Assembly (NCBI GenBank): GCA_016214055.1
Contig: JACRPE010000016.1
Span: 1 to 34,807 of the forward strand
Length of the DNA stretch: 34,807 nucleotides
Source: Candidatus Roizmanbacteria bacterium
GTDB taxonomy: Bacteria > Patescibacteriota > Microgenomatia > UBA1406 > GWC2-37-13
Reading direction: 5' to 3'
The position numbers and the translations under genes were made by a program. Of the stretch, positions 1-34,807 are shown piece after piece (position 1 is the stretch's first letter; each line of letters begins with the position of its first letter). The notes under the pieces are model-generated. The model did no database searches, was not told the origin of the DNA, and saw only the letters and a list, made by a program, of their open reading frames with translations.

Positions 1-132
1 GGCTTATGAAATTTAACGGTACCAAAAAGAACTTTCCTCTCCACTTAAAAGAATGTGAGTGGAGATGGAAACAATCCCAGGAAAAACTGTTCGAAAATCT
101 GTTACAAATTGTTAAAGTGCTAGTCTAGAGCC
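1..132 (+). mobile_element. right end of an IS1595-type insertion sequence
   Basis: The window opens inside an insertion sequence. The transposase frame closes at 128, and a PurM-like reading frame becomes recognisable immediately after about position 132. The last bases before it, TAGTCTAGAGCC, would read GGCTCTAGACTA from the outside, consistent with IS1595-family ends, which usually begin with GG. The exact boundary is inferred, because the left end of the element is outside the window. If the boundary is right, the eight bases TATGATAT (133-140) would be one copy of the target duplication. Confidence 0.55.
3..128 (+). CDS. IS1595-family transposase, C-terminal fragment
   Basis: This is the last 41 codons of a frame that is open at the window edge and stops with TAG at 126-128. 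The peptide contains LMKFNG followed by FPLHLKECEWRW, closely resembling the C-terminal end of IS1595/ISXO2-like DDE transposases, where a [F/Y]xxHLKExEWR motif precedes a short Leu-rich tail. The catalytic DDE residues would lie upstream, outside the window. The call rests on this short motif alone. The ATG at 6-8 is internal, not a start. The final codons overlap the presumed terminal inverted repeat, as is common for this family. Confidence 0.6.
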   Translation, partial: LMKFNGTKKNFPLHLKECEWRWKQSQEKLFENLLQIVKVLV

Positions 133-978
133 TATGATATTATCGGTCATGACACTGTTGCGGCAATTATAAATGATCTTATTTCAGTTGGGGCAACACC
201 ACTTGTCATCCATGCCTATTGGGCGGTAGGAAATAGTAATTTTTTAGGCGACAATCTCAGAATGAGGGATTTAATCGAAGGTTGGAAGGCGGGTTGCAAT
301 TTATCAGGAGCTTCCTGGGGAGGGGGGGAAACACCTACTTATCATGGAATAATTAATCCGGACACCATTGATTTAGGAGGTTCAGCTGTTGGAATAATTC
401 AAAACAAAAAAAACTTAATAATCGATAAAAAACTGAAACATGGAGATAGGATTATACTACTCAAAAGCAATGGAATAAATGTAAATGGGTTATCGCTTTG
501 CCGGGCTATCGCAAAGAAGCTAGGTAAAGGATATGCAACTGAACTTGTTGAAGGTAAAACGTATGGTGATGCCATCCTCACAAAAACTCATATTTATGCT
601 AAATTAATTCAGGAGCTACAAAAATATAAAATAGATATTCACTATCTTTCCAATATTACCGGTCATGGACTAAGAAAGATTATGCGCGCAAGACAGGAAT
701 TAACTTACATAATAGAAAAAATATTTGATCCTCAGGAATTATTCCTATTTATCCAAAGACAGGCAGACTTATCCGATTATGAGATGTATCAAACATTCAA
801 CATGGGAATGGATTACGCTCTGTTTTTACCATATAAAGATGTACAGAAAGCCCTAAAAATAATTAAAGACAATGGTTTTGAGGGACTTGACGCAGGATAC
901 GTGGAAAAAGGAAAAAAGCAGGTTGTGATTCAACCCAAGCAACTGTTGTATCACGCGGAAACTCTTGATTTACGATAA
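133..978 (+). pseudogene. PurM-like (AIR synthase-related) protein, 5' truncated by IS
   Basis: The frame is open from 124 (a TAG lies at 121-123) and encodes YDIIGHDTVAAIINDLISVG, the ATP-binding core of the PurM/SelD/ThiL AIR-synthase superfamily (D-x-V-A...NDL...GA.PL). It is followed by GCNLSGASWGGGETP and the C-terminal PurM domain with GHGL. A normal PurM has about 50-60 more residues upstream, including the glycine-rich N-terminus; here that position is taken by the transposase tail. The first in-frame ATG (262) lies well inside the first domain, so translation from it would give an incomplete 238-residue protein. PurM makes aminoimidazole ribonucleotide in purine synthesis, but this divergent form could be an AIR-synthase-related protein of another role. 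I read it as a gene broken by IS insertion. Confidence 0.7.
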
Positions 979-993
979 AATCTCAGTCGAATA

Positions 994-1022
994 TTGATTA
1001 TTACCACTAATAACAGTATAAT
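994..1022 (+). promoter_or_regulatory. promoter of the 1028 gene, leaderless type
   Basis: TTGATT (994-999), a 17-nt spacer, and TATAAT (1017-1022). The ATG at 1028 begins only 5 nt after the -10 box, so the transcript should start at or next to the start codon. No Shine-Dalgarno sequence is possible. Confidence 0.65.
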
Positions 1023-1027
1023 GCCGC

Positions 1028-1390
1028 ATGGCAGAACCACTCACTGCGGCTCAGGGAATACAGCAACTTATTGTTGATAAGGGTTCTTCCTTGGGATCCG
1101 TTATCAACTCACAAGAGCTTGTTAAGTTAGGATTTGCAGAAAATAATACTAGATTTGCAGTTGTTGCAATGGCATGTTTAACAGAAATAATCTTTATTAA
1201 CAAAAGTGAACCTGCTTATAAAGTAACGGCGCTTCCAAATCCAGATATTAAAACTACCTATCTTGATTCTGTGAGAAAAGGAGGAAACAGACCTACTCCA
1301 TGCAGTGATTGCAAGTTTGGTCCGACAGCTATGATAGCGCCCACAGATCGGCAAAAATGCCTCGTTATCGAAGATATTTGTAAAGACTAA
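1028..1390 (+). CDS. small Cys-motif protein A, possible winged helix plus Zn ribbon
   Basis: A 120-residue protein of no family I recognise. The N-terminal ~75 residues alternate helices and short strands in a way that could be a winged helix (SQELVKLGFAENNTRFAVV, then a strand pair around IIFINK...YKVTAL). The C-terminus holds PCSDCKFG and, about 14 residues later, KCLVIEDIC: a CxxC plus two further Cys, a plausible metal site. The downstream neighbour has the same ending (PCGECTFA...AVCLI), so the two look like tandem paralogues. They are 4 bp apart and probably co-transcribed from the promoter just upstream. DNA or RNA binding is a guess from shape only. Confidence 0.65.
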   Translation: MAEPLTAAQGIQQLIVDKGSSLGSVINSQELVKLGFAENNTRFAVVAMACLTEIIFINKSEPAYKVTALPNPDIKTTYLDSVRKGGNRPTPCSDCKFGPTAMIAPTDRQKCLVIEDICKD

Positions 1391-1394
1391 TTCT

Positions 1395-1784
1395 ATGGCA
1401 AAAACAACTATTTTAGGAGATATAGGACTCTGTGTTATTTCGAATCTAGGATTGTTGAGAAGAGGTGCAAGTTTTTATTTTCGAGGGGAAACAACTGGTA
1501 CAATGACCTTGGATCCACCGGATGAACCTAAAAGACCGGGTTCGATTGTTAAGGTGTTAAAGGACATGAACTGTGTTAAAGAAGCCAATAGTGGAGAATG
1601 GAATATTACAATACCGTCCGCATCAATCGAAGATGACTATCGTAATGCATGTATCGAAGAAAGGAGTGGATTAAAGCCATGTGGAGAGTGTACTTTTGCA
1701 ACAGCAACTTTTATCGGCTATCACGAGAGCGAACGTGCAGTATGCCTTATACCCACTGGAGTTCGTCAATTATCAAGGAAATAA
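1395..1784 (+). CDS. small Cys-motif protein B, paralogue of the upstream gene
   Basis: A 129-residue protein of no family I recognise. It parallels protein A over its second half: a helix-strand segment (SIVKVLKDMNCVKEANSG, WNITIP) aligns with A's wing-like region, then YRNACIEE aligns with YLDSVRKG, and PCGECTFATATFIG...AVCLI with PCSDCKFGPTAMIA...KCLVI. The spacing CxxC-x(15-16)-C is nearly the same in both. The N-terminus is more divergent and contains an Asp/Pro-rich loop (DPPDEPKRPG). It starts 4 bp after the upstream stop, with no clear ribosome site. No terminator is visible in the 215 bp that follow before rpsF. Confidence 0.65.
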   Translation: MAKTTILGDIGLCVISNLGLLRRGASFYFRGETTGTMTLDPPDEPKRPGSIVKVLKDMNCVKEANSGEWNITIPSASIEDDYRNACIEERSGLKPCGECTFATATFIGYHESERAVCLIPTGVRQLSRK

Positions 1785-1949
1785 ACGAGTTTTAAAATAC
1801 CTATGTCAGATAGATTAGGATTGGTTGGCCCTACGCACTTGCATCAAATAAAGAGCATCGTTCGGTAACAGTTTTAAGTCAAGCAACGCCCCCTAAAAAA
1901 GTTTAGTTGGGTAACACTAATTGCTATGTAACTCGTACGATAAAATCTC

Positions 1950-1978
1950 TTGCAATTTGTGGCTTGTCAGGGTATCAT
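1950..1978 (+). promoter_or_regulatory. promoter of the rpsF-ssb-rpsR operon
   Basis: TTGCAA (1950-1955), a 17-nt spacer, and TATCAT (1973-1978). Predicted transcription start is near 1985, leaving a leader of about 15 nt before the rpsF ATG at 2000. The rest of the 1785-1999 gap shows no gene or hairpin that I can support. Confidence 0.5.
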
Positions 1979-1999
1979 ATACGGATAAGATAATCTATT

Positions 2000-2263
2000 A
2001 TGAAATACGAACTTACCTTTCTTCTGAACGAAGAAAAAGAACTGGCAGTCATCAAAACTCTTTTAAAAAGTTTGGATGTGAAGCTCCTTGAGGAGTCCAC
2101 GTGGGGAAAAAAGAACCTTATTTACCCCATCAACAAAATAACATCAGCTCAATTTTACCATTGGAAAATAGATGCAAAAAGAGATCAGATATCTGAACTT
2201 CGCAAGAAGCTTAACTATAACGAAAAACTTATCCGTTTCTTGTTACTTGTTTCCGAATCGTAA
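2000..2263 (+). CDS. rpsF: 30S ribosomal protein S6
   Basis: An 87-residue S6, slightly short for the family (about 95-130 residues), lacking the long C-terminal tail seen elsewhere. It opens with the characteristic MKYELTFLL strand, has the central WGKKNLIYPINK motif, and ends with a final strand IRFLLLV. S6 binds the central domain of 16S rRNA together with S18. The gene order rpsF-ssb-rpsR is conserved across bacteria and supports the call. ssb follows after 3 bp. There is no Shine-Dalgarno sequence before the ATG (GATAATCTATTATG). Confidence 0.95.
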   Translation: MKYELTFLLNEEKELAVIKTLLKSLDVKLLEESTWGKKNLIYPINKITSAQFYHWKIDAKRDQISELRKKLNYNEKLIRFLLLVSES

Positions 2264-2266
2264 GAT

Positions 2267-2749
2267 ATGGCAAGTAGGTCCTTGAACCGCGTGATTCTTA
2301 TCGGCAATCTCACCCGAGATCCGGAGCTTAAGTATACGCCCAACGGCACTGCCGTTTGTACGTTTGGAGTTGCCACCAACCGAAGTTGGACCACTCAGGA
2401 TGGGCAAATCAAGGAAGATACACAGTTTCACCGCATCGTTGCTTGGCAGAAGCTGGCGGAGTTGACGGGCAAACTTTTGACAAAAGGGAGAAAGGTGTAT
2501 TTGGAAGGACGCATCACCTACCGCAGTTTTGTCGGAAAAGACGGACAGCAACGCACGATTGCCGAGATTGTCATGGATGATTTTATTGTTTTCGGTGATG
2601 GAAAGAGACCAATCCCCGGAGAGGCCGTTGCAAACGGGACAGCGCCCGTTGCACCGAGTCAGCCAAGCACGGAAGAAGTTGCGCCAGCTGTTGCGCCCGC
2701 CGAATCAAAGCAGGATGAGACAGTGAACCCGGAAGATATACCGTTTTAA
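2267..2749 (+). CDS. ssb: single-stranded DNA-binding protein
   Basis: A 160-residue SSB. The OB fold occupies residues 1-110, starting SLNRVILIGNLTRDPELKYT, with the family motifs W-KLAE and LEGRITYRSF. It is followed by a disordered Pro/Ala/Glu-rich linker (about 115-150) and the acidic tip EDIPF, which recruits replication and repair partners. It coats single-stranded DNA during replication, repair and recombination. It lies in the classical rpsF-ssb-rpsR operon, 3 bp after rpsF. Length and architecture are normal. Confidence 0.96.
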   Translation: MASRSLNRVILIGNLTRDPELKYTPNGTAVCTFGVATNRSWTTQDGQIKEDTQFHRIVAWQKLAELTGKLLTKGRKVYLEGRITYRSFVGKDGQQRTIAEIVMDDFIVFGDGKRPIPGEAVANGTAPVAPSQPSTEEVAPAVAPAESKQDETVNPEDIPF

Positions 2750-2779
2750 TTTGAAATTTAAAATTTGAAATTTTTAAAT
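2747..2779 (+). repeat. AT-rich TTTGAAATTTAAA repeat before rpsR
   Basis: The 30-bp ssb-rpsR gap consists almost wholly of alternating TTGAAATTT / AAATTTGAAATTT units. The same composition recurs at 26852-26897 inside fmt, suggesting a dispersed low-complexity element. Confidence 0.6.
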
Positions 2780-2989
2780 ATGACCAAATGTTTTTTTTGC
2801 CAGTATAAAGCAACCCCCAGTTATAAGGAGGTTGAGAATCTTGATAAATTCTTATCACCACGAAAGAAAATCATTAACCGCGAGTTATCCGGCGTGTGCT
2901 CAAAACACCAAAGGATTCTCACCAAGCATATCAAATATGCCCGCTTCCTTTCCCTTCTTCCGTACGTATCGTACCAAGGGATGAGATAA
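2780..2989 (+). CDS. rpsR: 30S ribosomal protein S18
   Basis: A 69-residue S18 when started at the ATG at 2780 (MTKCFFCQYK). An in-frame ATG five codons upstream (2765) would fall within the AT-rich repeat and is less likely. Family hallmarks are CxFC at the N-terminus, the YKEVENLDKFLSPRKKI segment and the basic helix CSKHQRILTKHIKYARFLSLLP. The CFFC plus GVCSKH residues could bind zinc, as in Cys-containing S18 forms. It is the S6 partner on 16S rRNA and the third gene of the rpsF-ssb-rpsR operon. Confidence 0.95.
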   Translation: MTKCFFCQYKATPSYKEVENLDKFLSPRKKIINRELSGVCSKHQRILTKHIKYARFLSLLPYVSYQGMR

Positions 2990-2995
2990 GAAGTG

Positions 2996-3001
2996 TATAA
3001 T
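2996..3001 (+). promoter_or_regulatory. -10 box TATAAT before the 3008 gene
   Basis: TATAAT ends 6 nt before the ATG at 3008, placing the predicted transcript start at or next to the start codon. No good -35 box is visible at the expected distance (ACCAAG at 2973-2978), so the promoter may be weak or need help. Confidence 0.45.
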
Positions 3002-3007
3002 TAATTC

Positions 3008-3724
3008 ATGATCCTCACCATTCCTCTCCCCGAGCGGGGAAAGCCTCTTATCAAAGTCGGACAACGCGTAGATTTTAATACGCCTTTGTTTGAGGAAAAA
3101 ATCCACAAAGAAGTGAAGGTTTTTATCAGTCAAAAAATAGGTGTTTCTCCAAAAAAAATCTTTCAACATCTCAAAAAGCTCGTCGGCGACACTATTCAGA
3201 CGGGTGATCTATTGGCGGAAAATAAATCGTTTATGGCGGGGCGCCGCTATACGAGTGAACACACCGGAATTCTCAAGGAAATTAACCACATCGACGGATC
3301 CATTCTTATTGAAGTGTCAAGTACGGACCGCGCCGTCAGAAACGCTTTTTTTATTGGTGAGGCGGTCAAGATCGAAGACGGATCTCTCCAAATAAAGGTT
3401 GCATCAGCGCATGAATACGAGATAAAGAACGGAAAAGATTCCTTCGGGGGCAAGGCGGTCTATGTAAAAAATGAAAATGATTCCTATGATGAAGAAAGCG
3501 TATCGGGGAATGTGGTAATTGCCAATACTATCTCAGGATATCATCAGACGAAGATGGAAGCACTCGGAGCTTCCGGTTTTGCAACTCTTCATATACTAAA
3601 TGAAATCACCAGTACCCCTGCGGTTCTTTTCAAACAAATTAAAGATTTTGAAGACGCGGTAAAACACCATCTTCCCTATTGCTTTATTGATGGTAAAACC
3701 AGTAAAATAGTCTTTTATACGTAA
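3008..3724 (+). CDS. unknown protein with barrel-sandwich (lipoyl-like) features
   Basis: A 238-residue protein that I cannot assign. Residues about 10-30 (GKPLIKVGQRVDFNTPLFEE) and 55-95 (VGDTIQTGDLLAEN, then HTGILKEINHIDGSILIEV) have the pattern GD.V..G..L....., then S..G......DG..I.I, typical of barrel-sandwich/lipoyl-like hybrid domains such as those in RnfC or RpoC. The second half (about 150-238) is more globular and ends in a strand. No signal peptide, TM segment or catalytic motif is evident. It sits between rpsR and the S41 protease gene, 13 bp from the latter, probably co-transcribed with it. Confidence 0.7.
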   Translation: MILTIPLPERGKPLIKVGQRVDFNTPLFEEKIHKEVKVFISQKIGVSPKKIFQHLKKLVGDTIQTGDLLAENKSFMAGRRYTSEHTGILKEINHIDGSILIEVSSTDRAVRNAFFIGEAVKIEDGSLQIKVASAHEYEIKNGKDSFGGKAVYVKNENDSYDEESVSGNVVIANTISGYHQTKMEALGASGFATLHILNEITSTPAVLFKQIKDFEDAVKHHLPYCFIDGKTSKIVFYT

Positions 3725-3737
3725 TTTTGGATTCCTT

Positions 3738-4976
3738 ATGAACATATCAAAAAAAACAACAAATATCTTATTGGCCCTTTCGGTTGCGATATTTCTCTTC
3801 GGGTCAGGGTATAAACTGGGTGAATTTAAGACAACTAAAGCGAGTGATAAAGCCGTCAAAAATGAAAATACGTTTAAAAATGTTGACTTTACCCTTTTTT
3901 GGGACACCTGGAACAGCATTGAGGCAAAATATGTAGATCAAAAAAAGGTAGATAAAAAAAAGATGTATTATGGTGCGATTAAAGGGATGGTTGCCTCAGT
4001 TGAGGATCCGTATACCTTTTTCTTAACTCCGGATGAAAATAAGCAGTCGAAGGATGATTTGGGGGGAAAGTTTGAAGGAATTGGGGCACAGCTTGGTCTG
4101 CAGGAGAACCGCATCACGGTAATTGCACCTTTAAAAAATTCCCCGGCTGAAAGCGCTGGAGTTAAGGCGGGCGATTTTATTAATAAAGTGGATGGAGCCT
4201 CGACTAAGGGCTGGGTTCTTCCTCAGGCTGTCTCCAAAATCCGCGGGAAAAAAGGAACAAAGGTTAAACTCACTTTGGAGCGAAGCGGAAAGGAAATCGA
4301 TGTAGAAATTACACGGGACACCATCAAAGTTGAGTCTGTTGAGGCAAAGTTGAACGAAAAAAAACAGGGGTGCGATACCATCTGTGATAACGTAGCTTAT
4401 CTCAAACTAAATCAATTTGGAGAAAATACGGTGGATGAATGGGAAGTCAAAGTTGCCGAAATAAAGGACGCGTGGGATAAAAAGACGGTAAAAGGAATGG
4501 TTTTGGATCTTCGGGATAATCCGGGTGGTTATTTGGAGAGCTCGGTCTACCTGGCGGGAGAATTTTTACCGAAAGGCAAACTAGTGGTCAAGCAGGAATC
4601 AAAGGCTTTGGGAGATAAAGAGTATCTCGTCATGCGGACAGGGAGCCTGTTGGATATTCCTCTTGTAGTACTGGTCAATAAAGGATCCGCATCAGCCGCC
4701 GAAATCTTGTCAGGCGCTTTACGTGACCATAAGAGAGCCAAACTTATCGGTGAGAAGACCTTCGGCAAAGGATCAGTGCAGGAGGCCCTTGACATGCGTG
4801 ACGGGGCAGGGTTGCACGTAACGGTTGCTAAGTGGATACTTCCCGGTGGCGATTGGATCAATCATAAAGGAATCGAGCCGGATATCAAAAGCGAGATGAA
4901 GCCCTCAGAGGGCAACACGCTCACGCGTGAGACCGACACTCAGCTTGATCAGGCGATAGAGGAAGTGATGAAGTAA
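3738..4976 (+). CDS. S41 carboxy-terminal processing protease, PDZ type
   Basis: A 412-residue membrane-anchored protease of the CtpA/Prc family. A TM/signal anchor spans about residues 8-26, followed by an S41 N-terminal helical region, a PDZ domain (about 105-195: GIGAQLG...SPAESAGVKAGDFI) and the protease core. Catalytic residues are visible: Ser319 in NKGSASAAEIL, Lys344 in TFGKGSVQ and Gln348, with the expected 25-residue Ser-Lys spacing. The GGYL motif (263-266) is present. These enzymes cut C-terminal regions of exported or mis-tagged proteins outside the membrane. The stop is 1 bp from the stop of the convergent 4978-6303 gene. Length is normal and no frameshift is seen. Confidence 0.92.
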   Translation: MNISKKTTNILLALSVAIFLFGSGYKLGEFKTTKASDKAVKNENTFKNVDFTLFWDTWNSIEAKYVDQKKVDKKKMYYGAIKGMVASVEDPYTFFLTPDENKQSKDDLGGKFEGIGAQLGLQENRITVIAPLKNSPAESAGVKAGDFINKVDGASTKGWVLPQAVSKIRGKKGTKVKLTLERSGKEIDVEITRDTIKVESVEAKLNEKKQGCDTICDNVAYLKLNQFGENTVDEWEVKVAEIKDAWDKKTVKGMVLDLRDNPGGYLESSVYLAGEFLPKGKLVVKQESKALGDKEYLVMRTGSLLDIPLVVLVNKGSASAAEILSGALRDHKRAKLIGEKTFGKGSVQEALDMRDGAGLHVTVAKWILPGGDWINHKGIEPDIKSEMKPSEGNTLTRETDTQLDQAIEEVMK

Positions 4977-4977
4977 C

Positions 4978-6303
4978 TTAAAAGGTAAACAAACTTAGGA
5001 AGCTATAGAGGGATGACTTCTTTATCTCAATAAGACCTCCTGTGTCGGCCGCTACATAGAGTTCACGGGGGACATTGATGGGAATAACCCAGAATAATTT
5101 TTCAGTTTTATCTGCAAGTATCTTATACTGTAATTGCCCTTCTCGCACCTCCAGAAGAATGTCTCGCGCAACTCCTTGTAGATCAATAACCTTTAACTGG
5201 CGCATGATGGCCATGGCATCCCCTGGCATAATGGAAACTTTCATGGGCCCGCTTGGGGTGTCAACTGCAAGGATATTAGTGGATGGGTTTACCGAGAGCG
5301 ACATGGTGGTACGCGCTTTGGTATCATCTTGCTCAATAGTGAGAGCTCCACTATCTTGCTCATTTGATGACACGGTGACGGCTTGAACTCCTTTTTGAAT
5401 AACAAACTCCTGTTGGGCTATGGCAAGTGTGCCCCCTTGCTTTTCCTCAAGGGTAATATCGAGGGCGCCCGCAGGCTTTTCAGAAGTATTTGCGACCGTT
5501 GTACCCGCACTTCCCTTATTCCCCTCGCTTGTCGTATTTTTTGAGGGAAGATTAATAGAAATAGTCTTTACATCTTCCCCTTTTAAAATACGAGTCACGG
5601 GGGCGGGCGGGCGGGTATAGGGGGATGCCGGATTTATCGTGGGTTGGGGCATTTCTATGACGATCGTCGATTTTTTACCTCGGTATTGTTCTGGAATGGG
5701 TGTGGGGGAAAGAGGACCATATGTAATGGTAGGTACTTGGGTTGGAAGTGCCTCTGAACTGTACGAGCTTGAAGAGGATGATGAAGCGGGTGCGCTGGTG
5801 GGAGAAGGGAAAATGGGTGTTGCAGTTGGCCACCAAGTGGGCCGGTATGTTTTTATCACGGTTGGGGTTGCGGTTGGAATGAGAGTTGCAGTTGGCATGA
5901 TCCGTGGAGTTGAAGTGGCGCGCGGAATAGTTGGACTAATATAGCGGGTTGGATAAGGAGTGAGTGAGGGTCGAGGGGTGGGAGTTGGAGTAGGTGTTGG
6001 GGTCGCGGTAGGGGTAGGAGTGGAAGTTGGGCGAGGGGTTGAGGTTGGTAATGGCGTAAGGGTAGGAAAAAAATCATTGACGGATGACAGTGTGGGGGTT
6101 GGTGTAGTTTTCTTTTTGGAATTATATGTAGCGCCTTTGATAATATATGTATAGACATCATCATTAGATCCTAATACTTGGCCTCCTGACATCATAAAAT
6201 TACTGTTAGTTGTGGCTCCAAACCCATATGCTTGTCTTTGAAGAAGAACAAAAAAGACTAATAAAAGGAACATCGAAACAAGAAAGTATTTTCTTTTCAT
6301 CAA
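4978..6303 (-). CDS. secreted Thr/Pro-rich stalk protein, unknown
   Basis: A 441-residue exported protein of unknown function. It has a strong signal peptide (MMKRKYFLVSMFLLLVFFVLLQ, about 1-27). Residues about 68-205 form a low-complexity Thr/Pro/Ser tract of repeated TP, TPT and PTAT units with a Ser run (SSSSSSS), typical of extended, possibly glycosylated stalks. Residues 240-400 are a beta-rich Gly/Ala/Thr region (GALDITLEEKQGG, GALTIEQDD), ending in a hydrophobic C-terminus (SLYSFLSLFTF). The Thr/Pro tract gives a period-6 base pattern whose complement forms open frames that are not genes. It starts 15 bp from tatD, on the opposite strand. Confidence 0.8.
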   Translation of the reverse strand: MMKRKYFLVSMFLLLVFFVLLQRQAYGFGATTNSNFMMSGGQVLGSNDDVYTYIIKGATYNSKKKTTPTPTLSSVNDFFPTLTPLPTSTPRPTSTPTPTATPTPTPTPTPRPSLTPYPTRYISPTIPRATSTPRIMPTATLIPTATPTVIKTYRPTWWPTATPIFPSPTSAPASSSSSSSYSSEALPTQVPTITYGPLSPTPIPEQYRGKKSTIVIEMPQPTINPASPYTRPPAPVTRILKGEDVKTISINLPSKNTTSEGNKGSAGTTVANTSEKPAGALDITLEEKQGGTLAIAQQEFVIQKGVQAVTVSSNEQDSGALTIEQDDTKARTTMSLSVNPSTNILAVDTPSGPMKVSIMPGDAMAIMRQLKVIDLQGVARDILLEVREGQLQYKILADKTEKLFWVIPINVPRELYVAADTGGLIEIKKSSLYSFLSLFTF

Positions 6304-6304
6304 C

Positions 6305-6314
6305 TATAATAATA
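6305..6314. promoter_or_regulatory. divergent -10 region between the stalk gene and tatD
   Basis: Only 15 bp separate the two start codons (6303 on the minus strand, 6319 on the plus strand). Reading right, TATAAT (6305-6310) ends 8 nt before the tatD ATG. Reading left, TATTAT (6314-6309) ends 5 nt before the stalk-gene ATG. Both transcripts would be leaderless, and their -35 regions would lie inside the opposite gene; no good -35 is visible. Confidence 0.45.
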
Positions 6315-6318
6315 CAAT

Positions 6319-7143
6319 ATGTTTGATACTCATTGCCACTTGAATTTTTCCCGTTTTTCCAGTCGTGTACAGGATGTCATTGACGAAGCACAAAAAGTCG
6401 GCGTCACTGAAATTGTGGTTCCCGGAACAGATATTAAGACTTCCATTAAGGCTCTGGAGCTTGCCAAGCAATATGAACACGTCTATGCAGCGGTGGGGAT
6501 CCATCCGCACCATGTATACGAGTGTAACGTAAATCGTGTAACGTGTAACGTTCAAGACATAATAAAGGAAATTGAATCAATGCTTTCCCATCCAAAAGTT
6601 GTGGCGGTTGGGGAGGTGGGACTTGACAGGCATTATTATCAGGAAACAAAGTATGCAGATTACACGGTCAGTCAGGAATTTATAGATCTGCAAAAAAAAC
6701 TACTAACCGTCCAAATTAAGCTTGCTATTCAATACAAAAAGAGTTTGGTGCTTCATAATAGGGAAGCAAAAAAAGAGTTTCTTGAGGTAATGACAGGGAA
6801 TTGGAATGAATCTCTAGCTTACAAAACAGTGTTCCATTGCTGTGAGGCTGATCAGGACCTCCTGTCTTTTGCAAAAGAACATCAAATATTCATCGGAGTC
6901 GATGGGGATGTGACATATGATTTAAAAAAACAAGAATTCGTCAAGACAATCCCCCTCGAACTTCTTGTACTGGAAACAGACTCCCCATATCTACTCCCTG
7001 AACCACTTCGATCGCAGAAAAAATTCCCCAATGAGCCAAAAAATATTCCTCTCATTGCCCAATGTATATCTGAAATAAAGGGTGTATCAATTAATCAATT
7101 AATTGATACAGCTACTGCAAATGCGAAGAGATTGTTTTTATGA
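6319..7143 (+). CDS. tatD: TatD-family metal-dependent DNase
   Basis: A 274-residue TIM-barrel hydrolase of the TatD family (3'-5' exonuclease and DNA-fragment degradation in characterised members). Metal-ligand motifs are all present: MFDTHCHLNF (HxH, residues 5-7), VAVGEVGLDRHYY (Glu), VLHNREA (His), VFHCCE (His) and LLVLETDSPYL (Asp). Between the second strand and the third helix it carries an extra segment (CNVNRVTCNVQD) encoded by three copies of GTGTAACGT (6522-6551), in frame and probably looped out. The 3' end overlaps that of the convergent glycosyltransferase by 6 bp. Confidence 0.93.
   Translation: MFDTHCHLNFSRFSSRVQDVIDEAQKVGVTEIVVPGTDIKTSIKALELAKQYEHVYAAVGIHPHHVYECNVNRVTCNVQDIIKEIESMLSHPKVVAVGEVGLDRHYYQETKYADYTVSQEFIDLQKKLLTVQIKLAIQYKKSLVLHNREAKKEFLEVMTGNWNESLAYKTVFHCCEADQDLLSFAKEHQIFIGVDGDVTYDLKKQEFVKTIPLELLVLETDSPYLLPEPLRSQKKFPNEPKNIPLIAQCISEIKGVSINQLIDTATANAKRLFL
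6522..6551 (+). repeat. GTGTAACGT x3 inside tatD
   Basis: Copies lie at 6522-6530, 6536-6544 and 6543-6551 (the last two overlap by 2 bp). They encode an in-frame insert in TatD. Confidence 0.8.
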
Positions 7144-8352
7144 AATTGCCTTCAGGATGGCGTCTTTAAATTGTTTTTGAGAATACAATTTAGATTGTTC
7201 TTGAGCCTTGGAGCCAAGTTGTTTTCTTCCTGCCGGATTGTTTATGTATTTTTTTATTACCTCAGCCACCATTGTAGGGTTTTCAGGGTCAACAAATTCG
7301 GCGTTCGCGCCTGCAATTTCGTGGAAGATGGGGCGGTCGGAGAGGAGGGAAGGGCAACCCAAAGAGGCTGCTTCAACATAGGAAAAACCAAAGCCTTCGT
7401 CGCGTGATAACAATATGTTTAAACATGCTTGTTCATATAATTGTATCAACTCGTTATCCGAAATAAACCCGGGGAAAATGAAGCGCTTATCATCTTTTGC
7501 CAGGGAGAGAAATTCATTCAGTTCTTTTTGCCAGAGATTATTTGTTTGCAATAGATTCTGACGCTCATGCTTTCCCACCAGTGCTCCCCTCTGAATCGGA
7601 GGGTGCGCGCGTGTTGGGATCCCTGCATTCGCGCCACCTATTGCAAGCTTGTCATCCTGAACTTGTTTCAGGATCTCAAATACTTTTCCAACAAATATGC
7701 AGGGTACATCCGCAAGCTTAATCGCGCGGGCAACGTTGACGAGATTTTTATTCCATGTTGCATCGCCGACGTAAATACAAAAATTTGAAAAGGAACCAAT
7801 ATTTTTGTTTGTCATCCCGAGCGGAGTCGAGGGATCCCTCCACTTCTCCGACGTAGCGTCGGAGTCGGTCGGGATGACGGATAAGGGGGATTCTGAAATA
7901 AATTCAGGATGATCTACAAATATTTTTGGTAAACATGGGTAAATAATCTTAATTTTATTCTCATCAATACCTAAGATATCAACAATGTCTTTTTTACTTA
8001 CTTCAGAATCGGTGATGACTTCATCGTAGTTTCTAAGGGCCAATTTATTCAAAAAGATATTTAGTTTCCCCTTCAAACCAACGGGAAAATGAGTGAGATA
8101 TTTGAGAGGAATCAAGTCGTGGATTACGGCAACCTGCTTTTTTGCCACGCGGAACATCGTCAACGGAGGTTGAAGGAGGTTGAAGAAAGGATTTACAAAA
8201 ACAGTTGGTAGTTCATAGTTTATAGTTGATAGTTGATCGGTGAAAGTAAATTCATCCTTGAAGTTCTCACGGAGAATTTGGAGGTATCTGCCGATGCCAC
8301 GCACTTTACTTTTGTCATCTTGTAACGTAGGGTCAAATACGGTCACATTCAT
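7138..8352 (-). CDS. GT4-family glycosyltransferase with repeat-encoded inserts
   Basis: A 404-residue GT-B glycosyltransferase of the group 1 (GT4) type, probably adding a sugar to a surface glycan; donor and acceptor cannot be told. The N-domain has VRGIGRYLQILREN and VAVIHDLIPLKY. The C-domain has FCIYVGDATWNKN, FIFPGFISDNEL, the donor-site motif SRDEGFGFSYVEAASLGCP and PIFHEIAG. Three stretches are foreign to the family and coincide with DNA repeats: QLSTINYELPT (five AGTTxxT heptamers, 8203-8237), a segment containing WRDPSTPLGMT (7811-7878), and EILKQVQDDK followed by a Gly/Ala/His-rich stretch (about 7570-7676). A TAAAAT box 6 nt before the ATG suggests a leaderless start. Confidence 0.85.
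   Translation of the reverse strand: MNVTVFDPTLQDDKSKVRGIGRYLQILRENFKDEFTFTDQLSTINYELPTVFVNPFFNLLQPPLTMFRVAKKQVAVIHDLIPLKYLTHFPVGLKGKLNIFLNKLALRNYDEVITDSEVSKKDIVDILGIDENKIKIIYPCLPKIFVDHPEFISESPLSVIPTDSDATSEKWRDPSTPLGMTNKNIGSFSNFCIYVGDATWNKNLVNVARAIKLADVPCIFVGKVFEILKQVQDDKLAIGGANAGIPTRAHPPIQRGALVGKHERQNLLQTNNLWQKELNEFLSLAKDDKRFIFPGFISDNELIQLYEQACLNILLSRDEGFGFSYVEAASLGCPSLLSDRPIFHEIAGANAEFVDPENPTMVAEVIKKYINNPAGRKQLGSKAQEQSKLYSQKQFKDAILKAIS
7583..7676 (+). repeat. palindromic repeats inside the glycosyltransferase gene (1)
   Basis: This stretch holds an imperfect hairpin around CTCCCCTCTGAATCGGAGGG, the sequence GGGATCCC, and GTCATCCTGAAC...TTTCAGGAT (7651-7673), a dispersed-repeat end type (GTCAT...). 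It is read in frame as a non-family segment of the protein. Confidence 0.65.
7811..7878 (+). repeat. palindromic element with GTCATCCCGA ends, in the glycosyltransferase gene (2)
   Basis: Outer arms GTCATCCCGA (7811-7820) and TCGGGATGAC (7869-7878) are perfectly complementary. An inner hairpin CTCCGACG-TAG-CGTCGGAG lies at 7846-7864. The element is read through in frame. Confidence 0.85.
8203..8237 (+). repeat. five AGTTxxT heptamers inside the glycosyltransferase gene
   Basis: AGTTGGT, AGTTCAT, AGTTTAT, AGTTGAT, AGTTGAT in uninterrupted tandem. On the coding strand they encode STINYELPT. Confidence 0.85.
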
Positions 8353-8392
8353 ACCCTTATTTTAGCAGGTAGAGAACTATCCTGTCTTAAAC

Positions 8393-8421
8393 TTGAGAAA
8401 ATGGCGTCAGATTGGTATAAT
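8393..8421 (+). promoter_or_regulatory. promoter of the 8432 gene
   Basis: TTGAGA (8393-8398), a 17-nt spacer, and TATAAT (8416-8421); the ATG at 8432 follows after 10 nt. This argues against the upstream in-frame TTG at 8393, which lies in the -35 box itself. Confidence 0.7.
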
Positions 8422-8431
8422 CTACTATATT

Positions 8432-10135
8432 ATGAGTAAAAGCGCAACGGTACCTAAAATACTCACACAACAACTCCATTCTTTTATTTCATCCCAAATG
8501 GTGCGTTGTATGGCCCATTATAACGAACCAAAGCTTAGACAGACAATTCAGCGGAATTTTGAGTGGCTGGAAAAATTTGCCCTCATCCACTACCAATCAC
8601 GAATTGAGCGTGCCCAGGATTTGGGTTCAAAAAATGTACATGAGGCGCAGGAACTTTCCAAACGCTATATTGGTTTGGGAAGTCATGATTTTTTTGTCAC
8701 CTGTGTTGACGGACGCAATATGCCTACCGTCATGTTTTCCAAACCTCCCCATGTGGGAGGAGTCCTTCGGGCCCCTGCCGGCGCCGTCACCGGATTTATG
8801 GAAGCGCAAGTTGCGGGAGACGTGTTTATAGATTACGAATCGTATGTGGTACAACAAATCGTTACCCTTCTCAAAGACAAGGCGGGTGATACCATTTTTT
8901 ATGGATTGGATTCCCACTTAGGATGTGCGGCGCGGGCACAGATCCATGCAACCGAAGGGGGAAGTCAGATGGACGGAGGATTGAGAGCAGACATTCTCAG
9001 CAAACTTATGACTGCCCGTGGCATCCTGTATTTTCGCTCAACACTGAAGGAATCAGGAGAAGATGTGGCCGAGATTATTCCTACATTTTTCTCCTACGAT
9101 CCTCACTCGGGAGGCGCCGTGATGGGACTGGAGATGCATGTGAATGATGAGGAGGTTGCCAAAACCGGATATACTTCCGAACTTCTTGACAAACTTGCAA
9201 AAGACGGACGGATTGTGCGCACCATTGACTTGTTTAAAGACAATAAAGTATTGGAACAGCTAAATGAATACATGAAACCAGCAACGGCTGACTTCCGCCA
9301 AAAGTATGCAGTTTCCCTTCTAAAAAATTGGCAGGCGATAACCGATTTATTTGCCGATGGCCGGGGATATATCTATCTCAAAATTCTCGAACAGTTAAAG
9401 AACTCCTATTCGCTTTCGGGATGGATCATCGGAAGTACTGATTCATTTTTGAGAAGAACGATTTCTGACCGGACTCTTAAACAAAAAGCAAAATTTCTTT
9501 TGAAAAATCTTGTGACCCGCTACTCAATTGCCGGGGTAAAGGAAAAATGGCCGTATGATACTCATCAGGAAGAGATGGCGGTCATAACCGACGGAGGATA
9601 CGCCCCCTTTTCTACCCTTGATGCATTTGCCGTCTTCTCCCGGGACCTGAATGCACTTCTTATGAATACCAAATTGACCATCGACCTCATTCGGGGATCT
9701 CGCCGATCAGGTAAGATAAAAGACCCGGTTAAACAAAGCCCTCTTTCCCCATCTGAATTCATCGTAGCTCCTGTATTTATTTCCAACAAAGCAATCCTCA
9801 AAGGATTCAAGGAAGAAAGTTGGAAGGCCTTAGAGTCATTTCATTTCGATCATATTTTTTTGGAGATAAATTGGGACGACGGACGGGTACTTGCATGGGA
9901 TAAGGGCAACATCCAAAAGCTTTTTATGAAAATAGCACAGGATAAAAATCTTCTCCTCGATTTAAATGATTCTCTCAAATTTATCGATGGCGTCTATGAA
10001 CTTTTCAACCGCATGCGTATCATGATGAAGGATAAATATTTCCGCCAGATGATACTTCACGGAAATATAGTCGTTTTTAACAATCTTGTCGACCACGACC
10101 GCATGCCCCGATTGATATTGCGGTTTGTGATATAA
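8432..10135 (+). CDS. beta-carbonic-anhydrase-like metal-site protein, large
   Basis: 567 residues from the ATG at 8432, chosen because a consensus promoter sits directly before it. Residues 86-170 have the layout of a beta-class carbonic anhydrase active site: C91-x-D93-x-R95 (FFVTCVDGRN), then GGVLRAPAGAV (compare VVRNAGN), then H162-x2-C165 (GLDSHLGCAAR), giving the Cys/His/Cys zinc ligands and the Asp-Arg pair. A later block, FFSYDPHSGGAVMGLEMH, is also conserved-looking. The remaining ~350 residues (C-terminal) match nothing I know and contain no TM segment. Ordinary beta-CAs have about 200 residues, so this is either a fused or a much diverged member. Enzymatic CO2 hydration is inferred from the motif only. 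A related motif occurs in the 11548 gene. Confidence 0.6.
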   Translation: MSKSATVPKILTQQLHSFISSQMVRCMAHYNEPKLRQTIQRNFEWLEKFALIHYQSRIERAQDLGSKNVHEAQELSKRYIGLGSHDFFVTCVDGRNMPTVMFSKPPHVGGVLRAPAGAVTGFMEAQVAGDVFIDYESYVVQQIVTLLKDKAGDTIFYGLDSHLGCAARAQIHATEGGSQMDGGLRADILSKLMTARGILYFRSTLKESGEDVAEIIPTFFSYDPHSGGAVMGLEMHVNDEEVAKTGYTSELLDKLAKDGRIVRTIDLFKDNKVLEQLNEYMKPATADFRQKYAVSLLKNWQAITDLFADGRGYIYLKILEQLKNSYSLSGWIIGSTDSFLRRTISDRTLKQKAKFLLKNLVTRYSIAGVKEKWPYDTHQEEMAVITDGGYAPFSTLDAFAVFSRDLNALLMNTKLTIDLIRGSRRSGKIKDPVKQSPLSPSEFIVAPVFISNKAILKGFKEESWKALESFHFDHIFLEINWDDGRVLAWDKGNIQKLFMKIAQDKNLLLDLNDSLKFIDGVYELFNRMRIMMKDKYFRQMILHGNIVVFNNLVDHDRMPRLILRFVI

Positions 10136-10180
10136 GTTTAGTCCTTCTTATAATCTGCTCGGGTGTTAATAAAAAGAATT

Positions 10181-10326
10181 CCTCGAAGTTTTACTTCGGG
10201 GTCACACTCAAGTCATCCCCGTGAAGACGGGGATCCATGCTAAAATCACAAAATTGTATTTCTAGTCTGGATTCCCGCCTACGCGGGAATGACATTCACG
10301 AGATACCTCGTAGCTCTGCTACGGGG
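10181..10326. repeat. cluster of four hairpins between 10135 and the next promoter
   Basis: Four consecutive hairpins: CCTCGAAGT/ACTTCGGGG (10181-10201), CCCCGT/ACGGGG (10217-10232), ATTCCCGC/GCGGGAAT (10271-10290) and CCTCGTAG/CTACGGGG (10306-10326, with wobble pairs). The middle two form a composite bounded by GTCAT (10212) and ATGAC (10289-10293), the usual REP-like arrangement. The hairpins lack a following T-run, so I do not call them terminators. Confidence 0.75.
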
Positions 10327-10337
10327 TAATTCATTTT

Positions 10338-10366
10338 TTGAAGTTGTACTTTTGATGATATATAAT
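10338..10366 (+). promoter_or_regulatory. promoter of the 10374 gene, leaderless type
   Basis: TTGAAG (10338-10343), a 17-nt spacer, and TATAAT (10361-10366). An in-frame ATG at 10365 overlaps the -10 box and cannot be transcribed from it. The next ATG, at 10374, is 7 nt downstream and fits a leaderless start. Confidence 0.7.
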
Positions 10367-10373
10367 GTCAAAT

Positions 10374-11387
10374 ATGGCAGGACTACAATCAGAATATATA
10401 ACGTCTCAGCTAAAGGAAAAAAGAAAATATCCCGCTCCATATTTATTAAGTCAGGAACAGATTCTAAAAACTTTCCCACTTGATTTTAAAGATAGACCAA
10501 ATTTGGACACCAAAAAATTGGAATCTTTTGTAAAAGAGCACGTAAGAGTAGTACGAGTAGCAGATACCGATGTAACCATCATAGACCAAGAACATGATGA
10601 ATATAAAGGAGAAATTAATCCTATACTTCAAGCGTATCTTGAAAGTAAAAGGACAAAAACCGCAGTAGTTGAGTATTTTTTGCCTGAATTAAGCCGTAAT
10701 GCTCCGCATTTACCTAAAGTAGTTAAAAAGATTATGGGAGATCCTATTGAAGAATTGCCCACAAAAGATACAAGAGCAAACTTATTTATGGATATAGCTG
10801 AAGTGATGAAAAAGTGTGGTAAAACAGTAACTTGTGTAGATATTGCAAACAAATTAAGTTACGAACTTTATCATCTTTTAATGAAAGGTCAATCATTAAC
10901 GATGATATTATCACTCATACCGCAAATCCCATTTTCAATTGCAGATCGACTTTTTTTATCAACAATTGCACCACTTGCAAGTTTGGGTGGAGATGAGATA
11001 TTAGAAAAATCGGACAAGGGGATATATGATAAGCAAAAAATCTCTTGGGATGAAAATCTATACATAAGTATGGAGGATGGAAGACGCATATATGCCGCAA
11101 AGGCGTTAAAGAAACTTGGGGAGGATTATACAAAAGAGTACCCCATGAAAGATGAATCATCTAGGCCTCAAATTATCATAGTATACCCTCGTGCGCATGC
11201 TTTACGAATTGCAGACTATATGACGAGCAAATCGTTATTTACGCAGGCCGCACAGAGTGCAAAACAATTTCTATACTATCTGCCAAACCTGGATCACGCT
11301 TATAGGACCTACACCTGGAAAGAATCCCATCCTCCGTCTTGGGATTTGACTACTTCAAAGAAAGTGTCTCCTCTAGGATTAATTTAA
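10374..11387 (+). CDS. unknown protein, possibly TraB/PrgY-like fold
   Basis: 337 residues from the ATG at 10374 (see promoter). No family is recognised with confidence. The order of conserved-looking segments resembles the TraB/PrgY/ChaN-type fold: VTIIDQEHDEY near residue 70, TAVVEYFLPEL (about 96), VTCVDIAN (about 152), an Arg-containing helix DGRRIYAAKALKKL (about 245), and a late strand-helix IIIVYPRAHALRIADYM (about 287) that recalls the closing GAxH motif. A hydrophobic stretch at about 175-212 (MILSLIPQIPFSIADRLFL) may be membrane-associated. It lies between two carbonic-anhydrase-like genes, but each has its own promoter, so a joint role is only suggested. Confidence 0.5.
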   Translation: MAGLQSEYITSQLKEKRKYPAPYLLSQEQILKTFPLDFKDRPNLDTKKLESFVKEHVRVVRVADTDVTIIDQEHDEYKGEINPILQAYLESKRTKTAVVEYFLPELSRNAPHLPKVVKKIMGDPIEELPTKDTRANLFMDIAEVMKKCGKTVTCVDIANKLSYELYHLLMKGQSLTMILSLIPQIPFSIADRLFLSTIAPLASLGGDEILEKSDKGIYDKQKISWDENLYISMEDGRRIYAAKALKKLGEDYTKEYPMKDESSRPQIIIVYPRAHALRIADYMTSKSLFTQAAQSAKQFLYYLPNLDHAYRTYTWKESHPPSWDLTTSKKVSPLGLI

Positions 11388-11404
11388 GCTATATCATTAT
11401 AGCT
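11385..11404. repeat. hairpin at the 3' end of the 10374 gene
   Basis: AAGCTAT-ATCATT-ATAGCTT, a 7-bp perfect stem overlapping the stop codon region. There is no T-run after it, so termination is uncertain. Downstream (11420-11463) lie half-palindromes ending in GCGGGAATGACA, like the right half of the 10181-10326 cluster. Confidence 0.5.
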
Positions 11405-11534
11405 TGGATACCCTTCACAGTGAACCACGGTTCAGGGTGAACCCGGCCTCCGCGGGAATGACATAAATCATTACTAAAGTCCTATAGTTATTTTTTTTAT
11501 GAGAAATGACGTGCTGGGGCTTATGTTATTTTGC

Positions 11535-11540
11535 TATAAT
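11535..11540 (+). promoter_or_regulatory. -10 box TATAAT before the 11548 gene
   Basis: TATAAT ends 7 nt before the ATG at 11548. Two upstream in-frame ATGs (11506 and 11539) lie before or across the box and are therefore unlikely starts. The -35 region (TGCTGG at 11512-11517) is poor. Confidence 0.55.
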
Positions 11541-11547
11541 GTCCTTC

Positions 11548-12333
11548 ATGCAAACCGTTTATCTTTCCCGTGAACATGTGGCGGATTTGGTTCAAGTAAA
11601 TAAATATAAAATAGATCCTTCACTCCAATTTATCAGCCGGTGTATCGATGACCGGTATCACAACATAGACCATCCTGCCTCTTTGGCCCTTCCCGGGGCC
11701 GATCCGGGTGAGTTAGCGCTCATCCTCGCAACGGGGAACCTTTACGGGTTTGAGGTGGACAAGGTGAAAGTATTTAAGGCATTGGAAGCGGTTGTAGGAG
11801 GTACTAACAATCTTCAAATGCACACCGATTCGCATGATGAAAACAAGGATTCGTTTAAGGGGTGCGGACACATGAATCAGCTTGAAATCAGCCCAGAAAC
11901 ATACGGGCTTACTCAAGAGGATGTTGAGTTTGTTCTTTCATCGTTCAAGCTGGCAAAATCACACCACGCGAAAGAAGTGGTTCTTGAGGGACAGCACAAA
12001 AAAAACGCAGTCGTCATCGTGAAGGGGAATTATGGCATTATGCCAAGACACTACTTGGAGGTAAACGGTCAAAAACTACTTGTTGAGGTGTTTGAGTTCC
12101 ATCAAACATTAGTGGACAAAAGACACAGAGCCCTGGCACAAGAGTTGATAAAAAATGATGGCATGAAGCTTATTGAAGGCCAGGGTGAAGAGTCTTTATT
12201 TGAAGCATTTGGTGATATTGGTGAAAATCATCTCATGGAAACATTGCGAAGCCTGGCCAAGGGCATGCCGATTTATGAAGTAAAATTTGATGAAGAGGGG
12301 GAGTTTAAGGTGACGGATTTGGGGACTGTTTAA
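11548..12333 (+). CDS. carbonic-anhydrase-like protein (cadmium-CA/beta-CA motif)
   Basis: 261 residues from the ATG at 11548. The motif order resembles the diatom cadmium carbonic anhydrase repeat and beta-CAs: C32-x-D34-x-R36 (ISRCIDDRY), a Gly/Pro loop ALPGADPGELALILA, H92-x-D-x-H96 (MHTDSHDENK), then GCGH (C106), then VVLEGQHKKNAVVIV (about 150-165). Cys-His-Cys ligands plus the Asp/Arg pair would form a Zn or Cd site. No signal peptide is seen, so it is probably cytosolic. CO2 hydration is a family-based inference; a non-catalytic metal-binding role is possible. It is followed by a hairpin element (12342-12404) before the next gene. Confidence 0.6.
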   Translation: MQTVYLSREHVADLVQVNKYKIDPSLQFISRCIDDRYHNIDHPASLALPGADPGELALILATGNLYGFEVDKVKVFKALEAVVGGTNNLQMHTDSHDENKDSFKGCGHMNQLEISPETYGLTQEDVEFVLSSFKLAKSHHAKEVVLEGQHKKNAVVIVKGNYGIMPRHYLEVNGQKLLVEVFEFHQTLVDKRHRALAQELIKNDGMKLIEGQGEESLFEAFGDIGENHLMETLRSLAKGMPIYEVKFDEEGEFKVTDLGTV

Positions 12334-12341
12334 CAATGCTC

Positions 12342-12404
12342 GACAGCGAAAATTTTTGTTCAATGGGAGCCCTTTTGTTCCCAACTCACAAAAATTTTAC
12401 TGTC
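12342..12404. repeat. intergenic hairpin, TCAAT-GGG/CCCAA-ACTC family, copy 1
   Basis: Outer arms GACAGCGAAAATTTTTGT (12342-12359) and ACAAAAATTTTACTGTC (12388-12404) pair with one bulge. The inner box is TTCAATGGGA ... TCCCAACTCA. The same inner box, with different arms, occurs at 32836-32926 and 33785-33849. Confidence 0.75.
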
Positions 12405-12435
12405 TTCGCATTTAATTACCATTTTATTTCTCAGT

Positions 12436-12975
12436 ATGATATTAGGTCCAAAATTGCTATTAAAGTTAGTAAAGGAAAAAAAGCTCGTCGAAGGGCTCGC
12501 TGAGCGTGAGTTAAAAACTCCTGAAGGGGCGGGATTCGATTTGCGATTGGGGGAAGTATATAAAATATCAGGTCATGCGTTTTTGGGTATTACAGAAAGA
12601 GAAACTCCGAAGATTGAATTACTGGCGAAGTTTGAAGGTGGAAAGAAGACGACCATAAAAATCAAACCAGGAGACTATTATCTTGTTTCAACCATTGAAA
12701 AAGTAAACACGCCACTTGACATTACAATCAATTTCAAACCAAGGACGACTACTTTTCGCAGTGGCTTATTCCTGAGAACGGGAAATGTTGCGCCGGGTTA
12801 TTGCGGAAAGCTCACTTTTGGCCTCAAAAATGAGGGGCCGGTTGAGGTGGTGATGGAGCTCGGGTGCCGGTTTGTCCATGCGCAATTTGAGTGGGTGGAC
12901 GGGGGAGGAAACCAGTATAAAGGGCAATGGCAGGGAGGAAGAGTGACTACTTCAAAGCGCGAAAAGCAGATATGA
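12436..12975 (+). CDS. dCTP deaminase / dUTPase superfamily protein
   Basis: A 179-residue trimeric-dUTPase-fold protein, resembling Dcd (dCTP to dUTP) or a dUTPase. Visible motifs: GAGFDLRLGEVYKI (about 32-45), KPGDYYLVSTIE (about 76-87), RTTTFRSGLFLRTGNVAPGY (the RSS-like phosphate-binding loop, about 102-121), then GKLTFGLKNEGP. In canonical Dcd the loop reads RSSLGR and is followed by a catalytic Glu in LEL; here it is RSGLFLR and FGLKN, so which reaction it catalyses is uncertain. Either way it would feed dUMP to the thyA gene 3 kb downstream. Its 3' end overlaps that of the convergent aminotransferase gene by 29 bp. Confidence 0.75.
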   Translation: MILGPKLLLKLVKEKKLVEGLAERELKTPEGAGFDLRLGEVYKISGHAFLGITERETPKIELLAKFEGGKKTTIKIKPGDYYLVSTIEKVNTPLDITINFKPRTTTFRSGLFLRTGNVAPGYCGKLTFGLKNEGPVEVVMELGCRFVHAQFEWVDGGGNQYKGQWQGGRVTTSKREKQI

Positions 12976-13993
12976 GGTCTTTCATCATTTTCATCGAGTG
13001 TTGAGGAAAATTAGCAATACGGATGTGAGTATTTTTATACTCTCCATATCCTCGTCCCACAATCATTCTCTTCTTTTTTAATAAACCCGCTATTTGTTCC
13101 GATTTATTATTCACATCTATGACGATCGTGGTTGATGATCGATATTTTTTGTCTGTGATAAATGGTCTTCCGATGTTACATGTTTCAAAAAAGTTATAAA
13201 GCATATCTGCCTTTTCTTCTGTCTCCAGTCGTATTGCTTGAATTCTCTTTTTCAACATATCCTTGGTCACCTGCGCTACTAAATAGATATCCAATACGTT
13301 GGGAGTTTCAGGTGTTTGATTATCAACCGATTTTTTGAATAATTCTTTGAATGCATGGTAGGAACCGACCGATTTTTGAGTCAAACGTTTATTAACAATA
13401 AGGATGCTTAAACCGGCTGGGAGCCCCAAACCTTTCTGCACGGAAAAAAAGGCAATGTCGATATATTTAAAATCGATAGCCGCGTATGGGGCTGATGATA
13501 CCACATCCAAGGCAATTGGAATAGAAGGGTTTCTTTTTTTTACTCTATATATTTCTGATAATGGGATCATAATACCGGTTGAAGTTTCATTGTGAGTAAT
13601 ACAAATGAGCTCAGTGTGTTTGGGAATAGTTAATGAGTTAACAGGTTTTGAGAGCTCAAGGGTTGTTGATAAGGATTTTTTTCCTAAGGAAAGAGTCATG
13701 TCATACCATTTTTGGGAAAAGGCACCGTCTATCACATGAAAACTTTTATTAATTACCATATTTTCAATAATCCGTTCCATCGCCTCAAGGGAAGAGGAAA
13801 GAAATGCAATCTCATGTGTATCAGGGATCGTAAGGAGTTTTCTGATACCTCTTACCGCCTCTTTATATATGACTTTAAACGAATTACTGCGGTGGGAAAG
13901 TGAACAAATGTCATCCTTCAACGCTTGTTGAATGTGTTTTTGAGCTGTTGGGAAAAGCTGAGAAGGGCCGGGGGTAAAATAGATGATTGTCAT
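12947..13993 (-). CDS. class V aminotransferase, probable phosphoserine aminotransferase
   Basis: A 348-residue PLP enzyme of the class V (SerC/serine-pyruvate aminotransferase) group. It starts with YFTPGPSQLFP, has LSHRSNSF near residue 35, Asp163 in ALDVVSSAP (pairs with the PLP nitrogen), and the Schiff-base Lys187 in SVQKGLGLPAG. The small C-terminal domain ends with GYGEYKNTHIRIANFPQH, containing the substrate carboxylate-binding Arg. It lies 3 bp after the stop of the phosphatase-dehydrogenase fusion gene, same strand, so it most likely converts 3-phosphohydroxypyruvate to phosphoserine. An alanine/serine-glyoxylate role is the alternative suggested by sequence alone. Confidence 0.85.
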   Translation of the reverse strand: MTIIYFTPGPSQLFPTAQKHIQQALKDDICSLSHRSNSFKVIYKEAVRGIRKLLTIPDTHEIAFLSSSLEAMERIIENMVINKSFHVIDGAFSQKWYDMTLSLGKKSLSTTLELSKPVNSLTIPKHTELICITHNETSTGIMIPLSEIYRVKKRNPSIPIALDVVSSAPYAAIDFKYIDIAFFSVQKGLGLPAGLSILIVNKRLTQKSVGSYHAFKELFKKSVDNQTPETPNVLDIYLVAQVTKDMLKKRIQAIRLETEEKADMLYNFFETCNIGRPFITDKKYRSSTTIVIDVNNKSEQIAGLLKKKRMIVGRGYGEYKNTHIRIANFPQHSMKMMKDLISAFRALK

Positions 13994-13996
13994 TTA

Positions 13997-15892
13997 TTAG
14001 TAGAGAACTCTTAGTTTTATCGTGTTCGGAATTTTTTTTAATTCTTTTAACATGGCAATGTCATATTGTTTATTTATATCGGTAATCGCATATCCAATCA
14101 CTTCGTTTGTTTTTAAGTATTGGCTTTCGATATTAGCACCCCTATGAGCTAAAATAGCATTTATTGAGGCTAATATACCGGGAACATTATGGTGAATATG
14201 AAGTAACCGGTGAGTTTTCTTTTCGATGGGTGGCGGAGTTATGCGTGGGAAATTTACGCTCAGTTCCGTTGATCCCACATCAATAAAATTGATGAGTTCC
14301 TTTGTGACAAATGAGGCAATGTCTCTTTGAGCTTCGCCCGTTGATCCCGCAATATGAGGAGTGAGGATGACATTGGACATGTTTTGCAAAGGTGTAATAA
14401 ACGTTTCATCTTTTCCTTTAGGTTCCATTGGAAAAACATCGATGGCCGCACCTTTTATTTTTCCGTTTTTAATATATTTAACCATCGCACCGAGGTCTAC
14501 CACATATCCTCGACTTAAGTTTAGAAAAATAACCCCCGGTTTCATAAGTCCGAATTCTTTTTCACCGATAAGATTAATATTTTGCTTGCGACCATCCACA
14601 TGGACTGATATGACATCACTTATCTTAAATAATTCCTTCAAAGAGATACATTTTTTAGCATTGCCAAGGGCGAGGACTTCTGAGGTATCATAAAAATATA
14701 CTTCCATACCAAGGTTTTCGGCCAGAATGGAAAGTTGCGAGCCGATATGTCCGTAACCGATGATACCAAACTTTTTACGGCGGATTTCCGAACTTCCCTG
14801 TGACGATTTATCCCAGATCCCTTGATGGAGACGATTATTTTTATCCATAATATTCCGGGAAAGCATGATTATCTCTCCGAGGGCAAGTTCCACCACGCTT
14901 CGGGTGTTGGAAAAGGGTGCGTTGAATACGGGGACCCCTCTTTTTGCCGCAGATTCTAGGTCGACTTGGTTTGTACCAATGCAATATGCTCCAATTCCTA
15001 ACAGGCGCGGTGCCTTTTGCAAAAGTGACTCTGTGATTTGTGAGCGAGACCGTATTCCGAGTATATGAACATCTCTTATGCGTTCTTCCAGCATTTCATT
15101 ACTGAGGGCTTTTTCATACCACTCAACCGAAAAACCAGTTTTTTCAAAAAAAGTAACCGCATTCTTGTCAATGTTCTCAAGAAGGAGAATTTTTATTCGA
15201 TTTTTTGGATAGGAGACGGATGAGGGAAGCTTATTGGCATATAAAAATTCATCAAAAGATGGTGCAACCTGATCGGCTTGTCCCACTACAGCATCTCTTA
15301 TTACATTTTCAGTAAAAGCTACAAATACTTTGGCCGCTCCCATTTCCTTCAACTCAAAGTCAGTGTATCCATCACCTATTACCACTACATTTCCGGAAAG
15401 ATTGAGTGTTTGGATAGCTTTTATTTTACCTTTTGCCTGAGCCAAGGGATTAGTCCGGTCATAACCGGTATATGTCCCCTGTTTATTAAATATAAATGTG
15501 TTGGCTAAAATATGCGAAGGACGAATCCCAAATGACCGAGTCAGGGGGATGATACATTCTTTAAATCCGCCTGAAACAATATAGATATGTTCTTTATGTT
15601 GCTTAAAAAACTCTTTATTTCTTACGATTGAAGGCGATATATGCTTTTTAAGATAAGAAATAAGTTTATTAATGTGTGTTTTATTGGGTTTGATAAGCTG
15701 AAGACGTTTTTCTAAGCTTTGTGAGAATGGTATCTTACCTTCCATTCCCAGCACAGTTAGATGCTCTATCTCTTCAATTATTTTTTTCCTGTTTGGATTA
15801 CTTTTCAAACATATTGTGGCTAAGAGATCAAGTGTTTCCCCCCTGATAAACGTGCTGTCAAAGTCGATGATGTAATAGGTTTGAGTCTTCAT
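13997..15892 (-). CDS. SerB-SerA fusion: phosphoserine phosphatase + 3-phosphoglycerate dehydrogenase + ACT
   Basis: A 631-residue protein carrying two serine-pathway enzymes. Residues 1-215 are a HAD phosphatase: DFDST (nucleophile Asp10, acid Asp12), SGG (107-109), a Lys near 154, GDGYTDFE (173-180). Residues about 232-545 are a D-isomer hydroxyacid dehydrogenase of the SerA type: GYGHIG NAD-binding loop (379-384) and the catalytic triad Arg461, Glu490, His513, with exactly the E. coli SerA spacing (29 and 23 residues). Residues 561-631 form an ACT domain (HHNVPGILASINAILAHRGA), which in SerA gives serine feedback. The order puts the last pathway step at the N-terminus. The aminotransferase gene follows after 3 bp, completing the pathway. 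No frameshift is seen; the fusion is one continuous frame. Confidence 0.92.
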   Translation of the reverse strand: MKTQTYYIIDFDSTFIRGETLDLLATICLKSNPNRKKIIEEIEHLTVLGMEGKIPFSQSLEKRLQLIKPNKTHINKLISYLKKHISPSIVRNKEFFKQHKEHIYIVSGGFKECIIPLTRSFGIRPSHILANTFIFNKQGTYTGYDRTNPLAQAKGKIKAIQTLNLSGNVVVIGDGYTDFELKEMGAAKVFVAFTENVIRDAVVGQADQVAPSFDEFLYANKLPSSVSYPKNRIKILLLENIDKNAVTFFEKTGFSVEWYEKALSNEMLEERIRDVHILGIRSRSQITESLLQKAPRLLGIGAYCIGTNQVDLESAAKRGVPVFNAPFSNTRSVVELALGEIIMLSRNIMDKNNRLHQGIWDKSSQGSSEIRRKKFGIIGYGHIGSQLSILAENLGMEVYFYDTSEVLALGNAKKCISLKELFKISDVISVHVDGRKQNINLIGEKEFGLMKPGVIFLNLSRGYVVDLGAMVKYIKNGKIKGAAIDVFPMEPKGKDETFITPLQNMSNVILTPHIAGSTGEAQRDIASFVTKELINFIDVGSTELSVNFPRITPPPIEKKTHRLLHIHHNVPGILASINAILAHRGANIESQYLKTNEVIGYAITDINKQYDIAMLKELKKIPNTIKLRVLY

Positions 15893-16047
15893 GGTTGTAT
15901 TCTACAATATATAAAAAAGAAAGAGTTTGCGGATTAGCAGGAGGAATGCGGGGAGTAGTTATTGAGGACGAGAGTGCGGCTGTTCATGAATGTAATTATA
16001 AGGAAGGACCTGATAAATCACAACATTAAATTATATTCCGCAACATC

Positions 16048-16077
16048 CATTCCAGTGAAACACTTCACTGGATCAAG
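16048..16077. repeat. CCAGTGAA-ACAC-TTCACTGG element, intergenic copy
   Basis: The perfect 8-bp hairpin lies at 16052-16071. With its flanks (ATTCCAGTG...CACTGGATCAAG) it matches 20740-20768 inside queA over about 29 bp with one or two differences. The rest of the 15893-16180 gap holds the thyA promoter and otherwise nothing I can name. Confidence 0.8.
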
Positions 16078-16144
16078 TTATCCACATAAAATTTTTACTA
16101 GAAGTCGTCATGATTGAGAAATCAACATAGATAGGGTTTTATTC

Positions 16145-16172
16145 TTGCAATATTTTGTTGAGTGACTATAAT
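16145..16172 (+). promoter_or_regulatory. promoter of the thyA-folA cluster, leaderless type
   Basis: TTGCAA (16145-16150), a 16-nt spacer, and TATAAT (16167-16172); the thyA ATG at 16181 follows after 8 nt. Confidence 0.65.
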
Positions 16173-16180
16173 GAGGGAAA

Positions 16181-17185
16181 ATGAAACATCCCGAATATCA
16201 GTATTTGGACTTAATGCGGGATATTTTGGATCACGGGGTAAGGAAGGTTGATCGAGGGACGGGGGACGCATCATATTCGGTCTTCGGCCGTCAAATCCGG
16301 TTTGATCTTTCAAAAGGCTTCCCCCTTCTTACCACAAAAAAAGTCTACTGGAAGGGAGTGCTTCACGAGCTATATTGGTTTATGTCTGGCCAGTCAAACA
16401 TAAAATATCTCGTCGACAATAATGTACACATCTGGGATGATTACCCCTATCGAATATATCTCGAGAAAAGTCAAAAGTCAAAAGTTAAAAGTCAAAAGTT
16501 ACCAGAAGATGTGTTTATTGACAAAATAAAAATGGATGCGAAGTTTGCGAAAAAGTGGGGGAATTTGCCAAAAATCTATGGAGAGCTATGGAGAAAGTGG
16601 CCCTGTAAATCTAAAGATTTACAGGGTAAACCCAGAACCATCGATCAACTTAAGTGGGTTATTCAGGAGATAAAAGATGACCCTGCGGCCCACAATCTCA
16701 TCGTAAATTCCTGGAATCCGGAATACCTTTATACCATGGCAACCCTGAAGGACGCCTCCCGTTTTCCCATCTGCCACAACATGTATCAGGTAAATATTAT
16801 TGATGGAAAATTATCGTTGCAGTTGTATCAAAGAAGCGCCGATATATTTTTGGGCGTTCCCTTCAATATTGCCAGTTACGCCCTGCTTACTCTTATTCTG
16901 GCAAAAGTAACAGGATATCAGCCAGGGGAATTTGTTCATACGTTTGGCGATGTACATATTTACGAGCTGCATTTAAATCAGGTAAAGGAACAACTGAAAA
17001 GAGCCCCAAAAAAATTTCCCAATATACGTTTCAACAATGGTTTTAAGACAATAGACGATTTTAAGCCTCATTATGTAGATCTTATTGATTATGATCCCTA
17101 TCCGCCCATAAAAGCATCTCTTAGCGTGACGGGTGGGTTATATGATCAAAATTTGAAGCTAATAAAAAAACTTAAGGCCACATGA
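16181..17185 (+). CDS. thyA: thymidylate synthase
   Basis: A 334-residue ThyA (usually about 264-320), making dTMP from dUMP with methylene-tetrahydrofolate. The catalytic Cys198 is in RFPICHNMYQ, the phosphate-binding Arg218 in YQRSADIFLG, and the substrate Asn229 in VPFNIASY; the folate-site and C-terminal regions (FVHTFGDVHIYELHLNQ) are intact. Extra length comes from two repeat-encoded inserts: LEKSQKSKVKSQKL, from five AAAAGTy heptamers (16466-16500), and PCKSKDLQGK, from a perfect palindrome (16601-16626) just before the IDQL motif. Both lie in regions where ThyA loops vary. It overlaps or abuts folA and starts next to its own promoter. Confidence 0.95.
   Translation: MKHPEYQYLDLMRDILDHGVRKVDRGTGDASYSVFGRQIRFDLSKGFPLLTTKKVYWKGVLHELYWFMSGQSNIKYLVDNNVHIWDDYPYRIYLEKSQKSKVKSQKLPEDVFIDKIKMDAKFAKKWGNLPKIYGELWRKWPCKSKDLQGKPRTIDQLKWVIQEIKDDPAAHNLIVNSWNPEYLYTMATLKDASRFPICHNMYQVNIIDGKLSLQLYQRSADIFLGVPFNIASYALLTLILAKVTGYQPGEFVHTFGDVHIYELHLNQVKEQLKRAPKKFPNIRFNNGFKTIDDFKPHYVDLIDYDPYPPIKASLSVTGGLYDQNLKLIKKLKAT
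16466..16500 (+). repeat. five AAAAGTC/T heptamers inside thyA
   Basis: AAAAGTC, AAAAGTC, AAAAGTT, AAAAGTC, AAAAGTT in perfect tandem. They encode a Lys/Ser/Gln-rich insert. Confidence 0.9.
16601..16626. repeat. perfect 12-bp inverted repeat inside thyA
   Basis: CCCTGTAAATCT (16601-16612), AA, AGATTTACAGGG (16615-16626). It is read in frame as part of an insert that other thymidylate synthases lack. Confidence 0.85.
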
Positions 17186-17195
17186 CAACGCGTTA

Positions 17196-17214
17196 TCCAA
17201 CCGCGTCGGTTGGA
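17196..17214. repeat. TCCAACCG-CGT-CGGTTGGA hairpin between thyA and folA
   Basis: A perfect 8-bp stem in the 47 bp between the thyA stop and the preferred folA start. If translation began at the ATG overlapping the thyA stop (17182), this hairpin would encode part of a 17-residue extension foreign to DHFR. Confidence 0.7.
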
Positions 17215-17232
17215 AATGGCTATATTTTCAAC

Positions 17233-17745
17233 ATGAATAATCCGAAAATCAGCATAATTTGTGCCTTATCTGAGAACCGCGTGATTGGACAGGGTGACCG
17301 GATCCCTTGGCATATCAAAGCAGACCTTATACATTTTAAAGAAAAAACATTTCATCACACCATCATCATGGGAAGAAACACGTTTGATTCGTTGTTAGGA
17401 TATTATGAGAGGAGTGGTCGGCCGATGCCGGAGAGGAACAATATCATCGTCACTCACGATGCTAACTACAACCCAAAGCAGGCAAACTGTTTTGTAGTTG
17501 ATTCAATAGATAAGGCTCTGCAAAAGGCAAAAGAGATTGAAAAGAAAGAGGTATTTATCTCGGGTGGGGAACAGATATTTAAACAAACTATTCATTTGGC
17601 CGACAAATTATATTTGACGATTGTAAACGGGAATTTTGAGGGAGATAAATATTTTCCCGATTATTCGATGTTTAAAAAAGCCATTTCAAAGGAGGAAAAA
17701 GAGGAGAAAGGGCAGAGGTTTACATTTATTGAACTAATTAGATAG
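17233..17745 (+). CDS. folA: dihydrofolate reductase
   Basis: 170 residues from the ATG at 17233 (MNNPKISIICALSENRVIG). It regenerates tetrahydrofolate consumed by ThyA, whose gene is immediately upstream. Visible motifs: VIGQGDRIPWHIKADLIHFK, with the substrate-binding Asp in the helix-B region; IIMGRNTFDSL for NADPH; and VFISGGEQIF. An alternative start at 17182 overlaps the thyA stop (ATGA) and adds 17 residues. I prefer 17233, because DHFR normally begins with this strand and a TATATT lies 6 nt before it. Length is normal. Confidence 0.93.
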   Translation: MNNPKISIICALSENRVIGQGDRIPWHIKADLIHFKEKTFHHTIIMGRNTFDSLLGYYERSGRPMPERNNIIVTHDANYNPKQANCFVVDSIDKALQKAKEIEKKEVFISGGEQIFKQTIHLADKLYLTIVNGNFEGDKYFPDYSMFKKAISKEEKEEKGQRFTFIELIR

Positions 17746-17764
17746 ATCGCCTATTTATTATTAA

Positions 17765-17851
17765 TTGTCATCTCGAACGAAGTGAGAGATCTAGGCCAAT
17801 AGGCCGCAAAGACGCTTCGCTAGATTTCTCAGCTACGCTTCGAAATGACAA
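17765..17851. repeat. 87-bp imperfect palindrome with TTGTCAT/ATGACAA ends
   Basis: The left arm TTGTCATCTCGAACGAAG continues into TGAGAGATCT; the right arm AGATTTCTCAGCTACGCTTC continues into GAAATGACAA, complementary with several mismatches. GGCC-AATA-GGCC lies in the centre. It has the same end type (GTCAT...ATGAC) as the elements in the glycosyltransferase gene, queA and 10212-10293. Confidence 0.8.
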
Positions 17852-17862
17852 GAAGCTCTTTT

Positions 17863-18165
17863 ATGAAAAACCCAAAAGATCTTGAAGAGGCATTTGAGGA
17901 AGTGTGCCTGGAAATGAAGGCGATGTTTGTGCAAAAACACAAGGATTATGGCAAAGGGAACATCCTCGACACGGGCGAGATGGGGATTGCATACCGGATA
18001 AGTGACAAGTTAAATAGGCTCAAAAACCTCCTCCTGGCAAATAAAAATCCCAAGAATGAATCAATTGATGACAGTTGGATGGATATAGGGGTTTATGGCG
18101 TAATTGCCCTTATGTTTCGCAGGCGCTGGTTTCAAAAGCTTGAATTAAAGAAGAAAAAGAAGTAA
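17863..18165 (+). CDS. Nmad1-like (DUF1599) nucleotide-modification-associated protein
   Basis: 100 residues from the ATG at 17863. An upstream in-frame ATG (17845) lies inside the palindrome arm and is discounted. The protein has the DUF1599 / nucleotide-modification-associated domain 1 pattern: KHKDYGKGNILDTGEMGIAYRI, then DKLNRLKNLL, then SIDDSWMDIGVYGVIALM, an all-alpha fold similar to MazG-type NTP pyrophosphatases with acidic metal ligands. The basic C-terminus is KKKKK. It follows thyA and folA, which fits a role in nucleotide-pool handling. The exact reaction is not known for the family. Confidence 0.75.
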   Translation: MKNPKDLEEAFEEVCLEMKAMFVQKHKDYGKGNILDTGEMGIAYRISDKLNRLKNLLLANKNPKNESIDDSWMDIGVYGVIALMFRRRWFQKLELKKKKK

Positions 18166-18174
18166 TATAAAAAC

Positions 18175-20028
18175 ATGAAGAAGCTTCCATTATTTTTCAT
18201 GCCCGCATTGTTTATCCTTTTTTTTCTCCCATCTTATTCGTATGCTAAGAACAAATATGCAGAGAAGTCCCAGCAATGGAAATGTCTCACAGTACCCGCC
18301 GTGGGGAAAAAGGCTATCGATTGCCGATTTGACGAGGCGGGTTGTTCAAAAGAGGGAGTGGCCGGTCACCGGATAAAGTTAACACAGACAGGATTGACCC
18401 CAAACAAAGACGTATATGTCATCGGTTGTATTGGAACCTCCACCGGCAATTTACTCTGTACTACGGGAAATAAAGACGCTGATGATGCTGTTTATGGCGA
18501 TTGGGAGGGGGGAAAACTCAAAACCAGTGCACCAAATTTGAAAAATTTGATGAGCGATCCCGACATTAAGTATGAATTTCAGGGGTTGTATAAAAATGGG
18601 ACAACACGAATGGAGCCTCCTAGTCCGTTTAAACCGGTGGGTACGGCTCTTACAAGTCAGAAAGAATGGTACGAGTGGCAAGATTATACGCCAAAGGAGA
18701 TGAACCGCAAATGGCTTACTTTCCAATGGGGCGACCCAACAACAGCGGCTCCGGTTGGAAAAGGAGGGGGCAATCAACAAGGGACGTTCAGTTTTAATTT
18801 TTTAAATACTTCAAAAGACTGTGCTTCCATCGCATGGGATCCTTATGGCAGGTTATTTGACTCTTCAACTCTTGAACCCATCGATAATACCCAGATAACT
18901 CTTCAAATAAATAAAGGAGGAGTATTTTCAGCCATGACATCCGCCGATCTTTTGGGAGGAAATCTTATCAATCCTCAACAAGTTTATGAAGATGGAGCAT
19001 TCAGTTTTATAGTTCCGGATGGAGACTATAAATTATTGCCAACCCTACCTTATGTGACCGACTTGGCAAAGATCGATCCAAACTATAAAAAGGCATACTC
19101 GGAAATATATGCGGGAGAAGTGATACAACAACGCGGGGCGATCCAACATAGAGATATTGCTATCGCAACTCAAAACACGAACACCACACCCAAGGCAATC
19201 AGCTTTTTCTACGATGCTACCCCATACGGAACCATCGCGCTTGACGGAACAGTTTCACACCCTCTCACAAAAATTAATGTAAAGACCGCTAAAGTCTCGA
19301 CCGTTCATCCTTCGTCAAAAATACCCTATCGGACTATACAGACAGCACAAGCTGACAAAATGGGAAAATTTAATTTCACCGTCGATCAGAATAAATTTGA
19401 AAAAACAGGGAGCTACACGGAAATTATTGCGGGTATTGAACTCGTTAAAGTAGATCTTCGCACAGGCACTGAAAGCAGCGCTTCTTCACAGACAGTCGCG
19501 CTTGAACCCATTCCTCAATATTTAGAAGGGTATGCATATAATTCAATGGGAACCGTGCTTCCCAATACTACCGTGGGAGTTTATCTTTCATCAGGAGTGA
19601 GTTCTGTTGCTGAGGTGATAACCGATGAAAACGGACTGTTCAAAATCACGACCGATTCCTTGCCAAGCAGTACTTATAATCTTCGTTACACAACAAAAAC
19701 AGGAGTAACGTTTGTCGTTAAACCTTCAACGTTCCTTGCCCAGAATCAACAATACTATGCTCAAAATAAGCTAAGTCCCTATGTTGGAAGATATATAGGA
19801 GGCACGGTAGCCCCGACAGGAGACCCAATAAATAAAGTAACATCCCAAAATAAAGGAGCCAATATCCAGTCTTCGGAAAAACAGGAGGATCAAAAAATGA
19901 CAAATAAACAAATTCAAAATAATCAAATTCCATCGCAAACGCTCGTTCTCGTCTTAATTCTCGTACTTCTTCTGGGAGGAGTGGTTGGGGTGGTAATATA
20001 TCTCAAAAAGAAAAAAACGAGCATATGA
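18175..20028 (+). CDS. membrane-anchored surface protein with carboxypeptidase-regulatory-like domains
   Basis: A 617-residue exported protein. Its signal peptide covers about residues 1-24 (MKKLPLFFMPALFILFFLPS, ending SYA). The ectodomain begins with a Cys-containing region (KCLTVP..., DCRFDEAGCS). Several beta-sandwich segments follow; the clearest is LEGYAYNSMGTVLPNTTVGV...TDENGLFKITTDSLP (about 448-510), a carboxypeptidase-regulatory/Ig-like repeat, with a similar earlier unit at about 350-430. A Gln/Asn-rich linker precedes a C-terminal TM helix (LVLVLILVLLLGGVVGVVIY) and KKKKTS. Its role could be cell-surface structure or adhesion. The stop overlaps the queA start by 4 bp (ATGA). Confidence 0.8.
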   Translation: MKKLPLFFMPALFILFFLPSYSYAKNKYAEKSQQWKCLTVPAVGKKAIDCRFDEAGCSKEGVAGHRIKLTQTGLTPNKDVYVIGCIGTSTGNLLCTTGNKDADDAVYGDWEGGKLKTSAPNLKNLMSDPDIKYEFQGLYKNGTTRMEPPSPFKPVGTALTSQKEWYEWQDYTPKEMNRKWLTFQWGDPTTAAPVGKGGGNQQGTFSFNFLNTSKDCASIAWDPYGRLFDSSTLEPIDNTQITLQINKGGVFSAMTSADLLGGNLINPQQVYEDGAFSFIVPDGDYKLLPTLPYVTDLAKIDPNYKKAYSEIYAGEVIQQRGAIQHRDIAIATQNTNTTPKAISFFYDATPYGTIALDGTVSHPLTKINVKTAKVSTVHPSSKIPYRTIQTAQADKMGKFNFTVDQNKFEKTGSYTEIIAGIELVKVDLRTGTESSASSQTVALEPIPQYLEGYAYNSMGTVLPNTTVGVYLSSGVSSVAEVITDENGLFKITTDSLPSSTYNLRYTTKTGVTFVVKPSTFLAQNQQYYAQNKLSPYVGRYIGGTVAPTGDPINKVTSQNKGANIQSSEKQEDQKMTNKQIQNNQIPSQTLVLVLILVLLLGGVVGVVIYLKKKKTSI

Positions 20029-21143
20029 TCCGGATAGAAGACTACGAATACGATCTTCCTCCTGGGCTCATTGCAAGGCAGCCCGCGGTGCCGAGGGACA
20101 CATCACGCCTCTTTATCTACGACACACAAAAAAATAAGATAACTTTCGATTATTTTTATAATGTTGTAAATCATCTTCCCGAGAACTCATTCCTTGTTCT
20201 TAACGAAACCAAAGTTCTTCCGTCTCGGGTCGCGTTGACAAAAGCACTGGGTGGTAAAGTTAATGTCTTCTTTCTTGTGAATGAGCAGATGGATGATCCA
20301 AATACCATGAGAGTGATGGTTGATCGTAAGGTTAAGATAGGGGATAAGTTATTTTTCAATAAAGAAGATTCAGTGGAAGTGATTGCACAAGACAAACATC
20401 TTTTTACGGTGAGAATTCCTTTTGGAAAAAATCGATTGTTTCAACTACTTGAACAAAAGGGGACCATGCCCGTCCCTTTGTACATAAAAAATTCACCCCT
20501 GAGCCGGGATGAGCTCAGGCAAAAATATCAGACCATCTTTGCTCGCCAAAATGGGTCGGCGGCGGCTCCAACGGCCTCTTTACACTTTACCGAAGATGTA
20601 TTTATGTCATTAAAGAAAAAAAATATTGAACGGTTTTTCATCACCCTTCACGTGGGATTGGGTACGTTTGCCCCAGTGAGCGAAAAGAACATTTCTGAAA
20701 AAAAACTACACGAAGAATGGTATGAAATTCCTGAAAACATATTCCAGTGTAACACTTCACTGGATCAAGAGAAAAAGAGGCTTGTGGCCGTTGGGACGAC
20801 GGTTGTGAGGACGCTTGAATCGATGAGTCTGTCATTGCGACCCTCCGAATCGGAGGGGAAGCAATCTAATAATAAGATTGCCGCGGCCCCTTCGACTGAT
20901 GCTCAGGGTCCTCGCAATGACACTACTTTTAAAACAGATCTTTTTATTTATCCGCCCTACGAGTTCAAAATGGTGGATCATCTCATCACTAACTTTCACC
21001 TTCCCGGGTCGTCACTAATGATGTTGGTTGAGGCTTTTTTACAGCATAAAAAGGCCAAAAGGAGCTTAATTGAACTGTATCAGGTGGCGATCATGGAAAA
21101 GTTTCGGTTTTATTCATTTGGGGATGGGATGTTAATATTGTGA
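20025..21143 (+). CDS. queA: S-adenosylmethionine:tRNA ribosyltransferase-isomerase (QueA)
   Basis: A 372-residue QueA (usually about 340-350). It transfers the ribosyl part of SAM to preQ1 in tRNA, forming epoxyqueuosine. Family blocks are clear: YDLPPGLIARQP at the start, FLVLNETKVLPSRV, FARQNGSAAAPTASLHFTED, ITLHVGLGTFAPV, VAVGTTVVRTLES, and NFHLPGSSLMMLVEAFL. Two repeat-derived inserts occur: a short one (FQCNTSLDQ) from the CCAGTG/CACTGG element, and a longer one of about 30 residues (starting LRPSESEGKQ) from a 91-bp palindrome at 20831-20921, placed between the RTLES motif and the next conserved strand (FIYPPYEF). tgt lies 0.7 kb downstream. Confidence 0.95.
   Translation: MIRIEDYEYDLPPGLIARQPAVPRDTSRLFIYDTQKNKITFDYFYNVVNHLPENSFLVLNETKVLPSRVALTKALGGKVNVFFLVNEQMDDPNTMRVMVDRKVKIGDKLFFNKEDSVEVIAQDKHLFTVRIPFGKNRLFQLLEQKGTMPVPLYIKNSPLSRDELRQKYQTIFARQNGSAAAPTASLHFTEDVFMSLKKKNIERFFITLHVGLGTFAPVSEKNISEKKLHEEWYEIPENIFQCNTSLDQEKKRLVAVGTTVVRTLESMSLSLRPSESEGKQSNNKIAAAPSTDAQGPRNDTTFKTDLFIYPPYEFKMVDHLITNFHLPGSSLMMLVEAFLQHKKAKRSLIELYQVAIMEKFRFYSFGDGMLIL
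20740..20768. repeat. CCAGTG...CACTGG element inside queA
   Basis: Nearly identical to 16048-16077. CCAGTG (20744-20749) pairs with CACTGG (20758-20763). Read in frame as FQCNTSLDQ. Confidence 0.8.
20831..20921. repeat. 91-bp composite palindrome inside queA
   Basis: Outer arms GTCATTGCGA (20831-20840) and TCGCAATGAC (20912-20921) are perfectly complementary. Inside are CCCTCCGA-A-TCGGAGGG (20841-20857) and GCAATCT/AGATTGC (20861-20881). It is translated in frame as a foreign loop of QueA. Confidence 0.9.
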
Positions 21144-21166
21144 TTTGCATCGGGATGACGGATAAA

Positions 21167-21211
21167 ACACACCCCTCGTTCCCCTCTCGAGAGGGGATGC
21201 AAGGGGTGTGT
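21167..21211. repeat. nested palindrome after queA
   Basis: Outer arms ACACACCCCT (21167-21176) and AGGGGTGTGT (21202-21211) enclose the perfect palindrome CCCCTCTCGAGAGGGG (21181-21196). No T-run follows, so it is not an obvious terminator. Confidence 0.8.
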
Positions 21212-21233
21212 GTAACTTCCACGAATTTTCTCG

Positions 21234-21262
21234 TTGACAATTTATCTTCTGAGGCTTATCAT
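21234..21262 (+). promoter_or_regulatory. promoter of the 21310 membrane-protein gene
   Basis: Consensus TTGACA (21234-21239), a 17-nt spacer, and TATCAT (21257-21262). The leader would be about 40 nt, the longest in the window, and contains the inverted repeat TGCAAC...GTTGCA, a possible small hairpin before the ATG. Confidence 0.7.
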
Positions 21263-21309
21263 CAGGGTAATGCAACGAAACATTATATATTGTTGCACTT
21301 TATGCACCT

Positions 21310-21771
21310 ATGCCCACTCCACAGAAAGATTACAAATCATATTTAGGTGATCTCGAGAAGCTGGCCGATGAGTATCTTGTTAAAAAAGCTCCCGGACTTC
21401 CCGAAGGAGTCAAAGAAGCAATCGTCAAATTTGGACCTTGGATTTCACTTATTCTTATGGTCATATCAGCCCCTCTCATCCTCGGATTTTTGGGCTTAGG
21501 AACACTCATGATGCCATTCGGGTACTTGGGTGGATTGCAGGCTGGCATGGGTTACACGGCTAGTATGATCTTTACTGCAGTCATCATGGTTATGGAGTTA
21601 ATCGCCCTTCCCGGACTTTTTAAACGGGCAAAATCAGGGTGGACCATGATGTATTACGCGACTCTCCTTGGAGCGGTCCAGAATGCAGTGGCATTTAACT
21701 GGGGAGGATTGGTCATCGGAACTATTTTAGGACTTTATGTTTTGTTCCAGGTCAAGAGTTACTATAAATAA
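21310..21771 (+). CDS. small integral membrane protein, unknown
   Basis: A 153-residue protein with a charged N-terminal ~45 residues (DYKSYLGDLEKLADEYL...) followed by about four hydrophobic segments: GPWISLILMVISAPLILGFL, the Gly-rich LGTLMMPFGYLGGLQAG, MIFTAVIMVMELIALPGLF, and an NWGGLVIGTILGLYVLFQV end. No family is recognised. It has its own strong promoter and terminator (21798-21820), so it is a single-gene unit between queA and tgt. The Gly/Met-rich membrane part suggests a small structural or transport-related protein, but nothing specific can be claimed. Confidence 0.75.
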   Translation: MPTPQKDYKSYLGDLEKLADEYLVKKAPGLPEGVKEAIVKFGPWISLILMVISAPLILGFLGLGTLMMPFGYLGGLQAGMGYTASMIFTAVIMVMELIALPGLFKRAKSGWTMMYYATLLGAVQNAVAFNWGGLVIGTILGLYVLFQVKSYYK

Positions 21772-21797
21772 CTAATATTTTTTTTCGAAATAAGAAG

Positions 21798-21820
21798 GCG
21801 CCGGGAAACCGGCGCTTTTT
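21798..21820 (+). terminator. Rho-independent terminator
   Basis: Stem GCGCCGG (21798-21804), loop GAAA, CCGGCGC (21809-21815), followed by TTTTT. It lies 26 bp after the membrane-protein stop codon and is the only textbook terminator seen in the window. Confidence 0.92.
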
Positions 21821-21867
21821 ATTACCCGAGATAGAAAAGCTTGACTGAGGTATACTATCTTTTTACT

Positions 21868-23064
21868 ATGACATCTTTTTTTTCCGTACATCAACGTTCT
21901 CAAAAATCACAGGCACGTTTGGGAACCATAACCACTTCACATGGAAAAATCCAGACCCCGGCGTTTGTCCCGGTGGGTACGAAGGGGACGATTAAGGCTC
22001 TGACTCCTTCTCTTATCAAAGATATTGGAGTGCAAGTATCTTTTGTAAACACCTATCATCTCGTGACGCATCCGGGTCCGGAAATAATTGCAAAAGCGGG
22101 AGGTATTCACACTTACAGCAAAATGAACATTCCTCTCATGTCTGATTCGGGAGGATTTCAGGTCTTTTCCCTCGCACAAAATAGTCGAAAAGCTAAACTC
22201 AGGGCTGACGATTCTGAATCACCCCTTGTTGAAAAGATATCTGAGGATGGGGTGAAGTTTCGATCCCTCTATGACGGTCAACTCATCGAATTCACCCCTG
22301 AGAAATCCATGGAATATCAACGGCAAATTGGGGCGGATTTACTCATGGCTTTTGATGAGTGTACTTATTATCCCGCGACGCATGAATATGCGGAGAAGGC
22401 TTTGATGCGAACTCATGAATGGTTAAAAAGATGTATTGCCTATAAAAAAACTCGACACGATGTTTTTTGTCCGCCTCACCCTAAAGGGGCCCAGGCGATT
22501 GACAAAAAACACATGTCTTCGTTTTTTCATGAGCAATATTTATATGGAATAATTCAAGGAGGAACTTTTGAAGATCTGCGTGTTGCATCAGCAAAATTTA
22601 TCGCGGAACAGGATGTGCCAGGAGTTGCAATCGGGGGGGTGTCGGTGGGGGAGACGAAGGAGGAAATGCGGGAACAGGTCAAATGGATAGTTCCATACTT
22701 GCCCGCGGATAAACCGGTGCATTTGTTAGGAGTGGGGCAGATAGACGACATCATCGACCTGGTCAAATACGGCATCGATACGTTTGATTGCGTTGAACCT
22801 ACGAGGTTGGCGAGGATGGGCGTCATTTATTCCCATTCAAATAAACAAATTGACATCAATAAAAGCATTTTCAAGGCGGACTTGACGCGGGTGGACGAAA
22901 AATGTAGCTGTTACGTCTGCCAAAACTTCACCAAATCCTATTTACATCATCTCTTCAAACAACGCGAAATCCTCGGTTACACTTTGGCGACGTATCATAA
23001 TTTGTGGGTGATGGAGAAATTGATGGAAAATATCCGCGAGATGATATTGCAAGGAAAGATATAA
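21868..23064 (+). CDS. tgt: tRNA-guanine transglycosylase
   Basis: 398 residues from the ATG at 21868 (MTSFFSVHQRSQKSQARLGT). It exchanges guanine-34 for preQ1 in GUN anticodons, the step before QueA. Hallmarks: LMSDSGGFQVFSL (base-binding Asp and substrate pocket), DLLMAFDECT, GIIQGG, AIGGVSVGE, the nucleophile region GIDTFDCVEPTRLAR, and the zinc site CSCYVCQ...H near the C-terminus. A short extra segment (QNSRKAKLRADDSESPLVEK) follows FSLA. An in-frame ATG at 21841 lies upstream of a TATACT box (21851-21856) and is rejected. The 3' end lies 5 bp from that of the convergent lipoprotein gene. Confidence 0.95.
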   Translation: MTSFFSVHQRSQKSQARLGTITTSHGKIQTPAFVPVGTKGTIKALTPSLIKDIGVQVSFVNTYHLVTHPGPEIIAKAGGIHTYSKMNIPLMSDSGGFQVFSLAQNSRKAKLRADDSESPLVEKISEDGVKFRSLYDGQLIEFTPEKSMEYQRQIGADLLMAFDECTYYPATHEYAEKALMRTHEWLKRCIAYKKTRHDVFCPPHPKGAQAIDKKHMSSFFHEQYLYGIIQGGTFEDLRVASAKFIAEQDVPGVAIGGVSVGETKEEMREQVKWIVPYLPADKPVHLLGVGQIDDIIDLVKYGIDTFDCVEPTRLARMGVIYSHSNKQIDINKSIFKADLTRVDEKCSCYVCQNFTKSYLHHLFKQREILGYTLATYHNLWVMEKLMENIREMILQGKI

Positions 23065-23069
23065 CTCAG

Positions 23070-25262
23070 TTATTTTGTACCCTGTCCTGCAAGAGAGGCG
23101 AGAGTTTGTTTAAATTGCTCCGGATCGACTTTAACCGATTGAAGATAAGTAAACTTAAATGAATCAGTAAGTGGGTCGACGGTCATAATCCAGTAATTAA
23201 TTACATTTGGTTGATTAGAATTGATAGAAGTTATAATCTTCATATCCGGCACATCACTCCTCATTGATTGGCCATCAGGGCCTACAAGAGCTATCGTCTG
23301 GCTTGCAATTTTATAGTCAGTTGTAGTATCAAATGGATCATGAATGATATCTGTTATATTGCCATTTTGCTTTATTCCACTTATTGGAGAGTCAGTATAA
23401 AGAAAAAATATTTCTTGATTATCTGTAGTAAAAAGCGCGTCTGGCCCTATAGGATATGTAGTTAAATTTACGGAAAGTACTTTTCCAATCCTGTTATTCC
23501 ATCGCGGGTCTTTATTACCTATTACTTGCCTCATAGCATATGAGTGCTCTCTCACAAGTTCAGTTCTTTTAATTGAAATTGTTTTAGCTCTCTTATTTTC
23601 ATAAGTCACTGTTTTTTCCATCTGGAAACCGGTGAGAATTCCCTTACGGAATATCTCATCATTCAGAAAATATGATCCGTCCTTAATTATGTAGTAAGTA
23701 CCGATAAAATCAAGAACCCATAGACCAGCCTTCGTAGTATATTTTGCCGCTTTGAGTGTGTTTACCGCAAAATCAAATTGGAGCGGGCTCAAATAGCCTG
23801 CATTTTTTTTGACCTCGGCTAAACGAATAAGATAACTCACTACATCTTCGGTCATACCTGCATTTTTAACACCTTTCCCCCCCGCGACCAGTTCATAAGT
23901 AATTGAACCGCCCTTTCCAAACGTCTCACCTGTTTCAATCGCCATCATTCTGAATCTACCACCCCTATCAGGGACAAGCTTTATTACTACACCATTTTTA
24001 TTGAAGAAAGTGTTTAGGCCATAAGCTTCTCTATTTAGATTAAGGTCTGCTTCTATGCGGGCCATATCTTCAAGGCTGTCCGCAACCAGGGTGAGGATGC
24101 CCTCGTTTTCCAGATGGCCAACCGCATATGCCCCTCCGTTTGCAACTTTTTGAATTTCCTCAAGAGTTAGCTTCTTCCCAGGAGTAAAATCAACAAGTGT
24201 TGAGGCAAAAAGACTTCCCTTTTCTTTTGCCGCTTCTCCATACAGAGTATTTATACTCTTATTGCGGGAAAACGACATGGTAATGATTCCCGGTTTTTGG
24301 CTGGTAAGTGCTGATAGTTCCGGGTGAGGGTCATGCATAAATTTTGCTATAGCTACGAGGTCATCATACCCATGTACATCATAGACTATTCGTCCTGATG
24401 GGAAGGCCATGCCGCCGATCTCAAATGAATTATCTGCGTGACCGACTACTCCAAAGAGCACCGGATGATTGTTAAGTTTTGCTTGAATCATAGCACCCGT
24501 CTCTGCCCAGGGCCTTGCCTTACCTGGTTGACTAAACTCTGAAACCATTGTTTTTATCTCCGTAATAACTCCTTCAGGCACATGATGATTCCGGAGTGTT
24601 TCTTCTCCGCCTGGCCCAAGGAATACAGTTATGGCATCATTAAATCCACATTTTTCAACCCCAGGCAAACATGTTTGCGCATGAGGAGCAAAAACACTAG
24701 CTTTTACTCTTTTATCAAATATAGTTGGCTGTGCGCCAACGGTACGGGACTCGATAAGATTGTAGCCCTTATTATCCGTACTCAGAAAGCCACCAACAGA
24801 ATCTCCTTGTTGGACTACACCAGTAAATTGATCGGCAAACCTCTTTGCCTGAGGTACATTAAAAGGGGCAGGGCATCGGGAATCAGAGCAAAGCGCTATG
24901 CCGTAGGAGCGACCCTCGTTGAGTGCTTGTTCAATCTGCGCTTGAGTTCCACCGATTGCAGCTATATCGTTTGCATTGAAAGCGCGGAAAATATTAAATT
25001 GCTGTTCAGAAGACATGGGAAGATTGAGATACTCGAACCCCGTTGAATTCGCAGTTGGAATACGGGAGAAAAGGGAGTAAAACTTTGCTGTTTCTTTTAA
25101 AATATCACGTTCTCTTGCGTTTGGGGTAGGGAGATAGAGAGTAGAGCCGGCACGATCAGGTAGCGGAGCGGGTGTTTGTGACACGGGGGGAAGCGCTTGA
25201 CATGCAAAAAGCAGAAAAGATAGCCCCGCCATTGTCATCTTATATTTTAGACTCTCGCTCAT
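23070..25262 (-). CDS. large putative lipoprotein with CSDSR motif, unknown
   Basis: A 730-residue exported protein. After a basic start (KYK), a hydrophobic stretch GLSFLLFA|C gives a lipobox with Cys21, followed by a Pro-rich linker and a region rich in helices. At residues 125-129 it has CSDSR, exactly the C-x-D-x-R of beta-carbonic anhydrases, in SYGIALCSDSRCPAP, and later FGVVGHADNSFEIGG (271-284), which resembles the GHxxCG strand but lacks its Cys. A third ligand could come from CLPGVEKCG (198-205). A metal-binding or decayed CA-like domain is possible but not demonstrable. The C-terminal ~200 residues look beta-rich. Otherwise it matches nothing I know. Confidence 0.65.
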   Translation of the reverse strand: MSESLKYKMTMAGLSFLLFACQALPPVSQTPAPLPDRAGSTLYLPTPNARERDILKETAKFYSLFSRIPTANSTGFEYLNLPMSSEQQFNIFRAFNANDIAAIGGTQAQIEQALNEGRSYGIALCSDSRCPAPFNVPQAKRFADQFTGVVQQGDSVGGFLSTDNKGYNLIESRTVGAQPTIFDKRVKASVFAPHAQTCLPGVEKCGFNDAITVFLGPGGEETLRNHHVPEGVITEIKTMVSEFSQPGKARPWAETGAMIQAKLNNHPVLFGVVGHADNSFEIGGMAFPSGRIVYDVHGYDDLVAIAKFMHDPHPELSALTSQKPGIITMSFSRNKSINTLYGEAAKEKGSLFASTLVDFTPGKKLTLEEIQKVANGGAYAVGHLENEGILTLVADSLEDMARIEADLNLNREAYGLNTFFNKNGVVIKLVPDRGGRFRMMAIETGETFGKGGSITYELVAGGKGVKNAGMTEDVVSYLIRLAEVKKNAGYLSPLQFDFAVNTLKAAKYTTKAGLWVLDFIGTYYIIKDGSYFLNDEIFRKGILTGFQMEKTVTYENKRAKTISIKRTELVREHSYAMRQVIGNKDPRWNNRIGKVLSVNLTTYPIGPDALFTTDNQEIFFLYTDSPISGIKQNGNITDIIHDPFDTTTDYKIASQTIALVGPDGQSMRSDVPDMKIITSINSNQPNVINYWIMTVDPLTDSFKFTYLQSVKVDPEQFKQTLASLAGQGTK

Positions 25263-25309
25263 AGAATGATTTTCATTTAATTGATTGAAGTGTCAATTAT
25301 AGCATGATT

Positions 25310-25322
25310 ATAGGCTATTTAA
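25310..25322. repeat. ATAGGCTATTTAA direct repeat, copy 1
   Basis: This 13-bp sequence is identical to 25922-25934. On the minus strand (TTAAATAGCCTAT) it sits 8 nt before a TATAAT that may serve the lipoprotein gene. See copy 2. Confidence 0.6.
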
Positions 25323-25337
25323 TAGGGGATTTTGAAG

Positions 25338-25883
25338 CTAGGAAAGCTCTGAAACTGAAGGTTCTCTTGAATACATTGCCGCAATATACGCTTGCTCCGT
25401 CTCAGTCGAAGGAACTATGGGTGAAAATTCATTTTCTTTAAAAAATGTTTCATAATCGACAGGTGTTAGGGGTTTTCCTTCAAGTGGTTGAATTGCGTAT
25501 GTTCCTTGAGGCCCAACTACTTTTACAAACCAAACCTCCCCTTCATCAGGTATTGATATTGAAGCTTGAGTGACCACAATTCTATTTTTAAGAGACACAT
25601 CTTCACGACTATGTTCTGATGGTGGAACAGTTTGGTATAAAAAAATGGGAGCTTTGATTTCATTGGCAATATCTTCGGCAAGATAAAAACATCTCATAAC
25701 ATCTTCCTGTTCGGGCCTCAATCTAGGGTATGTGTAAAGTTTGGGCTGCCATGATTTAGCAAAAAGACCAAGGCGTTCAAATGTAATTGGTTGAGGATCG
25801 TTATACAAATTTTGAGATTGAAGTAGGCGAGAAAGAGCGCTCCAATATGGTCTCTCAATGGGTTTTAATCTTTCTACTACCAT
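25338..25883 (-). CDS. unknown 181-residue protein
   Basis: No family recognised. I start it at the ATG at 25883 (MVVERLKPIERPYWSALSRL), 16 nt after a minus-strand TATAAT (25905-25900). The ATG six codons earlier (25901) overlaps that box, and the TTG at 25922 precedes it. The sequence is soluble, helix-rich in its first half (PEQEDVMRCFYLAEDIANEI) and strand-rich in its second (RIVVTQASISIPDEGEVWFVKVVGPQG). Two identical 13-bp sequences flank it. It lies between fmt and the lipoprotein gene on the same strand. Confidence 0.6.
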   Translation of the reverse strand: MVVERLKPIERPYWSALSRLLQSQNLYNDPQPITFERLGLFAKSWQPKLYTYPRLRPEQEDVMRCFYLAEDIANEIKAPIFLYQTVPPSEHSREDVSLKNRIVVTQASISIPDEGEVWFVKVVGPQGTYAIQPLEGKPLTPVDYETFFKENEFSPIVPSTETEQAYIAAMYSREPSVSELS

Positions 25884-25899
25884 AAGAAATGTTATTAGC

Positions 25900-25905
25900 A
25901 TTATA
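25900..25905 (-). promoter_or_regulatory. -10 box TATAAT of the 25883 gene
   Basis: Read on the minus strand, TATAAT lies 16 nt upstream of the ATG at 25883 and 16 nt downstream of the shared 13-bp motif TTAAATAGCCTAT. No -35 box is evident, so the shared motif may bind a regulator. Confidence 0.45.
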
Positions 25906-25921
25906 CCATGGGAGCGATACA

Positions 25922-25934
25922 ATAGGCTATTTAA
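25922..25934. repeat. ATAGGCTATTTAA direct repeat, copy 2
   Basis: Identical to 25310-25322, 612 bp apart in the same orientation, bracketing the 181-residue gene. The fmt stop codon lies within this copy. Confidence 0.6.
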
Positions 25935-27133
25935 GTGAAGATGTTATATGCTTTTTGAAAAGTGGGGAAGTCAACGGGGGATTTGCCTTCGAGTTGGACG
26001 GATTTTATGCGTAGAGACGGGGCATGCCCCGTCTCTACATGATATTCCATGTCAATTATTTTTAAGCGTTTTCCTGCCAGTTTAACCTCCGAGGTTTTAT
26101 CATTCTGGAGGGTGTCTAACCTCGGAGGTTCTCCCTCTATCAAAGTCCAGAGGCCGGGCCAAGGATGCATACCGCGCCAAAAATCATAGATAGTCTTCGA
26201 TGATCTCTGTAGTAAATTCTGTACTTTTTTCCGCTCAGGCGCGTCTTCTCGTACATGCATCAAGCTAGTAGACGTTGATGGTGTTTCAATAGTTGGCGGC
26301 CCCGCATGCCATGTACTCGAATCCGCACCTTTCGCTTGTTCAACATAATATTTTTCCACATATTTCCGAATAATTTGCGGTAATTCCTGGAGGGTAAGGG
26401 GTTCATTCTTCAGTGCTTTTTGAAGAACGGGGAGGGGAATGAAGCCGTCTTGTTTGGTCATGTAAGGAGCTCTTGTTGATTGTTTGTGTAGTTGTGGCTT
26501 ATAGGTTAACGCGTTAACGGGTTCACGGGTTAACGAGTTAAGAAACTTTTTCACCATTTCAAATCCCAAATCAGTCAGTTTGGTTTCCATATCAGATCTG
26601 ACGTCGGTTAATGTTATCGCCATTTCTTCCTGAGCAATTATTGGTCCATGATCCATTTTTTCATCCATTACAAATAGGGTAACTCCCGTTTTATTTTCAC
26701 CTAGTAAAATCGGATAAGCGATAGGGGAGGAGCCTCGGTACCGGGGGAGTAGTGAAGGGTGGATATTGACAAATAACTGCATCTTTGGGGCTCTCAAAAG
26801 GTCTAAAGGTATAAGTTGTTTGAAACCAAAAGCATATACTAAGCAGAGGTCTAAATTTGAAATTTTTAATTTTAAATTTGAATTCAAATTTCGAATTTCC
26901 CTACGTTCCTCAGGGTAAACAAACTTCAAATTATCAAACACGGGAATGTTGTACTTCTGTGCCACCACCTTCACAGGCGAGGGCGTCATAACCATCTTTC
27001 TCCCCACGGGTTTGTCCGGTTGGGTGACGACGAGGGCGATTTCAATTCCCAAAGACTTATCCAATATGAGTTTTTCAAGAAGGGCTGCGGAAAAGCTTGG
27101 ACTGCCAAAATAAGCTAACTTGAGTTTAGGCAT
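25931..27133 (-). CDS. fmt: methionyl-tRNA formyltransferase with many repeat-encoded inserts
   Basis: A 400-residue Fmt (usually about 310). It formylates initiator Met-tRNA using 10-formyltetrahydrofolate. Core motifs are intact: LAYFGSPSFSAALLEKL, VTQPDKPVGR, VNIHPSLLPRYRGSSPI (catalytic Asn/His and the SLLP loop) and FVMDEKMDHGPII (catalytic Asp). The C-terminal OB-type domain is recognisable (YDFWRGMHPWPGLWT, LRIKSVQLEGK). At least four segments are foreign and coincide with repeats: RNLNSNLKLKISN (26852-26897), NSLTREPVNALT (26505-26544), PPRLDTLQNDKTSE (26084-26130) and VETGHAPSLR (26011-26038). A Thr/Ser-rich stretch before the C-terminal domain is also extra. Its ATG is 7 nt from a minus-strand TATAAT. 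Confidence 0.93.
   Translation of the reverse strand: MPKLKLAYFGSPSFSAALLEKLILDKSLGIEIALVVTQPDKPVGRKMVMTPSPVKVVAQKYNIPVFDNLKFVYPEERREIRNLNSNLKLKISNLDLCLVYAFGFKQLIPLDLLRAPKMQLFVNIHPSLLPRYRGSSPIAYPILLGENKTGVTLFVMDEKMDHGPIIAQEEMAITLTDVRSDMETKLTDLGFEMVKKFLNSLTREPVNALTYKPQLHKQSTRAPYMTKQDGFIPLPVLQKALKNEPLTLQELPQIIRKYVEKYYVEQAKGADSSTWHAGPPTIETPSTSTSLMHVREDAPERKKVQNLLQRSSKTIYDFWRGMHPWPGLWTLIEGEPPRLDTLQNDKTSEVKLAGKRLKIIDMEYHVETGHAPSLRIKSVQLEGKSPVDFPTFQKAYNIFT
26011..26038. repeat. perfect 28-bp palindrome inside fmt
   Basis: GTAGAGACGGGGCA followed directly by its exact reverse complement, with no spacer. It is read in frame as VETGHAPSL. Confidence 0.92.
26084..26130. repeat. AACCTCCGAGGTT / AACCTCGGAGGTT inverted pair inside fmt
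   Basis: The two 13-mers (26084-26096 and 26118-26130) are exact reverse complements, and each is nearly self-complementary. They are 21 bp apart and read in frame. Confidence 0.88.
26505..26544 (+). repeat. five GTTAACGG-type octamers inside fmt
   Basis: GTTAACGC, GTTAACGG, GTTCACGG, GTTAACGA, GTTAAGAA in uninterrupted tandem, encoding part of a foreign loop. Confidence 0.85.
26852..26897. repeat. AAATTTGAAATTT low-complexity repeat inside fmt
   Basis: Alternating AAATTTGAA / TTCAAATTT units, the same composition as the ssb-rpsR spacer (2747-2779), coding for the NLNSNLKLKISNL insert. Confidence 0.8.
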
Positions 27134-27148
27134 ATCATTTATTATAAT
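27120..27148. promoter_or_regulatory. bidirectional promoter with overlapping symmetric -10 boxes
   Basis: ATTATAAT (27141-27148) reads the same on both strands. Rightward: TTGAGT (27120-27125), a 17-nt spacer and TATAAT (27143-27148), driving the gene at 27166. Leftward: TATAAT at 27146-27141, ending 7 nt before the fmt ATG (27133), with TTCATA (27170-27165) as a possible -35 at 18 nt. The two transcripts should compete for one site. Confidence 0.6.
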
Positions 27149-27165
27149 GTATCGCCTTCAATTTT

Positions 27166-28977
27166 ATGAACAACCCATCACTCAAGGAGCTTCCCCGAAG
27201 TTATGAATATAGAAGAGATATTCCCACTGATGATATTTATCGTGATCTAAGACGATGGGCGGTGAGTTTTCCGAAGGCAGTAAGTTTATATTTGGAATCA
27301 TTTGCACGACGTCCTTTTCGTACGAGTATAGCGGGTGGATTGAAAAATGTGGATCCAAAGCAGGATTCTATTCCAGATGCAATATCAAAAGCGATTTCGC
27401 ATGGGTTTGAAGGTCTTCAATTTGTGCATGACATGGACCTCCATCACAAAAGAGCAAACGGGCTCCGTGCGGCACTCATAACAAATAATATAGATAATAA
27501 CCTACTCAGCTCATTTGGGCTTAATCTGACCTATGCGATGAACCACTCAGATTTTACTGACCATGGGATACCCCATGTTCGGCGAGTACATAGAGTAATA
27601 GATCAGATTATTCTGCGGGTTCTTGAACTTCGGCACCGCTCCTCAATCGAACGATGGCTTCCGGCTCTTGAGTTATTTCCCCATTTTCATGACATGGATC
27701 AAGTGATGACCATGTATAGAAATAAGGAATTGGAAGCTCAATTAATAAAAGAGAGAAAACCTGAAGAGTATGAGAAGAGAAAATTGAAACCAAAGGTTGC
27801 CCATGGGCTGGCCGCCGCAGTCATGACTATGGCCCTTCATAAAAGATATAACGAAGAATCGGGTATGACACCGTCTGACATTCTTCACTCAAAACAAATT
27901 TGCGCAACTGCGGCACTCATGATGCTCAAACATGAAAAACCCGAGGGAATTGATGAAGCGTTTAGAGCCACTTTGGCTAATGGAGAAGCCAAGCGTAATG
28001 GTCAAGACAATAAATATTGGCAAGATGCACTTAATGGATATGATTTATATGATGATTTTGACAAAAACAGAATTGATCTATTTACTCTTTCTCCCTCTCA
28101 AATAATTAGTATGATGCGGGATCAGAAGCAAAAAGGCGGGTTTATGATAAATGGAAGCAAGCTAGGACTTGATCCACAATTTGAGCGAGAGTATACGGCT
28201 GAATTACAGGAATTGTTCAATGATACTAATCCCATATTCTCAAATATTAGTAATGAACAGAGAGAAACATTTACTCTTGCAACAAAAGTGGCCGTATTCG
28301 CAGACGAAGTTGAGATGGTATACCCTCCCTATCCATCGATTATGAGATCGTTAAAAACCGATATTTCAAGGGCAAGACCATGGTGGAAGACTGGAGCTAC
28401 CACTGAAGAAATTTTAGCAGCCTTTAACGATGTTAAGAGAGCGGGCAATCTTGATGAAAATGATCCACTCGCAAGTGACAGCTACCGATTGCTTTGGGAA
28501 TCTTGGAACCTCATGGAAAAGACGCGAAAAGCAAAAGAAAATCAAGTAAATGATAATAATACATTTCAGTTGGAAACCGCACCCTATGTGAACAATGTAG
28601 CAAGTAAACATGTGCTTATGAGACTTATGGCAGTGCGGGATATTGGAGAACGGATTATGAGAAGTAAAAATAAGGAATCCATATCTCAAGCTCTTTCAGG
28701 GATATATCTTAAAAGAAAAGAATCACTTACCCGTAAGGTTCTCTCTCGGGCAGAAAAAGTGTCCGCAATGGAAAAAGTTAAATTAAAAGTAAGACCGAAC
28801 GAGGTGTTACTTAAAACATTACTGAGAGACCGGGAAGAGGCTGATCTGTTAGACCAGTATGGCTTCCGTATGAGGTTATTAGGGAGGGAAGAGGAAGATC
28901 TTACGGATATCATCCATCTTAAGCCAATGAGTGGTCAGTATGATGAAGGAAGTATAGAAGAATTTCTTTCTTTCTGA
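27166..28977 (+). CDS. HD-superfamily-like protein, large
   Basis: A 603-residue protein with an HD phosphohydrolase-like metal site in its N-terminal half: DHGIPHVRRVHRVID (His133, His137), LFPHFHDMDQV (His175-Asp176, the HD doublet), KVAHGLAAAVM (His213) and LMMLKHE (His256). HD enzymes usually cleave nucleotide or cyclic-nucleotide phosphates; no adjoining domain indicates the substrate. The second half (about 300-603) is long, charged and helical (RKESLTRKVLSRAEKV, LLRDREEADLLDQYGFRMRL). The gene ends at TGA (28975-28977), but the same frame stays open and looks coding for 84 more codons; see the next entry. Another large HD-domain gene lies at 29719-31902 on the opposite strand. Confidence 0.65.
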   Translation: MNNPSLKELPRSYEYRRDIPTDDIYRDLRRWAVSFPKAVSLYLESFARRPFRTSIAGGLKNVDPKQDSIPDAISKAISHGFEGLQFVHDMDLHHKRANGLRAALITNNIDNNLLSSFGLNLTYAMNHSDFTDHGIPHVRRVHRVIDQIILRVLELRHRSSIERWLPALELFPHFHDMDQVMTMYRNKELEAQLIKERKPEEYEKRKLKPKVAHGLAAAVMTMALHKRYNEESGMTPSDILHSKQICATAALMMLKHEKPEGIDEAFRATLANGEAKRNGQDNKYWQDALNGYDLYDDFDKNRIDLFTLSPSQIISMMRDQKQKGGFMINGSKLGLDPQFEREYTAELQELFNDTNPIFSNISNEQRETFTLATKVAVFADEVEMVYPPYPSIMRSLKTDISRARPWWKTGATTEEILAAFNDVKRAGNLDENDPLASDSYRLLWESWNLMEKTRKAKENQVNDNNTFQLETAPYVNNVASKHVLMRLMAVRDIGERIMRSKNKESISQALSGIYLKRKESLTRKVLSRAEKVSAMEKVKLKVRPNEVLLKTLLRDREEADLLDQYGFRMRLLGREEEDLTDIIHLKPMSGQYDEGSIEEFLSF

Positions 28978-29232
28978 GACAAACTTATTGGGGACGCGTG
29001 CAAAATATATAATATTTCTGAGAAAAAGGCGCAAAAAATCCGGAAACAAATGTTGGAAGGGAAAGATTTTTATAAGACATATGATCCACTGGGTGGATTG
29101 CCGGACTTGATGCGCGAACCTGAACATTATGATATATGGGTACAATTATTAGGGGGGCATCTGAGAGGTAATACATTTAGGGAAGTTCGAGATGAAGCAA
29201 GTTTAAAAGAGAATGCGATGTATTTTACATAA
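28978..29232 (+). CDS. in-frame continuation of the HD-protein gene beyond a TGA
   Basis: Directly after the TGA at 28975 the same frame continues for 84 codons to TAA (29230-29232). The 24 codons before its first ATG (29050) contain no ATG, GTG or TTG, yet translate to a plausible helix (ISEKKAQKIRKQMLEGKDFY), followed by YDPLGGLPDLMREPEHYDIW. So this is either the natural C-terminus cut off by a nonsense change (or read through), or a separate 60-residue gene starting at 29050. A run of TTTC units precedes the TGA. Its end overlaps the convergent gene's end by 8 bp. Confidence 0.45.
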   Translation, partial: DKLIGDACKIYNISEKKAQKIRKQMLEGKDFYKTYDPLGGLPDLMREPEHYDIWVQLLGGHLRGNTFREVRDEASLKENAMYFT

Positions 29233-29722
29233 ACTCGAGGCTTTTTTCGAGAAGCGGGTAGAAGGCCTTTTCCACACTCAACTCAACGGAAAGATTGTTA
29301 TTGGGATTTCGCAGGGTAAAGATATAGAAAGAGCCCGATTCTTTTACCGGAATTAATTTTTTCTGGAAAGTAAGAGTTTGCGTCGATGGGGCTACTTGCG
29401 CCACCGCAGATTGTTTTCGACACTCAAATGAAACTTTTATAGTTCCTGCATCCTGTAGCATGGCTCCCTCAGTTCCTTCTTTCACGGTGGTGAATGAGGT
29501 GGGAAGGAGGAATTGAACCCCGCAGGTGGTATGTTTATATGTTTTAAATGCCAGGGGAACCGTTGACGGAGCGGTTGTTGTTGACGGAGCGATACTTACC
29601 AGGAAGCTCGTCAATTTATTTGTTTTTTCAACCTGCTGTCCATATCGAACCCCCATGATGAAAAGAAGAACAAGAAGCAGGAAACCTAAAAATAAATAAG
29701 GAGTTCTTTTGCGGTGGGTCAT
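29225..29722 (-). CDS. small membrane-anchored protein, unknown
   Basis: A 165-residue protein with basic residues (THRKRT), one N-terminal TM anchor (YLFLGFLLLVLLFIMGVRYG, about 9-28), a Thr/Pro-rich stretch (APSTTTAPSTVP) and an extracytoplasmic beta-rich domain of about 100 residues containing two Cys (TTCGVQFLLP and VSFECRKQ) that could form a disulphide. This layout resembles small exported domains that are frequent in this group of bacteria; no function is recognised. Its ATG overlaps the stop of the upstream 727-residue gene by 4 bp (translational coupling). Confidence 0.75.
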   Translation of the reverse strand: MTHRKRTPYLFLGFLLLVLLFIMGVRYGQQVEKTNKLTSFLVSIAPSTTTAPSTVPLAFKTYKHTTCGVQFLLPTSFTTVKEGTEGAMLQDAGTIKVSFECRKQSAVAQVAPSTQTLTFQKKLIPVKESGSFYIFTLRNPNNNLSVELSVEKAFYPLLEKSLEFM

Positions 29723-31902
29723 TGATTGATTATACCCTCATTCATGAGAACTTGTACCAGATTTTCAACGGCAATACGGTATCCCCCCTTCATAGAGGCA
29801 TTATTACTTCCAGGAATCGTTTTAATACCCCCATCCTTATTAAAGTTTGCGTTAAATTGTACATAATTATTAAACCCATCTTGACCTCTCGTCAGCAAAT
29901 ATCCTAGAGGGGAAACGGATTTAACCAATTTTTTAAGCAGTTCTCCTCTTGCTGGATAATCTATCAGATATTGGTTAAAGTATTCGTATTTGTCGTCAAT
30001 GTGTACTGAAATATTTTTTAATAATTCTTCTCCAAAGGTTGCATCCATATAGCCAAATAAACCGTCAAGGCGTTTTTTCATAGCTTCATAATTATCCTCA
30101 AGTCCAAAATGAACCACTGTGTTTATGTCTTTCCCAGCTGTACTCATCAAGTCGTAAATGATATGTGCGTGTTTCGGATCTCCTCCAAGAGCAAAACCAA
30201 AAGGCGGTTTGTCCGATGTCTTAAAACGTGGAATAAGTGGCTTGATAGAGTCCATATTGTCTTTACCCTCTCTTAATGTGAAAAAAATAGACTTAACTCG
30301 CCTCTGTCTATCCGAAGAAAGACCCGAATATGCTTTTGCAATTTGTTCGGTAAATGATGAAATATCATTGTTGTATGCAAAAGGAGCTATATGGATATTG
30401 AGAGTTCCCTCGGGAGTTAATTCATTCACTAAATCATCAATGATTGCCTCAAATACTTCTTTGAGAAAAACAGATTTTTCAGGAGTCGCATCATACATGA
30501 GCTTGAGCACTTTAGTTGATAAAGCGTCAAAGTTATGTGGTTTAGCAAAGCGATGAGCAAACTCGTGTGAAAATGTAATGATGGCATTTTTTATTTCCAC
30601 ATTATGTTCCAGTCCTAATTTCTGTGCTAAATTATCCAGCTCTACAGGGGAAAAGGCTCCTTCAACACGAGAGAGGGCGTCTTGAGGCGATTTATTATCC
30701 CGCAAGATTGAACGAATATGATCGGCAATTTCTTTACTTCGATGTATCGAGAGGTTCTGTACAAAGGGATTAATACCCAAGGATTGAAGGACAGGACTAA
30801 ACTCTTTCCACTGTACATCAGTAAATTTTGAGGTGAGCCATATATATGATGTGCCTGAGCCTGGGGTAAAACTCCGATGTGTAAGTTCGCCTTTTTCATT
30901 AAGCCATTCAGTTTGTTGTTCTTGCCAGAGGCCAAAGACTTCAGCAATATTAGATGGCTCAAGCATATAAGCGCCATGATCGGCAGCTCCCATAAGATGG
31001 GTGAGTTCACGCATCTCCCTGATTGCTTTTTCATCTCCTGAAATGCGTAATTCCCGAAACATCATATATAACTTATCTACTTGGGGACGTAATTGTTCTT
31101 TTGTTTTTTTCGCTTCTTCGTCATCTGCTTGGTTTAAGTTTAAATCGAGGTCCTTCATCATCTTGTCATACGTTACGGGAGGACTTAAGTTTGGATCTAG
31201 AAGTTTGCTCAAAGTTGTTCCTTGTCCGGTAAAATCGAGATTCCATTTGGGGATGGTTGCGGCAATCAACATCTTTATCTTATTTTTTAACTGTTGATTG
31301 CCATCTCCTGAATCATCACGATAAAGGGCGTTAACGACTTTATCAACCAGTGCAATTGCGCGCAGTTCATGGAACTTGTACATCTTTTCCTGTGGTCCAG
31401 CTTCACCCTTATTTAGCAGGGAGCCTGTGTCATGGATTATGGTAGCAAGTGATATGGCAAGAGCATTTTCTACTGATTGTCGATCTTCGGGCAAGGTATC
31501 AAAAAGCTGTGTAGATAGGGTAAGAACTTTGGACACATGGTACTCAGAGTGGGTGGGTAAGATATTGGGATTGAAAGCGGCAATAACCTTACCATCTACC
31601 GAAAGAAATGGAGTTGAATTTATTTTACCTTGAAAGCATCCTATGACATTATCCCAAAGACGACCGACACTGTCTGCAACCCTCTTATCTATTAAGCTTT
31701 TTCCATATCTCTCCTTTGATAAATACTTTGTCAGTATTGTCTTGCTGTTATTAATTACATCCTGTCTTCTTTTCGGTGACCAGTCAAATACCGCCTGTTT
31801 TTCCACGGTTGACAGTCTTATTTCCGGTCGAGTTGCTTCAGGTATGGGAGCTCCCATGGTGTTCTTTAAAAAATGTTTTAATGATTTCTTCAATTGATTC
31901 AT
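29719..31902 (-). CDS. large HD-domain protein with possible second hydrolase domain
   Basis: A 727-residue protein. Residues about 115-185 form an HD-type site: SEYHVSKVL (His122), LATIIHDTG (His157-Asp158) and FHELRAIAL (His178-Glu179). At 446-450 it has HEFAH, formally an HExxH metalloprotease motif. In the last 230 residues the layout FLKEVFEAIIDDLVNEL, IHIAPFAYNN, FGFALGGDPKHAH, VVHFGLEDN loosely recalls adenosine-deaminase-like barrels (GxDxxGDE, HAGE), but the acidic and His residues are not conserved. Neither second-domain reading is secure. The start at 31902 overlaps the ABC ATPase gene by 65 bp; the ATG at 31857 (20-bp overlap) is an alternative. It is coupled to the downstream anchored protein. 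Confidence 0.65.
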   Translation of the reverse strand: MNQLKKSLKHFLKNTMGAPIPEATRPEIRLSTVEKQAVFDWSPKRRQDVINNSKTILTKYLSKERYGKSLIDKRVADSVGRLWDNVIGCFQGKINSTPFLSVDGKVIAAFNPNILPTHSEYHVSKVLTLSTQLFDTLPEDRQSVENALAISLATIIHDTGSLLNKGEAGPQEKMYKFHELRAIALVDKVVNALYRDDSGDGNQQLKNKIKMLIAATIPKWNLDFTGQGTTLSKLLDPNLSPPVTYDKMMKDLDLNLNQADDEEAKKTKEQLRPQVDKLYMMFRELRISGDEKAIREMRELTHLMGAADHGAYMLEPSNIAEVFGLWQEQQTEWLNEKGELTHRSFTPGSGTSYIWLTSKFTDVQWKEFSPVLQSLGINPFVQNLSIHRSKEIADHIRSILRDNKSPQDALSRVEGAFSPVELDNLAQKLGLEHNVEIKNAIITFSHEFAHRFAKPHNFDALSTKVLKLMYDATPEKSVFLKEVFEAIIDDLVNELTPEGTLNIHIAPFAYNNDISSFTEQIAKAYSGLSSDRQRRVKSIFFTLREGKDNMDSIKPLIPRFKTSDKPPFGFALGGDPKHAHIIYDLMSTAGKDINTVVHFGLEDNYEAMKKRLDGLFGYMDATFGEELLKNISVHIDDKYEYFNQYLIDYPARGELLKKLVKSVSPLGYLLTRGQDGFNNYVQFNANFNKDGGIKTIPGSNNASMKGGYRIAVENLVQVLMNEGIINQ

Positions 31903-32815
31903 CCTCCACCGTAAGGTCTGAAAATGGGAGGGATTGGGTGATGTGTTTGATTTTTTCGGGGAGAAATCCTTTCTTTATCAAAAAAGTAACTTTGGGATAC
32001 GAAAGAGTATAAGGTACTCCGATTCCCCGCAATTCGGTGTCATTAACCATTTTATCCAGAGTCACAACTACCCGCTTCTCGACAGTATATTGTTCAACTA
32101 TATTACTCAAACTTCCATCGTATACTATAGACCCATTATGGATGATGATGAGACGCTTAGCCAAGCGCTTCACGTCTTCCAAATAGTGACTCGTCAATAT
32201 TATTGTTGCTTTTGTTTCAGATTGATAGGACTTGATAAAGTTGCGGATTGCTTCCTGGGAAAAAATATCTAAACCGATAGTGGGTTCGTCAAAAAAGATG
32301 ATCTTTGGCCGGTGAAGAAGCCCTACCACCAATTCCATCTTCATCCGCTGTCCCAAAGATAACGTTTTTACCGGCTTATCCAGCAAATCATTTGCGTCCA
32401 ATAATTCGGTCAATTCCCCGACATTTTTTTTGAAATCTTCATCGTTTATTTCATAAATTGTTTTCTGCAACTGGAGAGAGTCACGGGTTGAGAGATCCCA
32501 GATGAGTTGATTTCGTTGTCCCATGACAAAGGCGATTTGTTTTAAAAAGCGGATATTTTTTTCAAAAGGAGTGGTGTTCATGACGGATACCATTCCTGAG
32601 GTGGGGTAGAGAATTCCTGATAAGATTTTTAAAGTCGTCGTTTTTCCTGCGCCGTTGGGGCCGATGAAGCCTACGAGCTCGTCTTCTCCGATATCAAAGG
32701 AAATATTATTCAATGCATGAATTTCCTTATATTGACGTGCAAATACGTCCAGGAAAAAATTCTTCTGTCTCGTGTGGACTTGGTAAATTTTGGTAAGGTT
32801 TTTTACGGTGATCAT
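31838..32815 (-). CDS. ABC exporter ATPase (ABC-2 type)
   Basis: A 325-residue ATP-binding subunit. Walker A GPNGAGKTTTLKIL, Q-loop region IAFVMGQRNQLIWDL, signature LSLGQRMKMELV, Walker B IIFFDEPTIGLD and switch His in LTSHYLEDV are all present. A C-terminal extension of about 95 residues is beta-rich. The MGQRNQLIWDL pattern and the pairing with two similar-size permeases fit the COG4586/COG4587/COG3694 uncharacterised exporter type. The substrate is unknown. The order of transcription is permease 1, permease 2, ATPase, HD protein, anchored protein, with hairpin elements in both gaps between the ABC genes. Confidence 0.92.
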   Translation of the reverse strand: MITVKNLTKIYQVHTRQKNFFLDVFARQYKEIHALNNISFDIGEDELVGFIGPNGAGKTTTLKILSGILYPTSGMVSVMNTTPFEKNIRFLKQIAFVMGQRNQLIWDLSTRDSLQLQKTIYEINDEDFKKNVGELTELLDANDLLDKPVKTLSLGQRMKMELVVGLLHRPKIIFFDEPTIGLDIFSQEAIRNFIKSYQSETKATIILTSHYLEDVKRLAKRLIIIHNGSIVYDGSLSNIVEQYTVEKRVVVTLDKMVNDTELRGIGVPYTLSYPKVTFLIKKGFLPEKIKHITQSLPFSDLTVEDESIEEIIKTFFKEHHGSSHT

Positions 32816-32835
32816 ATGACAATATTATGCTCCAA

Positions 32836-32926
32836 CAATAACTTTTTTACTTCAATTGGGGTTTACCCTGAAGGCTAAACCCTGAAGGGACCCCAAGTCA
32901 CCCCAAACTCGTAAAAAAGTTATTGT
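32836..32926. repeat. intergenic hairpin, TCAAT-GGG/CCCAA-ACTC family, copy 2
   Basis: Perfect 15-bp arms CAATAACTTTTTTAC (32836-32850) and GTAAAAAAGTTATTG (32912-32926). The inner box is TTCAATTGGGG ... CCCCAAACTC. An extra pair of ACCCTGAAGG units sits in the loop compared with copy 3. It lies between permease 2 and the ATPase gene. Confidence 0.88.
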
Positions 32927-32979
32927 TTCCGCGGGCTACACTCACAACTCGCAAAAAAGACTTTTCCTCCGCTTATTTA

Positions 32980-33771
32980 TTAACCACCCCAACTTTGGTA
33001 TCTTTTTAATGCAAACTTCCAAAACAATAGTGATGAGTACAATCCTCCTAATGATATCAAAAATGCAATTCCTGCTGTTTTGAAAGTAAGAAGTCCTAAG
33101 AGTGCCTGTACCGGTGTTCCCATCATAACACCAATAGGAATGATAAAAGTAAAAAATCCGCGGATGGGCTCTTTATATATCTCCATGGGAAGGCGCCCCA
33201 TGGCGGTGATATCCCGATATATCATGATGGTATGATCGACTTCGGTTGTCACAATGCCAAGAGCAAGAACAAGAATATGAAAGGCGGTTATCAAAATCAT
33301 TGAGTTTAAAATAAATAAAATATAGATGAACACGTTACTCAAGTGGGGGTTTCCCGATTTCAAATAGATGGATAATGCTATCCCGATAAATGGGACGATG
33401 AGAACTATGTCTAGAAAGTCTATTCCTCCTAAAAGGACTCGTATAAAAGGGTGAAACGGTTTGAGGAGTACCATATCAAGCCCGCCGGAGAGGACCAAGT
33501 GGCGGAAGCGGTAAACTTCGCGGTATAAAATCTGACTTAATGTGTCCAAAATATTGTAGGTGAGATAAAAAAGGATAACTTGATCGAATGTGTATCCTTT
33601 AATCAGACGGGTGCGACTGAAGAGGAGAGCGATGAAAATAAATATGAAAATGACGCGGATGGCTTTTCCTGCAAGAAAAAATATGACCCCCACTTTGCCT
33701 TGAAAGGTAGTTTTTAGGGAAAATTGGGCCAAGAGAAAAAATATTCTTGTATTTTTTAAAAATGTATTCAT
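32980..33771 (-). CDS. ABC-2 type permease 2
   Basis: A 263-residue integral membrane protein with about six hydrophobic segments, including VGVIFFLAGKAIRVIFIFIF, FIYILFILNSMILITAFHIL and a final IAFLISLGGLYSSLLFWKFA. It carries the conserved cytoplasmic loop region YREVYRFRHLVLSGGLDMVL of COG3694-type permeases and PFHPFIRVLLGG after it. It pairs with the 33873-34661 permease and the ATPase to form an exporter of unknown substrate. Length is normal. A hairpin element separates it from each neighbour, so the operon is loosely spaced. Confidence 0.88.
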   Translation of the reverse strand: MNTFLKNTRIFFLLAQFSLKTTFQGKVGVIFFLAGKAIRVIFIFIFIALLFSRTRLIKGYTFDQVILFYLTYNILDTLSQILYREVYRFRHLVLSGGLDMVLLKPFHPFIRVLLGGIDFLDIVLIVPFIGIALSIYLKSGNPHLSNVFIYILFILNSMILITAFHILVLALGIVTTEVDHTIMIYRDITAMGRLPMEIYKEPIRGFFTFIIPIGVMMGTPVQALLGLLTFKTAGIAFLISLGGLYSSLLFWKFALKRYQSWGG

Positions 33772-33784
33772 GTTTTTTCGTTTC

Positions 33785-33849
33785 GATCATATCTTTTTTA
33801 CTCAATTGGGGACCCCAAGTCACCCCAAACTCGTAAAAAAGCCATGATC
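33785..33849. repeat. intergenic hairpin, TCAAT-GGG/CCCAA-ACTC family, copy 3
   Basis: Arms GATCATATCTTTTTTAC (33785-33801) and GTAAAAAAGCCATGATC (33833-33849) pair at 15 of 17 positions. The inner part TCAATTGGGGACCCCAAGTC continuing to ACCCCAAACTC matches copy 2 exactly apart from the loop insert. It lies between permease 1 and permease 2. Confidence 0.88.
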
Positions 33850-33872
33850 TTCGCTCTCTATAATCACAACTG

Positions 33873-34661
33873 CTAACGTCCCCAAAACGAAAACGTTTTA
33901 TTTCCCCTTTTCCAAACAGACATTGCAACGCCGTACAACAGAAAGACCCAAACGCACGAAATGGCAAACTGCAAGTACACCAGTCTCCAATCAACGTGAC
34001 CTATCAACATTTGCGTCGGCAAATAGAATAGATAGGGGAAAGGAGTGATTAGCAATAAGTGATAGATTACCGAGGGCAAAATGTTGAGAGGGAAATAGGA
34101 ACCGGAGATAAAAAAGACGAGCATGGTAAACAGGAAGCGGGGGGCCCAGATTTCCGGCGTCCAGAAACCGATAAAAGATAATAGGAGATTGATGAAGAAG
34201 GCAATAAAAATTCCGTTTACAAAAAATAAAAAAAAGAGAAAAGGCTGTTGTGGCAAGATAATCGTCGCCTTAAATAACCACAGAACCAATCCCAATTCCA
34301 AAAGAGCAAAAACGATATTCATCACTTTATCCGTCAGATCCCGTGCGAAGTAATATTTGAAAAAAGAAATGGGTTTGAGAAGAATATTTATGATTGTCCC
34401 ATCGTTGATGAACGCACCGATCTCTGCGGTACGGGAGCCCATGACGAATGTAGAGATAAGACTTGCATAGAGGATATAGGAGATCATACTGTCTTTTGAG
34501 TAGGCTCCAAAGCTTAATCTTTTATCAAAAACCGCAGTCCACAGAAAGAAATTTAACAGTAAATTTAAAAACATCCGCAACCGCCAAAGAACAAAATTCA
34601 GTCGATACGCCGAATACTCTTTCACCGTGGTTTTAAAGATTTGAAGGTAGGGGGTGGGCAT
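33873..34661 (-). CDS. ABC-2 type permease 1
   Basis: A 262-residue integral membrane protein with about six TM segments, starting with an amphipathic N-terminus (YLQIFKTTVKEYSAYRLNFV) typical of COG4587/ABC2_membrane_6 permeases. The conserved EIGAFINDGTIINILLKPIS loop after TM2 and PLNILPSVIYHLLLITPF near TM5 are present. It is the first gene of the exporter cluster. A TAATAT lies 6 nt before its ATG, again suggesting a leaderless start, and an open frame of unknown nature ends 9 bp upstream. Confidence 0.88.
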   Translation of the reverse strand: MPTPYLQIFKTTVKEYSAYRLNFVLWRLRMFLNLLLNFFLWTAVFDKRLSFGAYSKDSMISYILYASLISTFVMGSRTAEIGAFINDGTIINILLKPISFFKYYFARDLTDKVMNIVFALLELGLVLWLFKATIILPQQPFLFFLFFVNGIFIAFFINLLLSFIGFWTPEIWAPRFLFTMLVFFISGSYFPLNILPSVIYHLLLITPFPYLFYLPTQMLIGHVDWRLVYLQFAISCVWVFLLYGVAMSVWKRGNKTFSFWGR

Positions 34662-34670
34662 GTAAGTATA

Positions 34671-34807
34671 TTAGATATATTGCGTAATAAGCACTTTAAC
34701 AATCCAGGCTAACTGATAAGGTTTTTTGTTTTTGGCTTTAACTTGACTCAAGTTCTTTAAAAGCAAGTCTGAAGTTACAAAGGGAAGCAATGTTTCTGAA
34801 ATGACGA
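34671..34807 (-). CDS. partial open frame at the window edge, C-terminal part
   Basis: A minus-strand frame open from the window edge to TAA (34673-34671), 44 codons, ending KPYQLAWIVKVLITQYI. It could be the C-terminus of a gene lying outside the window, possibly a transposase: the DNA for IVKVL (34690-34703) is identical over 14 bp to that for IVKVL at the end of the IS1595-type transposase at 108-121. An open frame of this length can arise by chance, so I give it little weight. Confidence 0.3.
   Translation of the reverse strand, partial: VISETLLPFVTSDLLLKNLSQVKAKNKKPYQLAWIVKVLITQYI

Follow-up and report, generated by a model that had tools for sequence, protein, structure and literature searches.

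A formyltransferase gene in a Roizmanbacteria genome carrying several unrelated dispersed repeats in frame

We analysed a window of 34.8 kb, which is a whole contig of a small Patescibacteria genome of the Microgenomates type (1.2 Mb, 26 contigs). Its fmt gene is best read, with a probability of roughly 80%, as an intact, loop-tolerant gene that has repeatedly captured, in frame, unrelated and mostly palindromic short dispersed repeats. The repeat load of fmt is ordinary in kind and unusual in degree. For comparison we used two congeners (G001 and G002) and many other genera within the family. The features discussed below are as follows.

25931..27133, minus strand: fmt, methionyl-tRNA formyltransferase, 400 aa, intact reading frame.
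26899..26938, minus strand: insert 1a, aa 66-79 (FDNLKFVYPEERRE), a dispersed element around CCCTGAGGAACGTAGGG, with copies in its own genome.
About 26850..26898, minus strand: insert 1b, aa ~79-95, an AAATTTGAA run adjoining insert 1a, with partial matches in its own genome.
26504..26541, minus strand: octamer array GTTAACnn, aa ~198-210 (LNSLTREPVNALT), collinear in G001 and G002.
26348..26437, minus strand: clade-wide segment, aa 233-262 (LPVLQKALKNEPLTLQELPQIIRKYVEKYY), from the relatives' alignment.
26232..26339, minus strand: insert 2, aa ~265-300, a copy of a ~105-bp imperfect palindrome, best-matching core 26242-26327.
26084..26130, minus strand: insert 3, aa ~335-350 (EPPRLDTLQNDKTSEVK), the AACCTCCGAGGTT/AACCTCGGAGGTT pair, arms 26084-26096 and 26118-26130.
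26011..26038, minus strand: insert 4, aa 366-375 (VETGHAPSLR), a perfect 28-bp palindrome, coding phase 0.

The family core of the protein is intact, as an earlier note on this DNA had stated. The two Fmt domains follow one another in the expected order and score above their cut-offs (PF00551 at aa 5-192, 110.9 bits; PF02911 at aa 309-395, 40.1 bits), and the ten best solved structures in a fold search are all Fmt. H125 and D161 are invariant among 29 relatives and N123 is nearly so; we take these to be the Asn/His/Asp catalytic residues, from what we know of E. coli Fmt. The protein misses the TIGR00460 equivalog cut-off (179.2 versus 201.5 bits) because the inserts break the match, which is confined to aa 5-249. 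Annotators should be warned that repeat-derived length drops a clear Fmt below a curated cut-off. The reading frame is open through every insert. Identities to the G002 gene at the three codon positions are 0.69/0.78/0.41, with fourfold sites near saturation (30/91 identical), and the core is therefore under purifying selection. We found no Fmt match in nine of 56 relatives (G011, G017, G037 and G055, all estimated to be 90-95% complete, and five less complete genomes). Since four genomes of that estimated completeness have no match, part of the clade may be able to do without formylation, and calling fmt an 'essential-type' gene, as had been done, needs care.

Fmt proteins of the relatives span 287-409 aa. 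The window protein is indeed longer than usual, though by less than the 90 or so residues first proposed: it lies about 77 aa above the relatives' median and 85 aa above a 315-aa Fmt. We divided the excess among anchored segments by comparing window length with the relatives' median. The AAATTT loop after IPVF contributes 12 residues (28 versus 16 aa), the octamer segment one (15 versus 14), the inter-domain linker 40 (79 versus 39), the AACCTCC site between GLWT and KRLK 16 (24 versus 8), and the palindrome hairpin before VQLEG five (19 versus 14). The four repeats to which the excess had been attributed thus account for about 34 of 74 residues; the linker alone holds more than half, and its repeat had been missed. 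All five regions differ in length among relatives. The stretch aa 233-253, by comparison, has a constant length across the clade and, as far as the relatives' alignment tells, is an ancient clade feature.

The AlphaFold model of Fmt has a mean pLDDT of 88.5, with most of the core above 90. Confidence falls mainly at the three largest inserts (aa 71-80, 271-300 and 331-350), and the 28-bp palindrome lengthens a confidently modelled beta-hairpin. The model supports loop positions, as had been predicted for all the repeats, for the palindrome, the AACCTCC pair, the CCCTGAGG/AAATTT composite and the ~105-bp element, which are absent from most relatives; the octamers form no insert. The earlier note would have been refuted by close relatives sharing the segments; this applies to the octamers, which recur in both congeners, and in part to the AACCTCC pair, which recurs in one, but not to the other segments.

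The 28-bp palindrome at 26011-26038 is perfect, as described, and rarer in shuffled sequence. Eight copies are found in its own genome, where the hosts include genes for the CCA-adding enzyme, PheT, asparagine synthase and transketolase; there are none in G001 or G002. As an insert in fmt it was seen in this one species alone. Within the class it is present in 14 of 373 genomes. Across the class, 14 of the 25 copies examined lie within long ORFs, and 13 of these 14 share one phase, reading VETxHxxSL (binomial test, P ~9e-4).

The largest insert, the linker copy of the ~105-bp element, had gone unnamed. The same genome contains seven further copies (one partial), with none of the seven inside a long ORF, and G017, from another genus, contains seven copies and a fragment; no copy was found in G001 or G002. 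Fourteen aligned copies form an imperfect palindrome with compensatory pairs in which both sides have changed, and the fmt copy retains one pair through a double change. Two of the G017 copies lie inside the genes for acetyl-CoA synthetase and hexokinase, on the same strand and in the same frame as in fmt (TSLMHxRED). The copies in these two genes and in fmt are stop-free, whereas most others have stops in the corresponding frames. An Rfam search gave no match in the fmt region and, at five loci with the element, only two sub-threshold matches, both outside it.

The AACCTCC inverted pair (26084-26096/26118-26130) is likewise real and rarer in shuffled sequence. In its own genome it occurs in fmt only. 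The alignment places it in the fmt genes of the window and of G002, and shows it absent from G001 and other relatives. In the G002 gene (L050) the second arm is altered symmetrically, from AACCTCGGAGGTT to AATCTCGGAGATT, which preserves the palindrome. In another Roizmanbacteria genome of the same family, G008, all eight pairs lie in frame within ORFs, mostly reading TSEV...KTSEV. A scan of genome contigs also found the arms in Ignavibacteria, Thiotrichaceae, Bacteroidetes and others. Among the matches listed for the whole scan, at least 116 pairs are non-coding versus at least 15 coding, a distribution that is a lower bound and is dominated by a few genomes. The compact hairpins outside Patescibacteria have the same two 13-bp arms as insert 3 of fmt and, among the matches listed, are mostly 31-32 bp long and outside long ORFs, whereas the G008 pairs have a longer spacer and are all coding. 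We know of no named family for these compact AACCTCCGAGGTT/AACCTCGGAGGTT hairpins.

What the earlier note had described as one AAATTTGAA run is present at about 26850-26898 and rarer in shuffles, but the loop is, on its sequence, a composite of this AAATTT run with a second dispersed element. That element, insert 1a around CCCTGAGGAACGTAGGG, has four other copies in its own genome (97-98% identity over 38-43 bp) and is absent from the aligned G002 fmt. The AAATTT run of insert 1b has about 20 further partial matches in its own genome and, being of low complexity, is weaker evidence of an element. The octamer array at 26504-26541 is real too, though the least striking against shuffling (its count was reached in 1 of 100 shuffles), and the family occurs at about 14 other places in its own genome. 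It does not hold up as an insert: the segment aligns without gaps in both G001 and G002, with no net length gain over these congeners. We therefore rejected an insertion in the window's own lineage and consider the octamers older than the genus split.

We examined how exceptional fmt is in an unbiased self-comparison of a 435-kb sample of its own genome (386 ORFs), blind to fmt; the samples covered at most about a third of each genome. It replaced a comparison with TGT as an insert-free gene, which we dropped because TGT loops also show lineage-specific length variation. No dispersed-repeat segment was found in 364 of the 386 genes, while fmt has four, from four families; the only gene to equal it is a repetitive one of 3,236 aa. 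The length-scaled Poisson expectation for fmt is 0.07 segments (P ~1e-6, a value to be read in light of fmt having been picked for its repeats in this first genome). In the searches for four of the fmt segments elsewhere in the genome, reversed control patterns gave zero matches. The claim that several unrelated repeat classes meet in frame in one conserved gene is thus borne out. In the G002 sample, 361 of 366 genes carry none, fmt and transketolase share the top position, and queA has one segment. In G039, from another family, fmt is within the top four of 248 genes; the genes adjoining it are also repeat-rich there, so the outlier effect may be partly regional. Since fmt is repeat-rich again in two related genomes, it seems to be a site where such elements land, or are tolerated, time and again. 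Genes make up about 90% of the own-genome sample, yet the copies outside long ORFs amount to about half for the 28-bp palindrome and nearly all for the ~105-bp element; there is therefore no enrichment for coding sites.

Other genes carry such segments. In the window's own genome the transketolase gene is hit by three families and queA by one. The transketolase (L060 811-2706; C1:47892-49787) contains the inserts KFQISNFKFQIPK, VETCHGMSLQ and GMDSRLRGND, and the G002 transketolase has two.

The capture reading can be put as follows. Hairpin-forming elements of unrelated families, apparently non-autonomous and presumably moved by a mobilising enzyme, would land at many sites, and genic copies would survive only if in frame, stop-free and placed in a loop. 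In Fmt the tolerant loops would be those after the IPVF strand, at the end of the domain-1 helix, in the inter-domain linker and at two places in the C-terminal domain. Because the loops of Fmt tolerate inserts, its gene would, along with transketolase and queA, collect inserts whose families differ from lineage to lineage. The elements would be selfish DNA; the insert peptides in the loops are probably translated, and we infer that they are roughly neutral. Concentrated as they are in a few conserved enzymes of related species, these families offer a natural series of in-frame insertions for studying the route of selfish DNA into proteins, the kinds of loop that accept it and any special susceptibility of reduced genomes.

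The best-known examples of protein-coding palindromes come from Rickettsia and Wolbachia. Published accounts describe the Rickettsia palindromic elements (RPE) as dispersed palindromes of ~100-150 bp, found between genes and in frame in housekeeping proteins, with several families per genome (Ogata 2000, 2002, reviewed in PMC2229807, PMC10969869). The comparison with RPE drawn in the earlier note is apt: the window repeats are also dispersed, mostly palindromic and in frame within conserved proteins, probably translated, and the ~105-bp element comes close to RPE in size and behaviour. However, the host belongs to another phylum, the other families are shorter (28-60 bp), and four families meet in one gene. 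We suggest that the window elements work like RPE, as selfish palindromes in frame and filtered for loop positions, but do not file them as such, because the host is a member of Patescibacteria and the likeness considered here is one of behaviour. Intragenic REPs have also been reported, including genes with two hit sites, and GTAG-type REPs have a GTAG tag unpaired at one end (PMC3733652). The 28-bp palindrome also begins with GTAG, but this GTAG is paired with a CTAC, the palindrome (26011-26038) being complete and having no unpaired tag, and we rejected it as a GTAG REP proper. In the literature searched, mostly outside subscription journals, we found no relevant report on protein-coding palindromes in Patescibacteria or on Fmt in candidate phyla.

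Third-position identity in two of the segments exceeds a simple neutral-decay prediction: it is 13/16 in the AACCTCC insert (window versus G002), and the octamers show 10/11 when the window is compared with G001, against ~0.4 in the core. One might suppose that fmt, transketolase and queA do not simply tolerate the elements but are preferentially targeted by them, with unrelated palindromic families inserting or homogenising in a few Roizmanbacteria-type housekeeping genes and being conserved at the DNA level beyond the needs of the protein. We consider this unlikely; if true, it would call for a targeting or gene-conversion process of a kind that has not been described for either RPE or REP. 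The same identities, together with the symmetric change of the G002 arm and the double change that keeps a pair in the ~105-bp copy of fmt, could also mean that the inserts are more than tolerated, being kept for a DNA- or RNA-level role or renewed by gene conversion. However, the sites are few and were picked post hoc (P ~7e-4 and 2e-3), and most inserts differ among species, so that we give this explanation little weight.

It is very improbable that fmt is decaying and that inserts pile up since Fmt is no longer needed in the lineage. The nine relatives without an Fmt match and the low TIGR00460 score would fit such a course, but the open frame, the retained invariant residues, the codon-position identities and the saturated fourfold sites speak against it; the open frame and codon-position constraint also make a pseudogene unlikely. 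Hardly credible, finally, is the idea that the added length consists of old Fmt features or of ordinary fast-drifting loops that resemble repeats by chance: aa 233-253 is clade-wide, the octamers are common to the genus and all five regions vary in length, but four segments have near-identical or significant matches in their own genome, and neither the reversed controls nor 364 of the 386 genes have any.

Repeat-derived or repeated segments were also seen in further genes. In-frame repeat peptides occur in a class I tRNA synthetase (SVILNSFQDLQKIPKQVRND; L252 3404-5587) and a thymidylate kinase (GHPELVSGSQNKMPKQVRHD; L238 15006-15755). Within the window, tgt (22455-22527) and a glycosyltransferase gene (7646-7680) each contain one segment repeated elsewhere, and a segment of queA (20722-20769) matches window positions 16030-16077. 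In two relatives the tgt frame contains a single in-frame TAA (G035:C22:29327-30607 and G010:C26:5789-6412).
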